Assembly: GCF_013752535.1 (NCBI RefSeq)
Contig: NZ_CP058348.1
Coordinates: 496,001 to 560,000 of the forward strand
Direction of reading: 5' to 3'
From: Bdellovibrio sp. KM01
GTDB lineage: Bacteria; Bdellovibrionota; Bdellovibrionia; Bdellovibrionales; Bdellovibrionaceae
Length of the DNA stretch: 64,000 nucleotides
Shown: piece after piece, positions 1-64,000 of the stretch
How positions within the stretch are numbered: the stretch's first letter is position 1
How the letters are laid out: each line of letters starts with the position of its first letter
The notes under the pieces: model-generated
Told to the model about the DNA's origin: nothing
The model's database searches: none
The model's input: the letters and a program-made list of their open reading frames with translations, nothing else
Position numbers and translations under genes: made by a program

Positions 1-246
1 AGCTGAGTGATAATTGATGTCATCGAAACTGATAACCACGGGGCCCACGCGAGGATCGCAAGTACCTGTGATCTCAACGTAGTTCTGCGTATCCATGTCT
101 TGATCAAAGGGACTGGAGCTAGTCAAAACGGGTGCCGCCAGTTTTCTACCCAAAGTAGAAACTGAAACCGCCGGGTCTTCACAGCCCGCTAAAAAGGTCG
201 TCGCAGCGATCAATAATAACAGTGGTTTGCAGGTTACGTTCACCAT
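1..246 (-). CDS. Lipoprotein, N-terminal part (cut by window edge)
   Basis: Reading the minus strand from an ATG at 246 gives a lipoprotein signal peptide: Met-Val-Asn, a hydrophobic stretch (LLLLIAATTFLAG) and a lipobox Cys at residue 22 (LAGC) followed by Glu-Asp-Pro. The mature part begins with a Ser/Thr-rich linker and then 'VEITGTCDPRVGPVVISFDD', which resembles the start of a beta-sandwich (Ig-like) repeat. The frame stays open for 82 codons to base 1, so the C-terminus is outside the window. Export and lipidation are well supported. The function is unknown; the Ig-like reading is only an impression. Confidence 0.75.
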   Translation of the reverse strand, partial: MVNVTCKPLLLLIAATTFLAGCEDPAVSVSTLGRKLAAPVLTSSSPFDQDMDTQNYVEITGTCDPRVGPVVISFDDINYHSA

Positions 247-351
247 GCCTTACTCTTCGACGTCCAAACCTTTTGTCTTAAGACTTAGATTGAGAAACTT
301 TCAGATTGTAAGGAAGTTGCAAGAACCGCGTTTCGAAATGAGACGGGGAAA

Positions 352-807
352 TTATTTTCCCCAGCCTTTTTCACTTTCGATTTGTTCGCGCAGTTGGCGC
401 TCGATGCTTTCAGCGGGAACGACTTTTCCACGTCCCACACCGGGACAGAATGCTTTGACATCCTTTGCCCACGATTTTGCATTCATCACTTCAGGCCAGA
501 ACGGCCAAGTACGGCATTGAGTCGGGCGAGCTTCGTAAACGCCGCAGCCTTTGCCTTTAAGGAACATGCAGTCCGTATTTTTTGGATCTTCTTTCAAGTG
601 CCAGATGCCGCCGGTTTTTTCGCAGTAGCGACGAGTGAAGGCCGAAGTGCTGATTTTCAAGTGCTTGGCAAAACGTTGGCGGTCCTCAAGGTTCAAATAC
701 ACAAATCCGTACTCGCCATGGGAAGTACAGCATTTGCCTGAGCCAGTGCATTCGAAACGAACGCCTTCACGCCACCATTCTTTTCCTGTGAACTTGAACT
801 CTTCCAC
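352..807 (-). CDS. YkgJ-family cysteine-cluster protein
   Basis: This 151-residue protein carries eight cysteines in the pattern of the YkgJ/UPF0153 (CxxxCxxCC-type) family: C20, C26 and C27 near the N-terminus, then C62, C80, C88, C98 and C120. 'FECTGSGKCCTSHGEYGFVY' and 'ARPTQCRTWPFWPE' are the typical family signatures. The family is thought to bind Zn or an Fe-S cluster; its biochemical role is not established. The start is GTG, overlapping the stop of the upstream thioesterase gene by one base (TAGTG), so the two are translationally coupled in one minus-strand operon. It is probably cytoplasmic because no signal peptide is visible. Confidence 0.85.
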   Translation of the reverse strand: MEEFKFTGKEWWREGVRFECTGSGKCCTSHGEYGFVYLNLEDRQRFAKHLKISTSAFTRRYCEKTGGIWHLKEDPKNTDCMFLKGKGCGVYEARPTQCRTWPFWPEVMNAKSWAKDVKAFCPGVGRGKVVPAESIERQLREQIESEKGWGK

Positions 808-1223
808 TAATTTTTCTCCAGGTAAGGTTCCAAACGGGATTTCATCAATGCGGGAATTGCAGCTTTCTGTTTGGTTTTCAGATCCAAAACAGAATGAACC
901 ATCGTGACCACCGCGTGAGTTTTATCGCCTTGAGTGAAGACGTACTTCATTTTGAAAGAAGTTTCACCAAAACTTACGACCATCACCGAAATATCGTAGG
1001 TCTCGCCCGGAAAAAATGGAGCCATATAGTTGGCTTCAGAGTGGCGAAGTGGAATCGCATAGTTTTGATCCTGGAAATACTCTTTCCATGTATACCCGGC
1101 ATCCACGATGAATTGTTCGAAAGCGTCGTGGGCAAACCCGTAAATATTCCCAAAAAACATGATTTTCGCGGGGTCTGCTTCCCTGAAAGTCAGGGTCTTT
1201 TTCGATCGGAAGACTTTATTCAT
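807..1223 (-). CDS. Acyl-CoA thioesterase, hotdog fold (YbgC/4HBT type)
   Basis: The protein has 138 residues, the usual length of a single hotdog domain. The N-terminal segment 'TFREADPAKIMFFGNIYGFAHDAFEQ' fits the 4-hydroxybenzoyl-CoA thioesterase/YbgC pattern, in which the Asp of 'R-x-x-D-x-x-x-x-x-F/Y-x-x-Y/F' is catalytic (here D17) and precedes the long central helix. Such enzymes hydrolyse acyl-CoA or acyl-ACP thioesters in the cytoplasm; the substrate cannot be told from sequence. It is the first gene of a two-gene minus operon with the YkgJ protein and lies divergent from the polyprenyl synthase gene, separated by a 130-bp palindromic repeat. Confidence 0.85.
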   Translation of the reverse strand: MNKVFRSKKTLTFREADPAKIMFFGNIYGFAHDAFEQFIVDAGYTWKEYFQDQNYAIPLRHSEANYMAPFFPGETYDISVMVVSFGETSFKMKYVFTQGDKTHAVVTMVHSVLDLKTKQKAAIPALMKSRLEPYLEKN

Positions 1224-1289
1224 AATGACTGGAACTTTAAGGCCCCTCTGCCCTTGACAGCAAGCAAGAATATCAGCATTTTGGGGCCC

Positions 1290-1419
1290 GCAGGCTGTTG
1301 AAAAAGGCTCATCCGACTGCGTTGTCGGGCCTTATCTTTCACTCCGACGTGCTTAAAAGTACGCCTCCGTTTCAGATAAGACCCTCCGCCTTGCGTCTGA
1401 ACCTTTTTGAACAGCCTGC
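1290..1419. repeat. Imperfect palindromic dispersed repeat, copy 1
   Basis: The ends form inverted arms: GCAGGCTGTTGAAAAAGG on the left and its near-complement CCTTTTTGAACAGCCTGC on the right. The centre is a smaller palindrome around GTGCTTAAAAGTAC. Blocks such as TGAAAAAGGCTC, TGCGTTGTCGG, AGTACGCCT and CCTCCGCCTTGC recur in the same order at 39151-39272. The element fills most of the space between two divergent genes and ends 5 bases before the GGAG ribosome-binding site of the polyprenyl synthase gene. It resembles REP/BIME-type palindromes; a RAYT transposase gene is present elsewhere in the window. Confidence 0.8.
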
Positions 1420-1434
1420 TAATAGGAGTCTTAA

Positions 1435-2394
1435 TTGTCGCGCAATGTCATTGATCTGAAAGTCTATGATTCCAGGGATTTCCCTGCCTACTTACCAAAG
1501 CTGAATAAGCTTTATGATGACCTCTTTTCTGGAGGCAAAGGATTCCGCGCGAAATTGATCCGCATGATGTCTTCCAGTCTTTCCTTGGATGGAAAGTCTG
1601 AACATCTTTTGGCGCAAACGATCGAGTTCATCCACAATGCTTCGTTATTGCATGATGATTTGATCGACCGCTCTCATCTTCGTCGCGGTAAAACGACGGC
1701 GTGGCTTAAGTACACTCCCGAGTACGCAGTTCTTGCGGGTGACTATTTGCTTGCACGCGTGATGGTGAACCTTTCTGGTCACGGCAATATCAAACTTGTT
1801 CAATACACGGCTGAAATTATCTCGGACCTTTTGGAAGGGGAGTGGTTGCAGGACTCTGTGATTGGGGACTACTTTGTGACACTTGAGCAGTTGGACCGTA
1901 TTCATAATTTGAAAACGGCATCCTTGTTCAAATGGTGTATCCGTGCTCCTTTCATCGCGCAAGAGCGCTATGATGCTGAACTTCATCAAATTCTGGAAGA
2001 GATGGGGACGTTGCTAGGTCAATTGTTCCAACGCTCTGATGATTTGCTTGATTACGACATCCGTAATGACGAAGGCAAAGCGATCTTGGGTGATTTGAAA
2101 TCTGGCTACTTGAATTCTTTTGGCGCATACGTGACCGCAGGTCGCACTCGTCAGGAGATCGATCAAATCGTAAAATCGAAAAACTTAGATCAGTACTACG
2201 CAAGCATCGGTGGCAAAGAAGCTTTTGATAAAAAAGTGGAAGCCTTCGATGAAATTAACAAGGGTTTGATCGCAATGTACGACCATCACTTGGAGCGCTT
2301 GAAAAAGCACTTGAAACCGGGTGAGGAAAAGCTGATCAATCAACTTCGTCCTTTGACAGAGATTCTTTACTGGAGAAGGAAGCCTTCTTCGTGA
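1435..2394 (+). CDS. Polyprenyl diphosphate synthase
   Basis: This 319-residue trans-prenyltransferase would condense isopentenyl diphosphate with allylic diphosphates, supplying a quinone side chain or other polyprenyl carrier. The first Asp-rich motif is 'LLHDDLIDRSHLRRGKTTAW' (DDxxD plus the following Arg pair), the second is 'QRSDDLLDYDIRNDEGKA' (DDxxD), and 'KTASLF' lies between them, all in family order. The start is TTG at 1435, chosen for the GGAG at 1425-1428. The next gene starts within this gene's stop (GTGA overlap) and encodes a UbiA-like membrane protein, which suggests menaquinone or other prenylquinone synthesis. Chain length cannot be predicted by eye. Confidence 0.9.
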   Translation: MSRNVIDLKVYDSRDFPAYLPKLNKLYDDLFSGGKGFRAKLIRMMSSSLSLDGKSEHLLAQTIEFIHNASLLHDDLIDRSHLRRGKTTAWLKYTPEYAVLAGDYLLARVMVNLSGHGNIKLVQYTAEIISDLLEGEWLQDSVIGDYFVTLEQLDRIHNLKTASLFKWCIRAPFIAQERYDAELHQILEEMGTLLGQLFQRSDDLLDYDIRNDEGKAILGDLKSGYLNSFGAYVTAGRTRQEIDQIVKSKNLDQYYASIGGKEAFDKKVEAFDEINKGLIAMYDHHLERLKKHLKPGEEKLINQLRPLTEILYWRRKPSS

Positions 2395-3461
2395 GTGAGT
2401 TCGTTACCTTAAGCAAAAGCTCGCCTGAATTTGAATCCTACTTGCTTGGTACTTTTGCCAAAGACAAGCGTGCTTTGCCTGTGCAGACGTTGAATGTGAA
2501 TTCCGCGTCTGAAACTGTGACGTTTAAAATTGTGCCGATGAGCGCTTTGGATTTTCCTCCGCGTATCGTGCGCATCATGAAAACTGTGAAGATCAGAAGC
2601 TTCCTGTTTATCTTGGTTCCGCTGTTTTTGATTCTGACAAAAAATATCGTTGATCAAACTTTGCGAGATCCTATCTCGACTTTGATTTCCACTTTTGGTG
2701 TGATTTGCGCGTTTATTTCCGTGAACCTTCGCAATGACTATACCGATCACGTTCGCGGTGTGGATCGTGTCCTTGAGCGCAGTGGCAGCCGTGCGATTCA
2801 AAACGGCTGGACGACGGCAGCTCATATCAAATCATTATCGACGGTCTTTTTGTGGATCTCGTTGATTTGTTCTTTGCCGGTGATGTTTGCCTACAACCAA
2901 GTGGCCATCGTTATCGTCGTGGCAGCTTTGATTGGTTTGTGGGCGCAATTTCAAAAACGCATTTCCTTTAAATATCAAATTGGTGGCGAGTTCGCGCTGT
3001 TCCTGATGTTCGGTCCCCTGTTGACTGTGGGCTATCAGTTGGCGATGGGGGCTCCCTTTGATAAAGAGTCCTTGTGGATCGGTGTCGTTTGGGGCTGGGC
3101 TGTTTTATTTGTGGTCCACCTTCGTAATTTTATAAATATTCTTCCCAGCAGCCAGGCCGGTTTTAGAAATACTGTGAACTGGTTGGGTTTTGATCGTTCA
3201 CGTCGGCTGATTGCGATCTGGTGGGCGATTTTTTTAATCATCAATCTTTTCTATCACACAGTGTATGCCGGAAAGTATTGGGGAGTTTACGTCAGTGTGG
3301 CGCTGGTGTTCTTGTCTTGTACTTTCATTTCCAAGCTTAAAAGCCTTTCCAGCCCCGTGGGTGGTGATTTACGCCAGGTTTTCAAATACGGATTCACTTT
3401 GTTCTTATTCACCATTGGACTGTGGGTGTTTGAATGTCTTTGGTATCTTCTGGCGAGCTAA
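2391..3461 (+). CDS. UbiA/MenA-like integral membrane prenyltransferase homologue, divergent
   Basis: The protein has 356 residues, with about 70 soluble residues followed by roughly eight membrane segments. The first UbiA motif is clear, 'NLRNDYTDHVRGVD' (NDxxDxxxxxxD as in MenA). The second Asp-rich motif, expected as N-x-R-D-x-x-x-D, reads 'VVHLRNFINILPSSQAG', so the Asp residues that hold the second Mg-diphosphate contact are absent. It is coupled to the polyprenyl synthase by a 4-base overlap, consistent with attaching that chain to an aromatic ring. The altered second motif and long N-terminal extension leave open a different reaction or a non-catalytic role. Confidence 0.65.
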   Translation: MSEFVTLSKSSPEFESYLLGTFAKDKRALPVQTLNVNSASETVTFKIVPMSALDFPPRIVRIMKTVKIRSFLFILVPLFLILTKNIVDQTLRDPISTLISTFGVICAFISVNLRNDYTDHVRGVDRVLERSGSRAIQNGWTTAAHIKSLSTVFLWISLICSLPVMFAYNQVAIVIVVAALIGLWAQFQKRISFKYQIGGEFALFLMFGPLLTVGYQLAMGAPFDKESLWIGVVWGWAVLFVVHLRNFINILPSSQAGFRNTVNWLGFDRSRRLIAIWWAIFLIINLFYHTVYAGKYWGVYVSVALVFLSCTFISKLKSLSSPVGGDLRQVFKYGFTLFLFTIGLWVFECLWYLLAS

Positions 3462-4189
3462 AACAAATATGTGTCATCGCCGATGATGCTGGAATGTCCA
3501 GGGGACAACAGTGGGCTCAATTTTTAAATTGCCCCTTGAATCCTGCTTCTCTGGATTCTTACTATTTCCGATTCAATGTTGAAGGCGAGCGCATTTACGT
3601 GCGCGATCAAGATAAGCGTCTGCTGGAAATCGACTTCGATAAAAATCATCTGGATTACGAGCGCAAAGGTCATCGGGGAAAACAGGAATTGATCGCCAAA
3701 GCTTTGGGTGCGGCCAAGGGTTGCAAGAAAGTTTTGGATCTTTCTGTGGGCATGGGAATCGACAGTGTCTTTTTGACTCAGCTGGGTTTTCAAGTCACAG
3801 GTGTGGAGCGCTCTCCGGTTTTGTATGCGCTTTTAAGTGAAGCCTTCGCGAAAACTCAAAAAGAGTATCTAAAATCCTATAAATTGCACTTTGCAAACAG
3901 CTTGGATTTCCTGCGCGAGCAAAACGGAAAAATCGAAATCGATTCTATCTATTTTGATCCCATGTATCCGCACAAGAAAAAGTCGTCGTTGCCTAAACAA
4001 GAGATGGTCGTATTCCGGGATCTGGTCGGTCACGATGATGATGCGGCGGAAGTTTTAAAAGAAGCTTTGAAATGGCCAGTGAAACGCGTGGTGGTTAAAA
4101 GACCGATCCACGCTGAAGAACTGTTGCCCGGTGTGATTCACTCTTTTGAAGGAAAGGTGGTTCGTTATGATTCTTATGTGGTTGGGTAG
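3434..4189 (+). CDS. rsmJ: 16S rRNA (guanine-1516-N2)-methyltransferase RsmJ
   Basis: This 251-residue SAM-dependent methyltransferase matches RsmJ: 'VLDLSVGMGIDSVFLTQLGF' is the SAM-binding motif I, 'VTGVERSPVLYALL' motif II, and 'IDSIYFDPMYPHKKKSSLPK' the family's DPMYP catalytic loop with its Lys-rich tail. It would methylate G1516 of 16S rRNA in the cytoplasm. The start ATG lies 28 bases inside the preceding gene, so it is translationally coupled; the N-terminal 'KQICVIADDAG' matches where RsmJ proteins begin. The next gene starts inside its 3' end. Confidence 0.9.
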   Translation: MSLVSSGELKQICVIADDAGMSRGQQWAQFLNCPLNPASLDSYYFRFNVEGERIYVRDQDKRLLEIDFDKNHLDYERKGHRGKQELIAKALGAAKGCKKVLDLSVGMGIDSVFLTQLGFQVTGVERSPVLYALLSEAFAKTQKEYLKSYKLHFANSLDFLREQNGKIEIDSIYFDPMYPHKKKSSLPKQEMVVFRDLVGHDDDAAEVLKEALKWPVKRVVVKRPIHAEELLPGVIHSFEGKVVRYDSYVVG

Positions 4190-5339
4190 TTTTGTCCTGA
4201 TGATGTTTGGTCTGACGAAATCCCAAAAAAGCGCGGCGCAAATGTTCCGCTCTTTTCAAAAGTCGTTTTTAGACAAGAACATCGATCAACCGCGAATGAT
4301 CAAAATGTTTCAGTACTGCCTGGATGTAGTACTGTTGGAAGTATCTCCGCAAAAATCTTTATATGCCGGAATGGGCATGTACAATCTGCGCATCGCAAGC
4401 CTTCGTCCCAGTGCTTTGGTGATGTGTCTTTCCACGCTGGGTGCGTGGTGGGTCGCTTTATTGGGAATGTTATTCCTAAGTTTCAATGGCTCGTTCCTGC
4501 TGGGGCTTTGTGCCTTGGGACTTGTCTCGGTCATTATGACGCCAAAAATCCGTACGGTTCTAGAGTGGATTTTAGGCACAGGTATTTTTTTGATTGGTGG
4601 GGAGTTGGTGCTTAAAAACTCCAACGTTTTGATCATGGCCTTAGGTCAAAGTGATTTGGCATTTTTCCTGGCTGATGGAAGAATCGTATCCGTCGCTTCT
4701 ATTTTGCTTGCGTCGGCATTGATCAGTCTGATTGTGCGTGTGGAATTTTGGTCCCTGGCTTTGGGGTTATCGCTTTTATTTGTAAATGTGATTTCCCTGA
4801 ATGGTGCGATTGCCTTGCTTGCGGGTGAACGTGTGGGCCGTATGATTTTATTCTGGTGGCATACGCGCTCTTTAAATCAGGATTGCCGCCGCGTGGGTTT
4901 GCAGTTCTCGTTAGTTTCAATTGCAGGGGCTATTTTGGGGATGCTTTTGGCCGGGGAAGTCCGGGTCACCCTCAATATGGGATACACGTCCGAAATGAGT
5001 GCGTATCAGGATAAGAGCCTGCAGTACGTGATTCTGTTTTTGATCATTCTAAGTGTGCAGTTCTTGGCTCAAATGGTATGGGGCCACTTCGGTAGCACCA
5101 AGCAAGTGGACGAGATGCAGGATCCAAAATACATTTCTCAAGTTTGGTTGTCAGAGGATTTTGCATCCCCTGGGGTTTACCAATGGGCGAAATCTAAAAT
5201 TCATAAACGCTTAAGCGAAGTGCGCTATCACTTGCAGGGGCTTAGCACTTTGCAAGAGGGCCAAGTCCCGGGTCCGATTCAAGCTCGTTTAAAAGAAGAG
5301 GAGCGGCAGCTCTCTCAGCTGGATGTGATGCTTAGTTAG
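4167..5339 (+). CDS. Multi-pass membrane protein, Na/Pi-cotransporter-like (weak)
   Basis: About 390 residues with eight or nine hydrophobic segments, then a soluble, charged C-terminal tail of about 75 residues that looks helical (KSKIHKRLSEVRYHLQGL). The frame is open from a TTG at 4146, but I prefer ATG 4167, preceded by AAGGTGG at 4154-4160 and starting directly with a membrane segment (MILMWLGSFVLMMFGL). Internal repeats of small-residue helices and a PhoU-like helical tail are reminiscent of Na/phosphate cotransporter homologues, but I see no diagnostic motif. It overlaps rsmJ by 23 bases and its end overlaps the convergent minus gene by 8 bases. Confidence 0.7.
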   Translation: MILMWLGSFVLMMFGLTKSQKSAAQMFRSFQKSFLDKNIDQPRMIKMFQYCLDVVLLEVSPQKSLYAGMGMYNLRIASLRPSALVMCLSTLGAWWVALLGMLFLSFNGSFLLGLCALGLVSVIMTPKIRTVLEWILGTGIFLIGGELVLKNSNVLIMALGQSDLAFFLADGRIVSVASILLASALISLIVRVEFWSLALGLSLLFVNVISLNGAIALLAGERVGRMILFWWHTRSLNQDCRRVGLQFSLVSIAGAILGMLLAGEVRVTLNMGYTSEMSAYQDKSLQYVILFLIILSVQFLAQMVWGHFGSTKQVDEMQDPKYISQVWLSEDFASPGVYQWAKSKIHKRLSEVRYHLQGLSTLQEGQVPGPIQARLKEEERQLSQLDVMLS

Positions 5340-5661
5340 GGAATTCTTCTTTAATGACTTTTCCTGTATCCAAATCAATCGAATTGCTAAAGCCTTCCCA
5401 GTCGAGGGCTTTGGCTTGTGATCCAAACTTAAAAATGGCGGTATAGAAGCGGGGTTTGCGGCCCTCAATCTGCCAGCGAATGCTCATGTCCTTATTCAGA
5501 AAGAGGACATTGTCATATAGCTTTCGTGTCGGAATCTTATCATTGAAGATATTCAATAAAACCAGAATTCCGTCCTCGAACTCCAGGGCGTTTTCTATCG
5601 TGTGAATCAGGAAAAGATTTTGTCCGGAGTACTGAATCTGGTGATTTTCAATTCTTAGCAT
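5332..5661 (-). CDS. Hypothetical protein, 109 residues
   Basis: I do not recognise this family. It is a soluble, beta-rich small protein (IENHQIQYSGQNLFLIHTI; FLNKDMSIRWQIEG; PRFYTAIFKF) with no signal peptide, and could be a small cytosolic beta-sheet domain. The gene is convergent with the membrane protein gene and the two stops overlap by 8 bases. The segment 5662-5919 upstream contains no other gene; I see only AT-rich sequence with no convincing promoter. Confidence 0.7.
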   Translation of the reverse strand: MLRIENHQIQYSGQNLFLIHTIENALEFEDGILVLLNIFNDKIPTRKLYDNVLFLNKDMSIRWQIEGRKPRFYTAIFKFGSQAKALDWEGFSNSIDLDTGKVIKEEFPN

Positions 5662-5919
5662 GTTCCTTCGTTTCTTTCATTTTAGCCCGCGCAGGTCTCA
5701 GTAATGCAAAACCATTTCCCGGCTGAAATAGTGTTTAAGGGGCTCTCTGTCCGACAGATGTTCTAGTGCCGGACAAGGACTCATTATCTTTTTGTTTCCA
5801 AAATTGGGTTCGTGTCTACTTTTTGTTCATCTGAAATGAGGTTTAATCGGTTCTTTGCGTGGTCCGTGGGTTGCACTCAGGAATTCAGATTCAAAAACTA
5901 AAGATCTAAAGGAGCACCC

Positions 5920-6195
5920 ATGAAAAGTGTTTTGTTTGTTTTAGTATCCGCAATGTCGATGAACGCGATGGCGTTGGAAATCTCAACATCCATCAAAATC
6001 ACGCAGGCGAATCAGGAAAAAACTGCTTATGAGCAAATGCTTTTGGATGCGCAACCGGATGCTGCGATTTATATCGCATCAGGTGGTAAAGAGTTGAGAC
6101 CTCAATTGGCTCGCACGTTCGAAGTTATCCGTTCGAAGAACGGCAACAAAGGTTCTAATATGGAACTTGCAGAATCCATCGCGAACGCAAAATAG
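5920..6195 (+). CDS. Small secreted protein, paralogue of 8355-8747 product
   Basis: Ninety-one residues with a signal peptide (MKSVLFVLVSAMSMNAMA, likely cleavage after AMA) and a strong AAAGGAGC ribosome-binding site. The mature C-terminal half, containing 'DAAIYIASGG' and 'LARTFEVIRSK', resembles the C-terminal part of the protein encoded at 8355-8747 ('EAVLFKVDGS', 'LARTLEVSKTR'). Both genes flank the DUF4105 gene, so the three probably work together in the envelope or periplasm. The function is unknown. A strong intrinsic terminator follows 26 bases after the stop, separating it transcriptionally from the DUF4105 gene. Confidence 0.8.
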   Translation: MKSVLFVLVSAMSMNAMALEISTSIKITQANQEKTAYEQMLLDAQPDAAIYIASGGKELRPQLARTFEVIRSKNGNKGSNMELAESIANAK

Positions 6196-6221
6196 TTCGA
6201 AAACCCTTACGTATGTTGCTT

Positions 6222-6251
6222 AAAAGGCCACCCTCCGGTGGCCTTTTATTT
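6222..6251 (+). terminator. Rho-independent terminator
   Basis: A perfect 11-bp stem AAAAGGCCACC/GGTGGCCTTTT with a four-base CTCC loop, followed by ATTTT. It ends the transcript of the 91-residue secreted protein. Confidence 0.9.
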
Positions 6252-6384
6252 TGAGCTGAACGAACTAATTTGCCTGCCCAAAAGCGGCACCCTGTTCAAA
6301 TCTCCAGCAATCTAAAGACGTTAAAAGCGATTGGTTTTATTTGGCAGGCCTTCTCTGTGGCAGGATCTTTGTAAGTAATCGAAT

Positions 6385-8340
6385 ATGCTTAAAATATCAT
6401 TGTTCAGACAGCTGATCGCCTTATCCTTGCCGCTGGTAACCAGCGTGGTGGCGCATGGCTTTGAATATCGCCTCGTGACTTCGCTTCCTGCGAATCAGCG
6501 CACGGCAGTTCAAGATCTTTTGAAACAAGCTGAACAAAAACTTCCTGAAACATTAAAGGCGGCTTTAAGCACCGTCGATGTGCGCTTCAATCAGCTTCCT
6601 TCTTTCAGTGCTCTTTCCCCGAATATCGGTGTCGCAAGCTTTCAACGTCGTGATCTGACGATCAATACTTTGATGTTGGCTGAAATTGTTAAAGGACCTC
6701 AAGGTTCAACGCGCACGACTCGCACTCATGGCAACATGTACAATGAAGTTCTAGCGACGGTTCTGCATGAAACGACTCACTTGTATGATTTTGCCAATGT
6801 TCACAGTGATTCAGAAAATGAAATGATCAGACACTGTGATACCAAGTTTGCAAAATCCAAAGAGGAACGCATTCAGAATGGTCCTCGTCCGTATGCCTGC
6901 AAATACTATGAGAACATGACGACTTCTTTTTCTTCTAATCCATACTATTTGCAAGTCGCGGGTTGGACAGGTCAAAGCGAGAACGTCATGAATCAACGTT
7001 CTCCGGATATCTATGAGCTTAAAGACAAGCGCGAGCATTTCGCTGTGAACATGGAATACTTCCTGATGGATCCACAGTTTAAATGTCGTCGTCCATCAAT
7101 ATATAAAGTCCTGTCGGCGCAGTTCCAGCACGTGCCTTTTCAAAATGTGACGTGTGAAACCCAATTGGGCTACGTGATTCCGAATAGTGGTGCGATGTAC
7201 AGCCAGATTTTGCAGATCAATCCAGATCGCATTTATCAAGTTCATTATCTGTTTGCAGAAAAGGGTAGCGATATTTCTTCAGGTTGGGGTCACTCGATGA
7301 TTCGCTTGGTGATGTGCGCTCCAGAGCGTAAAACGGTGGGCCCTGATTGCCTTCGTGACGTTGAATATTCCGTGGTTTTAAGTTTCCGTGCGTGGGTTGA
7401 AGCGATTCAGCTCAGCATGTGGGCGGGACTGGTTGGGGACTATTCTTCTCGTCTGTTCATTTTGCCATTAAGTCAGGTTGTCGATGAATATCCGAAAGGT
7501 CAGTTCCGTTCTTTGCGCAGTATTCCTTTAAAGCTGACGCGTGAACAAATCCGTGACCTGGTTGTGCGCTCTGTTGAAACGCACTGGGGCTACGAGGGCA
7601 GATATAAATTTGTCACTGCAAACTGCGCGACGGAAACTTTGGATCTGTTGCAGTCCGTATTGCAATCACCGGCCATGATGAATGTGGATATTAAAACTCC
7701 CGCAGGATTGTATTCTGTTTTGCAAAAATTGAATCTTGCGGATGATTCTGTATTCAGAGATCCGAAAAGTGCCAAAGAATTGGGTTACTATTTTGAATCC
7801 TATGAAGAGCGCTATAACAATACGTTCAAATTGGTGAAAGACGCGGGTTTCACTCCGCTGAAAGACTTTAAAGAGTGGATCAACGCGGATGCGGCTTATC
7901 GCCAGAAAGTCATTCGTGCCATTCCGAAATCTCACCCCGAGTATAAGAAAATGATTGCTTCGCTGTTTGTCTTGGAGTTTGCGGCCCAAAGACAGATTCA
8001 AACTTATATTTTGCAGGATTTAACCGGCTTGATGGCTGAAGGCAAGTCGAGCGCAGAGGCTGATAAAGCTCAGCAGACCGCAAAAAACTATATGAAGATT
8101 TCTGAGTTGTTCGCAAAACCGTCATCGTTTTTGCCGAAGGGCAGAGGTTACGGTTTGCCGCTTCCAGGGGAAATGGCAGCGGCGAAAGAGCTGGTGGCTG
8201 TGAAAGCCAAGGAAGCAATTAAGATTTCTGAAGAAACAAAAAAAATGGCTGATCAACTGACCGACACAGTTCTGATGAGGCAGGTAGAGACCAGCAACGA
8301 AAATGTTAAATTATTACAGCAACTGCTTCGCACGAAGTAG
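6385..8340 (+). CDS. Exported DUF4105-domain protein with HExxH motif
   Basis: A 651-residue exported protein with an N-terminal signal sequence (residues 1-23). An N-terminal domain contains HETTH at residues 128-132 inside 'EVLATVLHETTHLYDFANVH', a zincin-like metallopeptidase signature. A C-terminal DUF4105-like region has 'SSGWGHSMIRLVMC' and 'FVTANCATETLDLL', the conserved His and Asn-Cys of that family, which recalls NlpC/P60-like permuted papain folds. The last 80 residues are helical and Lys/Ala-rich. Both motifs make a cell-envelope hydrolase plausible, but activity is inference. The stop overlaps a potential GTG of the next ORF, whose likelier ATG is 8355. Confidence 0.8.
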   Translation: MLKISLFRQLIALSLPLVTSVVAHGFEYRLVTSLPANQRTAVQDLLKQAEQKLPETLKAALSTVDVRFNQLPSFSALSPNIGVASFQRRDLTINTLMLAEIVKGPQGSTRTTRTHGNMYNEVLATVLHETTHLYDFANVHSDSENEMIRHCDTKFAKSKEERIQNGPRPYACKYYENMTTSFSSNPYYLQVAGWTGQSENVMNQRSPDIYELKDKREHFAVNMEYFLMDPQFKCRRPSIYKVLSAQFQHVPFQNVTCETQLGYVIPNSGAMYSQILQINPDRIYQVHYLFAEKGSDISSGWGHSMIRLVMCAPERKTVGPDCLRDVEYSVVLSFRAWVEAIQLSMWAGLVGDYSSRLFILPLSQVVDEYPKGQFRSLRSIPLKLTREQIRDLVVRSVETHWGYEGRYKFVTANCATETLDLLQSVLQSPAMMNVDIKTPAGLYSVLQKLNLADDSVFRDPKSAKELGYYFESYEERYNNTFKLVKDAGFTPLKDFKEWINADAAYRQKVIRAIPKSHPEYKKMIASLFVLEFAAQRQIQTYILQDLTGLMAEGKSSAEADKAQQTAKNYMKISELFAKPSSFLPKGRGYGLPLPGEMAAAKELVAVKAKEAIKISEETKKMADQLTDTVLMRQVETSNENVKLLQQLLRTK

Positions 8341-8354
8341 TGAAAGGTGAACCT

Positions 8355-8747
8355 ATGAAAAAGGCAATTGTTACCGCTATCATTATGCTTACAGGTGCTT
8401 CTGCGATGGCCCAGTATTATCCAGGTCCTGCGCCAGGTGGTTACTATCCTCCTCCTGGTGGCGGCGGTTATCACCACCAGCAACCAGATCCGAATGATCA
8501 AGCTTCGGCGATGAGTGCCGCGACAGGTGCCATGTTTCTTTCTTTGGCTACGATGTGTGGTGCTGGTCCAGGTTGCTATTACAAAAACTTAGTGGCCGCA
8601 ACTCAAGAGGAAGCCGTTCTTTTTAAGGTGGATGGTTCCGTAGGTCCGTACTTGGCGAGAACTTTAGAAGTATCTAAAACTCGTGAAGGTCTTAAGGATC
8701 TTTCTTTGGAGCAGCAGATCGAGAACATCATCCAGTTCAAGCCTTAG
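8355..8747 (+). CDS. Small secreted Pro/Gly/Tyr-rich protein
   Basis: About 130 residues. ATG 8355 is chosen because AAAGGTG lies just upstream and it starts a clean signal peptide (KKAIVTAIIMLTGASAMA); the frame is open from GTG 8340. The mature N-terminus is a low-complexity 'YYPGPAPGGYYPPPGGGGYH' stretch, followed by a domain with two cysteines (MCGAGPGCYY) and a tail similar to the 91-residue protein at 5920-6195. It lies 14 bases after the DUF4105 gene and is likely co-transcribed with it. The function is unknown. Confidence 0.8.
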   Translation: MKKAIVTAIIMLTGASAMAQYYPGPAPGGYYPPPGGGGYHHQQPDPNDQASAMSAATGAMFLSLATMCGAGPGCYYKNLVAATQEEAVLFKVDGSVGPYLARTLEVSKTREGLKDLSLEQQIENIIQFKP

Positions 8748-8776
8748 TTCGTTTCTTCTAGTCGACCCGACTTAGG

Positions 8777-8806
8777 GCCGAGTCAGGAATCACTGCCTGA
8801 CTCGGC
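8777..8806. terminator. Strong hairpin, possible terminator
   Basis: A perfect 11-bp stem GCCGAGTCAGG/CCTGACTCGGC with an 8-base loop, 29 bases after the stop of the secreted protein gene. No clear T-run follows (TGTAAAAC), so it may be a weak terminator or an mRNA 3'-end stabiliser. Confidence 0.6.
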
Positions 8807-8834
8807 TGTAAAACAAATCTAAAATAAGAGCGTT

Positions 8835-9728
8835 ATGACGAATGATCCAAACGCTCTTAAAGAACGCATTTCTGATTTAGAACATGAACTGGCTGTGAAA
8901 GAAGCAGAGGTTCATCGTTACCGTTTGGAACTGGGTAAAGCCAATCAAGCTCTGGAAAAAATGATTCATCAAATGAATCAGGAGTTGAAACTTGCTCAGG
9001 CTTTGCAGAAAAAACTTTCCCCTACAGAATTGCCCAATGTTCAAGGTTTTGAGTTTTCCACCAAGTTTTTGCCTGGTACTCGTTCGGGCGGGGACTACTT
9101 TGATATTTTCGAACATGAAGATAAATTGAAGTTTGGAATTCTGATTTCCAGTGCGACTGGATACTCCCTGTCGTCGATGCTTCTTTCCGTTATCATTAAA
9201 ATTTCATCTCAGATGGAAGCACGCCGCGGCCTTGAAGCTCACAAAGTTGTGGGTATATTGGCAAATGACGTTGTACCAAATATAACGAACGACGATCGCG
9301 CGAATATCTTTTATGGAATCGTTGATCGACGCAGTTATGAATTTCAGTATTGTTCAGTTGGCGACATCGATGGTTTTCACCAGATCTATGGCAAGGATGC
9401 TCTGTCGGAACTTATGGCGACGGGGCCCAGCTTAGGTAAGGATTTTAACACGGAGCCTCAAAGTCGCACCATTCAACTGAACCCCCGTGATAGACTGATT
9501 TTGGCGACCGAAGGCCTCAAAAACTCTCAGAACTCTTTGGGAGTTGGCTGGGGTGGGCATAATTTGATGGACGCCATATCAAAAGCGCCTCGTCAGGGTG
9601 TGCACGAGCTGCGTAACGAGATTCTTTATGCGAATCAAAAATATTCCGGCAAAGAGGATCCCGTCAGAGATCAGACTCTGATCGTCACTGAGGTGAAGGA
9701 TCGAGTGATCAAGCTTGCCAAGAACTAG
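8835..9728 (+). CDS. SpoIIE/RsbU-type PP2C-like protein, metal ligands altered
   Basis: 297 residues: an N-terminal coiled coil (about 1-60), then a SpoIIE-like phosphatase domain. The first motif is intact (SGGDYFDIF, residues 84-92). The usual 'D-x-S-G-H-G' reads 'ISSATG' (104-109), the usual 'TDG' reads 'ATEGL', and the closing 'DD-x-T' reads 'RDQTLIV'. Most aspartates that bind the catalytic Mn/Mg pair are therefore replaced. Family members dephosphorylate anti-anti-sigma factors; this one is more likely a pseudophosphatase or an output domain that binds a partner. No STAS or anti-sigma gene is adjacent. It lies alone between a hairpin and gltA. Confidence 0.8.
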   Translation: MTNDPNALKERISDLEHELAVKEAEVHRYRLELGKANQALEKMIHQMNQELKLAQALQKKLSPTELPNVQGFEFSTKFLPGTRSGGDYFDIFEHEDKLKFGILISSATGYSLSSMLLSVIIKISSQMEARRGLEAHKVVGILANDVVPNITNDDRANIFYGIVDRRSYEFQYCSVGDIDGFHQIYGKDALSELMATGPSLGKDFNTEPQSRTIQLNPRDRLILATEGLKNSQNSLGVGWGGHNLMDAISKAPRQGVHELRNEILYANQKYSGKEDPVRDQTLIVTEVKDRVIKLAKN

Positions 9729-9779
9729 CTGTTTTTATATGACTTATTTTATTCTACTTCCACTGGAAAGGAACCCCAC

Positions 9780-10919
9780 ATGGCTGAAGTAAATATCTAC
9801 GAAGGCGCTTTAGATAAAGGTCTTGAAGGCGTAGTTGCATGTACAACGAAAGTATCTTTCATCGTTGGCGATAATCTTAATTTCCGCGGTTACACAATCG
9901 ACGATTTGGCTGCGAACTCTACATTCGAGGAAGTTACTTACCTTCTTTGGAATGACAAACTTCCAAACGCTTCCGAGTTGGAAAAGTTCTCTAAAGAACT
10001 TCACGGCGAAATGGCATTGTCTCCAGACTTCATCAAAGTTTTGAAAGGCATTCCAACTGACGTTCACCCGATGGGTTGGTTGCGCACGGCTGTATCTTTG
10101 ATGGCTCACTATGATAAAGATGCTAACGATATGTCTGCTGAGGCAAACCTTCGCAAGTCTGTTCGTTTGACTGCTAAAATGGGAACTCTTCTTTGCGCAT
10201 TCGATGCAATCCGCAAAGGCAAAGAGCCTGTGGCTCCAAAAACAGACAAGTCCATGGCTTGGAACATGATGTACATGCTTGCTGGTGGTAAAGAGCCAAA
10301 CGCTGAACACGTAAAAGTAATGGACACTTGTTTGATTCTTCACGCTGACCATGAATTGAACTGTTCTGCATTCGCAACTCGTGTAACAGCTTCTTCTTTG
10401 TCTGATCTGCACTCTGCAATCGTTTCTGCAATTGGTGCATTGAAAGGCCCGTTGCACGGTGGTGCAAATGAACAAGTTATCCTTATGCTTCAAAAAATCG
10501 GCACAATGGATAAAGCTCAGCAATTCGTAAAAGACGCTCTTCAAGCGAAAGAAAAAGTGATGGGTATCGGTCACCGCGTTTACAAAAACGGCGACCCTCG
10601 TGCTCGCATCCTTCGCACTATGTCTGAAAAATTGACTAAAGCGGCTGGCATGGAAACTATGTATCAAATGTCGACTTTGATCGACGATACTATGTTCAAT
10701 GAAAAAGGTTTGATGCCGAACGTGGATTTCTATTCTGCAACTGTGTACTTCTCAATGGGCATCCCAACTGATTTGTTCACTCCGATCTTCGCAGCTTCTC
10801 GTATTTCTGGCTGGTGCGCTCACGCGTTCGAGCAATACGCGAACAACCGTATCTACCGCCCTCGTGGTAAATGGGCTGGTAAAGAAGGTTTGACTTGGAA
10901 ACCGGTAAGCCAACGATAG
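9780..10919 (+). CDS. gltA: Citrate synthase
   Basis: 379 residues, the short citrate/2-methylcitrate synthase type found in Bacillus and archaea. Active-site segments are all present: 'LHADHELNCSAF' (His), 'GPLHGGANEQV' (His), 'GIGHRVYKNGDPRARIL' (His and CoA/citrate Arg) and 'PNVDFYSATVY' (catalytic Asp). It condenses oxaloacetate with acetyl-CoA as the first step of the TCA cycle, in the cytoplasm. AAAGGAACC precedes the ATG. The gene stands alone and has its own strong terminator. 2-Methylcitrate synthase activity cannot be excluded, but no prp genes are near. Confidence 0.95.
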   Translation: MAEVNIYEGALDKGLEGVVACTTKVSFIVGDNLNFRGYTIDDLAANSTFEEVTYLLWNDKLPNASELEKFSKELHGEMALSPDFIKVLKGIPTDVHPMGWLRTAVSLMAHYDKDANDMSAEANLRKSVRLTAKMGTLLCAFDAIRKGKEPVAPKTDKSMAWNMMYMLAGGKEPNAEHVKVMDTCLILHADHELNCSAFATRVTASSLSDLHSAIVSAIGALKGPLHGGANEQVILMLQKIGTMDKAQQFVKDALQAKEKVMGIGHRVYKNGDPRARILRTMSEKLTKAAGMETMYQMSTLIDDTMFNEKGLMPNVDFYSATVYFSMGIPTDLFTPIFAASRISGWCAHAFEQYANNRIYRPRGKWAGKEGLTWKPVSQR

Positions 10920-10966
10920 TTTGCCTCAATCCGACTCTGGTCTGATTGGAAAATATTTTGGTCTAT

Positions 10967-10998
10967 AAAGGGGGTCGCAAGACTCCCTTTTTCTTTTT
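10967..10998 (+). terminator. Rho-independent terminator of gltA
   Basis: A 10-bp stem AAAGGGGGTC/GACTCCCTTT (one G-T pair) with a GCAA tetraloop, followed by TTCTTTTT. Confidence 0.9.
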
Positions 10999-11114
10999 GC
11001 ATCTTCACAAAACCCTCCATTTAGAATCTGAAATTTTCTAGGCTACAGCCTTGATGGCTCTAACATATTCGCTGGCTCAGGATGAGTATGGAATAGAGAC
11101 GGCAAGGAGAAGCT

Positions 11115-12695
11115 ATGAATATTTTCTGGAAAAGAATTCTCGTTCTCTTGGTGGCTTTTGGCTTTTATTCTGCTGATAAAAGTTATGCGCAGTTTGAAGC
11201 CCAGAACCCTTTCCTGGAAATGGAACGGCAGTTTACTCCTGGGGACTACACGCGCCTTTTTTCGAATATGAGTGTCGACGATATGCGAGCGACAATGTTG
11301 AAATCCTGGGTGCACGGTGTGAATCCCGTTTATTATTGGCGCCCTGATATGGAAAAAGCTTTTCAAGAGGGCGGAGCGACCTCTCCCGGATTGAAAGCGA
11401 AAGCCGACGAGAACTATCTAAAACTCTTGCAGGATATTTCCATCGGAAGTGCCAATCCCGTTATGATGGGCACAGATGTTAAGTTCGTGCAGAAAAAATT
11501 CCTGTCTCCAAAATATCTACAAATGCTGATCAGCTCCAGCGGCTCGCGCCCGGATCTGTTGGTGGATAATCTGGCGCCGCAAAATCCTCCTTATAATGCG
11601 CTTAAGGCCGCGATTGCAAAAGTCTATCCAGCTTGTGGCGATGGCACTTGGACACCTTTGAAACCATTTAAAAAACCTTTAAAGCTTGGGATGAAAAACC
11701 CTGGTGTGATTGATTTGAAAAAACGGTTAAGTCTTCTGGGCTATCCGATCGTGAATTTCGACGAAACGTTTGATCGGGAAGCACAACTCGCTGTGAATGA
11801 TATCCAGTGGAATCTTCATTGGAAGCCTGATGGTATTCTTTCTCCGGGTGGTCGCACATGGAATTTTTTAAGTGTTTCTTGTAAGGACCGCACACGCCAG
11901 ATTCAAGCAGACATGGAGAAAATGCGCTGGTTCCCGCAAACATTCCCAGAGAGATATATTTTTGTAAATACCGCGATGACCTACTTTGGGATGATCGACA
12001 AAACTCAACCTGAACGATTTACGATAGCGTTTAAAACCATCAATGGTCGTCCTGAAAGGAAAACACCGACAATGGCGGACAGCCTGGTGCGCGTGATTTT
12101 AAATCCTTTCTGGATTGTGCCGCCGACGATTTTCATTCAAGACAAAGTCGAAGATATCAAGAAACTGAATTATTGGGAGATCAATGCTTACTTTGACTCT
12201 CACAACTATGAAGTATGGAACAAAGAGTTCACGCGCCGCCTGGATCCTGCAAGTATTAACTGGTGGGCCTACGATAGCACACAAGACGCCGATATTTATA
12301 TTCGCCAAAAACCCCACTTGGGTAATGCCCTGGGTATTGTGAAGTTCGAACTGACGAATTCTTTTGCGATATATCTGCACGACACAAACCAACGGGAACT
12401 TTTCGTGGAAGCGAACCGCCAACTCAGTTCCGGATGTGTGCGCTTGGAAAAACCATTGGATCTGGCAGAGTATCTATTGCGTGGAACGCCCTGGGATCGC
12501 CAAGCGATTGAAAATACGATCGCAAAACCCGGTCAGGTTATGACGAAGGATACTAAAATACCTTTGAAAGAGCCGGTCGCGGTATATATCGGCTTTATCA
12601 CTTCGCAAATGTTCTCTGATAAGGTGATTCGTTTTACGACGGATTCCTATAATCAAAATGCGAAAGTTCTATCTTTGATGAGGGCTCCTTTTTAG
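11115..12695 (+). CDS. L,D-transpeptidase (YkuD domain, YcbB/LdtD-like)
   Basis: 526 residues with a signal peptide ending near SYAQ. The middle holds a peptidoglycan-binding-1-like repeat ('GVIDLKKRLSLLGYPIV ... ILSPGGRTWNFL'). The C-terminal YkuD catalytic domain has 'IYLHDTNQRELF' (His) and 'RQLSSGCVRLEKPLDLAEY' (catalytic Cys in the S-x-G-C-x-R motif). This arrangement matches the large LdtD/YcbB group that makes 3-3 crosslinks or swaps D-amino acids in periplasmic peptidoglycan. In predatory bacteria such enzymes can also modify prey wall; that role here is inference. It is monocistronic and convergent with the usp gene. Confidence 0.92.
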   Translation: MNIFWKRILVLLVAFGFYSADKSYAQFEAQNPFLEMERQFTPGDYTRLFSNMSVDDMRATMLKSWVHGVNPVYYWRPDMEKAFQEGGATSPGLKAKADENYLKLLQDISIGSANPVMMGTDVKFVQKKFLSPKYLQMLISSSGSRPDLLVDNLAPQNPPYNALKAAIAKVYPACGDGTWTPLKPFKKPLKLGMKNPGVIDLKKRLSLLGYPIVNFDETFDREAQLAVNDIQWNLHWKPDGILSPGGRTWNFLSVSCKDRTRQIQADMEKMRWFPQTFPERYIFVNTAMTYFGMIDKTQPERFTIAFKTINGRPERKTPTMADSLVRVILNPFWIVPPTIFIQDKVEDIKKLNYWEINAYFDSHNYEVWNKEFTRRLDPASINWWAYDSTQDADIYIRQKPHLGNALGIVKFELTNSFAIYLHDTNQRELFVEANRQLSSGCVRLEKPLDLAEYLLRGTPWDRQAIENTIAKPGQVMTKDTKIPLKEPVAVYIGFITSQMFSDKVIRFTTDSYNQNAKVLSLMRAPF

Positions 12696-12716
12696 GGGGC
12701 CCTCGGGGAAAATTCT

Positions 12717-13610
12717 TTATTTATTATGGGAACGAATGACGATCGTGGGCACGGTGCTGCTCATGATTGTTTCGCGAGCGGTGCTGCCTAAGAAAGCTTT
12801 AACGAAAGAACTTCGTCCATGGGTTCCCATCACCAAATACTGATAATTTCCTGACGCTGATTCGGTGGCAATCGCTGCCTGGGACGTCGGCTGAATAGAG
12901 TCCATCTTAAAGGAGCATTTCACGCCATCGGCTTTAAAGCCTTTTACTTTTTTAAGGAGTGCTTCTTTAGACTTTGCATTCAAAGTATCGATCGTCGATT
13001 GATCCATGAATGCCGTTCCTGAGGCTGCCGCATATTGATCAGCAATTCTTAATGATTCAAGTGCCGAATAGATGAACACGACTTCAAGGCCCAAAGCCTT
13101 AGCCAGTTTTTTTGCATAGGCTTCCGCACGACGGCTGTTACGAGTCAGATCTGTGGCGAGAAGAATTTTACCTTTTCCTGCCGGCACCTTGGTAACTTTT
13201 GGTCCAATAACCATGACCGGGACCACGGCATTGCGAACGACTTCTTCAGCGACACTGCCTAAGAAAAATCTTTCCAAACCTTTTTTGCCTTGGGTGCCCA
13301 TGACGACTAATCCTGGTTGTGGGGCGCTGTTTTCCAGACGAAAAATTTCATCTACTGGATTTCCGAAAGCTTCAATAACTTGGATCTTCTTGCTGCTTTG
13401 GCGGATTTTTTCCAAAGTGGTTTGAATGCGTTCGCGTTCATTATTTTTCATGGTGATATCGATAGGATTTTGAACGTACAACAGTCTGACGGGGGCATTT
13501 AGTTTCTCGGCCAGATTCAGGCCGTACTGGCGAATCATTTCGGATCGAGCTTTTGCACCTGGAGATACATCGAAAACATCATCGGCAATTAACATATACT
13601 TAGACGCCAT
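12717..13610 (-). CDS. Universal stress protein, tandem UspA domains
   Basis: Two UspA domains of about 145 residues each. Domain 1 has 'LIADDVFDVSP' and the nucleotide-loop sequence 'GTQGKKGLERFFLGSVAEEV'; domain 2 has 'LLATDLTRNSRRAEAYAK' and 'GTHGRSSFVKAFLGSTARE'. Both G-x-x-G-x(9)-G-S/T loops suggest ATP binding. Start: ATG 13610 is preferred over GTG 13616 because GAGG lies 5 bases upstream. Cytoplasmic stress-related role; partner unknown. Convergent with the L,D-transpeptidase gene with only about 20 bases between stops, and divergent from the HIT gene. Confidence 0.92.
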   Translation of the reverse strand: MASKYMLIADDVFDVSPGAKARSEMIRQYGLNLAEKLNAPVRLLYVQNPIDITMKNNERERIQTTLEKIRQSSKKIQVIEAFGNPVDEIFRLENSAPQPGLVVMGTQGKKGLERFFLGSVAEEVVRNAVVPVMVIGPKVTKVPAGKGKILLATDLTRNSRRAEAYAKKLAKALGLEVVFIYSALESLRIADQYAAASGTAFMDQSTIDTLNAKSKEALLKKVKGFKADGVKCSFKMDSIQPTSQAAIATESASGNYQYLVMGTHGRSSFVKAFLGSTARETIMSSTVPTIVIRSHNK

Positions 13611-13657
13611 ATACACCTCGCAGAATTAATTCTACTCCTTGTCACAAGCGAATGTCA

Positions 13658-13687
13658 TTGCCTGACTTCAAATCGTAATTCTATACT
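13658..13687 (+). promoter_or_regulatory. Possible sigma-70 promoter for HIT-DUF1653 genes
   Basis: TTGCCT at 13658-13663 and TATACT at 13682-13687 with an 18-base spacer, 26 bases before the HIT gene's ATG and after the divergent usp gene. Confidence 0.45.
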
Positions 13688-13713
13688 TAGGGGCCAATAT
13701 AAGAGGTGCATGA

Positions 13714-14106
13714 ATGGCTTCCGTTTTTACTAAAATCATCAGTGGTGAGTTTCCTTGTTACAAAATTTATGAGGACGACAAAGTCCTGTCATTTTTAGCC
13801 TTGGATCAGGTCAATTTGGGACACACATTGGTAATCTGCAAAGAAGAAATCAATCATTGGACAGAAGTCCCTGCTGATACATATGCGCATCTACATAAAG
13901 TTTCGCAAAAAATCGGTAAAGCGATTTTGAAAGCGTCGGGTTCACCCCGGGTTGGACAAATGGTGGCGGGTTTTGAAGTGCCTCACTATCACTTGCACTT
14001 GATTCCGGCGTGGTCGATTCCGGATTTAGATTTTAAAAAGGCCACGCGTCGTTCCGATGATGAAATGAAAAAGATCCAGCAAGAGATCATTAAGAATTTG
14101 GCGTAA
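13714..14106 (+). CDS. HIT-family nucleotide hydrolase/transferase
   Basis: 130 residues with the histidine triad at H91, H93 and H95 (PHYHLHLIPA) and the N-terminal family start 'SVFTKIISGEFPCYKIYEDD'. HIT proteins of the HinT/Fhit branch cleave nucleotide phosphoramidates or dinucleotides in the cytoplasm; the middle His is the nucleophile. The DUF1653 gene follows after two bases, so they form an operon. Confidence 0.92.
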   Translation: MASVFTKIISGEFPCYKIYEDDKVLSFLALDQVNLGHTLVICKEEINHWTEVPADTYAHLHKVSQKIGKAILKASGSPRVGQMVAGFEVPHYHLHLIPAWSIPDLDFKKATRRSDDEMKKIQQEIIKNLA

Positions 14107-14108
14107 TC

Positions 14109-14342
14109 ATGGAATCGGAACAATTGCCTATCAGTGGCGCGATCTACAAACATTACAAAGGAAAGCTCTATCAGGTGATCGGGGTGGGCAAACATTCTGA
14201 GACCATGGAAGACGTAGTTCTTTACCAATGCCTTTATGAAAATTCATTGGGCCGCCTATGGACTCGCCCCTTAGCAATGTGGTCTGAAATGGTTGACGTG
14301 GACGGCAGAAAAGTCCCCCGCTTCGAATTCCAATTTAGATAA
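14109..14342 (+). CDS. DUF1653 protein
   Basis: 77 residues matching DUF1653: 'IYKHYKGKLYQVIGVGKHSE', 'VVLYQCLYE', 'LWTRPLAMWSEMV' and 'VPRFEFQF' occur in family order. The function is unknown; the fold is thought to be a small beta barrel. It lies two bases after the HIT gene and is followed immediately by a long hairpin. Confidence 0.9.
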   Translation: MESEQLPISGAIYKHYKGKLYQVIGVGKHSETMEDVVLYQCLYENSLGRLWTRPLAMWSEMVDVDGRKVPRFEFQFR

Positions 14343-14344
14343 GC

Positions 14345-14436
14345 AAAAGGTACGGACACACTTTCTCCAAAACAAAAAACCCGCGGTTACGACGCGGGTT
14401 TTTTGTTTTTTTGGACAAAGTGTGTCCGTACCTTTT
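14345..14436. terminator. Very long nested hairpin, bidirectional terminator or repeat element
   Basis: Outer arms at 14345-14364 and 14417-14436 are perfect 20-base complements (AAAAGGTACGGACACACTTT). Inside them an ACCCGCG/CGCGGGT stem with A/T-runs on both sides forms a standard bidirectional terminator. The two arms match over about 40 bases with only a small internal loop. It sits between convergent genes and its right arm overlaps the stop of the minus-strand gene by two bases. Confidence 0.85.
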
Positions 14437-14773
14437 ATTCTGGGATTTGGCAGCTTACTTCTAGCAGGACGTCTCTTCTCCAGATGGTGTTCACAACTGA
14501 ATCGCCAGCTTTTACTAAAGTTGCGTCGGCGTAGTAGCGGCCTTCACCTGGGATATCAAAAATTTCTAGAGATACACGGCTGCCGTCGTTGTTGCGGATG
14601 CGGAAGCTGAAACCATCGATGTCACCAATTTTACCGTAGCCGTTCAGAGCAGGCTTGATGACCGTCTCCAATTGCTTGTCGTTGTTTTCAGTAACTGTGC
14701 AGGCTACTTTCAGATCCGCCGCGTGGGCGACAGTGCCTGTAAGAATCAATGCAGCCAAAGCTAGTGATTTCAT
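14435..14773 (-). CDS. Small secreted protein, unknown
   Basis: 112 residues with a signal peptide (MKSLALAALILTGTVAHA, cleavage before ADLKV). The mature protein has two cysteines (VACTVTE near the start, EVSCQIPE at the end), consistent with one disulphide tying together a periplasmic beta-sandwich. I do not recognise the family. Its start has an AGGAGG-like site just upstream. It is divergent from the outer-membrane barrel gene. Confidence 0.8.
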   Translation of the reverse strand: MKSLALAALILTGTVAHAADLKVACTVTENNDKQLETVIKPALNGYGKIGDIDGFSFRIRNNDGSRVSLEIFDIPGEGRYYADATLVKAGDSVVNTIWRRDVLLEVSCQIPE

Positions 14774-14840
14774 GCGTTCCTCCTAGAACATCCTGACTCC
14801 ATCTCCGTTGGAGCCTGTCTTTATTACACAGGGCTATCTT

Positions 14841-14863
14841 TTATTCTCAACTCATTCTCAGTT
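14841..14863. promoter_or_regulatory. Possible Fur-type operator
   Basis: The segment contains two ATTCTCA half-sites 11 bases apart (reverse strand: TGAGAATGAGTTGAGAAT), similar to Fur half-sites, upstream of the barrel-imelysin-oxidoreductase genes. The half-sites are direct rather than inverted, so the call is tentative. Confidence 0.3.
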
Positions 14864-14954
14864 AGCGTTCAGCTCAATGGTTCTTAGGGCACCCAAATTG
14901 ACGTTTGTGAAGGCCGAATATATGACTGCCGCCATCGGAGAACTAAAATTGATT

Positions 14955-16340
14955 ATGCGTGTTATAGCCCTTTCCCTTCTTCTATCTTTGCAGGCCTTTG
15001 CCCAAGAGAAAACTGTTAATGAAGTGACTCCAGCCGTTCAGGTCGTTGCTCCAGCTCCTTCGCCTAGCGTATCTCCTTCACCCACTCCTGGTGGTACACC
15101 GGAACCAACAACCAACATGGAAGCGGAAAAATCTGCCCCTGTGTCGACCGTGATGGTGACGAAAGCTGAAGATCTTAAGGCATTCCCAAAATTCAGTTTT
15201 AAATCATACGGGTACTTTACGTTCTCTCAGGCAGAGACGTTTAAAGCCGTGAATGACCTGACAAAATACAACCGTCGTAAAATGGACCTGGCAGAAATTG
15301 CCTTCGAAGGTAATTACGAATTAACACCTACAAGCAAAATCGAATTCGAAGTTGAAATCGAACACGGTGGTGTTGGAACGGCGATGGAATTTGACCCGTT
15401 TGAAGAGTTCGGTGAGTTTGAAACCGAAGTTGAAAAGGGGGGGGAGGTTGCGCTCCCAGAGTTCGTTTATAAAAAATCTTTCCCTACTACGGATAGTGTT
15501 TTGAAAGTCGGGAAGTTCCCGTTGTTTATCTCAATTGGAACAATCCTTGAGAAACCTAGCCGTTTTTATGCTATCCAAGCTTCCGATGTGGAAGCCGCTA
15601 TGATTCCTTACCACTGGAACGAGTTGGGTGTTCAGGCTGAACAGAAAATCTGGAAGTTCACTGGACGTTTGGGTCTGGTAAGCGGTTTGAATTCTGAGTT
15701 CTTCCGTTCTTACTCTTGGGTGGGCGGTGGTTACCAACGTCAATTCGAAAACGTGAACGCAGATGACTTGGCAACTGTGGCTTCTCTTGAATTCGGAAGT
15801 GTTGCGAAAGGCTCGGGCGTTGGTCTTGCTTACTACAATGGCAACTCTCAAAACAACCGCTACAAAAAAGACAAACTGACTGTCAGCGCCGAAGTTGAAA
15901 TCTGGTCATTGCTTGTGAATTACCGTATCTGGAAGTTCCAGCTTACTGGCGAATCTTTGCGCGGTACTTTGGAAAACTCTGACAAAGTAGCTTTGGCGAA
16001 CTCCACATTGGGTGGCTTGGCTAAACCGAAATCATTCGCGCCATTGGGACACAAAGCGGTTTTGGACAGCGTACAACTTGCCTACGATATTTTCGACGAC
16101 AATACATTGGTTCCTTACGTTCGTTGGGAGCACGTGAACACGTTTGATGAAGTCCAAGGATCCATCACTAAATACCCTCGTTACGATTGGACTCGTTCAT
16201 CGGCGGGTCTTATGTGGGCTTGGGATCAAGGTGCTTTCATGAAGTTCCAATACGCTGAAGACCGCACAGAGTTGATTGGTATGCCGGAAACGAAATGGTT
16301 CGGTCTGGCGTTTGGTTTTGATATCGCAAAATTTAATTAG
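14955..16340 (+). CDS. Outer-membrane beta-barrel (porin-like) protein
   Basis: About 461 residues. The frame is open from 14808, but ATG 14955 begins the signal peptide (MRVIALSLLLSLQAFAQ). Next comes a Pro/Ser/Thr linker (residues about 30-60: 'APAPSPSVSPSPTPGGTPEP'), then amphipathic beta strands such as 'FSFKSYGYFTFSQAE', 'KIEFEVEIEH' and 'AVLDSVQLAYDIF', ending in an odd 'FGFDIAKFN' terminus (Phe three from the end). This fits a phosphate-selective-porin-like (OprP/O-type) barrel. It stands at the head of a group with imelysin and di-haem oxidoreductase genes, suggesting a role in iron or haem acquisition; that is inference. Confidence 0.75.
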   Translation: MRVIALSLLLSLQAFAQEKTVNEVTPAVQVVAPAPSPSVSPSPTPGGTPEPTTNMEAEKSAPVSTVMVTKAEDLKAFPKFSFKSYGYFTFSQAETFKAVNDLTKYNRRKMDLAEIAFEGNYELTPTSKIEFEVEIEHGGVGTAMEFDPFEEFGEFETEVEKGGEVALPEFVYKKSFPTTDSVLKVGKFPLFISIGTILEKPSRFYAIQASDVEAAMIPYHWNELGVQAEQKIWKFTGRLGLVSGLNSEFFRSYSWVGGGYQRQFENVNADDLATVASLEFGSVAKGSGVGLAYYNGNSQNNRYKKDKLTVSAEVEIWSLLVNYRIWKFQLTGESLRGTLENSDKVALANSTLGGLAKPKSFAPLGHKAVLDSVQLAYDIFDDNTLVPYVRWEHVNTFDEVQGSITKYPRYDWTRSSAGLMWAWDQGAFMKFQYAEDRTELIGMPETKWFGLAFGFDIAKFN

Positions 16341-16392
16341 TTTTTTTAATAAATCTCAGTCTTTGAAAATCAAAGTCTGAACAGGAGAATAA

Positions 16393-17481
16393 ATGAAAGC
16401 TCTTAAGTTAATGACAGCAGCCCTAGCGCTAGTAATTGGCGGTCAGGCTTCAGCTGCATCGAACCAGGAAATCATCACTCACGTGTCTTACAACGTGATC
16501 ACAGCAACCTATGTTGAGCTTGCACAAGCGACTGTTTCTTTGAAACAGGCTGTCGACATTTTCGTTCAAAACCCGAACGAAGCAACATTGGCTCAAGCGC
16601 AAAACGCATGGCGCGGAGCTCGTATGCCGTGGGAAGCTTCTGAAGCTTTCTTGTTCGGACCTGTGGATTCTTTGGGTATCGATCCAATGCTTGATACTTG
16701 GCCTTTGAACAGATTGGATCTGGATGCAGTTTTGGCTTCTGGCAGAACAATCACTCCTGAGATGATTCGTTCTTTGGGTACGAACCTTCAAGGTTTCCAC
16801 ACGATCGAATATCTATTGTTTGGTGACGGAGTTCACTCCAACACAAAACCTATTTCTGCTTTTACAGCAAAACAATTCGAATACCTTTCTTCGACGGCAC
16901 AAGTTGAAATGGAGCATGCGGCAGCTTTGGCATACGCATGGACGAACCGTTGGAATCCAGAAGATGCGTCTTCTCCAGGCTATTCTGCAATTCTTGCGCA
17001 GCCAGGTTGGAACAATCAATTCTACACATCTGAAGCGGCTGTGTTGGAAGAGCTTGTAAAAGGCATGATGGCGATTGCTGATGAAGTGGCAAATGGTAAA
17101 ATCGCGGATCCACTGGGTGGCGATATCAACTCTGCAAATATGGCATTGGTTGAATCACCATTCTCTTGGAACTCTTTGAACGATTTTACGTTCAATATCC
17201 GTTCTATCTACTCAGTTTACACGGGTACATACAGAACGTCTCAAGGTCCGGGAGTAAAAGCATTGGTTGAGCGTCACGATCCGCAATTGGCTCAACAGAT
17301 TGAACAACACATCTTGGGTTGCATGCAATTGATCCAAGCGATTCGCCCTGCAGGTGGTGGTGATTTCGGTCAGGCGATCTTTACTCCAGATGGTCGTCAA
17401 CGCGCTCAGCAGGCGATCCAAGCATTGAACCAACTTCACGCGGTTTTGGAACAACAAGTTCTTCCTTTGGTGGATAAATAG
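16393..17481 (+). CDS. Imelysin-family periplasmic protein
   Basis: 362 residues with a signal peptide (ending GGQASAAS). The imelysin GxHxxE signature is present in 'NLQGFHTIEYLLFGDG', and 'ARMPWEASEAFLFGPVDSLGIDPMLDTWPLN' is the other conserved block. Imelysins (M75/EfeO-like) are helical-bundle proteins tied to iron uptake; the early peptidase claim is not supported for most members. An AGGAG site precedes the ATG. The di-haem oxidoreductase gene begins 4 bases after the stop, an arrangement known from other proteobacterial iron-regulated loci. Confidence 0.92.
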   Translation: MKALKLMTAALALVIGGQASAASNQEIITHVSYNVITATYVELAQATVSLKQAVDIFVQNPNEATLAQAQNAWRGARMPWEASEAFLFGPVDSLGIDPMLDTWPLNRLDLDAVLASGRTITPEMIRSLGTNLQGFHTIEYLLFGDGVHSNTKPISAFTAKQFEYLSSTAQVEMEHAAALAYAWTNRWNPEDASSPGYSAILAQPGWNNQFYTSEAAVLEELVKGMMAIADEVANGKIADPLGGDINSANMALVESPFSWNSLNDFTFNIRSIYSVYTGTYRTSQGPGVKALVERHDPQLAQQIEQHILGCMQLIQAIRPAGGGDFGQAIFTPDGRQRAQQAIQALNQLHAVLEQQVLPLVDK

Positions 17482-17485
17482 TCAT

Positions 17486-18997
17486 ATGAAAAAATCGACT
17501 CTACTTTTAGCGATTCAATTGTTTTTTAGCGGAGCTGCGATGGCGGCTCCAGCCATCGATATGGACTACGTTAATGCAGTTATGTCGGGCGGTGACACGA
17601 CAGTGATTTTCAAAAGAGAGTCGATTCAGGCATTCCGCAATCCTGCGGCAAATTTGTCTGAAGAAGAAGTTCGCCGCCACATGGCCGGTGATGCTCTTTT
17701 TGAGAGAAATTTTTCCGATGATCCAGGTCGTTTTGACCATGGTTTGGGGCCTGTTTACAACAACACGAATTGCAACGCCTGCCACGCTAAAGATGGGCGC
17801 GGTGCTTTGCCAGTTTTGCCGATCGGTCAGGAAAAAGTTTTGCTTCGTCAAAACGAAGCGGTTTTCTTGCGTATCAGTATCGAAGATGGCCTCAAGAAAG
17901 TTAAATCTGCTGCAAACCACTGGGGTGCACCAGTTCCCGTTCCAGGTTTCTCGGATCAATTGTTCCACTTGGGTTCATATGGTTTGCGTGAAGATCTTGA
18001 GGGCGCGGGGCAAGCTCAAGTATGGATGAGTTTTGAAAAATCATCTTTCACTTATCCAGATGGCAGCACGGTCGAGCTTCGTAAACCCATCTTCACGGTG
18101 ACGTCTCCTTATGATCAATATTTTGATTCTGTGACTGGCCAAATGCGCAGCCGTCTTTTTGAGAAAGACGTAAAAATGGGACCTCGCATGGGCACTCCGA
18201 TGATCGGCTTGGGTTTGCTTGAGGCGATCAAGGAATCTGACATCCGTGCGTTAGCCGCGCGCGATCTTTCTGCTGAAGGTGTTCATGGTCAAGTGAACAT
18301 GGTTTTTGATATTCAAAAATCTATGGCAGGTGATGCGTACCCAGTTTCTATGGGTCGCTTTGGTTTAAAAAACAATACGCCGACAGTTTTCCACCAATCC
18401 TTGGGCGCTTTGCGCGGTGATATCGGTGTTACGAACTATGCTTTTCCAGATGAAAGTATCGCGGGCACAGCATTGTACGATAAATTTATGGCGTCTCGTC
18501 CACCTCTTCCAGAGCCTCAGGCTGCTAAAGAAGTTGCAGATGACCTGGTATTCTATTCTCGCACATTGGCTGTTCCTTCACGTCGTAACGTTGAAAATCC
18601 TGTGGTTATCCGTGGCGCTAATTTGTTTCACCAAACCAGCTGCACAAGCTGTCATCACCCAAGTTTCGTAACAGGTCCTCACGAGATTTCTGCTTTTGCT
18701 AATCAAAAAATCTATCCATTCACAGATATGCTTTTGCATGACATGGGACCTGGATTGGCTGACGGCAGACAAGATTTCGATGCGACGGGGAATCAGTGGA
18801 AAACACGCCCTCTTTGGGGGATGGGACAAACTCAAACGATCAATCCACGTGCGGGATTCTTGCACGATGGCCGCGCGCGTACTTTGGAAGAGGCGATTTT
18901 GTGGCATGGCGGAGAGGCGGAGTACTCTAAAACTAAGTTCACTCAGCTTCCGAAAGATGATCGTATCGCTTTGATTCAATTTATCCGCTCTTTATAA
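17486..18997 (+). CDS. Di-haem oxidoreductase (DUF1111 family)
   Basis: 503 residues with a signal peptide (residues 1-20). Two c-type haem sites: CNACH at residues 96-100 ('NNTNCNACHAKDGRG') and CTSCH near residue 390 ('QTSCTSCHHPSF'). The C-terminal 'ATGNQWKTRPLWGMG' and 'GFLHDGRARTLEEAILWHGGE' are typical of the DHOR/DUF1111 group related to MauG and cytochrome c peroxidases. It would act in the periplasm. Co-occurrence with imelysin suggests a redox step in iron acquisition; the substrate is unknown. Confidence 0.92.
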   Translation: MKKSTLLLAIQLFFSGAAMAAPAIDMDYVNAVMSGGDTTVIFKRESIQAFRNPAANLSEEEVRRHMAGDALFERNFSDDPGRFDHGLGPVYNNTNCNACHAKDGRGALPVLPIGQEKVLLRQNEAVFLRISIEDGLKKVKSAANHWGAPVPVPGFSDQLFHLGSYGLREDLEGAGQAQVWMSFEKSSFTYPDGSTVELRKPIFTVTSPYDQYFDSVTGQMRSRLFEKDVKMGPRMGTPMIGLGLLEAIKESDIRALAARDLSAEGVHGQVNMVFDIQKSMAGDAYPVSMGRFGLKNNTPTVFHQSLGALRGDIGVTNYAFPDESIAGTALYDKFMASRPPLPEPQAAKEVADDLVFYSRTLAVPSRRNVENPVVIRGANLFHQTSCTSCHHPSFVTGPHEISAFANQKIYPFTDMLLHDMGPGLADGRQDFDATGNQWKTRPLWGMGQTQTINPRAGFLHDGRARTLEEAILWHGGEAEYSKTKFTQLPKDDRIALIQFIRSL

Positions 18998-19066
18998 AAC
19001 AGGACTTCCAAACAGTGGAAAGTCATCCTCCGACTCAGGTACTATAGTGGAAAGCCTCTATTGGGG

Positions 19067-19206
19067 CTGGGAAGGGGGTGGTCTTATGGTTAAAACATGT
19101 GACATAACCAAGGCGGGGGTGGCGGCTTCTTAGCCGACTCGACCTTCGCCAGGGATTCGAAAGAATTCTGCACATTTAAAGGCGGCTCAAAAGGCCGCCT
19201 TTCCTA
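19067..19206 (+). ncRNA. Candidate structured RNA with terminator
   Basis: No ORF fits between 18998 and 19301. By eye the segment folds as a three-way junction: closing stem CTGGGAAGG (19067-19075) with CCTTCGCCAG (19143-19152), hairpin TGGTTA/TAACCA (19087-19092, 19105-19110) and hairpin CGGCT/AGCCG (19123-19127, 19132-19136). An intrinsic terminator AAAGGCGGC/GCCGCCTTT follows at 19178-19202. ACTATAGT at 19041-19048 could be a -10. It could be an sRNA or a riboswitch leader. I could not match it to a known class; it lacks the conserved core of the c-di-GMP-I and TPP riboswitches. Confidence 0.4.
19178..19206 (+). terminator. Intrinsic terminator
   Basis: A 9-bp stem AAAGGCGGC/GCCGCCTTT with a 7-base loop and a short T-rich tail (CCTATTTC). 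It ends either the di-haem oxidoreductase transcript or the candidate RNA. A second small hairpin, CGCACC/GGTGCG, follows at 19218-19232. Confidence 0.75.
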
Positions 19207-19301
19207 TTTCTGGACGGCGCACCTTCGGTGCGAAATTTCTGGTCCTCGCATTTTGGTTCTAAGCCTCTCTTAAATATACGATATTCCGATAAATTCACAG
19301 C

Positions 19302-21032
19302 ATGAGTGACGATCAAAACGGCGTGAATGATATACCAGATTTTTCTGGGCTGATAGACTTTGAGCAAATCGAAGAGGTTGCGCGCGTCTTTTTTGAAGAG
19401 TCGAAAGAAATTTTGGACGGCTTAGATTCGCTTATCATGCGTCTGGAAGAATCTCCAAACGACGTTGAACACATCAATGTTCTATTCCGCAAAGTTCATA
19501 CAATCAAAGGCAGCGTGGGTTCTGTTCCAGGTGGACAGTTATTGGCCTCTTTATCGCATGAGTTCGAAGCTTTGCTAAATCGAATCAAGCGTGAATCCCA
19601 AACTGTCACGAAAGAGTGCATTGATCTATTCCTGCTTAGCTCGCGCTTGATGAAGCAATTGGCGGAAGCCCTTCGCGAAAAACGCGATATGTATCCAGAA
19701 GAGCTTAGCGAGGTGATTGAAACAATCACTCGGTATAATGGTTTTGAGTTTTCGGGTGTGGCGCCAAGAAAAACCAAAAGAGCCGCTGTTAAACCGAACA
19801 TCGCTTCGGGTGATGAAGACGGTGTGTGGATGTCCAGCAAGCAGCTTAATGAAATGTTGCGCTTAAGTGGCGAGCTTTTGGTTTTAAAGAACTTTTTCTC
19901 GATGATGAATCAAACGGTGAATTTCCGCTCGCAACCCGAGTTGTTCGAGCGCCGTCAAAGCGACTTTTCACAAAATCTGACAAAGATCACGGATCAATTC
20001 CAGTCTCATTTGCAGGTTATCCGTAAAGAAAAGGCCGAGGATTCATTCCAAAGCATTCCAGTTCTGGTCAGGCAGACAGCCACGGAACTTAATAAAACAG
20101 TTCAGTTGCAGATGGTGGGCTTGGATTTCCTGATTGATAAATCTCTGGCCAAAGATATTTCTGAATCTTTGGTACATCTGGTGCGAAACTCTATCGATCA
20201 CGGGATCGAAGACCAATTTGAGCGTGCCGTTGCCGGTAAAGATTCCATTGGCCAATTAACGATCGAAATGAGTGAAAAAAATGGCGCCGTCTATGTCGTA
20301 ATGAAAGACGACGGTAAAGGCCTTGATCGCGAAAGAATTTTACAAAGAGCGATCACCAACGAACTGGTGAAACCTGAAGACGTGGCCACCATTTCGGATG
20401 AAGAGATTTATAAATGTATTTTCGAGCCGGGATTTTCCACCAAAGAGAAAATCACTACGGTATCGGGTCGTGGTGTCGGGATGGACGTTGTTTCCACCTT
20501 GGTGGAAAAGTACGGTGGTCACATTTCAATTTCCACGCAAATGGGTGCTGGCACAACATTTACCCTGGTCTATCCCGCGATCTCTCATATTTTGGTAGAG
20601 ACGGCGATGGTGGCAAGCTGGAATAACTTCCAGGTGGCAGTGCCATTGACTTCGGTAGCTCATATTACTTCTTGCAGCAGCCTTCAATTAAATTACGTAG
20701 AACACTTCCGTTATTGTCAGTTCCATAACCAGACGGTTCCGTTGATGACTTATCAAGAAATCCGTCAGGGGCGAATGCTGTTGCCGGAATCTGATTTCGT
20801 AAATCACACCGCGATCTTTATCAGAATCAAAGATTCAATTATCGCTTTGCTGGTGGATCGCGTGGAAGCTCAAACAGATCTGGTTGTTAAAGGATTTGGT
20901 GCAATCATCAAGGCCCAAAAAGGCTTTAAAGGATTCTCCATCCTGGCTGACGAAAAAATCACTTACATCGTTGATCCCGAGCAAATCCTGGCTATGCTTA
21001 GCCAATCCGTAACTTTGGAGGCAGCAGCATGA
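19302..21032 (+). CDS. cheA: Chemotaxis histidine kinase CheA
   Basis: 576 residues. The HPt (P1) domain has the phospho-accepting H66 in 'FRKVHTIKGSVGS'. No P2 domain is visible; P3 dimerisation helices cover about 170-260. The P4 kinase domain has the N-box 'LVHLVRNSIDHGIE', G1 'DDGKGLD' and G2 'VSGRGVGMDVV'. The last 140 residues are a CheW-like P5 domain. It autophosphorylates in response to receptor arrays and passes phosphate to receivers. It overlaps the next gene by 4 bases (ATGA) and heads a three-gene operon with a CheW-domain gene and a CheD-REC-CheB fusion; no receptor, CheR or free CheY is encoded nearby. Confidence 0.93.
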   Translation: MSDDQNGVNDIPDFSGLIDFEQIEEVARVFFEESKEILDGLDSLIMRLEESPNDVEHINVLFRKVHTIKGSVGSVPGGQLLASLSHEFEALLNRIKRESQTVTKECIDLFLLSSRLMKQLAEALREKRDMYPEELSEVIETITRYNGFEFSGVAPRKTKRAAVKPNIASGDEDGVWMSSKQLNEMLRLSGELLVLKNFFSMMNQTVNFRSQPELFERRQSDFSQNLTKITDQFQSHLQVIRKEKAEDSFQSIPVLVRQTATELNKTVQLQMVGLDFLIDKSLAKDISESLVHLVRNSIDHGIEDQFERAVAGKDSIGQLTIEMSEKNGAVYVVMKDDGKGLDRERILQRAITNELVKPEDVATISDEEIYKCIFEPGFSTKEKITTVSGRGVGMDVVSTLVEKYGGHISISTQMGAGTTFTLVYPAISHILVETAMVASWNNFQVAVPLTSVAHITSCSSLQLNYVEHFRYCQFHNQTVPLMTYQEIRQGRMLLPESDFVNHTAIFIRIKDSIIALLVDRVEAQTDLVVKGFGAIIKAQKGFKGFSILADEKITYIVDPEQILAMLSQSVTLEAAA

Positions 21033-21793
21033 GCGACTTCTTTGGTGACGATTTTACGGTCGAGCTGAAAAAGTATTTCCTGGATGCCACTTTGAAAGAA
21101 GTGGAATCTTTCATCGATTTGATTGATGAAAGTACATTGCAGAAAGTGACGATCGAGATTCGTGAGAAGGCAGAATCTTGGGTGGTGGATGCCAAATCCA
21201 ACGAATTTACTTCATTAGAAGCTTGGTTAACTGATTTCAATGTAAAAACAGATTCTTTGGATTCTGCCGAGCAGATGATTAAGGCGTTGAGCCTTTTGCA
21301 AAAGTATCTCACTGCTTTGTTGGTTGATGGTAAGGACAGCACCGAACTTGCTTTGCAGTTTCCCTTGGTCGCTCAAAGCAGTCGCGAAGCTCTTTTCCTT
21401 CATTGTAAAACTGGGAGCCAGCAATTTGTGGTTCCTATTAATAATGTGATTGAAATCACTTCGTCGCTTCCTTTGTTTCCGTTGCCGGACCTACGTGAAG
21501 GTTTGGCCGGAGTGATCCCATTTAGGGGCGAAGCAGTTCCGGTGATTGACTTAAAATCATACGGATTTCATTCTGTAAACACGAATAAATTCTATTACGT
21601 CATCTGTGAGCATGTCGGTACACGTTTTTCATTACAAGTTACAGAGACTGATGAACTTTTAAGTCTTAAAGACAAAGATATGCAAAACTTAAGTGATTAT
21701 CCCACGATGCTTACGGCACCTTTCATCAAGCAGTTTTTCGTTAAAGAGGAGCACAGTGTGATGGTACTCGATATTGAAAAATTGGTGGCTTAA
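21029..21793 (+). CDS. CheW-domain coupling protein with N-terminal extension
   Basis: 254 residues. The first 110 are helical and of unknown fold (FFGDDFTVELKKYFLDATLK). The C-terminal 140 are a CheW domain: 'ALFLHCKTGSQQFVVPINNV', then 'LREGLAGVIPFRGEAVPVIDL'. CheW links CheA to receptors. The extension is about as long as a second small domain and may tie this coupling protein to a particular cluster. It shares 4 bases with cheA upstream, and its last base is the first base of the downstream gene's ATG. Confidence 0.88.
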   Translation: MSDFFGDDFTVELKKYFLDATLKEVESFIDLIDESTLQKVTIEIREKAESWVVDAKSNEFTSLEAWLTDFNVKTDSLDSAEQMIKALSLLQKYLTALLVDGKDSTELALQFPLVAQSSREALFLHCKTGSQQFVVPINNVIEITSSLPLFPLPDLREGLAGVIPFRGEAVPVIDLKSYGFHSVNTNKFYYVICEHVGTRFSLQVTETDELLSLKDKDMQNLSDYPTMLTAPFIKQFFVKEEHSVMVLDIEKLVA

Positions 21794-23346
21794 TGAATTC
21801 ACATTATTTGTTTCCTGGTAAACACGCGGCTTTTAAAGAAGAAACTGTTATTTCTACTCTTTTGGGGTCTTGTGTTGCAGTCGCGATCTATGATCCGACA
21901 ACACGTATCGGCGGCTTAAATCACTATCTATTACCTGATGCCCAGCCTAATGAGCGTGCGAACTCCCGTTATGGTAATCATGCCATCCAAATGTTGGTCG
22001 AAGACTGCGTCAAGCTGGGTGCTAATCGCTCGCAATTGAAGGCGAAGGTCTATGGTGGTGGAAATGTTATCAGTGTGTCTTCTTTGGGAGATGCCATCGG
22101 TAAACGTAACATTGAACTTGCCGAGAGCATGTTGCGTGAAATGGGCATTCCCATAACTGATCGCAATGTGGGTGGCGAATCTGCGCGCACTATTAAATTC
22201 AATACGGCTACTGCGGATGTTTTGCACAATCAAACTAAAGAAGGCGGGGCCGACAGCCCTGTCGACGTGTCTGGTTTTAAACCTTTGGCCGTGGCTAAGG
22301 GCGTGAAAGTATTGGTGGTGGATGATTCGGCCACAGTGCGCACTTTGTTCTCTAAAATCTTCACCAGCAGTGGTTTGGAAGTTGTGGGCGCAGCAGCTGA
22401 TGCTTATCAGGCCCGCGATTTGATCGTTAATAAGAAACCTGACGTGATGACTTTGGATATCGAGATGCCAAAGATGTCTGGGGTTATGTTCCTGGAAAAA
22501 ATCATGAAGCATCACCCGATTCCGGTGGTGATGGTTTCTTCTCTGGCGAACACCGGGGAGGCAGCACTTAAATCTTTGGATTTGGGTGCAGTGGAGTTTG
22601 TTCATAAGCCTTCTCAGTTTGATCCGCAAGTTTTAAAGGAACTCGCTGAAACGTTGGTTATGAAAGTGCGTGCAGCAGCTTCTGTGAATGTGATTAAGAA
22701 GTTAAAAGAAACGCCGGCTCCAGAAGCGCGTGTTTCTGTTCCTACGACAGCTGTTCGTCGTGCAGCTGAGCTTAAAGTTGTTGTGGTCGGCGGTAATGCT
22801 GGCAGCGCTGATGCTTTGGAGCAGTTTATTGCAAATCTTGCAGCGGATACTCCACCAGTGGTGGTGTCTTGCAGTACGGTTGCGAATTTCGTGACGGCAT
22901 ATATTTCTAAAGTAAAAGCGAAATCCAAAGTCACGCCGGTTGTGGGTAAGGATGGGGATTTCCTAAGAATGGGTCATGTGTACTTTATTCCGTCAGAACA
23001 TCACGGAAAGATTGTTACGGGTCCCCAAGGTCCTGTCTTGAAACTTGAAAAAGGCGCACCTGTGGCGTCTCAGTTGCCTTCCAGTAACGTCCTATTCCAG
23101 TCTGCCGCGAACTCCTTTGGAAAAGGTGTCTTTGCGGTTCTATTGGGTGGGTTTGGTACTGATGGCGTTAGCGGCCTGACCGAAGTGCAAAAACTTGGTG
23201 GTGCAAGCGTCGTACAGCATCCGGAAGAAGCTCAGTTCCCTTACGGCCCGCAAAAAGCGATTGAGCTTGGCGTGGCAGATGAGGTATTAAAAGCTGAAGC
23301 TTTGGCTGCGTACTTGATGCAATACCGTAACCAAAACCTTTATTAA
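21793..23346 (+). CDS. CheD-receiver-CheB fusion protein
   Basis: 517 residues in three parts. Residues 1-150 are CheD, with the deamidase Cys27 and His44 (STLLGSCVAVAIYD; GGLNHYLLPD). Residues 171-295 are a receiver with VDDSA, phospho-acceptor D222 (MTLDIEMP), VSS and the HKP lysine. Residues 327-510 are a CheB methylesterase-like domain in which the catalytic Ser of G-x-S-T-G is Asn335 (VVGGNAGSADAL) and the catalytic His is replaced near Cys360 (VVVSCSTVAN), while Asp457 (GGFGTDG) remains. The receptor-deamidase half therefore looks active, the methylesterase half inactive. It may act as a phosphorylation-controlled CheD. Confidence 0.9.
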   Translation: MNSHYLFPGKHAAFKEETVISTLLGSCVAVAIYDPTTRIGGLNHYLLPDAQPNERANSRYGNHAIQMLVEDCVKLGANRSQLKAKVYGGGNVISVSSLGDAIGKRNIELAESMLREMGIPITDRNVGGESARTIKFNTATADVLHNQTKEGGADSPVDVSGFKPLAVAKGVKVLVVDDSATVRTLFSKIFTSSGLEVVGAAADAYQARDLIVNKKPDVMTLDIEMPKMSGVMFLEKIMKHHPIPVVMVSSLANTGEAALKSLDLGAVEFVHKPSQFDPQVLKELAETLVMKVRAAASVNVIKKLKETPAPEARVSVPTTAVRRAAELKVVVVGGNAGSADALEQFIANLAADTPPVVVSCSTVANFVTAYISKVKAKSKVTPVVGKDGDFLRMGHVYFIPSEHHGKIVTGPQGPVLKLEKGAPVASQLPSSNVLFQSAANSFGKGVFAVLLGGFGTDGVSGLTEVQKLGGASVVQHPEEAQFPYGPQKAIELGVADEVLKAEALAAYLMQYRNQNLY

Positions 23347-23402
23347 CCGCACTAAAAGTATTTTCACTGCGGCTGATAGCTTATCGAAGTTGGGAGGTCG
23401 CG

Positions 23403-24785
23403 GTGGAGATTTTGAATTTTGTTGCGGGTGAGTTTAAGGCTTCCGGAAATTCGAAGACTTTCGATAAATACTCTCCATTTGATGGTTCGTCCTTGGCTTC
23501 GGTTTCTGATTCCGATGCGATGGATGTGATTCTTTCTTTGCAGAGTTCTAAAAAAGCTTTGGCGGCTTTTGAAACTTCCACTCCTGAATTCCGTGCAGAG
23601 CTTTTGAATAAGCTGGCGGCATATTTTGAACAGAACGCTGCCGTGATTGCTTATCAGGAAGCCCTTCATCAGGGACTTTCGCAAAAATTCGTTTTAAAAA
23701 ATAGTGTTCAGGTTTCAATTTCGATCCTTCGCGAAACGGCGAGTGATTTGGTGAAACCTTTGCCTGCCGGTAAAGTCGTTAAAGCTTCAGGGTTGATTGG
23801 AATCATTACGCCATGGAGTTTATCTTTGCGTCTGGTGACCGAGCGCTTGGCGCCAGCATTGGCGGCGGGTAATGCTGTTATCATTAAAATATCTGAACAG
23901 TCACCCATCACTGCAAAAATTTTGGGTGAAGCGTTTAAAGCTATCGAACTTCCGGTCGGTTTGGTGCAAGTTTTAAATGGTGGAGCAGACGTTGCACAAA
24001 TTATCGCTGGTCATCCTGGGATTCGTGCCATCACTGCTGCGGGCAAATCTTCGACGATGGAAGCGATCGCCAAGGCAGCTCTTCCACAGATGAAAAAGCT
24101 GCAGCTGAGTGGCGGTGCTAAAAACGCAGCGATTGTGCTGAGTGATTTTGACTTTAAGAATCGCATGGCCGAGATCATGACGCCGTTCCTGTTGGGACAA
24201 GGTCAGATGTGTTGGAATATGACTCGTTTGTTTGTTCTGGATTCTTTTGCCAAGGAATTCAATGAAGAGCTTAAAAATTTTTTGGCAGATTTGAAGCCTT
24301 TGACGTCCCCAGAAGGGGATTCCATCTGGACGCCATTGATTTCTAAAGATCGCGCCGAGATTTTGAATCAAAAAACTGACTTTGGCATTTCTGAGCACGG
24401 AAAAGTTTTTGCGCGACCTTCAGCGGATGAATCTGGGAATTTCGTTAAGCCCACATTTATGGCAGATCTTCCGAATTGTTCCGTCATGCAACAGGATGAA
24501 TTATTTGCGCCTTTGTTCCTGGAAACTTCCGTTAAATACCAACATGAAGCAGTCAAGTGGGCGAACACGGCCTATCTGGGTCATTCTGCCATCGTATGGG
24601 GACCTGAAGAGAAGTTTGCCAAGGTCGCTGAAAAGTTGGATGTGGGCCTGGTGTCTTTGAATAAGTGGTTGGTGAGTGAGCCCGCCACGGTGTTCGGTGT
24701 TAAGCAATCAAGCTTTGGAATCACTGATATGTCTTGGGCGGGATCGTTTTATTCGGACGTAAAAAAGTTGACGATGGCGCCATAA
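23403..24785 (+). CDS. Aldehyde dehydrogenase-family protein, divergent active site
   Basis: 460 residues with the ALDH fold. The nucleotide-site Lys/Glu are present ('AGNAVIIKISEQSP') and the catalytic Cys is in 'GQGQMCWNMTRLFV'. Two usual residues differ: the oxyanion Asn of 'PWNFP' is Ser in 'TPWSLSLRL', and the general-base Glu of 'LELGGK' is Gln in 'LQLSGGAKNAAIVL'. Start is GTG 23403 with GGGAGG upstream. It may be a specialised or slow enzyme acting on an unknown aldehyde in the cytoplasm. It follows the che operon by about 55 bases and may be co-transcribed. Confidence 0.8.
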   Translation: MEILNFVAGEFKASGNSKTFDKYSPFDGSSLASVSDSDAMDVILSLQSSKKALAAFETSTPEFRAELLNKLAAYFEQNAAVIAYQEALHQGLSQKFVLKNSVQVSISILRETASDLVKPLPAGKVVKASGLIGIITPWSLSLRLVTERLAPALAAGNAVIIKISEQSPITAKILGEAFKAIELPVGLVQVLNGGADVAQIIAGHPGIRAITAAGKSSTMEAIAKAALPQMKKLQLSGGAKNAAIVLSDFDFKNRMAEIMTPFLLGQGQMCWNMTRLFVLDSFAKEFNEELKNFLADLKPLTSPEGDSIWTPLISKDRAEILNQKTDFGISEHGKVFARPSADESGNFVKPTFMADLPNCSVMQQDELFAPLFLETSVKYQHEAVKWANTAYLGHSAIVWGPEEKFAKVAEKLDVGLVSLNKWLVSEPATVFGVKQSSFGITDMSWAGSFYSDVKKLTMAP

Positions 24786-24829
24786 CGTCAATTTTGTGAC
24801 GAAATGGCCCGTCGATTAATTGACGCGAT

Positions 24830-25036
24830 TTAGTTCAAAATGTGCGTTCTTGCACGAGTTTTGACATCACAATGAGAGCAAAATGCTTCCTCAGTAATTT
24901 CGGAAACGTTGCGATCAGACACGTGTCTGAGTTCGAGTACGGTGCCGCAAAGTATGCAATTGTTTTGGGAAATTATAAACTCGCGGTGTTTAGGACTATC
25001 AGTTTTCTCGAAATAATTGATCTTCGTTTCTTCCAT
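24830..25036 (-). CDS. Small zinc-ribbon-like protein
   Basis: 68 residues with two Cys pairs, C27-x-x-C30 (NNCILCGTVLEL) and C53-x-x-C56 (AFCSHCDVKTRA), a compact treble-clef or zinc-ribbon arrangement. An AAGGATGAG element lies upstream of the ATG. The protein is otherwise unrecognised. It lies downstream of and convergent with the aldehyde dehydrogenase gene. Confidence 0.7.
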   Translation of the reverse strand: MEETKINYFEKTDSPKHREFIISQNNCILCGTVLELRHVSDRNVSEITEEAFCSHCDVKTRARTHILN

Positions 25037-25122
25037 TTTTTATCTCATCCTTGAGCTTTGGTCCTGCATCCATGCAGGAAGCAATAGTGTGCCGCTGCAA
25101 GAAGCGTTCACAGGCTTGGGTC

Positions 25123-25280
25123 GAGTCTCCGCGCTTGGGGGCCGCTTCGGCTAGGGCTGCAACTCCGCGACACACCATCCGTGGTTCACCGTCGCCGGCT
25201 GCGCCGGTTCGCGCATCGTGCGCCGACGGAGGTCGCTGCGTTTCAGCCCTAGCCGAAGCGGCCCCCAAGCGCGGAGACTC
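25123..25280. repeat. GC-rich inverted-repeat element with perfect 37-bp arms
   Basis: Arms at 25123-25159 and 25244-25280 are perfect complements over 37 bases, starting GAGTCTCCGCGCTTGGGGGC. Complementarity continues inward with a few mismatches (GGGCTGnAACnCnGCGAC), and the loop holds further small hairpins (GCCGGCTGCGCCGGT, GCGCATCGTGCGC). The GC content is far above the AT-rich sequence on both sides. It lies between the zinc-ribbon gene and the 3' end of ddl. It could be a MITE-like or REP-like element or a structured RNA; no ORF inside is credible. Confidence 0.85.
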
Positions 25281-25349
25281 TCCTTGTTGTTTTCTTTTTT
25301 ATCGACAACTATTTCTTTTGAGAATTTGGGGAGAAGAATTTTGGAAATG

Positions 25350-25378
25350 AAAATGGCGCGAGGTCTTCGCGCCATTTT
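25350..25378. terminator. Bidirectional intrinsic terminator
   Basis: A 12-bp stem AAAATGGCGCGA/TCGCGCCATTTT with a 5-base loop. The plus side ends in TATTTTTTT; the minus side (end of ddl) in TTTTCATTT. Confidence 0.8.
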
Positions 25379-25410
25379 TATTTTTTTAGAGATTGAGAAG
25401 GGGGTGGGGA

Positions 25411-26499
25411 TTATAGGTAGCTTGTTTTTAGTTTTGATTCTGATTCGTAGCGCTCGAAAGCCAACGTGATCAGTTTCGTTACTAGGTCTTTGTATGCCAG
25501 GCCTGTTGCTTCCCACATTTTTGGGTACATGGAGATTTTTGTGAAGCCTGGGATTGTGTTGATTTCGTTTATGTAGAGTTCACCCGTTGGTTTTAGGAAG
25601 AAATCCACACGGGTTAAACCGTCGCAGCCCATGGCTTGATAGGTTTTTTTGGCCATGTCTTGTAGGCGTTGTAGGGTTTCGCCTTGGATTTTTGCTGGAA
25701 TTTCCAATAAGGCGCCGTTGTCGTCGATGTATTTAGCTTCGTAGGAATAGAATTCGTGTTGGGGGATGACTTCGCCTGGTAGGGAGGCTTCTGGGGCGTG
25801 GTTGTGGCCCATGACCGAGCATTCTACTTCGCGGCCTTGGATGAATTCTTCTGCCAGGACTTTAAAATCGAATTGGAAGGCGTCTTGTAGTTTTACTTTG
25901 AAGTCTTCTGCTGTTTTGATTTTGTGGACGCCTACGGATGAGCCGGCGTTTGCGGGTTTGATAAAGAATGGAGTGCCCAGGTTCTTTACGATTTCGTCGT
26001 AGTTATTGTTTTTGTATGGCGTTAGCAACATGTAGCGTGCGTTTGGAATTTTTGCGTCGGCCAAGATGTGTTTCATGACCGCTTTGTCCATGCCGGCTGC
26101 TGAAGACCAAACCCCGCAACCTACGAACGGGATGTTGACCATTTTAAAGATGCCTTGAATCGTTCCGTCTTCGCCCATTGTTCCGTGCATGATGGGGAAG
26201 GCGCAGTCTACGGAAGTTTTTGTGCCATTTTTCAATGAATAGAGAACCGGTTTACCCAGGTCGCAGATCATGGCTACAGGTTCGGCATTTGGTGGCAAGG
26301 CTTTGTCGTCGATTTTTGTTACTTGAGAAAAGACCGCCATGTCGGGGAAACGGTACCAAGTTCCATCAGAGCTGATACCAATCAAGATCGGACTGAATTT
26401 TTCTTTGTCCAAAGCGTCTGCTACGTTTTTAGCGGAGCGAAGGGAAACTTCGTGCTCTGCTGATTTACCACCGAAAATAAGTGCGATTGTCTTTTTCAT
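25411..26499 (-). CDS. ddl: D-alanine--D-alanine ligase
   Basis: 362 residues, ATP-grasp fold. It begins '[22 protein letters not shown]', the family's first signature, followed by '[18 protein letters not shown]', '[15 protein letters not shown]' and the C-terminal '[24 protein letters not shown]' with the metal-binding Glu/Asn residues. It makes D-Ala-D-Ala for peptidoglycan precursors in the cytoplasm. It is followed by a bidirectional terminator. The elbB gene lies upstream in the same direction. Confidence 0.95.
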
Positions 26500-26557
26500 T
26501 TTAAGTCCGTCCGTGAGTTAAAACATTCTAGAAAGGGAGCGAAGTCGGAGAGTGGGA

Positions 26558-27211
26558 TTACGCCCACTCCACCAATTCATGTGCTAAACCGAAGATGCCT
26601 GCGAAGACTTCGTTTGGTTTTGCGTCACCGTACATATATGCAGGCGTTGTGACCACTTTTGTTTCGCGATCAGAGATATAGTCGTCCACCGGGCATTCTT
26701 CGTGTTGCGCGCCGGTTTTTTGAATCTCTGCGGCTGTGGCGGCATCGTCACCGATTGTCAGCGTGACTTTTTTCTTGCCCAAAACTTTCGCCAATAGCAC
26801 CGGGGCGATACAACATGCGCCGATTGGTTTGCTGGCTTCAAAGAATTCCAGGATCACGCGTTTCACGTCTGGATTCACTTCGCAAGCGGCGCCTTTTTCA
26901 GCCCAGTTGCAAAGATTTTTTGCGGCACCGAAGCCGCCCGGAAATGCCAAACCATCAAAATCTTTTGCGTGAAGCTCGGCCAAGGATTTAACTTTGCTGC
27001 GAGCGATGCGCGCAGATTCGGTCAGAACATTGCGTTTGCCACCTGTTGGAGATTTTGAAATGTGATCGACTTCGACAAGATCGATGTCGGGAGCAAAACA
27101 AGTGATTTCAGCACCGGCTTGGTTCAAGGCGATGAACAAGCTGACTGTTTCAGTGATTTCTGAACCATCCAAATAACCGCTACCTGAAAGAACGACTGCG
27201 ATTTTTTTCAT
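26558..27211 (-). CDS. elbB: ElbB-like DJ-1/PfpI protein (isoprenoid glyoxalase type)
   Basis: About 217 residues. ATG 27211 is chosen because GGAGG lies 7-8 bases upstream; the longer frame from 27262 has no such site. 'KKIAVVLSGSGYLDGSEITE' is the ElbB signature and 'IGACCIAPVLLAKVL' carries the nucleophile Cys of the DJ-1 elbow. E. coli ElbB is reported to have glyoxalase activity and was linked to isoprenoid production. Cytoplasmic; no direct link to the neighbouring ddl. Confidence 0.9.
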   Translation of the reverse strand: MKKIAVVLSGSGYLDGSEITETVSLFIALNQAGAEITCFAPDIDLVEVDHISKSPTGGKRNVLTESARIARSKVKSLAELHAKDFDGLAFPGGFGAAKNLCNWAEKGAACEVNPDVKRVILEFFEASKPIGACCIAPVLLAKVLGKKKVTLTIGDDAATAAEIQKTGAQHEECPVDDYISDRETKVVTTPAYMYGDAKPNEVFAGIFGLAHELVEWA

Positions 27212-27273
27212 AAAAAAACCTCCGGGAGATTTCACTCTACCGGAGGTCGTAAGTGTTGGCAATGAAGTGGTGA

Positions 27274-28224
27274 CTAGTTCTGGCTGGTGTTACGTTGAAA
27301 ATTCTTAAGACGGTTGCACACCGTGACTAAAACTTTTGTGGTTGAATTCGGAATCTGTACAAGACCTCGGGAACAATAATCCAAGACACGTGGCAGGAAG
27401 GGCAGATCCGGAGTCATAGAAATAGTGTAAGTCACCTTTTGCTTTTCTGTTGTCGTTCCAGTTTTCAAAAGAATCGACCAATCGAATGTCACTTTTTTAA
27501 CGTTCAGCTGACAGTTTGGAAGTCCACCACAGTTTGATTGCTGTTTGATAAGGTCTGGAGCGGGACGAACTTCTGTTGTTTTAGTAAGATTCGCGCACTT
27601 GATTTCGCAAGAATCCACTTTCAACGTTTCCTTGCAATACTTTTGCAAGTCATCGGTCATGATACAGGAGTTTGCGAGCATCAAAACTCTTTCAAAACCC
27701 AAAGTCATTTCGTAATCGTCACCCAAGGTTTTTACATCACTCTTTTTCGCTAAAACGGATTTCGCTATTGCCAAAGCCGCGCTGTCAGTGGATTTCGATT
27801 TCTTTTTTGAGGCTGCTTGCACAGGGTTTGAATCTGTTGCGTTACTTTTCATAACGGAGCGGTGATCTTCACGTGTTGACTGTGAGGAATTCTCGCCCGA
27901 GATCACAGCCGTTTGATATAAAAACGTATAATCATATTGATCTGTGGTTTCCGTAATATTGGATATCGTGATGCCCTCTTGCAAAACCAGGCGAGGATCC
28001 ATGGTATCGATTTGTTGTTCAGTTTCTTGAAATAAGAAATCACCTTTTAGCATTGTCAGGGGGCTGACGGAACCCCAGCCATCAACCAAAGAGCTGCTGA
28101 CTTCCTGAGCCGTGGCGGGAACAGCTTTGTCTTCAAGATCTGGAGTTTTCATGCAGGACAACGAGCCTGCGACCACTGCCACAGTTAAGACTTTAGGCAG
28201 CAGTCTTTGCAAATTTTTATTCAT
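27274..28224 (-). CDS. Lipoprotein, unknown function
   Basis: About 316 residues. The start ATG at 28224 overlaps the stop of the upstream GNAT gene (ATGA), so I use it rather than the frame opening at 28248. The signal ends in a lipobox SLSC (Cys about residue 24), then 'MKTPDLEDK'. There are eight or nine Cys in the C-terminal half, for example 'CKETLKVDSCEIKCANL' and 'NCGGLPNCQLNV', which suggests several disulphides. A low-complexity 'AASKKKSKSTDSAALAIA' stretch is central. The family is not recognised. Confidence 0.8.
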   Translation of the reverse strand: MNKNLQRLLPKVLTVAVVAGSLSCMKTPDLEDKAVPATAQEVSSSLVDGWGSVSPLTMLKGDFLFQETEQQIDTMDPRLVLQEGITISNITETTDQYDYTFLYQTAVISGENSSQSTREDHRSVMKSNATDSNPVQAASKKKSKSTDSAALAIAKSVLAKKSDVKTLGDDYEMTLGFERVLMLANSCIMTDDLQKYCKETLKVDSCEIKCANLTKTTEVRPAPDLIKQQSNCGGLPNCQLNVKKVTFDWSILLKTGTTTEKQKVTYTISMTPDLPFLPRVLDYCSRGLVQIPNSTTKVLVTVCNRLKNFQRNTSQN

Positions 28225-29312
28225 ATTGAATCCCAACCCCAAACCCACAGATTTAAAGGCATGATTTTTTCAAATTTAGCGACAGTTTCTTCTTTAAAGA
28301 TGCCGATCGCGCGATAATCAACCGGGCCGAACAACAAGCGAACCATGTCGGTTTCATGTGTGATCGTATATAAATCCTGACCGATACCAAAAACAAAGTG
28401 ATCGCCCTGTTTTTCCAAAACGAAATCAGCAACACCCTCAGCACGGAAAGCGCGTTTGATTTTCGCTGACAGTTGTTCAAAGTTTACGATTTTGATCATC
28501 CCTAAGAAGCCGCTGTTCTTGGTGACATTGTGTGTTTCTAGTTCGCGAATCAGATTTTGGGAATGCTTAGGGCAGATGATTGTAAACGGCGTTCCTTTTT
28601 TCGCACGGATAAAGCTTAACAAAGAAAGCAGTTTGCTGGTTGAGCCACCCCATTCATGGATGTATCCACCCAAATCGATCCCTTTGCCTTCAATTGCATA
28701 AGCAGCCAGCTGACCATTCGGTTCCCAAGCTGTATAGATTTGAGTTTGCGGGATGCTTAAGAATTTACGAGTTTCTTCGATCGAACGAACCGAGTTCACA
28801 GAGTGTTGTGAATACAGGCGGTAAATCGCATCCGGAGCGATCTTAGAGTCAGTTGAATACGTCAAATTACTGATTGGCATATTGAAATTGTCTTCAATAA
28901 CGAAGCTGATCTCGCTTCCCGCCAATTCAAAGCCCATGCGGCGATAGAAATCGAAAAGATCGGTCCAAAGAATCGCGATATCACAGGATTGTTCCTGCGC
29001 AGATCTTAGGCAATCTTTGATAACCGTTGTGCTAAGACCCTGGCCACGATGCTGATCATCCGTTACCACCGACCCGATAGCTGCGACTTTATAGATCACA
29101 TGGGGAGACTTAATAATAAGAGGTTTCAATACGGCGTGAGAAAGGACTCGTTCCTCATCCGCAATAATGCGCATATTGTGCAAGTTGTTAGGAGTAAACG
29201 CCGTTGGATACTCGGCAGCAATAGACCAAGGAGCTTCAGAACGTAGTTTTTTATTCAAAAAATCCAAAACCTGGGGAAGCTCGGTTTCCCTTGGTGAGCG
29301 TGGTCCTTCCAT
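28221..29312 (-). CDS. GNAT-family N-acetyltransferase
   Basis: About 363 residues; the start ATG at 29312 has AAGGAGGG directly upstream. The acetyl-CoA loop is 'GSVVTDDQHRGQGLSTTVIK' (the R/Q-x-x-G-x-G/A motif), followed by 'LWTDLFDFYRRMGFELAG', the usual GNAT C-terminal motif. The second half (190-363) is unlike a single GNAT domain and recalls two-domain, Eis-like enzymes. The substrate is unknown. Translationally coupled to the lipoprotein gene downstream. Confidence 0.85.
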   Translation of the reverse strand: MEGPRSPRETELPQVLDFLNKKLRSEAPWSIAAEYPTAFTPNNLHNMRIIADEERVLSHAVLKPLIIKSPHVIYKVAAIGSVVTDDQHRGQGLSTTVIKDCLRSAQEQSCDIAILWTDLFDFYRRMGFELAGSEISFVIEDNFNMPISNLTYSTDSKIAPDAIYRLYSQHSVNSVRSIEETRKFLSIPQTQIYTAWEPNGQLAAYAIEGKGIDLGGYIHEWGGSTSKLLSLLSFIRAKKGTPFTIICPKHSQNLIRELETHNVTKNSGFLGMIKIVNFEQLSAKIKRAFRAEGVADFVLEKQGDHFVFGIGQDLYTITHETDMVRLLFGPVDYRAIGIFKEETVAKFEKIMPLNLWVWGWDSI

Positions 29313-29419
29313 GAACCCTCCTTTTGACAATCTCCTTTAGAATACCGGGATTTGGGGCTGGACCCCAGTGATTCGACAAATAAGGGCCTGAAAATGCGAC
29401 ACAAGTCCGGAAGGTCAGT

Positions 29420-29447
29420 TTGACAGAAGGGGGTAAAGCCTTATATT
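29420..29447 (+). promoter_or_regulatory. Sigma-70 promoter for ferredoxin operon
   Basis: A consensus -35 TTGACA at 29420-29425 and TATATT at 29442-29447 with a 16-base spacer, 24 bases before the ferredoxin ATG. Confidence 0.7.
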
Positions 29448-29470
29448 TAAGGGCGTATTAGGGAGAAGTC

Positions 29471-29707
29471 ATGGCTGATAAGGGTTCAAAATGGTCGGAA
29501 AATAAACCGGGTAAAGTATTCGTGGATCAATCTTGTATTGCCTGCGACGCCTGCGTTTTGACGGCTCCAAAGAACTTCTCCATGCACGAAGAAGACGGTC
29601 ACGCCTTCGTCTCCAAGCAACCAGAAAGCCCCGAAGAAGCTGAATTGGTAAAAGAAGCCATCGAAGGCTGCCCAGTTGAAGCAATTGGCAACGACGGTGA
29701 CGAGTAA
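29471..29707 (+). CDS. Ferredoxin, single [4Fe-4S] type
   Basis: 78 residues with C22, C25 and C28 (SCIACDACVLTAP) and C67 (EGCPVEAIG), the four ligands of a single [4Fe-4S] cluster as in Thermotoga and Bacillus ferredoxins. It carries electrons in the cytoplasm; the partner is unknown. A consensus promoter and GGGAGAAG ribosome site precede it, and nth begins inside its 3' end. Confidence 0.92.
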   Translation: MADKGSKWSENKPGKVFVDQSCIACDACVLTAPKNFSMHEEDGHAFVSKQPESPEEAELVKEAIEGCPVEAIGNDGDE

Positions 29708-30335
29708 AAAGAAAGCTCCTCTCGAGCAGACTATATCCCTTTTAAAGCGCTATTATCCTGACGCTCATTGCGCTCTAAACCATCGCAATCCTTTTGAATT
29801 ACTAGTCGCCACGGTTTTATCCGCACAATGCACGGATGAACGCGTGAACATGGTGACCCCAGCACTTTTCGAGAAATATCCCACGCCACTGGCCATGTCG
29901 AAAGCTCCTTTGGGGAGTTTAGAAAGCCTGGTTCGTTCCACGGGATTTTTTAAAAACAAAGCCAAGAATTTGAAGTCTGCTGCCACTGATTTGGTGAAAA
30001 AATATGACGGCGAAATCCCCCAGGATCTTGAGGCTTTGGTCGGGCTTGCGGGGGTAGGCCGAAAAACCGCGAATGTGGTTTTGGGTAACGCATTTGATAT
30101 CCCCAGTGGCATCGTGGTTGATACGCATGTCACACGCTTGTCGAATCGCCTGGGTTGGGTAAAAACCGAAAACGCTGTGCAGATCGAAAAGATTTTGTGC
30201 AAAGTGGTGCCAGAAGACGATTGGATTTTGTTATCGCATTTATTGATTTCACATGGTCGAGCTATCTGTAAGGCGAGAAAACCTGATTGCGCTCACTGCT
30301 TCCTTGAGACGACTTGCCCGAAGCGCGGAGTCTAG
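29697..30335 (+). CDS. nth: Endonuclease III
   Basis: About 212 residues. The helix-hairpin-helix 'LAGVGRKTANVVLGNAF' contains the catalytic Lys, the catalytic Asp is in 'VVDTHVTRLSNRLG', and the C-terminal [4Fe-4S] loop is 'CKARKPDCAHCFLETTCP'. It removes oxidised pyrimidines and nicks the AP site in base-excision repair. The start is uncertain (TTG 29676 or GTG 29697); GTG 29697 gives 'MTSKKKAPLEQ', close to the usual N-terminus. It overlaps the ferredoxin gene. Confidence 0.93.
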   Translation: MTSKKKAPLEQTISLLKRYYPDAHCALNHRNPFELLVATVLSAQCTDERVNMVTPALFEKYPTPLAMSKAPLGSLESLVRSTGFFKNKAKNLKSAATDLVKKYDGEIPQDLEALVGLAGVGRKTANVVLGNAFDIPSGIVVDTHVTRLSNRLGWVKTENAVQIEKILCKVVPEDDWILLSHLLISHGRAICKARKPDCAHCFLETTCPKRGV

Positions 30336-30348
30336 GCACAATGATCAC

Positions 30349-30831
30349 ATGTTTGTTTCATTCTTTGAGAGCGTTAAATACGTAGGACATCTTTTGCCCA
30401 TTTCTTTTTTAAGAATATTTCTGGGCTATTACTATTTAGAGCAAGCATTGCAAAAGTATCGCGGCGATTTTTTAACTCGTCCACGCATTGCCGATCAAAT
30501 TGCAGAGTGGTTGCCAACCAGCCATGCACCGAATTGGTTTAAAATTTTTGCGAGTGCGCAGATGATCCCTAATTGGCAAACAGTGGCCTTCATCATCGTG
30601 GGCTTGGAGTTTGCAATCGCGATTTCCTATATCATCGGTTATGTTGTTCGTCCTATCGCTTTGATCGGGATGCTTTTGTGCGTGACGATGCTTTTCATCT
30701 CGGGACCGGGACACGAAGACTTTTACAAAACTTTCCTGGCGATTCACCTGATCCTGGCGTGGGTGGGGGCAGGCCGTTGTCTGGGATTGGATTACTATTA
30801 CTTCAAACGCCGCCGCGGTATCTGGTGGTAA
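30349..30831 (+). CDS. DoxX-like membrane protein
   Basis: About 160 residues with four membrane segments ('VGHLLPISFLRIFLGYYYLE', 'WQTVAFIIVGLEFAIAISYI', 'PIALIGMLLCVTMLFI', 'FLAIHLILAWVGAGR'), the DoxX/DoxD layout. ATG 30349, 13 bases after the nth stop, is the first start that avoids nth. The role of DoxX proteins is loosely linked to membrane redox processes. It lies 4 bases before thiB. Confidence 0.75.
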   Translation: MFVSFFESVKYVGHLLPISFLRIFLGYYYLEQALQKYRGDFLTRPRIADQIAEWLPTSHAPNWFKIFASAQMIPNWQTVAFIIVGLEFAIAISYIIGYVVRPIALIGMLLCVTMLFISGPGHEDFYKTFLAIHLILAWVGAGRCLGLDYYYFKRRRGIWW

Positions 30832-30835
30832 TTTC

Positions 30836-31876
30836 ATGAAAAATTTTATCGTTTTTATTGCAGTGGTATTTTTAGGTTTGTTCCTGGCTCTTTTGAACCG
30901 CACGGAAACAAATACTTCCGCGGGGTCGATGCCGACGTTGCGTGTTTTTGGTTATTCTTCCTTTACGGGAAAATTTGGCCCGGGTCCGTCTTTGAAGACG
31001 GAGTTTGAAAAGTCCTGTAACTGCAAACTGGAATTTATCGAGGGCAGTGACTCTGGAATTTTACTTCAACGTTTGAAAATTGAAGGTGAAAGTTTGGGAG
31101 CTGACTTGGTGATCGGCCTTGATCAGTTCGATATTTCCAAAGCAACAGCGGAACACCAATGGCGAAAAATGAATTTGGGTGATTTGAACGTCTATGACGT
31201 GGTGAAACCCGCTTTAGCGAATAAATTCTTTGTCCCTTATGACTGGGGCGCTTTGACCTTTGTGATGCGCACAGGGGAGCTTAAGAAAACTCCAGCAAAA
31301 ATTGATGATCTTTTGGACCCTGAACTGACCAAGAAAATTTCTTTGGAAGATCCTCGCACCAGCTCGCCAGGAATGCAGTTCCTGTATTGGTTGGTGAAAT
31401 CAAAAGGCGAGGAAGAGGCTTTTCAATTTTTGCAAAAGTTGATGCCACAGGTTCACAGCTTTTCTCCGACCTGGTCCGCAGCGTATGGGCTTTTCACTAA
31501 TAAGCAGACGAAACTTGCTTACTCTTATGTGACATCGCCGCTTTATCATGAAATCGAAGAGAAAAAGAAAGACTATCAAGCCATCGTCTTCGCTGAGCCC
31601 TTGCCTGTGCAGTTTGAATTCATGGGTATTCCTGAATTTTGCCGTCACTGCGAGCTTGCTGAAAAATTTGTGAATTTGATGCTTTCTCCGGCTGGCCAAA
31701 AAATCATTATGGAAAAGAACTATATGATGCCCGTGATGAAGGGCGTTCGCGATGGAACTCCTTTCGCGACGGTACCTGAATATAAATCCGTCCCTGGATT
31801 TGAAATCCTGCCGACGGCCGAAGTGGACCGCCTGTTAAAACGTTGGACTGAAGTTCGCCGAGGCAATCTCAATTGA
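30836..31876 (+). CDS. thiB: Thiamine ABC transporter, substrate-binding protein
   Basis: 346 residues with an N-terminal membrane/signal segment. It closely follows E. coli ThiB/TbpA: 'FGPGPSLKTEFEKSCNCKLE' (WGPGP..K..FE..CNC in ThiB), 'GADLVIGLDQF', 'FVPYDWGALTFV', 'LEDPRTSSPGMQFLYW' and 'YSYVTSPLYHEIEEKKKDY'. It would bind thiamine or its phosphates in the periplasm. thiP starts within its stop (TTGA). Confidence 0.92.
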   Translation: MKNFIVFIAVVFLGLFLALLNRTETNTSAGSMPTLRVFGYSSFTGKFGPGPSLKTEFEKSCNCKLEFIEGSDSGILLQRLKIEGESLGADLVIGLDQFDISKATAEHQWRKMNLGDLNVYDVVKPALANKFFVPYDWGALTFVMRTGELKKTPAKIDDLLDPELTKKISLEDPRTSSPGMQFLYWLVKSKGEEEAFQFLQKLMPQVHSFSPTWSAAYGLFTNKQTKLAYSYVTSPLYHEIEEKKKDYQAIVFAEPLPVQFEFMGIPEFCRHCELAEKFVNLMLSPAGQKIIMEKNYMMPVMKGVRDGTPFATVPEYKSVPGFEILPTAEVDRLLKRWTEVRRGNLN

Positions 31877-33333
31877 GTTTGCGTAAACTTCTTCGCCTAG
31901 CTCTGGTTGTATTTCTGCTGTTTCCGTTTCTGTTTCTGCTAACGCAGTTCAGACCTCAGGAACTGCCGGATATGGCCGAGCTGTGGTGGGCTTTTAAAAA
32001 TACTTTCATTCAAGCTTTGCTTTCTTCGGTATGCTCACTGTTTTTGGGAATCTGGGCTTCGTTTGGGATTTTGAATTTTCCGCCAGGCAAAAGCCGCCTG
32101 CGCCTGGTTTTGGAAGTGGCGTGCCTGGTTCCAAACTTTTTACCACCACTCTTTATTCTGCTTTCGGTTTTAAATATCGTGGACCCATTTCCGATGGGAG
32201 TTCTGGGAATAGCCTTGGTTCACACAGTGATGAACTTTGGCTTGGTTGCAGTTTTATTCACCAGCATTGTTGAAAGCAAAGTCGGTGGGGTGGCCGAGCT
32301 TTCCTATGTTGAGGGCGCGGGCCGTTGGCAGTTTATTTCCAAGGGACTGCTGCCGATGCTTAAGAAAGATCTTTGGCTTTTGGGTTTGTTTATCTTTGTC
32401 GTTTGCTTTGGCAGTTTTTCCGTTCCGTTAATTGTCGGTGGTGGCAAGGGCACGACGATTGAAGTTTTGATCTATGAAAAGATCCGCCTGTCCAGTGATT
32501 GGGGTGGCGCGGTTTTCCTGGCTGCTTTGCAGTCGTTGTTTATTTTTGGGCTCTCTTTGATCGTGGGTCGCGGCAAAGGCAGCACAGCCACGCGCTATGC
32601 AAATTTAAGTTTGCTTCGCACTCGGACTGGGATCGCAATCATTGTTGCCATTTCTTTGATGTATTTAACAGGCTATGTTCAGGGCCTTATCGCGGGCTTT
32701 GGAATGATGTCGACGCTGTATGAATACCAGTCAGCATTGGCCTGGAGTTTTGTGGGAAGTATTCTGATTGGGATGACTGTCGGAATTTTCTGTTATGCCG
32801 GTTTGATGCTAATCGCCTTTTGCTGGCCAAAACCCTGGTTCGACAAATTTTTGAATGGATATGTGGCGCCTAGCACGTCGTTGGCTTGTTTTTGCCTGCT
32901 GATTTTAAGTCCCAATGAAGGTATCTTTCCGTTTATTAAAATACCTGTCGCGCTGGTACTTCTTAGTTTGAACGGCTTGTTTCGCATGGGCTGGGACAGT
33001 GAGCTGCGCTCCTTGGATTCTCAATTGAATGTGGCGTATGCGATGGGGGCGTCCCCGGTGCTAATTTTTAAAGAGGTCATGTTTCCGCAGATTTCTGCCA
33101 AGGCAGGAGTGCTTGCGGGCATTGGTGCTGTATGGGCTTGTGGAGATTTTGCGGTTTCACGTATTCTGGCGCATCGTGATTTAAGTATTGCGATGATGAC
33201 GGAAACTTTGATGTCGAGTTATCGCCTGAATCAGGCAACGGTTTTAAGTCTTTTGATTATCGTTGCCGGAATAATTTGTTTTGCTTTGTGTGTGGGGGGA
33301 AGTCGTGTCCTTCGTCGAAAATTTACGCCGTGA
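31873..33333 (+). CDS. thiP: Thiamine ABC transporter permease
   Basis: 486 residues with about 12 membrane segments in two halves, as in ThiP. The EAA-loop of half 1 is 'YVEGAGRWQFISKGLLPML'; half 2 has 'YAMGASPVLIFKEVMFPQI'. Start is TTG 31873, overlapping the thiB stop by 4 bases. It forms the inner-membrane channel with ThiQ. Confidence 0.92.
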   Translation: MSLRKLLRLALVVFLLFPFLFLLTQFRPQELPDMAELWWAFKNTFIQALLSSVCSLFLGIWASFGILNFPPGKSRLRLVLEVACLVPNFLPPLFILLSVLNIVDPFPMGVLGIALVHTVMNFGLVAVLFTSIVESKVGGVAELSYVEGAGRWQFISKGLLPMLKKDLWLLGLFIFVVCFGSFSVPLIVGGGKGTTIEVLIYEKIRLSSDWGGAVFLAALQSLFIFGLSLIVGRGKGSTATRYANLSLLRTRTGIAIIVAISLMYLTGYVQGLIAGFGMMSTLYEYQSALAWSFVGSILIGMTVGIFCYAGLMLIAFCWPKPWFDKFLNGYVAPSTSLACFCLLILSPNEGIFPFIKIPVALVLLSLNGLFRMGWDSELRSLDSQLNVAYAMGASPVLIFKEVMFPQISAKAGVLAGIGAVWACGDFAVSRILAHRDLSIAMMTETLMSSYRLNQATVLSLLIIVAGIICFALCVGGSRVLRRKFTP

Positions 33334-33946
33334 TTATGGTGACTTCAAAATTGATATTCCTCGTTGGGAGATCCTGGATCAGGGAGTGACCGTATTGTCA
33401 GGTCCTTCCGGCTCTGGAAAAACCACCGCTTTTAGAATGCTTTTGGGATTGGAAGATTGCCCAGGAATGAAGTGGACCTTTGATGGTCAGGATTTGGCGA
33501 AACTGAAAACTCCAGATCGCCGATTGGGCGTTGTGTTTCAAACCTTGGATTTGTTTCCCCATATGACAGCCCGGGAGAATATCTTGTTTGCGGCCCGTGC
33601 GCGCGGAATTCCCGAAGAAAAAGTCAGAACTCGATTAAAAGACCTGACTCAAAGTTTGAAAATGGAGTCTTTTCTGGATCGTTCTGCTTCGATTATTTCC
33701 GGCGGCGAAAAACAGCGTGTCGCCATCGCCAGAGCATTGATGGGTGAGCCACGTCTGCTTCTATTGGATGAGCCATTTTCAGCCTTGGACCAGGAACTTC
33801 GTGAAGACAGTCGTCGCCTAGTTAAAGCGGTGATAGAGGCTGAAAAAATTCCGACCCTTTTGGTCACTCATGATCCAAAAGATATCGAAGTCCTTGCGAA
33901 TAAGGTGTTCTATATCCGCAACGGATCGATTATTTCTGAAAGCTAA
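33305..33946 (+). CDS. thiQ: Thiamine ABC transporter ATP-binding protein
   Basis: About 213 residues. Walker A is 'SGPSGSGKTTAF', the Q-loop 'VVFQTLDLFPHM', the signature 'IISGGEKQRVAIARAL', Walker B 'LLLLDEPFSALD', and the H-loop 'LLVTHDPKD'. GTG 33305 has GGGGGAAG just upstream and gives 'MSFVENLRRDY', so I prefer it to 33281. Overlaps thiP by 29 bases. Its stop abuts the stop of the convergent histidine kinase gene with no spacer. Confidence 0.92.
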   Translation: MSFVENLRRDYGDFKIDIPRWEILDQGVTVLSGPSGSGKTTAFRMLLGLEDCPGMKWTFDGQDLAKLKTPDRRLGVVFQTLDLFPHMTARENILFAARARGIPEEKVRTRLKDLTQSLKMESFLDRSASIISGGEKQRVAIARALMGEPRLLLLDEPFSALDQELREDSRRLVKAVIEAEKIPTLLVTHDPKDIEVLANKVFYIRNGSIISES

Positions 33947-36766
33947 TTAGATGGTGTAGCGCTGAACCATTTCAAGCAGTGCTGTTTTCTTAACGGGCTT
34001 GGTTAGGTGTTCTGTGCATCCAGCATCCAGAGATTTCTGAATATCTTCAGCCATGGCATTCGCACTCACTGCGATGATTGGGACCGGTTTGTGGTGATTG
34101 GTCTTTTCCCATTCGCGAATCTTGCGAGTAGCAACATAGCCATCCATCACCGGCATTTGAATGTCCATCAGGATAATATCAAAGTTTCCATGCGTGGCTT
34201 TTTCAACGGCGACGGCACCGTTTTCTGCCTGCACGATATCAAATGGGAATTTCTTTAAATACGTCAATAACAAGAAGCGGTTGTCTTCGGTGTCGTCGAC
34301 AATCAGGATGCGACCGTTACGGCTGATATTCTGCGCGATTTGCGGAATTCCTTTTGATTCTTCAAATGGACGAGGTGCTTCCACCACGGAATCTGTCGGG
34401 ATATAAGGAACTGTAAAGGCGAAAGTGCTTCCCTGGTTCTCGCGGCTTTCAAACCAGATTTTACCACCCATGAGCTCCACTAAGTTTTTCGAAATCGTCA
34501 GTCCTAAGCCGCTGCCCCCGAATTTACGAGTGATTGAGCTGTCGGCCTGAACGAAGTTTTGGAACAAAAGATGCTGCTTGTCCTTAGGGATACCTGTACC
34601 GGTATCGCGAATTTGGAATAGAACATTCTTTTTAGTCTCGTCTTCAAACTCTGCTGTGACAGCGATCTCTCCAGATTGAGTGAATTTGATCGCATTCCCG
34701 ATCAAATTAAACAGGATCTGACGTAAACGTGTTGGATCCCCGATGATGTGCGATCGTTCGCCATCCAGATTCACGGTAAGATGGAAATCCAGATTTTTCT
34801 CGGCTGCTTTTTGTTTCAAGATGTCGCAAATATTTTTCGTCGTTGCAATCAAATCGAAGGCGATTTTCTCGATACGAACTTCGCGGGCTTCGATTTTTGA
34901 GATATCCAAAATATCATTGATCAAGGAAAGAAGATTTTCACCGGCGTTCGCGCAAACTTGAACCAATTGCGCCTGCTCCGGTTTTAAATCCGATTCTGAA
35001 AGAATATCTGTGATACCGATAATCGCATTCAGCGGGGTGCGGATTTCATGGGACATACGCGCCAAGAATTCCGACTTGGCCTGAGATGCTTTGACCGCTT
35101 GCTCACGGGCTTGAATCAGGGCTTGCTCGCTTTGGATACGATCTGTGATATCTGTTCCGACGAACACGAAAGTCAGATCTTTCGAAGTTCTGTTCGGCAA
35201 AGCCGCCCAGTTCATCAGAATAGGAATACGGTGTCCATCAACGTTCGTGATCTCGGCCTGGATACTGTGGCGGGTTTGTAAAAGCCAGGTGTAGTTTTTA
35301 AATTCTGGCTGGGCATGAATTAGATTTTTTAAATCCACCTGAGAAACTTGATTAGGGGAAAGTCCCAAAAGTTTCAAAGCATACTCATTGGCCTGAGAAA
35401 TCATGTAAGACGACTGGCGCCAGTCATCATGGTGGATGACTTTTACGATGAAAAGGAAGGCTTTGATGGATTGAATAACGCTATCCAGGAATTCCTTGGA
35501 TACGGTCGTGGTCTCGAGACGATCCGCCAACTGATTGTACTTGGTAACCAGCATCCCGATTTCATCACGGGACTGGTAATTGATTTTTTGAGTCAGGTTA
35601 CTCGTACCAAGTTTTTCCAGGCGATCTGTCAAAAGCTGAATCGGTTCGACCACTTTTCCGGTCGCTGCGAACGTCGCAAAGAAGAACAGGATAAAGATCA
35701 GGACGGCAGCCGCACTCGATGCAATTGCGATACGGTCTAAAACCGCAAAGGCTTCGCTCTCGTCAATTTTGGTTTGAATGTACCAAAGCTCACCATTCGG
35801 AAGATAGATCTTACCGATAGAACGAATGACTTTTTGATTACGATAGTCCGTTCCCAGTTCCCGCACCTCGCTGAGGTTTTCAATTTTCTTGATGTCCTCG
35901 TCACCGCGGTTGCTGGCAGGCGTGTTTGTTGGTGGTTGTGGACCTTCGACATCTTCTGTACGGAAGCGACCGGTATTACGCAAGCTCCAGTCTTCGCCGT
36001 AAATCAGCGTTTCACCAGTTTGACCCATACCATGTGTCGCCCAGGCAAAGTTATCACTGGTAATACGATCGATTTCAGAGATGGAAATCTTGATAACCAC
36101 GGCTCCCAGAAATTTTCCGCTGCGGATAATAGGCGAGGCGACATAGCCCGTCGTGAATTTGACACTGACCGGATCTTTTTCGAAATCCAGAAACAGCGTG
36201 GAGCCTTCTTGTGCTTTTTGGGCCCAGTTGAATAGATCTTTGAGTTTTGCTGTGCCCGGTGTTTCATCGAATACGGAAATACCATCATCGAAGTCTTTAC
36301 GAGTGGTGTACAGAACTCGACCTTCGGGATCGATCAAAGCCATGTCGTAAATATTGAAATCCAAAACGTAGTTGTCCAATAAGCGGCGGAATTCTGGAAA
36401 AGATTCTGCGCTGGAAGATTGCAAAAGGTTATCGGTCAGCTCGTGGGACGAAATCAGGTTGATCGCCATCTGCAAATCGCGGAAGTAATTTTCAATGGCT
36501 GTGGTTTTTGCGATACGGATTTGTGTCAGACGTTCATAGGTGCTGTCGACGATTGTTGACTCCACGATTTTCAAACCGATCAAAGCAACGACAAAGGTGG
36601 CCAAAAACACCGACACGAGATTAAAAAGGAAAATTCTTAAACGTAAAGTCACCTTAGTATCAGTGATACAGAGTGAATCCAGATCAATCAACGAGTAGTT
36701 ATTTGTCCCTCTGAAAACAGGTCGTTTTTCTATGGTTGTTAGATTTTTGTAACGGGGATGACGCAC
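33947..36766 (-). CDS. Hybrid sensor histidine kinase (Cache-HAMP-PAS-HisKA-HATPase-REC)
   Basis: Up to 939 residues. A membrane helix at about 43-70 and another near 345-365 bracket a periplasmic Cache-like sensor. A HAMP segment (PIQLLTDRLEKLGTSNL), a PAS domain, the HisKA box 'LARMSHEIRTPLNAIIG', an HATPase domain (DTGTGIPKD; FGGSGLGLTISKNLVEL) and a C-terminal receiver (ILIVDDTEDNRFLL; phospho-acceptor in 'IILMDIQMPVMDG'; TKPVKK) follow. The start is uncertain: GTG 36766 has no good ribosome site, and GTG 36652 just before the first helix is possible. No cognate regulator is adjacent. Confidence 0.92.
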   Translation of the reverse strand: MRHPRYKNLTTIEKRPVFRGTNNYSLIDLDSLCITDTKVTLRLRIFLFNLVSVFLATFVVALIGLKIVESTIVDSTYERLTQIRIAKTTAIENYFRDLQMAINLISSHELTDNLLQSSSAESFPEFRRLLDNYVLDFNIYDMALIDPEGRVLYTTRKDFDDGISVFDETPGTAKLKDLFNWAQKAQEGSTLFLDFEKDPVSVKFTTGYVASPIIRSGKFLGAVVIKISISEIDRITSDNFAWATHGMGQTGETLIYGEDWSLRNTGRFRTEDVEGPQPPTNTPASNRGDEDIKKIENLSEVRELGTDYRNQKVIRSIGKIYLPNGELWYIQTKIDESEAFAVLDRIAIASSAAAVLIFILFFFATFAATGKVVEPIQLLTDRLEKLGTSNLTQKINYQSRDEIGMLVTKYNQLADRLETTTVSKEFLDSVIQSIKAFLFIVKVIHHDDWRQSSYMISQANEYALKLLGLSPNQVSQVDLKNLIHAQPEFKNYTWLLQTRHSIQAEITNVDGHRIPILMNWAALPNRTSKDLTFVFVGTDITDRIQSEQALIQAREQAVKASQAKSEFLARMSHEIRTPLNAIIGITDILSESDLKPEQAQLVQVCANAGENLLSLINDILDISKIEAREVRIEKIAFDLIATTKNICDILKQKAAEKNLDFHLTVNLDGERSHIIGDPTRLRQILFNLIGNAIKFTQSGEIAVTAEFEDETKKNVLFQIRDTGTGIPKDKQHLLFQNFVQADSSITRKFGGSGLGLTISKNLVELMGGKIWFESRENQGSTFAFTVPYIPTDSVVEAPRPFEESKGIPQIAQNISRNGRILIVDDTEDNRFLLLTYLKKFPFDIVQAENGAVAVEKATHGNFDIILMDIQMPVMDGYVATRKIREWEKTNHHKPVPIIAVSANAMAEDIQKSLDAGCTEHLTKPVKKTALLEMVQRYTI

Positions 36767-36883
36767 GCCAATTTTGCCACTGCAGACAAAACGTTCTCAG
36801 ATAGTAATTTGTCTTTTGTCTACGGAAGTGAAATTTTGAGCAAGTATGGTTATTACTAAATAATCATTGGGCGAGGAGGCACC

Positions 36884-37657
36884 GTGAAAATGAAAACCGC
36901 AGGCAAATTACTAAGCACTATGGTGTTTATTCTTCACTTCTCAGCGTGTGCCCAAACGAAGGTCATGGAAGGTGATGCGGAATTGTTGTCGCCGACGATT
37001 TATTTTAAGCCCACGGTGCATTTTGATGCCGCCAAATGCACTCAAGAGCAGCTTAAAGATATGCTAACACCCGATGGAAAAATTTTGACCACGATTTGCT
37101 CCAAGGATTTTGACCGATGTTTGATAGAGGGTTCTTGCTTTGTTGATAAAGCGGGCTCCGTGAGATCGTTTAACTATCACTCACGGGTAAAAGACATCCC
37201 TCGATTTGTGGAAGTGGACCTGCGCAAATGTCCATTCGGTTACGGAGTGAACTCCACTTGTTTAGATCCCTATTATACTATCGCTGCGGACCTTTCGATT
37301 TACAAAGTTGGAGATGTGGTTTTTGTACCACGCCTAGTAGGTGCGCCGATGCCTGATGGCAGTACTCATGATGGCTACGTCGTGATTCGTGATCGTGGCG
37401 CACGGATCTTGGGACAGGGAAGATTTGATTTCTTTACCGGTTTTTATAATCATGCGGACAAAGACAACATCATTGCTCGTTTAGGCTTTGGTGATCCCTA
37501 TGCGCGCTTTGATTATCGACTGGCGACTCCTGAAGAAGCAGCGGCCACTCGAGAACGTCGGGGGTACCCTGGTTTAAAAAACGTCGTCGTCATTCGGGCT
37601 CTCGAGACAATCTCTACTCTCTCCCGCACAAAGACCTCAGATTCTGAACATGAATAA
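36884..37657 (+). CDS. Lipoprotein with 3D (MltA C-terminal-like) domain
   Basis: 257 residues. Start is GTG 36884 with GAGGAGG six bases upstream (ATG 36890 is possible). The lipobox is FSAC (Cys about 22). The C-terminal domain 'IYKVGDVVFVPRLVGAPMPD', 'DGYVVIRDRGARILGQGRFD' and 'FFTGFYNHA' matches the 3D domain with its conserved aspartates, found in MltA and resuscitation-type muralytic proteins. It may bind or cleave peptidoglycan from the outer membrane; the separate catalytic MltA domain is absent. Several Cys in the first half may form disulphides. Confidence 0.85.
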   Translation: MKMKTAGKLLSTMVFILHFSACAQTKVMEGDAELLSPTIYFKPTVHFDAAKCTQEQLKDMLTPDGKILTTICSKDFDRCLIEGSCFVDKAGSVRSFNYHSRVKDIPRFVEVDLRKCPFGYGVNSTCLDPYYTIAADLSIYKVGDVVFVPRLVGAPMPDGSTHDGYVVIRDRGARILGQGRFDFFTGFYNHADKDNIIARLGFGDPYARFDYRLATPEEAAATRERRGYPGLKNVVVIRALETISTLSRTKTSDSEHE

Positions 37658-37731
37658 CTAAAACTTCTTTGGCTTTGTGTAACATAAGCATTTGAGTTTT
37701 ATAGACATTTACCTACCTAGGTCCAGGTGTT

Positions 37732-37861
37732 CCTAGACCTTTGTCGAAAAAAAATTCTTAACCAATTGCCAATAAAATCAGGCACTTTCGGTGGTCCCTA
37801 AAAAATTCCTAGACCTAGGTCTAAAGTTTCCTAGACCTTCGTCGATAAGTTATTCGTAACA
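37732..37861 (+). repeat. Direct repeat upstream of flagellin 1
   Basis: CCTAGACCTTTGTCGAAAA at 37732-37750 and CCTAGACCTTCGTCGATAA at 37830-37848, 98 bases apart, continue as similar ATTCTTAACC/ATTCGTAAC tails. Between them lies CCTAGACCTAGGTCT with the perfect palindrome AGACCTAGGTCT (37811-37822). The second copy overlaps the sigma-28 promoter. Apart from this and the promoter, the 477-base gap 37658-38134 holds an approximately 280-base leader with a TCTCCCG/CGGGAGA hairpin, and no gene. Confidence 0.8.
37822..37848 (+). promoter_or_regulatory. Sigma-28 (FliA) promoter of flagellin 1
   Basis: TAAAGTTT (37822-37829), 11-base spacer, GTCGATAA (37841-37848); the enterobacterial FliA consensus is TAAAGTTT-N11-GCCGATAA. 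One mismatch in 16. It implies a 5' leader of about 280 bases. Confidence 0.8.
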
Positions 37862-38134
37862 CGTTAGGGCTTCCGCGGACCTCTCCTCAAAAAAGATCTC
37901 CCGGACAAAGTCTCCTGCAAACATGGTCAGTCACCCATGCTGCGGGAGACCTGCTCCAACTTAAAAATATTTGTATTTAAAAATTTAAAGTTTTTTGAAC
38001 GAAACAAACAATCGATCATAGTACGTTGTCGGGTTCAAAGGTGTTCTGCAGGTAAGTGGTGCGACCACAGTGCAATCTTTATCCCTCAAAAAAACAGCGT
38101 CTTATGATCCAAACATATCCCGAGGAGGAATGTA

Positions 38135-38962
38135 ATGGGCTTAAGAATTGCGACAAATACAGCGTCTATCGCTGCTCAGCGTGTATTGTCCACGCAACAA
38201 AAAAGAACTGAGCACTCTGCTCAAGCTCTTGCTTCAGGTTCCCGTATCGTAAATGCTGCTGACGACGCCGCAGGTTTGGCGATCTCAGAAAACTTCAAAG
38301 GACAATTAAAAGGTATTGCTGCCGCGAGAAATAACGCGAACAACGCGATTTCCTTTGCGCAAGTAGGTGAGGGTGGTCTGAATGAGATCTCCAATATCCT
38401 GATTCGTTTGCGTGAGCTAGGAGTTCAATCCGCTTCCGATACTATCGGTGAAACAGAGCGTGGATTCCTAAATAAAGAGACCCAACAACTTCTCCAAGAG
38501 GCCGATCGTATTGCCAAGACCACAGTGTTTGGTAATCGTAAACTTCTCGATGGATCTGGCGGTGAGCTGGAGTTCCAAGTCGGCGCCAATGCCGGAGATG
38601 ATAATATGATTAAAGTAACCTTCGATGCCGATGCTTCTGCAAGTAATCTTGGTATCGACGGAATCGATATGGACTCGAAAAGTGGAGCCCGCTCTTCATT
38701 AGAAGATATCGATAAAGCTCTGGTGAAAGTCAGTGAGATGCGCGCCGGCTTCGGTGCGACCCAATCACGACTGGAATCCACAGTAAGTAACTTAGATATT
38801 TCCTACGAGAATTTGTCTGCTGCGAACTCTCGTATCCGTGACACAGATATCGCAAAAGAAACGTCAGAAATGGCCTCTGCCAACATTCTGCAAAACACAG
38901 CGGTATCGGTTCTGGCTCAAGCCAATCAGCTACCAAACGTAGCTATGAAACTAGTTGGCTAA
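38135..38962 (+). CDS. fliC: Flagellin 1
   Basis: 275 residues, a short flagellin with only D0/D1 domains. N-terminal 'GLRIATNTASIAAQRVLSTQ' and 'LASGSRIVNAADDAAGLAIS', C-terminal 'LSAANSRIRDTDIAKETSEM' and 'VSVLAQANQLP' are the canonical helices. It polymerises into the filament after export through the flagellar apparatus. GAGGAGG precedes the ATG. It is about 50% identical by eye to the second flagellin at 40741, and the two flank a transposase gene. Bdellovibrio carries several flagellins; which numbered one this is cannot be told here. Confidence 0.95.
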   Translation: MGLRIATNTASIAAQRVLSTQQKRTEHSAQALASGSRIVNAADDAAGLAISENFKGQLKGIAAARNNANNAISFAQVGEGGLNEISNILIRLRELGVQSASDTIGETERGFLNKETQQLLQEADRIAKTTVFGNRKLLDGSGGELEFQVGANAGDDNMIKVTFDADASASNLGIDGIDMDSKSGARSSLEDIDKALVKVSEMRAGFGATQSRLESTVSNLDISYENLSAANSRIRDTDIAKETSEMASANILQNTAVSVLAQANQLPNVAMKLVG

Positions 38963-39076
38963 TAGAAAGTAGAACCTCGTTTATATAAAATAAAGTTCCT
39001 TCAAGTTGCGAGGGGGACTCCGGGATAAATCTCCCTCTGGAGTAGTCGCCCACAAAAACTACTTCATTTCAGCCCA

Positions 39077-39116
39077 CCCACGGGGCCCTCTAGAGGGTCT
39101 CGTGGGATTTTGCGTT
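39077..39116 (+). terminator. Terminator after flagellin 1
   Basis: A long stem from CCCACG (39077) to CGTGGG (39106) with inner CCCTC/GAGGG, followed by ATTTTGCGTTTT. Confidence 0.75.
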
Positions 39117-39150
39117 TTGGGGTTCGGGCCGGTCATTGCCCTGCACGGCG

Positions 39151-39272
39151 GGCGAATGAAAAAGGCTCGATTGCTGCGTTGTCGGCGTCGAACTTGCTCT
39201 CCGGCGTACTTGGAGTACGCCTACGTGGCAGCTCGTCACCTCCGCCTTGCACTCGAACCTTTTTGATTCGCC
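39151..39272. repeat. Imperfect palindromic dispersed repeat, copy 2
   Basis: The ends are GGCGAATGAAAAAGGCTCGA and TCGAACCTTTTTGATTCGCC, 18 of 20 positions complementary. The centre has CTTGGAGTACGCCT. Order and wording of internal blocks match 1290-1419, but the outermost bases differ (GGCGAAT versus GCAGGCTGTT). It lies 99 bases from the 3' end of the RAYT gene, between it and flagellin 1. Confidence 0.8.
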
Positions 39273-39316
39273 TTTGCTAGATTCGAACTTCTTTTGGCTT
39301 GCGCCTTCGTCGCTCG

Positions 39317-39368
39317 CTTCCTTCCTTCCTTCCTTCCTTCCTTCCTTCCTTCCTTCCTTCCTTCCTTC
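39317..39368. repeat. (CTTC)13 tetranucleotide microsatellite
   Basis: Thirteen perfect CTTC units (52 bases) end two bases before the stop codon of the RAYT gene (minus strand: GAAG repeats directly downstream of its TGA). Such tracts change length by slippage. It is in non-coding sequence as I read it. Confidence 0.95.
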
Positions 39369-39370
39369 AA

Positions 39371-39943
39371 TCAGTTGTTCCAGAGTTCTATTAGTTGTTC
39401 TTGGGTTAGGCCTCTTAGGCGGGTTTTTGAGTAGGGGCGGCCGTTGGCTTCGCATTCGTTTAGTTGGATGTAGTTTCGTACTATTTGATAGGGTTTGAAG
39501 CCCTTTACGATCCGGGTGAATGGACGATATTTCCAGATCTTTTCTCTTCTGTCTTTTTTACCTTCGTTCGTGGTTTCGGGGGTATCGGTCATGTTCTGAG
39601 CGAATTGTCCTGGCAGCACCCGGAGGAAGCTTTGGAGTTTGGAGCGGCGGCTTCCACGGATTAATAGATGAACATGGTCGTTTTGAATCGAAAACTGCTC
39701 GATCTTAATAAAGAACTTCAGGGAATATCTTTTAATTAGAGCTGTCATCAGTTTGAAAGCATATCGATTGCGGAGGCCGCCACGGACTGTCGATTTGTTG
39801 ATCTTTAGTACTAAATGAATCGGATCCTTTGTGGATAGGGGGCGCGATCCTCTTCCTTTTGATGTCTTTCGTAAGGTGCCCCCGTGACAGTAGCGATGTT
39901 GCCAAGGAACTGTGAGTGATAGAAAAGATGGTTGTTTCATCAT
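39371..39943 (-). CDS. REP-associated tyrosine transposase (RAYT, TnpA-REP type)
   Basis: About 190 residues from the ATG at 39943 (MMKQPSFLS); the open frame to 40003 is less likely. The HUH motif is 'FSIQNDHVHLLIRGSRRS' and the catalytic Tyr region is 'YQIVRNYIQLNE'. Y1 transposases of this single-copy, domesticated class cleave single-stranded REP palindromes. The 21-base sequence around its start codon recurs at 40113-40133, and a palindromic repeat lies downstream. It sits between two flagellin genes in the opposite direction. Confidence 0.88.
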   Translation of the reverse strand: MMKQPSFLSLTVPWQHRYCHGGTLRKTSKGRGSRPLSTKDPIHLVLKINKSTVRGGLRNRYAFKLMTALIKRYSLKFFIKIEQFSIQNDHVHLLIRGSRRSKLQSFLRVLPGQFAQNMTDTPETTNEGKKDRREKIWKYRPFTRIVKGFKPYQIVRNYIQLNECEANGRPYSKTRLRGLTQEQLIELWNN

Positions 39944-40133
39944 GACCGATACCCCCAGGGATGAAAGGGTAGGATGCAATTCTTGGGAGAGGATCAAATG
40001 CACTGTCTTTTATAGAAATCATTGCGTGGTCCGAGTGACGGAAAGTTCCACGAACAGCATATTATGACGACATTATTGCTTTCAGATCTAAATTCTCGTT
40101 CATTCTGACAAAGTTTCGTCATGACCGGTACCC
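39934..40133. repeat. Pair of 21-base direct repeats around the RAYT start
   Basis: GTTTCATCATGACCGATACCC (39934-39954, 21 bases with first base shared by the coding start region) and the same with two changes at 40113-40133, 179 bases apart. The first copy spans the transposase start codon. The stretch 40134-40440 has no gene or feature that I can support. Confidence 0.7.
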
Positions 40134-40446
40134 TCCCTCAGTAGCCCTCGAATCATTTGCACGACACCTCAATATATTCGTTCAAAGTCAGGCGGCGACT
40201 TCGTGCATTCGCGCTAAGCTCCTCCATGAGTTCCTGTATTCCCAATAATTTTGTAGTTCAATCGAGAAACGTTTCCTCTTCATTCACAGAATAATGTCTT
40301 TTCATTCTGCAGTTCTTACGTCTTGAAGTTGCTTCACTCGAGAATCGCTCCATGTGAAGTACTTCACTTCTTCTTATCTAAATGTCTTGGGATCACTTTG
40401 CTTTCCAAAGGTCTGTTAGACGTTTGTGGCGTCGGGGATTTTCCTG

Positions 40447-40499
40447 GACCTTGGTATTGAAAAAAACGCGAGGAAGGGCTGGTTTTCAATACGAAGGTC
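40447..40499. promoter_or_regulatory. 17-bp inverted repeat upstream of flagellin 2
   Basis: GACCTTGGTATTGAAAA (40447-40463) and TTTTCAATACGAAGGTC (40483-40499) are complementary except one position. The arm resembles the GACCTTyGTCGAwAA motif in front of flagellin 1. Likely an operator or mRNA/DNA structure; it lies just upstream of the sigma-28 promoter. Confidence 0.55.
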
Positions 40500-40540
40500 T
40501 AGTTGAAGCTAGATGATGGTCTAGTTTTACAGGACGCGAC

Positions 40541-40567
40541 TAAAGCCTTTCCAGACCTCGCCGAAAG
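40541..40567 (+). promoter_or_regulatory. Sigma-28 (FliA) promoter of flagellin 2
   Basis: TAAAGCCT (40541-40548), 11-base spacer, GCCGAAAG (40560-40567), compared with TAAAGTTT-N11-GCCGATAA. It implies a leader of about 165 bases before the ATG at 40741. Confidence 0.75.
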
Positions 40568-40740
40568 GTATGTCAGAAGCAACGACGATACCGAAGTCGA
40601 AAGTACTTGAGAGCTTCGAAGGGTGTGACTGCCTGACGAAAACTCGATTGCAGGGTACCGAGACCAACGTAGAGTCCCGACGTGTTAAACCGGTCAGCCT
40701 AAGTAGGTATAAGGCGGCCAAATATTTATGGGGGTCCCAA

Positions 40741-41574
40741 ATGGGAATGAGAATTTCAACTAATATCGCAGCGGTAAATGCACAAAGAACTCTACAAGGT
40801 TCTCAACGTGTTATCGGTAAATCCATGGAGCAATTGTCTTCTGGATCGCGCATCAACAAAGCTGCAGATGATGCTGCCGGCTTGGCAATCTCTGAAGGTA
40901 TGAAGTCGCAAATCAGATCTTACAGCCAAGCACAACGAAATGCGAATGATGGTATCTCAATGGTGCAAACTGCTGAGGGTGGTTTGTCTGAAGTTTCCAA
41001 CATCTTAACTCGTATGCGTGAGTTGGGAGTACAAGCTTCTTCTGATACTATCGGTGATACAGAGCGTGGCTTCCTTGATAAAGAGGTTCAACAATTGAAA
41101 GCTGAGTCTCAACGTATCACTCAATCTACTAAATTTGGTACTACTAAACTACTTGATGGTTCTGGCGACAAGTATGACTTCCAAGTAGGTATCGGTAATG
41201 ATGACTTTGCGGACCGTATCTCCTTCAACGCAGGTGAGACAGACGCAACAACAGCTTCTCTAGGTATTGACGGTTTCGATTTCAGCTCTAAAGCGGGTGC
41301 TCAAGAAGCTCTTGAGAAAATCGACAGCGCTCAAACTAAAGTGAACGGTTATCGCGCAAATCTTGGTGCCCTTCAAAATCGTCTGACATCAACTGTCGAC
41401 AACTTGGGTGTGCAACATGAGAACATTTCTGCCGCGAACTCTCGTATCCGTGATACAGACATCGCAGCAGCTTCAGCTGACCAAGCAAAAAACCAAGTGT
41501 TGCTACAAGCTAACACGAGTGTTCTTGCTCAGGCGAACCAAATGCCGGGCGCAGCATTGAAACTAATTGGCTAA
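40741..41574 (+). CDS. fliC: Flagellin 2
   Basis: 277 residues from ATG 40741. An upstream in-frame ATG at 40570 would add 57 residues unlike any flagellin and would start at the promoter, so I reject it. Conserved ends: 'GMRISTNIAAVNAQRTLQGS', 'SSGSRINKAADDAAGLAISE', 'ISAANSRIRDTDIAAASADQ' and 'TSVLAQANQMPGAALKLIG'. Like flagellin 1 it lacks the variable D2/D3 domains. Filament subunit; own sigma-28-like promoter. Confidence 0.95.
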   Translation: MGMRISTNIAAVNAQRTLQGSQRVIGKSMEQLSSGSRINKAADDAAGLAISEGMKSQIRSYSQAQRNANDGISMVQTAEGGLSEVSNILTRMRELGVQASSDTIGDTERGFLDKEVQQLKAESQRITQSTKFGTTKLLDGSGDKYDFQVGIGNDDFADRISFNAGETDATTASLGIDGFDFSSKAGAQEALEKIDSAQTKVNGYRANLGALQNRLTSTVDNLGVQHENISAANSRIRDTDIAAASADQAKNQVLLQANTSVLAQANQMPGAALKLIG

Positions 41575-41628
41575 TTAATAAAAGTTTGACCTGGGAGAGC
41601 GCCTCCGTGCTCTTCCGGTACCAACCTA

Positions 41629-41661
41629 CCCAGGGAAAGTTTTATGATAGTTTTCCCTGGG
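41629..41661 (+). terminator. Hairpin after flagellin 2
   Basis: A perfect 10-bp stem CCCAGGGAAA/TTTCCCTGGG with a 13-base loop, 55 bases after the stop. No T-run follows (GTACTTAG), so termination may be partial. Confidence 0.6.
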
Positions 41662-41704
41662 GTACTTAGAGAGGGGACTTGGGAATAGCCTAAAGTCCAG
41701 CTGT

Positions 41705-41731
41705 TTAAGTTTAGTCAAAAAATGCCGATAA
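41705..41731 (+). promoter_or_regulatory. Sigma-28 (FliA) promoter at flaG
   Basis: TTAAGTTT (41705-41712), 11-base spacer, GCCGATAA (41724-41731): 15 of 16 consensus positions. The ATG of flaG is only 8 bases downstream, so the predicted transcript would begin at or next to the start codon. Confidence 0.8.
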
Positions 41732-41738
41732 GATCCTC

Positions 41739-42113
41739 ATGAATATCAAAGGATTGATTCCCACCATACAGCCAAGCGATGTGAAGTCGATAGACCGAAC
41801 GGGCCGGGCGATTCAATCCGACAGTGCCCACGATCGAGACGCCAACGGGCAAGAATCCTATCAACAGCAACAACAAGAACAGAAACCGCCGATGTCAGAG
41901 GAGCAACTTGAAGCTTCGATGGAACATCTGCGTAAACTTCCTGCTTTCAAGGAGCACCGATGGACGGTGGAACTTGAAGATATTGGCGGGGAGAATTTCG
42001 TTATGGTCAGAGACAATCTTGGTACTTTGATTCGTCGTATTCCCGAAGCAGAATTGTGGACTTTACCAAGTGATGATTCTCCTCGTGGCCAACTCCTAAA
42101 ACGTTCCGCTTAA
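41739..42113 (+). CDS. flaG: FlaG-family flagellar protein
   Basis: 124 residues. The N-terminal 70 are polar and Gln-rich (SYQQQQQEQKPPMSEEQLE). The C-terminal domain 'HRWTVELEDIGGENFVMVRD' and 'LIRRIPEAELWTLP' has the FlaG pattern (V.....v.v.D..Tg.viRqIP.). FlaG proteins affect filament length, and the gene usually precedes fliD, as here. No ribosome site is evident. Confidence 0.85.
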   Translation: MNIKGLIPTIQPSDVKSIDRTGRAIQSDSAHDRDANGQESYQQQQQEQKPPMSEEQLEASMEHLRKLPAFKEHRWTVELEDIGGENFVMVRDNLGTLIRRIPEAELWTLPSDDSPRGQLLKRSA

Positions 42114-42121
42114 CTGGACAT

Positions 42122-42138
42122 CAAAGCCGGCGGCTTTG
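42122..42138. other. Short perfect hairpin after flaG
   Basis: CAAAGCC-GGC-GGCTTTG, a 7-bp stem, with no T-run; perhaps an mRNA-processing or weak terminator structure. The rest of 42139-42322 shows no gene. Confidence 0.4.
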
Positions 42139-42322
42139 CGATCTCTTCATAATTTTAAATCCGAATAGCATTTGATTCCCAGCTTCTGGTCCAGCTCCAG
42201 AGGGGGATGTCAAAATTTATCCTGCTTATATTGCAGCAGACACTTAAATCCGCAGCCACTGGGCCTTTCGACGGACATTTAATTGACTCACGTTCACTGT
42301 ATGAATTTGAGACGATTGTTTC

Positions 42323-43693
42323 ATGGCAGGAATACGAATTACAGGCATGGCCTCTGGGCTACCACCAAATATCGTCGAGCAGCTGATGGAAGCTGAGCGT
42401 ATTCCTGTGAAGCAGATGGAAACTAAGAAGACCGAGAAGGATGAAAAGCTTAAGCTTGTAAAAGATCTCGAGAGCAAGGTTTTGGATATTAATAAAAACC
42501 TTTCCGATCTGACGAATGTGCGCGGTTTTGCGGATAAGAAATTTACTTCAAGTGATACGTCCGTTGTGGACGGTCAACTTGATCCGAATAACGCGGTACC
42601 AGGTGAGTACTCGGTTGAAGTAGTTTCGCTTGCGGAAAAGCCGGCAGCTATTTCCAACGGCTTTCCTGATAAAAATGAAACGCAAATTGGTACGGGATAT
42701 ATAAAGTTTGAAACGCCCGAAGGCACTAAGGAAGTTTACATCACAGGGAAGAATTCGACTCTGGAGGGTGCCGCGAATCAGATTAATAACGCTGACGTGG
42801 GTTTGAAAGCTCAGGTTCTTGAGGATCGTAAAGATAAAGAGAACCCGTTTAAACTTTTGGTTTCAGGGATGGCGACTGGTGATGACCACCAGGTGACATT
42901 CCCAAAAATCTATCTCTTGGATGGCGATCAGGACATGTACTTTGATCAGTCCCGCGCTTCTAAGAATGCGAAAGTGAAAGTTGACGGCTTTGAAATCGAG
43001 CTTCCGGAGAATAAAGCCAAAGATTTGATTCCAGGCGTGGTGCTGGATTTGAAATCTGCAGCTCCAGGTAAAACGATTCACATGACGGTGAAGGAAAACC
43101 TGGAAGCCATTGGTGGCAAAGTAAAAGGTTTCGTTGATGCCTATAATGCGGCTTTGGGTTTTATCCAAAAGCAGCATCAGCTCCAGGGCGGTGAAAAAGG
43201 CGGAAATCCTAAGCTGGGGCCTCTGGGTGGTGATGGACTATTAAGGACGATTGAAAGTTCGTTGCGTAGTGCGATTTTGAATCCGGTGCAAGGGGTGGAA
43301 TCACCTATTCGTCAGATCAATGAGATGGGCATCACGTTTAATCGAAACGGGATGCTGGAGTTGAACCAGGATAAGTTCAACAAAGTACTGAATTCAAATC
43401 CGGTGGGCGTTGCTGCATTTTTCCGCGGCGACGGCTTTAAAACGGGTTTTGCCAATGTGATTAAGCAGACCGTTCAAAGTTTAACGAACGGTGAGTACGG
43501 TGGCTTGGCCAACCGTAAAAGAGGACTCGAGTCGCAGATCAAACAAATTGATCAGCGTATCGATAACAAAGAACGACAGTTAGAGAAAAAGGAAGATGGG
43601 CTTCGTCAGAAGTTTGCCAACCTGGAAACTAAGATGTCGGAAATGCAGGCTCAGCAGGCGAAGTTCGCAGCGATGGCCCGCCAGGGTGGATAG
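42323..43693 (+). CDS. fliD: Flagellar filament capping protein FliD
   Basis: 456 residues. The N-terminal 'GIRITGMASGLPPNIVEQLM' with 'EAERIPVKQMETKKTEKDEK' is the FliD_N pattern; the C-terminal region 'FVDAYNAALGFIQKQHQLQG', 'INEMGITFNRNGMLELNQDK' and the final coiled coil (about 395-455) match FliD_C. It caps the filament and guides flagellin folding. It follows flaG and precedes fliS, the standard order. Confidence 0.94.
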   Translation: MAGIRITGMASGLPPNIVEQLMEAERIPVKQMETKKTEKDEKLKLVKDLESKVLDINKNLSDLTNVRGFADKKFTSSDTSVVDGQLDPNNAVPGEYSVEVVSLAEKPAAISNGFPDKNETQIGTGYIKFETPEGTKEVYITGKNSTLEGAANQINNADVGLKAQVLEDRKDKENPFKLLVSGMATGDDHQVTFPKIYLLDGDQDMYFDQSRASKNAKVKVDGFEIELPENKAKDLIPGVVLDLKSAAPGKTIHMTVKENLEAIGGKVKGFVDAYNAALGFIQKQHQLQGGEKGGNPKLGPLGGDGLLRTIESSLRSAILNPVQGVESPIRQINEMGITFNRNGMLELNQDKFNKVLNSNPVGVAAFFRGDGFKTGFANVIKQTVQSLTNGEYGGLANRKRGLESQIKQIDQRIDNKERQLEKKEDGLRQKFANLETKMSEMQAQQAKFAAMARQGG

Positions 43694-43746
43694 TTAGTTT
43701 AATAAGCTAAGTGAACGTTGAACGGTCAGGAACCAAAGAGGAAACG

Positions 43747-44151
43747 ATGAACAAGAACGCGTATCAGAAATACAAACAGACTTCAGTGCAAAGTGCCAGC
43801 AAGGAAAAGATCCTTTTGATGCTTTATGAGGGTGCTATCAAGTTTACCAAACTTGCCGTCAAAGCTATTGAAGAGAAAAAGATCGCGGATCGTGGGCAGA
43901 ATATCGGCAGAGCCTTCGATATCATCATGGAATTAAACAATACTCTTGATCATAAAGTCGGCGGCGACGTGGCAAACCAGCTGGAACAACTTTATATGTT
44001 CATGATGGAACAATATACCAAAGCGAACATCAGCGGAGACGCAGCACCACTTCATGCGAATTTGAAGTTGCTAAATACTTTGTATGATGGCTGGGTGCAA
44101 GCCGTAGAAAAACTCAAAAAAGAATCAGACGACGGAAAGAAAGCGGGTTAA
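43747..44151 (+). CDS. fliS: Flagellin-specific chaperone FliS
   Basis: About 134 residues from ATG 43747 (AGAGGAAACG upstream); the frame from 43711 lacks a site. 'YQKYKQTSVQSASKEKILLM' and 'LYEGAIKFTKLAVKAIEEKK' are the family N-terminal block. It is an all-helical chaperone that binds the flagellin C-terminus in the cytoplasm. Confidence 0.94.
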   Translation: MNKNAYQKYKQTSVQSASKEKILLMLYEGAIKFTKLAVKAIEEKKIADRGQNIGRAFDIIMELNNTLDHKVGGDVANQLEQLYMFMMEQYTKANISGDAAPLHANLKLLNTLYDGWVQAVEKLKKESDDGKKAG

Positions 44152-44167
44152 TACCATGGAGGGTAAC

Positions 44168-44593
44168 GTGACCAGAATCATCAGCCTGTTGAACGAAAAA
44201 AATCATTACCTCGAAAAGTTCTATTCATTGAACGAGGTGGAACTTGCGAACTTCGCGCAAGGTTTGTTCGACAATTTGCAGAGCTTTTATCAGACGCGTG
44301 AGAAAATTCTGGATGTTCTTAAGTATGTAGACTCGCAAATCGACAGAGCTCAGAACGAAATGAGCGCTGATACTGTTATGGTGCAGAGCGATCGCCAGCA
44401 GATCAAAGAAGCTTTAACGATTAAGGACGAATACGTCTCTCGCATTATCGAGCAAGATATCCAAGTGTTGGCTTGCATCGAGATGGCAAAAAATTCCATC
44501 ATCCGCGAGTTGCAGGATGTTCGTCGCAACCGTAAAGCAATTGGTGGCTATAAATCCAAGATCTTCACCCAGCGTTTGGACGAAGAAGCCTAG
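44168..44593 (+). CDS. FlgN/FliT-like flagellar export chaperone (tentative)
   Basis: About 141 residues, all helical with long coiled-coil stretches (EVELANFAQGLFDNLQSFYQ; EMSADTVMVQSDRQQIKEAL). GTG 44168 is preferred because GGAGGG at 44159-44164 is well spaced; ATG 44156 is possible. Size, helicity and position directly after fliS fit a FliT/FlgN-type chaperone; sequence alone does not prove it. Confidence 0.7.
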   Translation: MTRIISLLNEKNHYLEKFYSLNEVELANFAQGLFDNLQSFYQTREKILDVLKYVDSQIDRAQNEMSADTVMVQSDRQQIKEALTIKDEYVSRIIEQDIQVLACIEMAKNSIIRELQDVRRNRKAIGGYKSKIFTQRLDEEA

Positions 44594-44737
44594 ACTAGGC
44601 AATTTTTTCCCGACAAAAAGCTGACGGCAAGGACGGTCTGGGAGTCAAACTCCTGAGCTGAACTTGCCTCAACTTGAAATAATCGCATCTTTAGACTTGG
44701 CATCTGTGTTGCTCTTCTGTTTCTTCGGAGGAGATCC

Positions 44738-45793
44738 ATGCAGATGTTGGAAAATCAGTTCGTTCAAAAGTCCAGTGAAAATACCGAAGTGAATACTTCA
44801 GTTGAGAACTTTCAGGAAAGCTCTGGAAGAGTCTATTTCGATTCTGTGCAAGCACTCGCTGACTTTGAATCAGAAACCACAAATAACAAAACACAAATGA
44901 ATACCGACCCCCGTGTTTCCAAGTATCTGCAAAATGCAGATGTGCTTAGCAAACATGGTGAGTACAACCTTGCCCTGAATCTGTTGCGCCAAGCATGTAA
45001 CATCGATTCAAAAAATTCTGCGACACTGAGTATGTTGTCTCGTTGTCTTGAAAAAATCGGAAAGCATGATGAAGCCCTGGTCGCATTGAATGCCTGGAAT
45101 AAGGTGGACTATGGCTTTGAAAGCCTGGCTTGGTTGGCTCACGCTCTGTATAGAATGGGCCGTGATGAACAAGCTTTGGAAAAATACTTTGAAGCATTGT
45201 CAGTGTTGACTGAGGAAGATGATCAGCTTTTCGAAGTATATAAAAACATGGGTAATATCTATGTTCGTCAGGGCGACTTCGACGGCGCCGAGGAATACTA
45301 CAACAAAGCTTATACTATTAATACAACATCCGATGTGTTGTTGGTGAATTTCGGAACATTGGAAGTGCAACGCGGGGACTTTGATAAATCTTTGTACTGC
45401 TTCCGCAAAGCTGTTGAAATCAATCCTCAGAATGACAAAGCGTGGGTAGGCTTAGCGATGGTTCATCACCAATTCGGTGACTCAGAACTGGCTTGGGCAA
45501 ATATCGACGCCGCTCTGGATATCAATAAGAAAAATCGTACAGCGGTTCACTTGGCTGCCAACTGGGGTCTGCGCGATCGCCAATTGCAAAAGGCCATCGA
45601 AGCTTTGGAAGAATATTTGGCTCAAGTAGAGCAAGATGAAGATATGTCTTTGGTTTTAATTAATTTGTTCTGCACGGCAAGCCAAATGGATCAAGCATTG
45701 CTCGAGATCGAACGTGTTCTTTTGTGGAACCCCGATCACCGCGAAGTTAGAGATCTTAAAAAGAAAATCACACCCTCAGTAAAGGCAGCATAA
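44738..45793 (+). CDS. TPR-repeat protein
   Basis: 351 residues. After a Glu/Thr-rich N-terminus, six or seven tetratricopeptide repeats run from about residue 65: for example 'LSKHGEYNLALNLLRQACNI', 'LEKIGKHDEALVALNAWNKV', 'VRQGDFDGAEEYYNKAYTIN' and 'VQRGDFDKSLYCFRKAVEIN'. TPR proteins scaffold complexes; no signal peptide, so cytoplasmic. GGAGGAG precedes the ATG. The next gene begins 1 base after its stop, linking it to the Maf-like protein and the glycosyltransferases. Confidence 0.9.
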   Translation: MQMLENQFVQKSSENTEVNTSVENFQESSGRVYFDSVQALADFESETTNNKTQMNTDPRVSKYLQNADVLSKHGEYNLALNLLRQACNIDSKNSATLSMLSRCLEKIGKHDEALVALNAWNKVDYGFESLAWLAHALYRMGRDEQALEKYFEALSVLTEEDDQLFEVYKNMGNIYVRQGDFDGAEEYYNKAYTINTTSDVLLVNFGTLEVQRGDFDKSLYCFRKAVEINPQNDKAWVGLAMVHHQFGDSELAWANIDAALDINKKNRTAVHLAANWGLRDRQLQKAIEALEEYLAQVEQDEDMSLVLINLFCTASQMDQALLEIERVLLWNPDHREVRDLKKKITPSVKAA

Positions 45794-45794
45794 A

Positions 45795-46406
45795 ATGTCT
45801 ATGATCACTTTCTCAGAAAACCATGAGTCGTCCCTTATTTCTTTCGAGGCGGGTACGCCGCTTGCGAATATCACTCAACCTCGTGAGGAAGCTTTGAAGT
45901 GGGCTTACTCTTTGGGGCCTATTCCTTCTTCTCATGTTGTGGTGATCGGTTTGGGTTCAGGCTTTCATATTGAAGCCTTGGCGGACTTGGATCAGGACGT
46001 GCAAATCACAGTGGTTGATTCCCGTGCCTCATTGATTCCAGTTTTCAGATCTCAATTTCCTGAATTAGCAGAGCGCGTGCAAATCGTGATCGCTGATAAT
46101 GTTCAGGAATTGATGAAAAATGATATTTATGCAGACGTGGTTGCGACACGCGCTTACGTGGTTTCTTTCAGAGAATCTTGGGGCGAGCAGATGGATCTGT
46201 TCTCCGAGTTCTTTGGTCACTTGACGGGGCGTACGGTTGAAGCCGTGAAATACCACCTTCAAGATCTGCAAATGAACATGAAGTCTTTGTACTTCCAAAA
46301 CACAACTCTTCTTTCGATCAAGGATATCTTGCCGGTAGTTGAGGGGTCCCAGGTAGCAGAAGAAAAAAAGCAAATCTTCCGTATGCTGGGAGAATTGGTA
46401 AAATAG
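45795..46406 (+). CDS. Rossmann-fold protein resembling Maf flagellin-modification N-domain
   Basis: 203 residues. 'SSHVVVIGLGSGFHIEALAD' is a nucleotide- or SAM-type glycine loop, preceded by 'TQPREEALKWAYSL' and followed by 'ITVVDSRASLIPVFRSQFPE'. This order resembles the N-terminal domain of motility-associated (Maf) glycosyltransferases ('P.kEA..w......vvv.GlG.GyHi..L'). A methyltransferase is the other possibility. The conserved glycosyltransferase (MptE-like) domain of full-length Maf is absent. It sits between the TPR gene and the first GT9 gene with 1-base gaps. Confidence 0.65.
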   Translation: MSMITFSENHESSLISFEAGTPLANITQPREEALKWAYSLGPIPSSHVVVIGLGSGFHIEALADLDQDVQITVVDSRASLIPVFRSQFPELAERVQIVIADNVQELMKNDIYADVVATRAYVVSFRESWGEQMDLFSEFFGHLTGRTVEAVKYHLQDLQMNMKSLYFQNTTLLSIKDILPVVEGSQVAEEKKQIFRMLGELVK

Positions 46407-46407
46407 A

Positions 46408-47982
46408 ATGAAGATACTGGTCGTCTCGCTTTTACGTCTGGGAGATATTATTCAGCAGCAACCTCTTTTAAAGGCGTTGCGTGAAAAGAATCCTCAGGCG
46501 CAAATCCATTTGTTAATCAATCGTCAGTTCTCTCACGTAGAGGGATTGCTGACTGGTTTAGTTGATAAGTATCACTTTTTTGATCGAGACTTGTTACAAC
46601 GTGGCCTGGGCGAGGCGTCTTTCAATATCTTGTGGTCTCATCACCAGTTGGATCAATTGGTGCAGACTTTAAATGCCGAAAACTATCAGCAGGTTTTAAA
46701 CTTCACGCATAATAAGCTCAGTGCTTATTTGTTGGGGGCCTTGCAAGTACCGATGAAAAAAGGCCTTCACCATTCTGAAGGTAAATTCCAAGGATTGGAA
46801 AATCCTTGGCTTCGCTATTTCAATGATCGTTTTTCGGGAGTGCAGCCGTCCTTGTTCCATTATGTGGAGCTTTTAGGAAAGTCCTTTGACTTGCCTGTGC
46901 AAAAAACCGCGGCCATGCCAGCAGCAAAATCCAAACAGGTTCTGTTTCAATGTCTGACAAGTGATACGAAAAAGAACTGGGGATTGAACAACTTCAAGAA
47001 GCTTAAAGAGACCATCGAATCTTCCCTGGTAGACTATAAAGTGAAGGTTCTTTGCGCTCCCTTTGAAAAAGAATCTCTTAAGGCATATTTTGCAGACTCT
47101 GATTTGATCGCTTGCGATTTGATGGGAGCCCGGGAAGTGCTTAAGCAGTCTTGCCTTTTGGTGACTGGTGATACCAGCATCAAGCATTTGGCATCCCAAT
47201 GGGGCGTGCCAACCGTTGAGATCGTTTTGGGAAGCAGTGACTGGACAAAAACCGCTGCTTATTCTGTGGCGACAGAAATATTGAGTGCGCAGGTACCGTG
47301 TGCACCATGTTCGCATTCTCAGGCTTGTTCGCAAAAATCCCAAACTTGTGCGGAACAGATCACTGTGGATCAGGTTTTTGCGGCAGTTTGGGATAAACTA
47401 AGCAAAAAGACTTCGGTATCTACGGTTTCGATTCGCGATATTGAAAAAATATCGTGGTCCCTGCAGCTTGATGGCGGCTCACAGTCTCAAGTTTTGAGCT
47501 ATGCCAGAACTGCTTTGCAATTCTCTGAAACATTCTCCAAAGCAAATTTGAGCCAGGTATTGGTGGAGGCGCGCCGGTTGCAAACTCAATACGACACTTG
47601 GTTGCAGGCTTTGGAATCGTCTTTCCCATCCCGTAAGGAAATTGCGGCAAAGACTGTATTGAAAAGCCAGGATATCGGCGAATTTATCCTGACGGCTCAA
47701 GATATTGTTAAATCAAAAAAAGATGTGGCTGGGTATTTCCAGTCGGTCGTCGAAAATCTGATGACTCGCTTTTCCAGCACGTTGCAATTTCATGAGAAAA
47801 TGCAGACAGCTCTTGCGGAAGTTCGCGAACTTCTGCAGTCGCGAGGTCAGTTCATTCACTCTTTAGAAATAGTTCTCAAGGAAGGGGCCTATTATGCAGC
47901 AGGAATTGGACAATTATCTATCGATGGCTTTGAAGAGGCTGGAAGAAGCTTACAAAGAGATCGTGAAGACGCAGCCATATAA
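46408..47982 (+). CDS. Glycosyltransferase family 9 protein (heptosyltransferase-like) with helical C-terminal extension
   Basis: 524 residues. Residues 1-345 are a GT9 (GT-B) enzyme: 'KILVVSLLRLGDIIQQQPLL', 'HLLINRQFSHV', 'LLVTGDTSIKHLASQWGVPT' (donor-site block) and a Cys-rich 'VPCAPCSHSQACSQKSQTC' loop often seen in GT9 proteins. Residues 346-524 are helical and unlike LPS heptosyltransferases. GT9 enzymes transfer heptose or related sugars; some of this fold act on proteins. Position after fliS and the TPR/Maf-like genes suggests flagellin or another flagellar protein as acceptor; this is inference. Confidence 0.85.
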   Translation: MKILVVSLLRLGDIIQQQPLLKALREKNPQAQIHLLINRQFSHVEGLLTGLVDKYHFFDRDLLQRGLGEASFNILWSHHQLDQLVQTLNAENYQQVLNFTHNKLSAYLLGALQVPMKKGLHHSEGKFQGLENPWLRYFNDRFSGVQPSLFHYVELLGKSFDLPVQKTAAMPAAKSKQVLFQCLTSDTKKNWGLNNFKKLKETIESSLVDYKVKVLCAPFEKESLKAYFADSDLIACDLMGAREVLKQSCLLVTGDTSIKHLASQWGVPTVEIVLGSSDWTKTAAYSVATEILSAQVPCAPCSHSQACSQKSQTCAEQITVDQVFAAVWDKLSKKTSVSTVSIRDIEKISWSLQLDGGSQSQVLSYARTALQFSETFSKANLSQVLVEARRLQTQYDTWLQALESSFPSRKEIAAKTVLKSQDIGEFILTAQDIVKSKKDVAGYFQSVVENLMTRFSSTLQFHEKMQTALAEVRELLQSRGQFIHSLEIVLKEGAYYAAGIGQLSIDGFEEAGRSLQRDREDAAI

Positions 47983-48067
47983 CCAAGAAGCTGAAACAAT
48001 TAAACTCGTTGCAGAACTAGCGAAGGAACAGATTAAAGATGAAAATTCTCATTCAGCAACTCGCTAG
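47894..48067 (+). CDS. Small helical protein between the two GT9 genes
   Basis: A 57-residue ORF from ATG 47894, preceded by AAGGAAGGGG about 6 bases upstream. It starts 'MQQELDNYLSMALKRLEEAY' and ends SATR. Charge and spacing suggest one long amphipathic helix or helical hairpin. It overlaps the 3' end of the first GT9 gene by 89 bases and the 5' end of the second by 29, which is the arrangement expected of a coupled gene, and its strong ribosome site would otherwise be unexplained. The function is unknown; a subunit of the glycosyltransferase pair is possible. Confidence 0.7.
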   Translation: MQQELDNYLSMALKRLEEAYKEIVKTQPYNQEAETIKLVAELAKEQIKDENSHSATR

Positions 48068-49499
48068 ATTAGGTGATATCTATATGTCTTGGCCGGCGGT
48101 TCGCGCGGTTCGCCGCATGTATCCTGATGCCGAGATTCATTTTTTGACTCGTCCACGTTTTGAAGGTGCAGTTGAGGGCTTGACGGCTATCGATAAGCAT
48201 CTGACTTTGCCAAGCGGGCATATTCTGATGCCGCTGGTAAATGAAAATGTAAACTTGGAAGAATCTCTGAATCGCATGGAAGAGTTTGTCGAACAAGTTC
48301 GTGCGGAAAACTATGATCAGATTATCAATCTGACGTTTTCACCATTTTCGAGCTATTTGACTCATGCTTTAACGATGCCACACACGACGGTGCTGGGCTA
48401 TACGCGCTTCAGGGACGGTTTTTTCTGTGCGGCAGATGAGGTCAGTGCATATTTCTATGCGCAAGTGGGAATCAATAAACCGAATCGCGTGCACATCGCT
48501 GATATCTTTGCGTCGATGATCGGTACAGAATACACCGAGCAAGACTGGGAAGCGCCTGAAATGCCAGAATTGAATTTTGATTTGCCTCAGCTGTATTTAA
48601 CGGTGCACGTGGGTGCGAGTGAGAAACACAAAGCCCTGACTCCGGATGCTTGGGGCCGAGCTATTGACTACTTCAATCGTCGTTATCAGGGGATGCCTAT
48701 CGTTTTGATCGGTGCTCCAAATGAAGTTGAAATCGCGAATGAAATTATTGCGGCCGCTCCAAATGCAGCGATCACCAACTTGGTTGGCAAAACGCGCATG
48801 AATGAACTGTTCACAGTTCTTAAGCGCTCTGAATTGCTGATCGGGTGCGACAGTGCTCCGATTCACATGGCTTCTCTAACGGATACTCCGACATTGAATA
48901 TCAGTATCGGAAATGTGAATTTCTGGGAAACAGGTCCTAAAGCGACTTTGGGTTTAATTTACCGAGTTGAGGAAGGTCAGGATGTCGCTCCAGAGCGCAT
49001 CGGTGAAATCATCGCTCAGCTGTTGGAAGGAAATGCAGATCCAGAACTGATCATGCGCACGGGCGGCCTTGCAAGTTATACCAAGGTTGAGTCGGCTGAA
49101 AAAGAGTTTGCCTGGAATTTAGTTCAAGCCCTGTATTTGGGCGGTCAATTCCCTGTGGCGGAACGTATTGAAATCATTGAAGGTGCCATGAAATTGGATG
49201 AAATCAATGACTTCATGATGAGCCAGTTTGCTTTGATTCATGAAAAAGGTGTGGAAGCCGTCGCTCCCTTTATTGACGGCGGCGAAGATGTTATTAAGTC
49301 AATTAGCCGGATCGTACCGGAGTTGCGTCCTATGATTGACTGGTATCATGCGGAGAAAATCCGTGTGGCACCAGGCACGCAAGAGGAGATCGTAGCAGCA
49401 ACTTTGAGTGTTCATGAGCGTTTTAAACGCCATCTTCGTGTTTATGTTCCTCGTGATGAAAAAGTCACGACAGTGGAGGCCAAAGATGGAACGCTATAA
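48039..49499 (+). CDS. Second glycosyltransferase family 9 protein
   Basis: 486 residues. 'KILIQQLARLGDIYMSWPAV', 'HFLTRPRFEGAVEGL', 'QLYLTVHVGASEKHKALTPD' and 'LLIGCDSAPIHMASLTDTPT' follow the GT9 order; 'S-A-P-x-H-x-A' is the typical donor-pocket motif. The C-terminal 130 residues are an extra helical domain. The start overlaps the 57-residue gene; the end overlaps the next gene by 14 bases. It is similar in layout to the first GT9 protein, indicating an old duplication. Acceptor unknown. Confidence 0.87.
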   Translation: MKILIQQLARLGDIYMSWPAVRAVRRMYPDAEIHFLTRPRFEGAVEGLTAIDKHLTLPSGHILMPLVNENVNLEESLNRMEEFVEQVRAENYDQIINLTFSPFSSYLTHALTMPHTTVLGYTRFRDGFFCAADEVSAYFYAQVGINKPNRVHIADIFASMIGTEYTEQDWEAPEMPELNFDLPQLYLTVHVGASEKHKALTPDAWGRAIDYFNRRYQGMPIVLIGAPNEVEIANEIIAAAPNAAITNLVGKTRMNELFTVLKRSELLIGCDSAPIHMASLTDTPTLNISIGNVNFWETGPKATLGLIYRVEEGQDVAPERIGEIIAQLLEGNADPELIMRTGGLASYTKVESAEKEFAWNLVQALYLGGQFPVAERIEIIEGAMKLDEINDFMMSQFALIHEKGVEAVAPFIDGGEDVIKSISRIVPELRPMIDWYHAEKIRVAPGTQEEIVAATLSVHERFKRHLRVYVPRDEKVTTVEAKDGTL

Positions 49500-50169
49500 A
49501 GTATCCGGCGAAGATCTTCGCAATTTTTATCAAGGTGACACGAATCTTTCCAAAGTTTTTGCCGACATCGAAAACGATCTTCGTGATACGAACGCTGTCG
49601 TTTGCAGATTTATCGTAAATGGCATGGAAATTAAGGAATCCGACGAAGCACGCTTTGGTTCGGTTTCCCTAAATGATGTGGAAACACTTGAGTACATGAC
49701 GGAAAACAGCAATGACCTGGTGCTGGATGTTTTGCGGGCATGGATTGATTCTCTGCCAGAGCTTATGGGAAAAACTGAAAACTTATCCAAGCGTATGCGC
49801 GCTCAAGGTTTGAGTGGTTTACTAAAACCAATTCATGATCTGGTATCAAATTGTGAATATTTGATCGATAGCGTGATGTCTTTGAAAGTTTTGGTGGGCG
49901 ACCGTTACCTTGTGGCAAGTCCAGTTAATTGGGCTATCGCAGAAGAGCAAAGTAAAAAGACCGTTACCGAAGCACTTGGTGCAATGGAAAATAAGGATTT
50001 TGTTCTTTTAGCGGATGTCCTGGAGTATGATTTAAACAATGTTCTGCAAATGTGGAAAGAACACTTGCAGTACTTGGAGAAGGCGCTCAATGGGGACATC
50101 AACGGATCAAACTTCAAATCCGAACAAGATAGATCCAATCCTGTGGGTTGGAAACGTATCGCCAATTAG
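49486..50169 (+). CDS. Helical protein of the flagellar-glycosyltransferase operon
   Basis: About 227 residues from ATG 49486 (GGAGG at 49475-49479). 'MERYKVSGEDLRNFYQGD' and the following region suggest a small beta domain, then long helices (LVLDVLRAWIDSLPELMG; LADVLEYDLNNVLQMWKEHL). No known motif seen. It overlaps both neighbours, so it is co-expressed with the GT9 and kinase genes. The function is unknown. Confidence 0.78.
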   Translation: MERYKVSGEDLRNFYQGDTNLSKVFADIENDLRDTNAVVCRFIVNGMEIKESDEARFGSVSLNDVETLEYMTENSNDLVLDVLRAWIDSLPELMGKTENLSKRMRAQGLSGLLKPIHDLVSNCEYLIDSVMSLKVLVGDRYLVASPVNWAIAEEQSKKTVTEALGAMENKDFVLLADVLEYDLNNVLQMWKEHLQYLEKALNGDINGSNFKSEQDRSNPVGWKRIAN

Positions 50170-52090
50170 GCTGCCGCAATTCTTTCCGTTTCAAAAACGG
50201 GAAGTCGAGATCGTCTTACGGGCTTCTTTTCAGGAAGCCCGTTCGCTTTTACAAAATCAAAAATTTTCCTCGATCTTAGTCCAGGACGAAGGTGGTTCCG
50301 AGGCTTTTGATCTTTTGGTTCAAGCTCGTCATCTGCAACCGATGGCACCGCGCTTTTATATTTCCAATGAATTGAATGAAGAAAAGGTTCGTCAGGGAAT
50401 CAATCAAGCCCAAGTCTATCGCTTTATCCGCTGGCCGCTGGCTGAAAGAGAAATCTGGCAGCAGCTTGAAGACGCCCTGGAAAAACACTCCACTTATCTT
50501 TCGCGATCTCTTTTGTTAAGAGAATCCTCATCACAGAATAAAGAGCTTGAAGCCTTGACGCATTCCTTGGAAGGCTTGGTTGATGAACGCACTCAATTTA
50601 TCGAGATGTCCCATAAAGAGGAAACCGATAAACTGAACCGGGAACGAAATCTGGTGCGGCTCATTAAAGATCTGGCGAATCAAAACTCCTTTGAAGATGT
50701 TTTGGGAATCATTCGTAAGGAGCTGCGTAAGTTTCATAAGATCGGGGACCCTATTCTGGTGTATCGCACCGACAATGCAAAGACTCACTTTATCAGTTTT
50801 CAATTGGGCACGATGACTCAGTCAGAGTCCTCCACTCATTTTGAGTTCCCCAAAAATGCACAAGTGCCGTCAGCAGATTTGATTCGTCACCTGGCCAATC
50901 ATTTTGGTCGTCCCTTTGCAAAAACCTATGTCGTTCCGTTGGAGCTGCGTTTGACGAACCATCTGATGGGTGGAAACGGTGAAGCGATCCTTTGTGTTGA
51001 AAACTCCCTGAATGATAAAGAAATGCCGCCTTTTGTAGAATTTATGACCGATCGCATGCGCCCCTTAGGGATGACGTTGGATCGTGTTCTTTTGGACAGT
51101 CAGCTTTCAGCGTTTTCGTATCGCTGGGAAAAAACTTTCGACGGCATGAGAGATCCCATCGCTATCATGGACATGGATCACAGTGTGATTCGCGCCAATA
51201 AGAAATTCTCGGATAGATTTCCAGACAAGCGCCAGGCGATTGAAGGTTCTCCGGCATCTCAGGCTTTGGCAGATGGGCAGCCGCACGTAGGACAAATTCA
51301 AGTGGACAATCGTATTTACCAGGTTCACAGCTATCCCGTTGTTTTGGATAACGGTGGTAAGGCCACAAATGTTGTAAATCAATACGTAGATATCACTCAG
51401 TCCCGCGAGCTATATTTGCGCATGTTACAGAACGAGAAAATGGGTGCCATCGGGATGCTGGCCGGGAATATTGCTCATGAGTTGAATAATCCCCTGACAG
51501 GTCTGCGTTCATTGACGCAAGTTTTGTTGCAGGAAGCAGACCAGAAAACCAATCTCTATTCAGATTTGGTTGAAATCGAAAAGGCTGCTGCTCGTTCGCA
51601 ACGTATTATTAAAAACCTACTGGATTTTTCAAAAGGCGAAGATCAACCCGCAGAGGATATTTCTATCGACGAAATAGTCGAAAGAACTCTCCCGATGTTG
51701 AAATCCGCTCTGCGCACCCATCGCTTGGAAGTGACACTGCAAACTGTGGATAAAACTGTGCACGTTGAGCCACACTTGATTCAACAAGTGGTGTTCAATC
51801 TGGTTAATAATGCGTGTCAGGCGATGAAGGATCCCGGCCGTCTTAAAATCAACTCCTGTCATTCGGGAAATCAGGTGGTTTTGGAAATTGAGGACACGGG
51901 GCCAGGGGTGGCAGAGGATATTCAAAAGCGTATTTTTGAGCCCTTCTTCACGACAAAAAAAGAAGGACATGGAACCGGTCTTGGGTTAAGTATGTCTAAG
52001 TCGGTCATCGAGAAATTTGGGGGCAGCATCACGTTAAATTCGGTGCAACCTAACGGGGCCCGATTCGTGATTACATTGCCGTGTAAGTAA
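50090..52090 (+). CDS. Sensor histidine kinase with degenerate N-terminal receiver-like domain
   Basis: About 666 residues from ATG 50090 (AGAAGG upstream), starting inside the previous gene. Residues 1-130 resemble a receiver fold but lack its Asp residues ('ILWVGNVSPIRLPQF', 'SSILVQDEGGSEAFDLLV'). A coiled coil and GAF-like region follow, then a PAS-like domain (DPIAIMDMDHSVIRANKKF), HisKA 'LAGNIAHELNNPLTGLRSLT' and HATPase ('LVNNACQAMKD', 'DTGPGVAED', 'GTGLGLSMSKSVIEKFGG'). No membrane segments: a cytoplasmic kinase. The receiver gene follows 11 bases later. Confidence 0.9.
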   Translation: MGTSTDQTSNPNKIDPILWVGNVSPIRLPQFFPFQKREVEIVLRASFQEARSLLQNQKFSSILVQDEGGSEAFDLLVQARHLQPMAPRFYISNELNEEKVRQGINQAQVYRFIRWPLAEREIWQQLEDALEKHSTYLSRSLLLRESSSQNKELEALTHSLEGLVDERTQFIEMSHKEETDKLNRERNLVRLIKDLANQNSFEDVLGIIRKELRKFHKIGDPILVYRTDNAKTHFISFQLGTMTQSESSTHFEFPKNAQVPSADLIRHLANHFGRPFAKTYVVPLELRLTNHLMGGNGEAILCVENSLNDKEMPPFVEFMTDRMRPLGMTLDRVLLDSQLSAFSYRWEKTFDGMRDPIAIMDMDHSVIRANKKFSDRFPDKRQAIEGSPASQALADGQPHVGQIQVDNRIYQVHSYPVVLDNGGKATNVVNQYVDITQSRELYLRMLQNEKMGAIGMLAGNIAHELNNPLTGLRSLTQVLLQEADQKTNLYSDLVEIEKAAARSQRIIKNLLDFSKGEDQPAEDISIDEIVERTLPMLKSALRTHRLEVTLQTVDKTVHVEPHLIQQVVFNLVNNACQAMKDPGRLKINSCHSGNQVVLEIEDTGPGVAEDIQKRIFEPFFTTKKEGHGTGLGLSMSKSVIEKFGGSITLNSVQPNGARFVITLPCK

Positions 52091-52101
52091 GGATTTTGTT
52101 T

Positions 52102-52455
52102 GTGAAGGTACTGATTGTTGATGATGAAGCTTTGGTCCGCCGTTCTTTGTCCCGCGCTTTCCGTGCGAAAGGACATGATGTCGTTGAAGCTGAAAACGGA
52201 AACGAGGGCCTTGAGCAGTGGAAGAAGTCCACTCCGGATCTGGTATTTCTGGATGTTTTGATGCCAGGCTTGACCGGCCCAGAAGTTTTAAAGGAAATCG
52301 GCTCAGACCGTTCCGGTAAGGTGATATTAATGTCGGCTTTTGCTGGAGAACATAACATGGAAACAGCTTTGCAAATGGGAGCTGAGATGTTTGTTCCAAA
52401 ACCTTTCGAAGATATTTTTGCTGTTGTAAAAATGGCCGAGGATTTGTTGTCATGA
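52102..52455 (+). CDS. Single-domain response regulator
   Basis: About 117 residues from GTG 52102 (AAGGAT upstream). Receiver signature: VDDE near the start, phospho-acceptor in 'LVFLDVLMPGLTGPEVL', 'ILMSAF' and 'VPKPFED'. No output domain, so it acts by protein contact, probably receiving phosphate from the adjacent kinase. It shares 4 bases with rsmD. Confidence 0.92.
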   Translation: MKVLIVDDEALVRRSLSRAFRAKGHDVVEAENGNEGLEQWKKSTPDLVFLDVLMPGLTGPEVLKEIGSDRSGKVILMSAFAGEHNMETALQMGAEMFVPKPFEDIFAVVKMAEDLLS

Positions 52456-53051
52456 GAATTATTGCGGGAAGATATCGTGGTCACCAGTTGGTGGCATTCT
52501 CGGCGGATCATATCCGTCCCACCACCGATCGCGTGAAAGAAACTCTGTTCAATAAACTGCAGTTTCAGCTTGAGGGCGCGAACGTGGCCGATTTGTTTTG
52601 CGGCACAGGAAATTTGGGCATTGAAGCTTTATCCCGAGATGCACGCTTTTGCACTTTTGTGGAAAAGAACCCCAAGTCCCTGGCGATCACGCGCCAGAAT
52701 TTTGAAAAACTGAAAGTTCCAGCCAGCAGTTACAAAGTTATCAACATGGACGTGTTGGCGTTTTTCAAATCGTATACGGGTGAACCTTTTGATATCATTT
52801 TTGCAGATCCTCCATTCACTGAAAAGATGGCTCATTTCGTAGTGGAGGCTGCAAGCAGCAGTGCCGCCTTTGGCAATCACACTATTATGGCCATTGAATC
52901 CCAACGTAAAGAGCGTATGGAAGATCGTTACGGTTCTCTGGTAAGATATAGCAAGAAAGAGTTCGGCGACAAAATTCTAAGCATGTTCTGCCATGAAAGT
53001 GCGATGGAACAAGAACAAGTCCCACAGCAAGAGGAATCCGACAATGAGTAG
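52452..53051 (+). CDS. rsmD: 16S rRNA (guanine-966-N2)-methyltransferase RsmD
   Basis: 199 residues: 'MRIIAGRYRGHQL', 'IRPTTDRVKETLFNKL', SAM motif 'VADLFCGTGNLGIEALSR', catalytic 'IIFADPPFTEKM'. Cytoplasmic rRNA modification. The next gene, coaD, is its usual neighbour; an 8-base overlap joins them. Confidence 0.95.
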   Translation: MRIIAGRYRGHQLVAFSADHIRPTTDRVKETLFNKLQFQLEGANVADLFCGTGNLGIEALSRDARFCTFVEKNPKSLAITRQNFEKLKVPASSYKVINMDVLAFFKSYTGEPFDIIFADPPFTEKMAHFVVEAASSSAAFGNHTIMAIESQRKERMEDRYGSLVRYSKKEFGDKILSMFCHESAMEQEQVPQQEESDNE

Positions 53052-53526
53052 AATTGCAGTCTATCCCGGAAGCTTTGATCCCATCACCATGGGACACGTG
53101 GATATTATCAATCGTCTGGCTCCGCTGTATTCTGAAGTGGTGATTTTGGTTGCACAGTCGGCTCAGAAGCAAGCAATGTTCACGGCCGATGAACGGAAGT
53201 CTTTGATTGAACAATCTTTGGCGAATTTAAAAAATGTCCGAGTCGATTTTTTCGAAGGCCTGACTGTGGATTATATGAAAAAACACAAAGCGCAAATTAT
53301 TATTCGTGGTTTGCGTGCCATTGTGGATTTTGAATATGAACTGACCATGGCGCAGATTAATAAAAAAATCGCTCCCGAGATCGAGACCCTTTTGATGTTC
53401 GCGAGCCCCGAATGCTATTACATATCTTCCAGAGGTGTGAAAGAGCTGGCAGTGAATGGTGGCGATCTGACGGGATTTGTTCCTGACGTAGTTAAAGAGG
53501 CGATCACAAAAAAACTTAAAAAGTAG
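53044..53526 (+). CDS. coaD: Phosphopantetheine adenylyltransferase
   Basis: 160 residues from ATG 53044, starting 'MSRIAVYPGSFDPITMGHVD' with the nucleotidyltransferase T/H-x-G-H motif; 'IIRGLRAIVDFEYELTMAQI' and 'YYISSRGVKELAVNGGD' complete the family pattern. It makes dephospho-CoA in the cytoplasm. The longer frame from 52993 is not used. Confidence 0.96.
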   Translation: MSRIAVYPGSFDPITMGHVDIINRLAPLYSEVVILVAQSAQKQAMFTADERKSLIEQSLANLKNVRVDFFEGLTVDYMKKHKAQIIIRGLRAIVDFEYELTMAQINKKIAPEIETLLMFASPECYYISSRGVKELAVNGGDLTGFVPDVVKEAITKKLKK

Positions 53527-53537
53527 GACGTTGTTGT

Positions 53538-54740
53538 ATGTTGCAACTTTCAAAGCGCTCCCAAAACCTGAAGACCTCTCCCACGTTGTTCCTGGTGGCC
53601 AAAGCCAAGGAGCTAGCGGCACAGGGGCACGATGTGATTTCCCTGACAGTAGGCGAGCCGGATTGGCCAACTTTTGAAGTTCCCAGCAAAGCGGGCATCG
53701 AGGCGATTGAAAAAAACATAACCAAGTACACCGCTGCCAATGGCACCATCGAATTGCGCCAGACAATCGCAAAAAAATATAAATTTGAGATTGATCAAGC
53801 CTACTCCACCAAAGAAATCACGGTGGCTTCAGGTGCAAAGTTTATTATTTTTGCCGCTCTTCAGATGCTGTGCTCTCCTGGCGATGAGGTGATCATCGGC
53901 GCCCCTTACTGGGTCAGTTACCCGATGATGGTGGAGCTCGCAGATGGCGTTCCCCGCATTATCGAGTGCGGCGAGCAAGAAAATTACAAAATCACTCCAG
54001 CTCAATTGGAAAACGCGATCAATGCGAAAACCAAAGCTTTGCTGTTTTGCTCTCCAAGCAATCCCACAAGTTTGCTATATACCGCAGATGAATTGAAAGC
54101 CTTGGCGGAAGTTCTTAGAAAACATCCCCAGGTCGCAATCATTTCGGATGATATGTATAACCGCTTGGTTTTCGATGGCGGCAAAGTGGCGCCCCATATT
54201 CTGCAAGTGGCTCCGGATCTGAAAGATCGCACGTTAGCGGTGAATGGGGGCTCTAAGGCCTATTCCATGACCGGGTGGAGAATCGGGTGGGCCGCAGGTC
54301 CCGAGAAGCTGATCACAGCCATGGCGGACTATCAAAGTCAGGCAACGGGTTCCCCATCAAGTATCTCTCAGCACGCGGCCATGAAGGCCATTGAACACTG
54401 TGAGGCCGATATTGAAAAAGTGGTCACGAAGCTGACGGCACGTAAAAATGCGGGGCTGGCAGAGTTGCGTTCTGTTCCTGGATTCAAAGTTTCAGAACCC
54501 GATGGTGCTTTCTATTTCTGGGTGGATATCAAATCTGTTTTGGGCAAAACCTATGAAGGTCAGCTGATCCGTACATCAAAAGATTTCTGCGATATTTTGC
54601 TGGATAAATTCTTTGTCGCGACAGTCCCAGGAGTGGAATGCGGCATGGATGGCTATATGCGATTAAGCTTTGCCGTTTCCGAAGAGACGATGAAGCGCGC
54701 TGTGATTCGTATGAAAGAATTTGTTTCTAAGTTGGTTTAA
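53538..54740 (+). CDS. Pyridoxal-phosphate aminotransferase (aspartate aminotransferase type)
   Basis: 400 residues, class I fold. PLP Lys is in 'LAVNGGSKAYSMTGWRIGWA', the Asp/Tyr contacts in 'AIISDDMYNRLVF', and the C-terminal substrate Arg in 'MRLSFAVSEETM'. It closely follows the AspC/AspB (1-alpha/beta) group: 'SLTVGEPDWPTFEVP'. Probably aspartate aminotransferase; other substrates possible. It lies 11 bases after coaD. Confidence 0.92.
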   Translation: MLQLSKRSQNLKTSPTLFLVAKAKELAAQGHDVISLTVGEPDWPTFEVPSKAGIEAIEKNITKYTAANGTIELRQTIAKKYKFEIDQAYSTKEITVASGAKFIIFAALQMLCSPGDEVIIGAPYWVSYPMMVELADGVPRIIECGEQENYKITPAQLENAINAKTKALLFCSPSNPTSLLYTADELKALAEVLRKHPQVAIISDDMYNRLVFDGGKVAPHILQVAPDLKDRTLAVNGGSKAYSMTGWRIGWAAGPEKLITAMADYQSQATGSPSSISQHAAMKAIEHCEADIEKVVTKLTARKNAGLAELRSVPGFKVSEPDGAFYFWVDIKSVLGKTYEGQLIRTSKDFCDILLDKFFVATVPGVECGMDGYMRLSFAVSEETMKRAVIRMKEFVSKLV

Positions 54741-54788
54741 ATTAGGGGACTACCGTGTCTGATCTACGGGGCTCATTCCAGGTTTTGG

Positions 54789-55193
54789 TTACAATGATTC
54801 AAGTTTCTTGCGCCGTAGGCCAAATGAATTTCGGTAGACTCTTGTTTCCAGGAAAATCAGGCCGGCAATGATCGCAACCTCTCCAAAGAAGTAGGCTTTC
54901 CCCAAGGTCGACAACTCAGAAGACAGTAACGCAATCGATAGCACGAGCACGCAGTAAAGAAAGTTGGCAAAAACAATCGTAAGCAACATGGAGGGCTTAG
55001 GGTTTTTCACCAACGAAAAACATGTCAGAGAATAAACAGCAAAGACAAACCCTATGAGACCTAGAAGGCGAAGGGTCATAGCAGAAAGTCCTATCCACTC
55101 GAAAAACTGTGGAAGAATGAGCCCGGTGCTCGTGGAGCTGAAAACGGCCCCTATTCCATCAAGCAAGAAAATATTTTTCTGATTCAATTTCAT
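54789..55193 (-). CDS. Small membrane protein, unknown
   Basis: About 134 residues from ATG 55193 with four membrane segments ('GLILPQFFEWIGLSAMTLRL', 'GFVFAVYSLTCFSLV', 'LLTIVFANFLYCVLVLSIAL', 'AYFFGEVAIIAGLIFL'). No family is recognised. The frame from 55235 would add a polar leader and is less likely. Confidence 0.72.
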   Translation of the reverse strand: MKLNQKNIFLLDGIGAVFSSTSTGLILPQFFEWIGLSAMTLRLLGLIGFVFAVYSLTCFSLVKNPKPSMLLTIVFANFLYCVLVLSIALLSSELSTLGKAYFFGEVAIIAGLIFLETRVYRNSFGLRRKKLESL

Positions 55194-55340
55194 GGCTCGA
55201 TCGTATCTTTGCAAAGAGCGGCTGTCCAAAGCCAAATGAATTAAGCTACGTCATGTTTAAAAAAGCGCAGGCTTCTTTAGCAAAGGTAGAAAGTCTTTGC
55301 GTGAAATAGGAAATCCTGCATTAGCTCGTTACATGACGAT

Positions 55341-55365
55341 ATGCGGAACCGCTGCGGTTCCGCAT
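55341..55365. terminator. Palindromic hairpin after the peptidase gene
   Basis: A perfect 10-bp stem ATGCGGAACC/GGTTCCGCAT with a GCTGC loop, 33 bases beyond the stop of the minus-strand peptidase gene. No T-run; it could be a terminator or a REP-like palindrome. Confidence 0.5.
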
Positions 55366-55397
55366 AGCAGCGATGGTGATAGTGCTGCCTATTTCGA

Positions 55398-56372
55398 TTA
55401 ATCGATCCAAACCAATTTTTTAGCCATGTTCTTCATGGTGTTTTCATGAACCAGATAAGAACCCTGGTCTTTCAAACAAATGATTCCTTTGCGGTAGTCG
55501 CAAGAAGTGCCCCAAGAGTTGCGAACCATATAGTAGCAAGCGTTGCCGATTTTCTTACGTCCCACGATCGTCGATGCGTGACCCGCACCAAAGATTCCGC
55601 CCACATCTGTGATTTCAGCAGCGTCGTATTCCAAAGAAATCAGTTTGCGACGATTCAGCAACCAATCGATTTGATCATTGATGGATTCAAACGGATGAGT
55701 TTTCTTGCCCCAACTTTTGTAATCCAAATCATTGCGAAGAGCGATGGATTTAGAACGGCAAGAGCTGTCCAGGAAGTAAAAAACCACGTCTTCAAGGCTG
55801 ACATTGCGATTATTCAAAAGATATTTTTTGATTGTTGCTGGAGGAGTCGCTGGGAAGAAACCCTCCACCAATTGTTCAAAGGATTTTTGGCAAAGATCGT
55901 TGCAAGTGCCTTTGCGCACGTCTTTCATACGGTTCATCAAATAGGCCATGCCGTTATGAACCGTCGTTCTGGAAGTGATGTGAACTTCTTTGGTGCCTTG
56001 AGAGGGAATGTCGCTTTCTCTGCAAACGTGTCCCAATTCATTCATTTTTTTAACGGCGATGCTGACCATGCCGCCTTCAGGAGTTGTGGTTTTGTTCACA
56101 ACGCCACGACCGATTTTTCCAAGCAAAGTCACCTGGCTGGAATAGTACGCTGATAAATGAAGAGCAGAAATCGGAGTGCCCACAGCCTGGCTCACGATAT
56201 CAGCGGCTGTGTAACCGTAGCACCAACCGATATCACCTTGATCAGAAGGAGTCGTCATGAAGGTCTTAACATCCGCAGGAAGGCTTTCGCGAACATCAAC
56301 GGTTGAACAATCATCAGCTGCATGAACCTGTAGTGCACAGATCGCAATTACTAAGAAGCCCCAAATTCTCAT
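55398..56372 (-). CDS. Secreted papain-like (C1 family) cysteine peptidase
   Basis: 324 residues with a signal peptide (MRIWGFLVIAICALQVHAA). Catalytic residues of the papain fold are in place: Gln45 and Cys51 in 'PSDQGDIGWCYGYTAAD', His in 'GIFGAGHASTIVG' and Asn in 'YYMVRNSWGTSC'. There is no pro-region like that of lysosomal cathepsins. Extra Cys residues suggest disulphides, so it acts outside the cytoplasm, possibly on prey protein; that role is inference. Confidence 0.88.
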   Translation of the reverse strand: MRIWGFLVIAICALQVHAADDCSTVDVRESLPADVKTFMTTPSDQGDIGWCYGYTAADIVSQAVGTPISALHLSAYYSSQVTLLGKIGRGVVNKTTTPEGGMVSIAVKKMNELGHVCRESDIPSQGTKEVHITSRTTVHNGMAYLMNRMKDVRKGTCNDLCQKSFEQLVEGFFPATPPATIKKYLLNNRNVSLEDVVFYFLDSSCRSKSIALRNDLDYKSWGKKTHPFESINDQIDWLLNRRKLISLEYDAAEITDVGGIFGAGHASTIVGRKKIGNACYYMVRNSWGTSCDYRKGIICLKDQGSYLVHENTMKNMAKKLVWID

Positions 56373-56556
56373 GTAAATATTCCCCTGCTTTAAAGTTCGT
56401 GACGTATCCCAAAGGATTAGAGCTTTGTCTATGGCGGAATCGGTTAAACTGAGAATTAATCTAAACTTAATGTACCGTGAAATTTCTACATTGCTGGCTG
56501 TTCACTTGATGATAAAACCCAACGACGCTAACTTCGGATTTTTAAAGGAGAATTCG

Positions 56557-56928
56557 ATGAAAACGTTGGCACTTGGTTTAGTTCTTTTGGCTTCAACAGC
56601 AGCATCCGCAGCGACAAAGTGTGTCGCAGTAACGGAGCGCATGAACCTTAAAATCGTTCAAAAAGACGACTCTGTCGGCGTTCTTTATTCAATGAATCCT
56701 CGTGATCTAAGTAAGTACGGCAAGCAGTTTCCAGGTCTGACGATCTCTTTTCAAGAGGGTGAAGCTTACGACATCAAAGGTACAACAGTTGATGGCTTGG
56801 TTAACAACAAAGATGTTCTGACCAAACTTGTGGTGAATGCAATCTACAGCACAGCTTTCTTTGGCGGTGAAGAAGACATGGCTTATGTTGAGGCCGGAGA
56901 TCTTATCAAAGCACTTAAATGCGAATAA
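56557..56928 (+). CDS. Small secreted protein, unknown
   Basis: 123 residues from ATG 56557 (AAAGGAGAA upstream); the frame from 56425 is an unlikely extension. The signal peptide is MKTLALGLVLLASTAASAA. The mature part has two Cys at its ends ('TKCVAVTERM', 'ALKCE'), as in the protein at 14435-14773, which also ends in a similar way, but wider similarity is not clear. A bidirectional terminator follows. Confidence 0.8.
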   Translation: MKTLALGLVLLASTAASAATKCVAVTERMNLKIVQKDDSVGVLYSMNPRDLSKYGKQFPGLTISFQEGEAYDIKGTTVDGLVNNKDVLTKLVVNAIYSTAFFGGEEDMAYVEAGDLIKALKCE

Positions 56929-56933
56929 AATAA

Positions 56934-56962
56934 AAAAACCCCGCTGATGAGGCGGGGTTTTT
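56934..56962. terminator. Bidirectional intrinsic terminator
   Basis: An 11-bp stem AAAAACCCCGC/GCGGGGTTTTT with a 7-base loop between convergent genes. Confidence 0.92.
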
Positions 56963-56982
56963 AGTTTTAAGCTTTAAATATC

Positions 56983-58317
56983 TTAGAACAAGTTCTTGAA
57001 GAAGTTTTTCACTTTATCAAAGAAACTCATCTCGGCTTTCGGAGTATCGATAGAGCTTGGCGCGCGAGTCGCATCACACTTATACGAGATGTCGATTTTG
57101 CTGCCAGCTGGAACTGGCGTATCAAACACGATGCTCATACCCACCACACGGTAGCTCAATGACGCCATCGCCGGAGTGATCTTAACAACCGGCGTACCTA
57201 CTGGAGTACATTCCAAATTCACAGAACCCAAGGAATCAACGATTTTATCCACGAACAAGTTCATGTTCGTTCCGAAATCAGCTTCACAGATGCTACCGAT
57301 ACCACCACCTGTCAGACCTGAAAGGGCAGCGTATTGAACACCATAGTGGCTCTTAGAACCTGCAGCGTCTTGAGATTTCATACAAGCTGCATCGCCTGGT
57401 TTAACGATGATTGAGTTCACCGTGAAACGTTTTTTAGCACCGAACGTCGACTTTACGTAATCTACAAACACCTGTGGTTTGTCTTCGTTTTCCAGCGCGA
57501 AGTATTCGTCTTTATAGTATTGCTGAGAAGCATCGCCACCGATACTGCGTTCGTCTTCGTCAGAAATAATGATATAAGCAATCGCAGCGTCTGCACGGTA
57601 GCAACCGCTTACGCCAGAGTAGTGATAGTCACCATTGTAAACGTGGTGGTAAGCGGCTTTGATCGCGCGCTCGTCATTCGAGTTAACATATCCCGCGCCC
57701 ACATAGTTAATGGTTTGCGCAAAGATCGTTGCAAGGTTCGCTGTGCCACGTTTAAGAACCAAGCCCAGGCTGGTATTTGGAGAAGCGCTGTTAGTTTGCC
57801 AGTAAACCGAAGCACCCCAAGCTGTTGTGCTAGCACCTGTTGGAAGAGCACGAGTCACTGTCACACACATTTGCCAATCAAGATTTTTAGTCGATTGCAA
57901 TGTCGATACAAAGCTTGAAAGTTTTGCTGCCAGTTTTTGATTGTCTGCAAGCATGGAGTTGGAATCATCCAGCACCAATACGATGTCCAATTTATTATTC
58001 GAAGCTTCTACCGTACTACTGTAAGTCACGTCACGAGTTGGTGTCGGCGTCGTGGTTGGAGTTGTCGTTGGCGACGTCGTAGGACTTGTCGTTGGAGACG
58101 TCGTCGGGGAAGTCGTAGGACTTGTAGTCGGACTTGTCGTTGGTGACGTTGTCGGAGAAGTTGTAGGCGACGTCGTTGGTGTCGTCGTCGGAGTTGGCGA
58201 CTCTCCAGGTGTGCTAGAAGTTTTCACAGAAGGTGATTCGAATTGCACCGGGCTGCAAGCCGCAAGGCCCAACATCACTATTGGCAACAAGGCCTTTTTA
58301 TGTAGAGACAAAAACAT
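56983..58317 (-). CDS. vWA-domain lipoprotein with PTTS-repeat stalk
   Basis: 444 residues. The lipobox is LAAC (Cys21). Residues about 40-95 are a Pro/Thr/Ser stalk with nine consecutive PTTS units (47-82). A von Willebrand factor A-like domain follows, with the MIDAS start 'IVLVLDDSNSMLADN' (D-x-S-x-S). The middle and end hold paired cysteines (SGCYRADA; NLECTPVG). The stalk would hold the domain away from the membrane for binding proteins or surfaces. Ligand unknown. It lies divergent from the DUF2802 gene, with a short repeated motif between. Confidence 0.87.
   Translation of the reverse strand: MFLSLHKKALLPIVMLGLAACSPVQFESPSVKTSSTPGESPTPTTTPTTSPTTSPTTSPTTSPTTSPTTSPTTSPTTSPTTSPTTTPTTTPTPTRDVTYSSTVEASNNKLDIVLVLDDSNSMLADNQKLAAKLSSFVSTLQSTKNLDWQMCVTVTRALPTGASTTAWGASVYWQTNSASPNTSLGLVLKRGTANLATIFAQTINYVGAGYVNSNDERAIKAAYHHVYNGDYHYSGVSGCYRADAAIAYIIISDEDERSIGGDASQQYYKDEYFALENEDKPQVFVDYVKSTFGAKKRFTVNSIIVKPGDAACMKSQDAAGSKSHYGVQYAALSGLTGGGIGSICEADFGTNMNLFVDKIVDSLGSVNLECTPVGTPVVKITPAMASLSYRVVGMSIVFDTPVPAGSKIDISYKCDATRAPSSIDTPKAEMSFFDKVKNFFKNLF
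58036..58197. repeat. 12-bp minisatellite encoding PTTS repeats
   Basis: Nine consecutive PTTS codon blocks plus flanking variants. The synonymous positions differ between units, so the array is kept by selection or is old rather than freshly expanded. Confidence 0.85.
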
Positions 58318-58358
58318 ACTTCCATTTCCCCTTTGGCCCAGAATAGCATAGGAAGCGA

Positions 58359-58435
58359 CTTCGTCTCAAAATTTACCAAGTCCAGTCTGGGTTTGAGACA
58401 ATCCAGACCTTCGTCTCATTGTGGGAACCGTCCAG
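58359..58435. promoter_or_regulatory. Two spaced direct repeats in divergent promoter region
   Basis: CTTCGTCTCA-N11-GTCCAG occurs twice, at 58359-58385 and 58409-58435 (50-base period). Between them is GTCTGG/CCAGAC (6-bp dyad). Possibly binding sites of a regulator for the vWA lipoprotein gene and the DUF2802 gene. Confidence 0.45.
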
Positions 58436-58486
58436 GGAATACTAGAATCAATAGATGTTGCCGGGATCGCTTTATCAGGAGGCATG

Positions 58487-59413
58487 GTGAGCTTTTGGTT
58501 TTTAACTCAATTGTTGGTGAACGTTATTCTTTTGGCTGGCGTAGTTGGCGTATGGGTACGAATGAATCGCCCGGCTAAAGATGACCCCCGCTTGAGCAAA
58601 GGCTTACAACTTCTTCAAAGCAAAATCGCCGTATTGGAAGATCTGTCGGATCGTACGGAGACTCAAGTAAATCAGCTAACGGCTTTGCTGGAGCAAAAAG
58701 TAAAAGACATTCAATCCAAAATTCAAGCCTCTGAAAAACAGATCGCGAAAATCGATCAAAGCATGCAAAAAAGTATGGAAGTGGCAAAGATCTTCCAAGA
58801 CCGTATCCCGCATGAAGAAATTGTGGAACGCCAGAACACTATTAAATATGTCAAAGCTGCTCGTTTGGCGCATCAAGGTTTGAGTGCTGACGAGATCGCT
58901 TCGCAAGTGGATCTTTCCCGCGGCGAAATTGAATTCATTGCAAAAGTAAATAAAGACCAACTGATGTTCTGTGAAGATAGCTTGCCGGAGTGGGCGAACG
59001 AAGAAGCTGACGAAACGGCTGCATCTTCTTCTCAGGATTTCAGTGATGTCGACAACATGAGTTTCTTGCAGCCATTACAAAGAGCGGGTTCTGATATCAG
59101 CACGGCGTTTGAGGTTCCAAAAACTGAAAACGATGCGATGAAAAAACTGGGCGAGGCTTTCAAAGCGGCCTGCCAAGAAGTGGAAGAAGAAGAAGCGGCT
59201 GCGGAAAAAGCGCCCAGCATTTTTGATGTCACACATAATATTGCGCAAAATTTCTTGGGTGAAAAACCGATGGCTGCAACCCCAACTGCGGTTGTTACCG
59301 AGAAAAAGCCAGCGGCTGCGACCAAGCCAGCTGCGACCAAACAAGCAGCGACCGGTCCTAATATCCGTCCTGTTGAATTTCGCCGCATCGATCTTGTGAA
59401 AGATCTGGAATAA
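58487..59413 (+). CDS. DUF2802-domain membrane protein
   Basis: About 308 residues from GTG 58487, chosen because AGGAGG (58477-58482) sits 4 bases upstream; the open frame begins at 58421. One membrane segment at the N-terminus ('FWFLTQLLVNVILLAGVVGV'), a coiled coil (about 40-115), then 'YVKAARLAHQGLSADEIASQ' and 'VDLSRGEIEFIAKV', the helix-turn-helix-like DUF2802 core. The tail is Ala/Lys/Thr-rich. DUF2802 genes are often near flagellar or chemotaxis genes in other bacteria; here only a small hypothetical gene follows. Confidence 0.82.
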   Translation: MSFWFLTQLLVNVILLAGVVGVWVRMNRPAKDDPRLSKGLQLLQSKIAVLEDLSDRTETQVNQLTALLEQKVKDIQSKIQASEKQIAKIDQSMQKSMEVAKIFQDRIPHEEIVERQNTIKYVKAARLAHQGLSADEIASQVDLSRGEIEFIAKVNKDQLMFCEDSLPEWANEEADETAASSSQDFSDVDNMSFLQPLQRAGSDISTAFEVPKTENDAMKKLGEAFKAACQEVEEEEAAAEKAPSIFDVTHNIAQNFLGEKPMAATPTAVVTEKKPAAATKPAATKQAATGPNIRPVEFRRIDLVKDLE

Positions 59414-59416
59414 TCA

Positions 59417-59659
59417 GTGGCCAATTCCGCGTTCTTGAAATCCCTGACCAAAGGGCAGATCCTTCACTCGATTGTTGAGGAAAAACAATCGGGCGCAGAC
59501 GTCCTTTGTAATTTTAATGGGAATCTTTTAAGAATTGCCAATCGTTCCGGCCAACCGATGGAAAAAGGCCAAGTCGTACGCGTACAAGTTAAGTGCGCCG
59601 ATCCTCTTGAATTTCAAATTTTTGATCCCAACACAATAAAGTTTGAACGTGTAATTTGA
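59417..59659 (+). CDS. Small hypothetical protein after DUF2802 gene
   Basis: 80 residues, GTG start, 3 bases after the DUF2802 stop, so co-transcribed. Beta-rich ('GADVLCNFNGNLLRIANRSG', 'EKGQVVRVQVKCADPLEFQI'), perhaps a small barrel such as a PilZ- or FliK-like fragment; I do not recognise it. Confidence 0.7.
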   Translation: MANSAFLKSLTKGQILHSIVEEKQSGADVLCNFNGNLLRIANRSGQPMEKGQVVRVQVKCADPLEFQIFDPNTIKFERVI

Positions 59660-59747
59660 AATCCAAGACCCTGACTTATTTGCGAGTTTCAGGGCTCAGC
59701 GGAAGACTGTAATTACCGTTCAATATCACCACAGCTAGGGGAAAGAT

Positions 59748-60566
59748 ATGCGAGCGTTCCAGGGTCTTCTATTTTCCGTTCTATTGGTAGCAAGCCAAGC
59801 GGCTTTGTCGGCAGCACCTTCTCAACCAAGAATAAACCATGACATCGTGGGTGGCGTGCAAGCGGAGCGCGGTGAATTCCCGTGGATTGTTTCTTTGCAG
59901 GATAAAGAAGGTTGGGCGTACTGCGGTGGCAGTCTTATTGATAAAAAATGGGTGCTGACAGCGGCTCACTGTGTGAAAAAGGTTCCAGACTTAGTGATCG
60001 TGGGACTTTATCAGATGACCAACGAAACTGGTGCCGAAGTTCATGCTCCAGGTCGCATCATCGTTCATCCGGGGAAAAAGTATTTCTCGAACGATTATGA
60101 TTTCGCGCTGATCGAGCTGAAAGAACCGTCGAATATCACTCCGGTTGAAATGAACTCCCAGGAAATCCAGATACCGACAGATCCTAAAGCACCTAAAATC
60201 ATGTCGACGGTTGCAGGTTGGGGCACTTTAAGATCAAACGGTGAAACGCCTGACTTTTTGAACAAGGTGGACGTGCCGTTATCGCCCGCCGAACCGTGCA
60301 ACAAAGTTTACTCACCCTTTGGATATGATGTAACGGATCGCATGCTGTGTGCGGGTCTGGAGGCTGGCGGGAAAGATTCTTGTCAGGGCGATAGCGGTGG
60401 CCCGTTGGTGGTTAAATCAGAAGAGAAAGTTTTATTGGCAGGAATCGTAAGCTGGGGCATGGGTTGTGGCGAACCGAATTACCCCGGTGTCTATGCGAAA
60501 GTAAACTCTGTGACCGAATGGATTAAGCAAACTATGGCAGGAGAGGAGCCTGCTCCTAAACCTTAG
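59748..60566 (+). CDS. Secreted trypsin-like serine protease 1
   Basis: 272 residues with a signal peptide (ending AALSA) and a short propeptide before the activation site 'HDIVGGVQAERGEFPWIVSL'. The triad is present: His in 'WVLTAAHCVKK', Asp in 'NDYDFALIELK', Ser in 'GKDSCQGDSGGPLVV'; the Asp six residues before the Ser predicts cleavage after Lys/Arg. S1A family, eukaryote-like, common in predatory bacteria. Followed by a second copy. Confidence 0.95.
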   Translation: MRAFQGLLFSVLLVASQAALSAAPSQPRINHDIVGGVQAERGEFPWIVSLQDKEGWAYCGGSLIDKKWVLTAAHCVKKVPDLVIVGLYQMTNETGAEVHAPGRIIVHPGKKYFSNDYDFALIELKEPSNITPVEMNSQEIQIPTDPKAPKIMSTVAGWGTLRSNGETPDFLNKVDVPLSPAEPCNKVYSPFGYDVTDRMLCAGLEAGGKDSCQGDSGGPLVVKSEEKVLLAGIVSWGMGCGEPNYPGVYAKVNSVTEWIKQTMAGEEPAPKP

Positions 60567-60696
60567 TCCAGTTGCGCTGGACCTAAAGACAGAAAATACC
60601 CAAATTGGAACTAGCCTTTGAGCCCCCTGGAAAAACAATGAACAATGTCTAAGCACATTTATTTTTGAAGGATTCAAAAAGAGAGAGGACACGGAC

Positions 60697-61476
60697 ATGA
60701 AAGTTTTGAACTACCTATTAGTAGCAGGTCTAGTATTTACAGGTGCAGTTTCCACGGCAGCGCAAAAAGTTGGCGCGAAAATCGTTGGCGGCGAGGAAGC
60801 AGCTGCAGGCGAATTCCCATATATCGTTTCTCTTCAGGGTTCATACGGTGGCCATTTTTGTGGTGGTTCTTTGATCAAGCCTAACTGGGTTTTGACAGCT
60901 GCTCACTGTGTGAAAGGTTCTACAATCAAAGCGATCAAAATCGGTCTTTTGAGCCAAAAAGACACGACAAACGTTGAAACATTCAAACCAGTTAAAATCG
61001 TTGCGAACCCTGGTTACCCAGGTCCTGGCACTGATTGGGACTTCGCTTTGATCCAATTGGAAGGCAACTCTGCTTACACTCCAGTTGACTTGAACACTGC
61101 TGAAATCGCGATCCCAGAAGACGGTACTCAAGTTATGTCTACAACTGCTGGTTGGGGCGCAACTAAAGAAGGTAGCTACGGTCTTCCAGACAAATTGCAA
61201 AAAGTGGACGTGCCATTGGTTACTCAAGCTGAGTGCAACAAAGCATACGCTGGTAAAATCACGGATCGTATGATCTGCGCTGGTTATACTTCTGGTGGTA
61301 AAGATTCTTGCCAAGGTGACTCTGGTGGTCCATTGGTTTCTAAAGCTGACGACGGTCACACATACCTTATTGGCGTAGTAAGCTGGGGTAAAGGTTGTGC
61401 ACGCGCGGGTTACCCAGGCGTTTATTCCAAAGTCAATGCAGCAATTGAGTGGATTAACACGACAATCGCTGAATAA
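60697..61476 (+). CDS. Secreted trypsin-like serine protease 2
   Basis: 259 residues with a signal peptide (ending STAA), activation site 'GAKIVGGEEAAAGEFPYIVS', His in 'WVLTAAHCVKG', Asp in 'TDWDFALIQLE', Ser in 'GKDSCQGDSGGPLVS' and the S1 pocket 'VVSWGKGCARAGYPGVYSK'; Asp189-type specificity. Clearly a paralogue of the upstream gene. Codons are more uniform than in its neighbour, suggesting higher expression. It has its own ribosome site (AGAGAGGA) and terminator. Confidence 0.95.
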   Translation: MKVLNYLLVAGLVFTGAVSTAAQKVGAKIVGGEEAAAGEFPYIVSLQGSYGGHFCGGSLIKPNWVLTAAHCVKGSTIKAIKIGLLSQKDTTNVETFKPVKIVANPGYPGPGTDWDFALIQLEGNSAYTPVDLNTAEIAIPEDGTQVMSTTAGWGATKEGSYGLPDKLQKVDVPLVTQAECNKAYAGKITDRMICAGYTSGGKDSCQGDSGGPLVSKADDGHTYLIGVVSWGKGCARAGYPGVYSKVNAAIEWINTTIAE

Positions 61477-61506
61477 ATCTGAGCTTTAAACTCAATTTAA
61501 ACGAAG

Positions 61507-61535
61507 CCCGTGGTAAAAAAGCCACGGGTTTTTTT
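61507..61535 (+). terminator. Intrinsic terminator of protease 2
   Basis: A 7-bp stem CCCGTGG/CCACGGG followed by TTTTTTT. Confidence 0.92.
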
Positions 61536-61598
61536 ATGCCAAATAGCGCCGTTTCGCGGGACTTGCTTTTTCCCTAAAAAAGGCACATTTCTTATCCT

Positions 61599-62846
61599 AT
61601 GCAAAACAAAGAATTCGATATTTTAATAGTCGGTGCCGGCATTATCGGTACTTCCGTGGGTGCTGAACTTTCTCGTCGTGGTCACAAAGTTTGTGTGATT
61701 GATAAAGGAACTGTAGGTCGCGGTTGCTCTTACGGAAATGCAGGTTGGATGACTCCTTGCTTTTCAATGCCATTGCCAATGCCTGGTATGTTTCTAAAAT
61801 CTATGAAGTGGCTGGCAAATCCTAACAGCCCATTGCATATCAAACCGTCCCTATCTTTGGATTTGGCTGCATGGTTATTCCATTTCATGAAAGCGATGAA
61901 CGAAACTCAAGCGCGTCGCGCGGTTGAAGGCCTGGTGGTTCTTTCGCAAAAATCCTTGGTTGAATACAAAAAACTGGGCGACAAATATCCAAAAACTCGT
62001 TTCGAACAAAAAGGTCTTTTGATGGTTTCACGCACTAAAGAAGGTGTGGCAGCAGCTGTTGAAGAACTTGAATACGTTAAAGGCGTTGGCGTTACCGGTA
62101 AACAAATGACCGGTGAAGAATTGATGGCTTTCGAACCTGCATTCCGTCCACCAATGTTGGGTGGTGTGTACTTTGATCAGGAAGCTATGGCAGAGCCGTT
62201 CCAAGTGGTTCAGGCAATGGCTGAAGAGATTCGTAAAAACGGTGGTGAAATCATCGAAAACTGCGAATTGATCGATCTTGAAATCTCTGGTGGCAAAGTT
62301 ACCAAAGCGCTTACTTCTCAAGGTGAATTCAAATTCAAAGAAATCGTTGTGGCGACGGGTAGCTGGTCAAAAGATTTGGCGAAACTTTTGCGTTTAAGAA
62401 TTCCTATCTTGGGCGGTAAAGGTTACGCGATGATCGTGCCTAAACTTGAAAAACAACCTAAGTATCCAATCATGTTCATCGAAAACAAAATTGCGATCAC
62501 TCCGCGTGAAAACAGTTTGCGTATCGCAGGGACTTTGGAACTTGTGGATCAGGATTTCTCTGTGACTGAACGTCGTGTGAACAACATCAAACGTGGTGCA
62601 GCTGAGTTGTTGTATCTTCCAGAGCAATTGGAAGTTCAAGAATTGTGGGCGGGGCTTCGTCCATGTACACCAGACGGTGTGCCTTTGATCGGTTACCACG
62701 ATAAGATCCCTAACTTAATGTTGGCCGTAGGCCATCAGATGTTGGGCCTTCAATCAGGCGCGGGTACGGGCTTGCTGGTTGCCGATTTGATCGAAAAGAA
62801 AACTCCATTCGTCGATCTGGAAATCTTCGCTCCAAACCGCTTCTAA
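61599..62846 (+). CDS. dadA: D-amino-acid dehydrogenase-type FAD oxidoreductase (DadA family)
   Basis: 415 residues. The FAD Rossmann motif is 'ILIVGAGIIGTSVGAELSRR' with a 'VIDKG' acidic strand end; 'SYGNAGWMTPCFSMPLPMPG' and 'LWAGLRPCTPDGVPLIGYHD' are the DadA signatures; the C-terminal 'AVGHQMLGLQSGAGTGLLVA' completes the FAD site. It oxidises D-amino acids at the inner membrane. In a predator it could use D-Ala freed from prey wall, which is inference. Monocistronic with its own terminator; no alanine racemase adjacent. Confidence 0.9.
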   Translation: MQNKEFDILIVGAGIIGTSVGAELSRRGHKVCVIDKGTVGRGCSYGNAGWMTPCFSMPLPMPGMFLKSMKWLANPNSPLHIKPSLSLDLAAWLFHFMKAMNETQARRAVEGLVVLSQKSLVEYKKLGDKYPKTRFEQKGLLMVSRTKEGVAAAVEELEYVKGVGVTGKQMTGEELMAFEPAFRPPMLGGVYFDQEAMAEPFQVVQAMAEEIRKNGGEIIENCELIDLEISGGKVTKALTSQGEFKFKEIVVATGSWSKDLAKLLRLRIPILGGKGYAMIVPKLEKQPKYPIMFIENKIAITPRENSLRIAGTLELVDQDFSVTERRVNNIKRGAAELLYLPEQLEVQELWAGLRPCTPDGVPLIGYHDKIPNLMLAVGHQMLGLQSGAGTGLLVADLIEKKTPFVDLEIFAPNRF

Positions 62847-62852
62847 AAAAGC

Positions 62853-62880
62853 AAAAGCCCGGTCTCCCGGGCTTTTTTTT
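62853..62880 (+). terminator. Intrinsic terminator of dadA
   Basis: A 10-bp stem AAAAGCCCGG/CCGGGCTTTT with a TCTC loop, followed by a T-run; between convergent genes. Confidence 0.92.
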
Positions 62881-62884
62881 ATTC

Positions 62885-63685
62885 TTAATTTGGTAGTCCC
62901 ACAATCGTGCGAGCTTTCGGGCGATCGTAATAACTGAAGACATCATCAATCATGGCACTTAAGTTTTCACGATCAGTGACTGCGAAATGCAGTTTGCGTA
63001 AAGCGGTGTACTTAGCTTCCGTTCTCATGAAGTCCTTCACCACTCCACCCAATTGTTGGCAAGTCATCGAAGGTTTTTTACCTGTTTGTACGTAAGAGTT
63101 TAAGAAGTCTTCGATCAATGGGAATTTGTCACTGTCAAAGCTGGCTTTATCAATCGCTGTCAGGAAATCAGAAAGTGACATGGGTTGAAAGCGTTTCGAT
63201 ATTAATGTGCCAACATTGTAAACTTCAATCTCTGCACCTTTTGGCAAGTAAACTTGCATGCGCACATAGCAGCCACCATCAAGCGAAGTAATTGCGCCAT
63301 CTTTGATTCTGATATTGCAAGCATATGAACCATAACTGTTTAAGTTCAAAGTGTTTCCCGAATTGCGATGATCGATGCGACCAAAAGACCCGCCATTTTT
63401 AGAAACTGTGAAAAGGCGAAGATAGCCTTCTCCTTCTGGAATATCTGCGGAGTAGGCAACTTCAACATCAGCGATGAAACCAAAAATGTTCATCTTAATT
63501 GCTTCAAGGTTTTGCGTGTTCAAAGAAACATCTTCAACGCGGGGATTGAATTCTGAAGGAATGGAAGTCCATTTAAGTCTGTTCTTAGGAGCGAAGCCGT
63601 TACCGTGCTCATCGGTCGCGCCACCACAGCTAACAACGACTGAAGCCAAAATCAGAGCGATAGAAATTTTCAAAAGTTGAAACAT
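62885..63685 (-). CDS. Lipoprotein with DUF4476-like C-terminal domain
   Basis: 266 residues. Lipobox VVSC (Cys20) followed by GG. The N-terminal half is a beta-sandwich-like region ('IRIKDGAITSLDGGCYVRMQ'); the C-terminal 90 residues ('LSDFLTAIDKASFDSDKF', 'MTCQQLGGVVKDFM', 'DRENLSAMIDDVFSYYDRP') resemble DUF4476, a helical repeat of unknown role. AGGTT site upstream of ATG. Surface or periplasmic; function unknown. Confidence 0.8.
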   Translation of the reverse strand: MFQLLKISIALILASVVVSCGGATDEHGNGFAPKNRLKWTSIPSEFNPRVEDVSLNTQNLEAIKMNIFGFIADVEVAYSADIPEGEGYLRLFTVSKNGGSFGRIDHRNSGNTLNLNSYGSYACNIRIKDGAITSLDGGCYVRMQVYLPKGAEIEVYNVGTLISKRFQPMSLSDFLTAIDKASFDSDKFPLIEDFLNSYVQTGKKPSMTCQQLGGVVKDFMRTEAKYTALRKLHFAVTDRENLSAMIDDVFSYYDRPKARTIVGLPN

Positions 63686-63738
63686 GTAACCTCCGCAAAA
63701 TCCAAGGATGGCATGGGAGTAACCTGCGATTCAAATAA

Positions 63739-63765
63739 AAAAGGCTGATCCATGATCAGCCTTTT
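63739..63765 (-). terminator. Intrinsic terminator of the right-edge gene
   Basis: A perfect 12-bp stem AAAAGGCTGATC/GATCAGCCTTTT with a CAT loop. On the minus strand it is followed by TTATTTG, 23 bases after the stop at 63788. Confidence 0.85.
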
Positions 63766-63787
63766 CGATGCAATCTGTGGGAACAGA

Positions 63788-64000
63788 TTATTTCTTTTTG
63801 CCTTTTGCTTCGATTTTTTTAGCAGCGGCTTTTTCTTCTTTGGCAGCAGCGGCAGCTTCTTTTTTCGCGCCAGCCTTTTTTGCCTTACGCTGTTGGATGA
63901 TACGATCCAAGATGTCGTAAGATTCTTTTTGAAGATCGTTTTCGAAAACGAAACGGTAGAAACCTTCGATCTCAGGGCTTTGACGGAACTTCTTTAGTGA
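63788..64000 (-). CDS. C-terminal part of a Lys/Ala-tailed protein (cut by window edge)
   Basis: 70 codons open to the window edge. The visible part reads 'FRQSPEIEGFYRFVFENDLQ' and 'ESYDILDRIIQQRKAKK', then a low-complexity tail of Lys, Ala and Glu (AAAAAKEEKAAAKKIEAKGK). Such basic tails are typical of nucleic-acid-binding or scaffold proteins. The family is not identifiable from this piece. Confidence 0.75.
   Translation of the reverse strand, partial: SLKKFRQSPEIEGFYRFVFENDLQKESYDILDRIIQQRKAKKAGAKKEAAAAAKEEKAAAKKIEAKGKKK

Follow-up and report, generated by a model that had tools for sequence, protein, structure and literature searches.

Chemotaxis adaptation, as textbooks present it, is covalent chemistry performed by CheR, CheB and CheD. 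The window analysed here, a 64,000-nt stretch of Bdellovibrio sp. KM01 DNA, encodes a single protein uniting a CheD domain, a receiver and a CheB-like domain, the last of which has lost the catalytic Ser and His of the methylesterases. What may such a CheB domain still contribute to receptor adaptation, and is receptor deamidation under phosphorylation control, as the initial annotation proposed, the likely output of the whole protein?

A Pfam search recovered the three domains in the N- to C-terminal order CheD, Response_reg, CheB_methylest (Table 1), in agreement with the fusion described in the initial annotation, and the CheD catalytic pair as well as the receiver residues were found intact at the positions given there. 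An AlphaFold2 model built from a 59-row alignment reached a mean pLDDT of 88.4 and a pTM of 0.47, the relative arrangement of the domains not being fixed by the model. The catalytic Cys and His lie within a CheD fold, which superposes on T. maritima CheD (2f9z_C; Z 24.4, rmsd 1.7), while the receiver part, with its Asp-Asp pair, phospho-acceptor Asp, Ser/Thr and Lys all present, matches the receiver of T. maritima CheB (3t8y; Z 22.1). The C-terminal part, hereafter CheB*, retains the CheB fold and superposes on Salmonella CheB (1chd) with a Z of 31.3 and an rmsd of 1.7 Å over 194 residues.

Table 1. Features of the fusion gene and its operon (window coordinates).
Feature	Position	Strand	Details
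Candidate intrinsic terminator, 5' of the operon	19178..19202	+	10-bp stem; consensus match only
CheA-type histidine kinase	19302..21032	+	576 aa; Pfam Hpt 2.5e-9, HATPase_c 3e-16, CheW 3.5e-9
CheW-like coupling protein	21029..21793	+	254 aa; Pfam CheW 1e-17 at 123-253
CheD-receiver-CheB* fusion	21793..23346	+	517 aa; ATG start
CheD domain	21793..22236	+	residues 1-148; Cys27 and His44 intact; Pfam CheD 4e-26
Receiver domain	22300..22662	+	residues 170-290; D177, D178, D222, S250, K272; Pfam Response_reg 6e-24
CheB-like pseudo-methylesterase domain	22768..23322	+	residues 326-510; N335, S361, D457, F454, P477, F482; Pfam CheB_methylest 1e-31

The alignment with solved CheB proteins and the superposition on 1chd agree on a residue offset of 171 between Salmonella CheB and the fusion, and the triad Ser164/His190/Asp286 (Salmonella numbering) corresponds to Asn335/Ser361/Asp457. 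The Ser-His-Asp triad of the CheB methylesterases is therefore absent. Asn335 had already been named as the substitute of the Ser and the His had been placed near Cys360; the residue at its position is Ser361, directly preceded by Cys360. Neither the alignment nor the superposition restores a Ser/His pair, and the predicted structure keeps the CheB fold with Asn335 and Ser361 at the places of the Ser and the His. The third triad residue, retained as Asp457, had gone unmentioned.

The same pattern extends beyond the KM01 protein. In a joint alignment, the triad reads S/H/D in 58 of 58 live CheBs, N/S/D in 26 triad-less rows and N/A/D in one more (genome G032); these 27 rows amount to 25 distinct sequences, as L097 and L098 duplicate the records L017 and L012. 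Three further switches are nearly fixed in the triad-less class, namely Met283 to Phe454, Glu306 to Pro477 and Val311 to Phe482. Met283 belongs to the active-site region of CheB, and the side chains of Phe454 and Phe482 may fill the pocket. The CheD Cys and His are present in all fusions of this clade, and the receiver set is complete in 26 of the 27 rows, the remaining one having Gln at position 250. Judged by the triad positions, the loss of methylesterase chemistry from the CheB half appears well supported.

Full-length copies of the fusion occur in 20 of the 24 Bdellovibrio genomes, and one more copy is split across two contigs of a fragmented assembly; in every full-length Bdellovibrio copy, Asn replaces the triad Ser and Ser replaces the His. 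Beyond the genus, the triad-less fusion was found in two genomes of its own family (G035 and G032), in G107, which belongs to another family of the order, in G110, from a different family within the phylum, and in the metagenome-assembled genome (MAG) BroJett040 (L099). The 25 distinct orthologues represent three or more families of the phylum, and the Ser/His loss first noticed in KM01 holds in all of them. In the tree, the triad-less CheBs form a single clade with 100/100 support. The loss is ancient, fixed and of single origin.

Nor is the domain decaying. Within the genus, near pairs with measurable dS gave dN/dS of 0.016-0.078 for CheB*, similar to CheD (0.007-0.062) and the receiver (0.000-0.092) in the same pairs, all of these values being rough because many dS were high or saturated. 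In addition, 59 CheB* positions are invariant across 22 orthologues and the reading frame is intact in every orthologue. The CheB* domain is maintained under strong purifying selection.

The initial annotation stated that no CheR, CheY or receptor gene is adjacent, which is literally right, but it passed over the CheA and CheW-like genes directly upstream. The three genes form a tight chemosensory operon with the fusion in third place; the CheA and CheW-like genes overlap by 4 nt and the CheW-like gene and the fusion by 1 nt. The kinase has an Hpt phospho-acceptor motif (VHTIKGS), intact ATPase motifs and a CheW-like C-terminal domain. The CheW-like protein carries an N-terminal helical extension of ∼120 aa (window 21029-21390) which aligns to the genuine, recognisable Hpt domain of its G032 orthologue (L037:5107-6438) and is without the His; by this alignment, the extension resembles an Hpt domain from which the His has gone. 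The terminator candidate upstream is weak, since five candidates were found against 5.6 expected in shuffled sequences. The sole CheY-like gene of the window, for a standalone receiver protein of 122 aa (window 52087-52452, + strand), is 29 kb from the operon.

An aldehyde dehydrogenase family gene (window 23403-24785, + strand) starts 57 nt downstream of the fusion; its usual LELGGK motif reads LQLSGGAKN, and the catalytic Glu may be replaced. Between this gene and a Ddl-like gene, an inverted repeat (window 25123-25280) has 49-nt arms that are 94% complementary and 60 nt apart.

Elsewhere, the KM01 genome encodes 26 receptors and three CheR proteins; its one main CheA-CheR-CheB cluster, at 3.55 Mb, includes a live CheB, and there are two weak CheC-family matches. 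In Bdellovibrio the block of CheA, CheW-like and fusion genes is separate from the main chemotaxis cluster, and the fusion is the only CheD of the KM01 genome, against 26 receptors. A three-CheW-domain protein (G000:C1:943058-944476) is encoded beside a CheR and a receptor gene. A second, standalone CheD is present in six Bdellovibrio genomes (L079-L082 in G010, G005, G002 and G016, as well as G006 and G023); the four examined, L079-L082, belong to a different CheD clade.

Gene order in the relatives links the fusion to the main adaptation genes. BroJett040 carries, in this order, main-type CheA, CheR, REC-CheA of the window type, CheW-like, triad-less fusion and live CheB, the CheR being closest to the main CheR of Bdellovibrio and the live CheB sharing 62% identity with the main Bdellovibrio CheB and 34% with the triad-less fusion. 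G032 has CheR, REC-CheA, Hpt-CheW, triad-less fusion and live CheB, whereas in G110 the fusion is flanked by CheR and a live CheB, a main-type CheA lies opposite, and there is no second CheA nearby. As the outgroups place the fusion among the main che genes, with CheR on one side and a live CheB orthologous to the main CheB of Bdellovibrio on the other, the fusion belongs with the main adaptation genes.

Across the genus, the window-type CheA, the CheW-like protein and the triad-less fusion are present or absent together. G013 and G018 have only a CheD gene of ∼155 aa at the same syntenic place, between imelysin/di-haem genes and the retained aldehyde dehydrogenase, with CheA, the CheW-like gene and the receiver-CheB* part gone. 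In the CheD tree, the G018 gene falls inside the fusions of the genus with weak local support and the G013 gene next to them. This joint loss is consistent with a receiver-CheB* part working for the CheA/CheW pair and with an independent function of CheD. G003 was dropped as a third loss: this draft is also without the neighbouring aldehyde dehydrogenase, and the whole locus may just be absent from it.

Other Bdellovibrionota (G029, G050, G042, G128, G137, G160, G162, G187, G204, G243, G249, G258 and G291) carry CheD-receiver-CheB fusions whose triad is intact, mostly in operons with CheR and often with CheA, CheW and MCP genes. Those of G050, G029, G204 and G137, for instance, have the same domain order as the triad-less fusion, but they keep S/H/D, reside in CheA-CheW-MCP-CheR operons and form a separate clade. 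Live fusions as direct ancestors were rejected, because the triad-less clade is not nested among them in the larger tree; the fusion event itself may have occurred once or twice. A mirror case was seen in G187 (L197, ORF 4252-5877, - strand), where a CheD-REC-CheB protein with a live triad has Gln at the position of CheD His44. At the loci from outside the phylum, cheD is usually a gene of its own next to cheB. Among the 80 loci listed in the contig scan, a full-length fusion is present in three (L097-L099, of which two are the L017 and L012 records) and a CheD-receiver protein in one (L159), and in the other 76 of the 80 loci listed no single ORF with both domains was found.

Compared with known CheB methylesterases (PF01339; 1a2o, 1chd, 6ymz), the fusion has the same receiver-linker-CheB order, fold, receiver residues and Asp286, but it lost Ser164 and His190, has M283F, E306P and V311F, and bears CheD at its N-terminus. 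Its CheD shares the fold and the catalytic Cys and His of the T. maritima deamidase (PF03975; 2f9z), yet it is joined to a receiver and an inactivated CheB, and the Met-Phe signature of CheDs that pair with CheC aligns to V92-I93, that is, Val-Ile. As this signature has been reported only for CheDs of species with CheC (PMC3513319), its absence does not exclude the domain from the CheD family. With Val-Ile in place of the signature, a regulator other than CheC is plausible.

Several explanations for the fusion can be weighed against these data. That the CheB half is a decaying relic without function might be suggested by its missing catalytic residues and its deletion in two genomes, but purifying selection, the invariant positions, the intact frames and replacement residues fixed across several families make this hardly credible. 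A new catalytic activity on other residues, such as Cys360 or Ser361, would suit the coordinated rebuilding of the pocket; however, distant members have Asn, Val or Asp in place of Cys360, which is hence not a replacement nucleophile, while Ser361 is Ala in G032, so neither is a fixed nucleophile and we regard the idea as very improbable. The fusion might instead be a phosphate sink, its receiver draining phosphate from CheA and its CheD and CheB* parts merely holding that receiver at the receptors. The receiver is the best conserved part of the fusion within the genus (89% mean identity) and the only one in the operon, with no CheY adjacent; nevertheless, CheD is kept alone where receiver and CheB* were lost, and its catalytic residues are fixed, which renders a sink unlikely.

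Receptor deamidation under phosphorylation control, with the receiver gating the conversion of receptor Gln to Glu by CheD, deserves more attention. Cys27 and His44 are intact in all fusions of the clade, and a CheD-receiver protein that has no CheB domain, a natural CheD under a receiver alone, is found in a Nitrospirae MAG (L159, 5001-5912). Candidate substrates at the usual sites, however, are few. Across the 26 receptors, Gln occupies only 4 of 72 sites in the four usual methylation heptads (in the receptors of loci L046, L055, L057 and L063), nearly all being Glu-coded, and CheD deamidation at standard sites is therefore limited to few targets. E-Q is abundant at +80, but there it is part of an E-Q-x-x-G element found in nearly every receptor here and not known to be a methylation site in model systems. 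Moreover, B. subtilis CheD acts mainly by binding, controlled by CheC and CheY-P, its deamidase activity being minor (PMC3513319). Deamidation as the output is thus possible but doubtful, and regulated binding is favoured over it by the small number of Gln-bearing standard sites. Of the initial reading, the loss of methylesterase chemistry and a docking or regulatory role for the CheB half are well supported, whereas receptor deamidation as the output has been weakened.

We hold with moderate confidence that the fusion works as a CheD adaptor gated by its receiver, the CheB half being a pseudoenzyme, and that it acts in the receptor-adaptation step of chemotaxis. The CheB half is probably a regulated receptor-docking part rather than an enzyme, a role well supported by the fixed loss of single origin, the kept fold, the purifying selection and the live CheB elsewhere in the genome or next door. 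The triad replacements, the clade support and the low dN/dS speak for an adaptor, as do the CheA-CheW-fusion operon, the joint loss in G013 and G018, the outgroup position between CheR and a live CheB, the single CheD for 26 receptors and the precedent of B. subtilis CheD acting by binding (PMC3513319). Against it count the arrangement of the domains, which the model leaves unfixed (pTM 0.47), and the loss in G013 and G018 itself, by which the receiver-CheB* part is dispensable in some lineages; G110, with no second CheA near its fusion, indicates that the operon CheA may not be strictly required.

In such an adaptor, D222 of the receiver would be phosphorylated by CheA, be it the operon's own, the main one or both, the operon CheA/CheW-like pair being assumed to couple to the receptors. 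Phosphorylation would alter the engagement of CheD and CheB* with the receptor signalling helices. CheD might then deamidate the few Gln-bearing sites or, more generally, bind receptors and change CheA activation, while CheB*, presumably unable to hydrolyse methyl esters, would dock on or shield the methylation helices and compete with the live CheB and CheR, the direction of this effect being our supposition. The architecture and the operon make it plausible that the receiver controls the CheD half. In B. subtilis, phosphorylation-dependent control of CheD at receptors has experimental support and operates in trans through CheC; that proposed for the fusion would operate in cis through the fused receiver. 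Tentatively, one may go further and consider that CheB pseudoenzymes joined in cis to CheD form a class, in which the receiver places the non-hydrolysing CheB fold on the receptor methylation helices or removes it, so that a second CheA retunes the main array and adaptation proceeds by regulated occupancy.

All the domains involved are known, and what appears new is the CheD-receiver-CheB combination with a fixed, inactivated CheB pocket; no papers on CheD-CheB fusions or inactive CheB were found in the non-subscription literature searched. The triad-less fusion occurs in predatory bacteria (Bdellovibrio), for which the contribution of chemotaxis to hunting is only partly understood (PMC10225642). 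It offers natural material for testing receptor recognition by CheB and CheD without turnover. That a long-conserved CheB devoid of its Ser and His keeps its fold, and is linked to CheD by an intact phosphorylation switch, suggests regulated binding as a mode of adaptation.

Follow-up and report, generated by a model that had tools for sequence, protein, structure and literature searches.

A candidate flagellin glycosylation module of two GT9 enzymes and a Maf N-domain-like protein behind the filament genes of Bdellovibrio sp. KM01

An operon behind the filament genes

We analyzed a 64,000-nucleotide stretch of the Bdellovibrio sp. KM01 genome (contig NZ_CP058348.1, positions 496,001 to 560,000), called the window below. 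Behind the genes for two flagellins, FlaG, FliD and FliS lie six genes, TPR, MafN, GT9a, P57, GT9b and HEL, all on the + strand and all confirmed as open reading frames (Table 1). The gaps between successive members are +1, +1, -89, -29 and -14 bases. An earlier note on this DNA had described such a tightly coupled set behind flaG-fliD-fliS, and all six genes are indeed present; a FlgN/FliT-like gene intervenes after fliS and is itself separated from the TPR gene by 144 bases. Pfam FlgN matches the product of this intervening gene at E 3.4e-4, which is below the cut-off. The start of HEL is more probably the ATG at 49486, which gives a length that fits its relatives, than the GTG at 49408. No sugar-synthesis genes were found within the operon. 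Relative to shuffled sequence, a scan for promoters showed no excess and one for terminators a small excess. In strain HD100 fliS is bd0612 (PMC9140294), and this was the sole match in a full-text search that found none of the other likely HD100 locus tags of the operon.

Table 1. Filament genes and adjoining operon, in window coordinates.
Feature	Position	Strand	Basis
Flagellin FliC1, 275 aa, likely substrate	38135..38962	+	ORF; flagellin homologues at same position in relatives
Flagellin FliC2, 277 aa from MGMRIS, likely substrate	40741..41574	+	ORF; 29.3 kDa predicted; conserved neighbour
FlaG	41739..42113	+	homology, conserved position
FliD filament cap	42323..43693	+	homology; FliD_N matches at same position in relatives
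FliS flagellin chaperone	43747..44151	+	homology, conserved position
FlgN/FliT-like export chaperone	44156..44593	+	weak Pfam FlgN/FliT matches below cut-off; conserved position
TPR protein, 351 aa, proposed flagellin-binding part	44738..45793	+	Pfam TPR E 4.7e-26
MafN, stand-alone Maf N-domain-like protein, 203 aa	45795..46406	+	PF20157, structure match
GT9a, GT9 glycosyltransferase with helical C-terminal extension, 524 aa	46408..47982	+	PF01075
P57, 57 aa, overlaps GT9a and GT9b	47894..48067	+	conserved with GT9b
GT9b, GT9 glycosyltransferase with conserved C-terminal extension, 486 aa	48039..49499	+	PF01075
HEL, small alpha+beta domain and four-helix bundle, 227 aa	49486..50169	+	phylum-wide family; model
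Histidine kinase, closes conserved block	50090..52090	+	HATPase_c, HisKA; conserved order; start codon
Response regulator, directly after histidine kinase	52096..52455

Properties of the encoded proteins

The 203-residue product had been likened to the N-domain of Maf, and this likeness was borne out in the family as a whole. PF20157 (Maf N-domain) matched 16 of the 37 MafN family members with a best E of 3.4e-6, the protein from the window scoring 15.6 bits only, below the cut-off of 23.5. The predicted MafN model had a pLDDT of 93, and its best structural match was 5MU5, the Maf protein of Magnetospirillum (Z 11.4 over 144 residues). Together, the family-wide profile matches and the confident model support the view that MafN is akin to the Maf N-domain. 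The central, MptE-like catalytic domain of Maf (PF01973) was absent from the genome that encodes MafN and from 140 of the 144 genomes of the class. None of the four matches in the class lay at the coordinates of the operon, and the two that were read were both beside other sugar genes.

GT9a and GT9b matched Pfam GT9 (PF01075) with 49.4 and 54.4 bits, over the cut-off of 22. Invariant residues were R10, G12, D13, K189, D255 and T256 in GT9a and D13, K198, D271, S272, W435 and P445 in GT9b; D13, the lysine (K189/K198) and the D255-T256/D271-S272 pair were invariant across 36-40 orthologues. We take these to be the counterparts of the catalytic Asp13, donor-binding Lys and Asp-Ser/Thr of WaaC. 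As judged from sequence, both enzymes keep the catalytic residues expected of the GT9 family. A Cys/His cluster (C298, C301, H303, C307 and C314) is also conserved in GT9a, where H260 and the pattern C298-x-P-C301...C307...C314 are near-invariant. A profile search returned the lipopolysaccharide (LPS) heptosyltransferases WaaC and WaaF as the solved relatives, and the GT9a profile aligned with WaaC; GT9b formed its own clade in the tree, with support of 100/99. Against the equivalog model TIGR02193 the scores were 47.4 for GT9a and 64.9 for GT9b with a cut-off of 185.3, and the other LPS heptosyltransferase equivalogs (I/II/III) were also below their cut-offs. The genome encodes four other GT9s and, above cut-off, an HldE-type heptose kinase. 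The helical C-terminal extensions that the earlier note pointed out are real in both enzymes, solved WaaC/WaaF-type chains having 326-349 residues, but only that of GT9b was present in all orthologues; several GT9a orthologues, of 358-382 residues, lack theirs.

The 57-residue protein listed in the set is encoded by a real gene. P57 accompanied 36 of 38 GT9b genes, never occurred without GT9b, and was conserved even where its overlap with GT9a is minimal. HEL, previously described as an unknown helical protein, belongs to a phylum-wide family (178 of 291 genomes); its predicted model (pLDDT 89) shows the two parts given in Table 1 and matched only generic four-helix bundles in the PDB, namely a FAT domain (Z 13.3) and designed bundles.

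Conservation and linkage to the flagellum

The earlier note had called for a synteny survey, which revealed a deep linkage to the filament genes. Of 40 loci, drawn from nine families of the class, most had the same gene order and content, which argues that the arrangement is not due to chance, and a further 70 loci with conserved order were nearly all from the same class; related or reduced sets occur elsewhere in the phylum. In a metagenome-assembled genome of Myxococcota, genes for GT2-TPR, GT4-type, GT9, MafN and HEL proteins adjoin fliS-fliD-fliC. MafN and GT9a co-occurred in all 36 MafN-holding loci. Two ORFs that fill the enzyme slot (loci L105 and L103) were considered as replacements and rejected, being diverged GT9a; a pair of 450-aa ORFs in the same slot (L112/L116) matched neither GT9b nor any Pfam family.

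Strong GT9b homologues were found in 102 of 129 flagellin-bearing genomes and in none of the 15 that lack flagellin (naive P about 1e-9). Since 5 of these 15 still hold other GT9 genes, the enzymes appear to follow the flagellum. A flagellated clade of 14 genomes, together with genome G113, lacks the enzymes, which are thus dispensable for the flagellum as such. In that clade MafN, GT9a, P57, GT9b and HEL were jointly absent and the kinase gene was kept, as was the TPR gene, which is retained even in clades without the enzymes.

Proposed function and its alternatives

The best-known cytoplasmic flagellin glycosyltransferases, Maf and FlmG, use nonulosonic acids as sugars. Like the Maf proteins of Campylobacter, Aeromonas and Magnetospirillum (5MU5), the module has a degenerate Rossmann domain (N-terminal in Maf), genes beside flagellin and, as proposed here, cytoplasmic modification before export. 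Unlike them, it has the N-domain alone, without the central sialyltransferase-like PF01973 domain; catalysis would fall to GT9 (GT-B) enzymes, and the operon has no nonulosonate genes. Caulobacter crescentus FlmG, a cytoplasmic protein that serves six flagellins with pseudaminic acid as donor, joins a flagellin-binding TPR half to a GT-B half (PMC7591256), whereas here the TPR protein and the transferases are separate genes and there are two GT9s, with MafN, P57 and HEL in addition. The autotransporter heptosyltransferase TibC (PMC4358343) is likewise of heptosyltransferase type and acts on protein, but the operon has no autotransporter and the GT9a and GT9b extensions differ. TibC assembles as an iron-bound dodecamer; GT9a, for its part, has the conserved Cys/His cluster described above. 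No TibC chain was among the GT9 profile matches up to E 0.1, and the parallel drawn in the earlier note seems weak, the profile finding LPS enzymes as solved relatives.

We lean towards a cytoplasmic glycosylation module for flagellin as the best explanation of the locus. By analogy, the module may best be read as an FlmG split into parts, in which GT9 replaces the catalytic domain of Maf. The TPR protein, perhaps with MafN and HEL, would keep hold of flagellin until its export, in the manner of the TPR half of Caulobacter FlmG. GT9b with P57 would then add the first sugar from an ADP-activated donor, probably heptose drawn from the ADP-heptose that the cell itself makes, and the MafN-GT9a pair would add a second sugar or modify a second site, after which FliS and the FlgN-like protein would carry flagellin to export. 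We infer the protein acceptor, its identity as flagellin, the sugar, the order of the steps and the roles of TPR, P57 and HEL. Our literature search found no report of flagellin glycosylation in Bdellovibrio and no counterpart to two GT9s with a stand-alone Maf-like N-domain, in keeping with the suggestion that this arrangement is new. Flagellins of carriers (68 sequences) were compared with those of non-carriers (20) for Ser/Thr content, and no depletion was seen in the latter (0.142-0.149 against 0.172-0.175 for the flagellin centre); this sequence comparison neither supports nor refutes flagellin glycosylation.

The module might instead act on another exported flagellar protein (the FliD cap, the hook or the hook-filament junction), and not, or not mainly, on flagellin. 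FliD, FliS and the FlgN-like gene are its nearest constant neighbours, several loci beyond the class have flagellin on the opposite strand or outside the region in view, and the Ser/Thr site test was negative. We nevertheless think such a target unlikely, as flagellins adjoin the module in most Bdellovibrionia loci and the known Maf and FlmG systems modify flagellin (PMC7591256, PMC11339370). It seems similarly improbable that the GT9s supply the flagellar sheath, which is outer membrane, with a specialized LPS core and are merely co-expressed with the filament. WaaC and WaaF are their closest solved relatives and share family and catalytic residues with them, and the sheath and cell body of B. 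bacteriovorus differ in their LPS (PMC7175336), but in fatty acids and not core sugars. GT9a and GT9b moreover score, at 47 and 65 bits, far under the LPS equivalog cut-offs (185 bits), have long extensions, are linked to the flagellum and absent without flagellin, in a genome with four other GT9s. We also know of no role for a Maf N-domain or a TPR protein in LPS core synthesis.

A further alternative, which we regard as very unlikely, concerns MafN only: it would be an active SAM-dependent methyltransferase of flagellin or of the transferred sugar, resembling Maf solely through a shared Rossmann fold. It has a conserved GxGxG motif, methyltransferases or spermidine synthases account for the Foldseek matches and many of the structural ones, and its profile matches in the PDB are mostly methyltransferases. 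Yet the Maf N-domain model is the strongest (16/37 members and 3.4e-6 against 11/37 and 7.2e-5), 5MU5 ranks first by structure (Z 11.4 against 10.1), and beyond motif I there is no strongly conserved, catalytic-looking polar residue except E200 near the C-terminus.

Returning to flagellin glycosylation, two GT9s and a stand-alone Maf piece behind the filament genes probably decorate flagellin by an undescribed route. More tentatively, and with some doubt, we suggest that flagellin glycosylation may come in a third kind, next to those of Maf and FlmG: a modular form of protein O-glycosylation spread across the phylum, with two GT9s, probably heptosyltransferases, guided to flagellin by Maf-N, TPR and HEL as proteins of their own. 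If true, a GT9-based system across a predatory phylum would extend protein heptosylation past autotransporters; it would also suggest that the N-domain of Maf is an adaptor that can stand apart, a point that the single Maf structure leaves open. The Bdellovibrio flagellum has a sheath, and up to six flagellins make up its filament in blocks. Beneath the sheath a modification could hardly act in display at the surface, which would point to a part in assembling or exporting the filament; both cassette-bearing and cassette-free relatives are available for comparison.

The flagellins of B. bacteriovorus (274-282 aa, about 29 kDa predicted) run at 29-31 kDa on gels (PMC2791853), so any glycan would be small.

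Layout and conservation of the module

The host genome is a single contig of 3.96 Mb, and in the window the + strand genes run in the order FliC1, FliC2, FlaG, FliD, FliS, FlgN/FliT-like, TPR (351 aa), MafN (a 203-aa stand-alone protein resembling the Maf N-domain), GT9a (524 aa), P57 (57 aa, overlapping GT9a and GT9b), GT9b (486 aa), HEL (227 aa), histidine kinase, response regulator, rsmD and coaD. From the TPR gene to HEL, neighbouring genes overlap or are separated by 1 base. ORFs and gene order agreed with the genes described in the earlier note, which had proposed a candidate flagellin glycosylation module here; its last protein, HEL, was also present, with 49486 as its more probable start.

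Most of the 40 loci compared, which came from nine families, shared this order; a few lacked MafN-GT9a or HEL. A scan of named genomes returned 70 loci with the same neighbourhood, nearly all from Bdellovibrionales or Bdellovibrionia, and HEL was encoded by 178 of 291 genomes across the phylum. Within the phylum and outside the class we observed two reduced forms, FliD-FliS-FlgN-TPR-GT9-HEL and FliD-FliS-(FlgN)-MafN-GT9-GT9-HEL-kinase. In the tree, GT9b formed a single clade (support 100/99), and GT9a grouped with the GT9 that comes first in the second reduced form (100/98). The remaining four GT9s of the host fell outside both groups, on long branches that leave their exact position uncertain. 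The module is real and deeply conserved, and was undescribed in the literature searched. Additional ORFs at these loci are listed in the table; for the family between the FlgN-like and TPR genes, the one member scanned had no Pfam match.

Coordinates of additional ORFs and of a related locus (L numbers, loci from relatives' genomes)
Location	Strand	Feature
window 39371-40003	-	ORF with HVHLLI motif resembling REP-associated (Y1) transposase, between both flagellin genes
window 39090-39455	-	ORF encoding EGRK repeat, overlapping the preceding ORF
L047:6198-7391		~397-aa family between FlgN-like and TPR genes (six genomes); lipoprotein-like start, CIECH motif
L049:9713-10906		same family
L050:5986-7377		same family
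L052:7671-8864		same family
L054:6291-7478		same family
L056:9624-10814		same family
L106:4595-5641		350-490-aa ORF in enzyme slot, TPR to HEL or kinase, lineage without GT9b
L112:116-1480		same type of slot ORF
L116:10785-12137		same type of slot ORF
L209:6198-7664		same type of slot ORF
L187:4359-11769		Myxococcota MAG: GT2-TPR, double GT4-type enzyme, GT9, MafN scoring above the Pfam cut-off, HEL and FlgN-like gene adjoining fliS-fliD-fliC

Pairing and joint loss of the enzyme genes

Of the 51 loci with both flanks visible, 36 carried MafN together with GT9a and 14 carried neither, the single exception being a diverged GT9a. P57 accompanied GT9b at 36 of 38 loci and was never seen without it. 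Because GT9b was found without MafN-GT9a at several loci (L052, L073, L078), GT9b and P57 look like the core, with MafN-GT9a as an add-on unit.

Flagellin was present in 129 of 144 genomes of the class. A strong GT9b homologue (E below 1e-30, our own cut) was found in 102 of the 129 flagellin-bearing genomes versus 0 of the 15 flagellin-less ones, an association for which the naive hypergeometric P of ~1e-9 is too favourable, since losses are shared by descent. Because 5 of the 15 kept other GT9 genes, a general loss of heptosyltransferases does not by itself explain the pattern.

Twenty-seven flagellated genomes had no strong GT9b homologue, several of them incomplete or ending at a contig edge (L101, L104, L109). 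One genome, G067, carried a TPR-MafN-GT9a-HEL-kinase block apart from fliD (L221), and in five the slot was filled by other ORFs or a diverged GT9a (L103, L105, L106, L111/L112, L116). The rest were 14 genomes of one genus plus the genome G113. Where the region was read (7 of the 14, and G113), the kinase lay directly 3' of TPR and MafN, GT9a, P57, GT9b and HEL were jointly absent (L107, L110, L113, L114, L117-L119, L102). We took this joint loss, with TPR staying before the kinase, as evidence that the five genes make up a single functional unit, and for a separate flagellar role of the TPR protein. Flagella can do without the cassette in one clade. The four tabulated slot ORFs, which had no significant Pfam match, could be unrecognised or decayed transferases; those of L112 and L116 are mutual homologues.

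Relationships of the encoded proteins

Pfam placed GT9a and GT9b, both with helical C-terminal extensions, in GT9, and both scored under every cut-off of the LPS heptosyltransferase equivalog models. Their closest solved chains were WaaC and WaaF. In WaaC, Asp13 is catalytic and a Lys and an Asp-Thr bind the donor; the counterparts of these residues were invariant in GT9a and GT9b orthologues. GT9a also had a near-invariant Cys/His cluster.

As a single sequence, MafN scored alike, and weakly, against Maf-N and methyltransferase profiles. The family-wide profile search put the Maf N-domain model ahead, and a Myxococcota relative passed its cut-off (25.9 versus 23.5). The AlphaFold2 model (pLDDT 93) best matched the N-terminal part of Maf 5MU5 (Z 11.4, 144 residues, 3.5 A; runner-up 10.1). 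Plain Foldseek placed methyltransferases on top, which points to a fold class common to both and makes the Maf link less than certain; profiles and model together give moderate to good, not certain, support for kinship with the Maf N-domain, which has been described as a degenerate Rossmann fold whose function is unclear (PMC11339370). The HEL model, a four-helix bundle with a small alpha+beta domain, had no informative relative in structure comparison.

Proposed function

In Caulobacter FlmG, the TPR part binds flagellins and the GT-B part glycosylates them prior to secretion (PMC7591256). The module can be likened to a split FlmG in its TPR and transferase functions, although it is not a member of that family; it has a putative Maf-N adaptor and is likewise not a Maf family member. 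Flagellin binding and glycosylation would be shared out between distinct proteins, using GT9 chemistry and an adaptor of the Maf-N type. The sugar donor would probably be ADP-heptose, since characterised GT9 enzymes take this donor and the host genome encodes an HldE-type kinase.

Glycosylation of a flagellar protein is the best explanation of the module; in our judgement flagellin is a moderately probable target, and another flagellar protein a rather improbable one. Flagellins of B. bacteriovorus, of near-equal lengths, ran on gels at 29, 30 and 31 kDa (PMC2791853), masses compatible with a few sugars, and also with zero, but not with a large glycan. Comparison of serine/threonine sites in flagellins of module carriers versus non-carriers was negative. 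In the Myxococcota MAG the module takes another, richer form, and its extra transferases clustered at flagellin are what a glycosylation function predicts, which supports that function.
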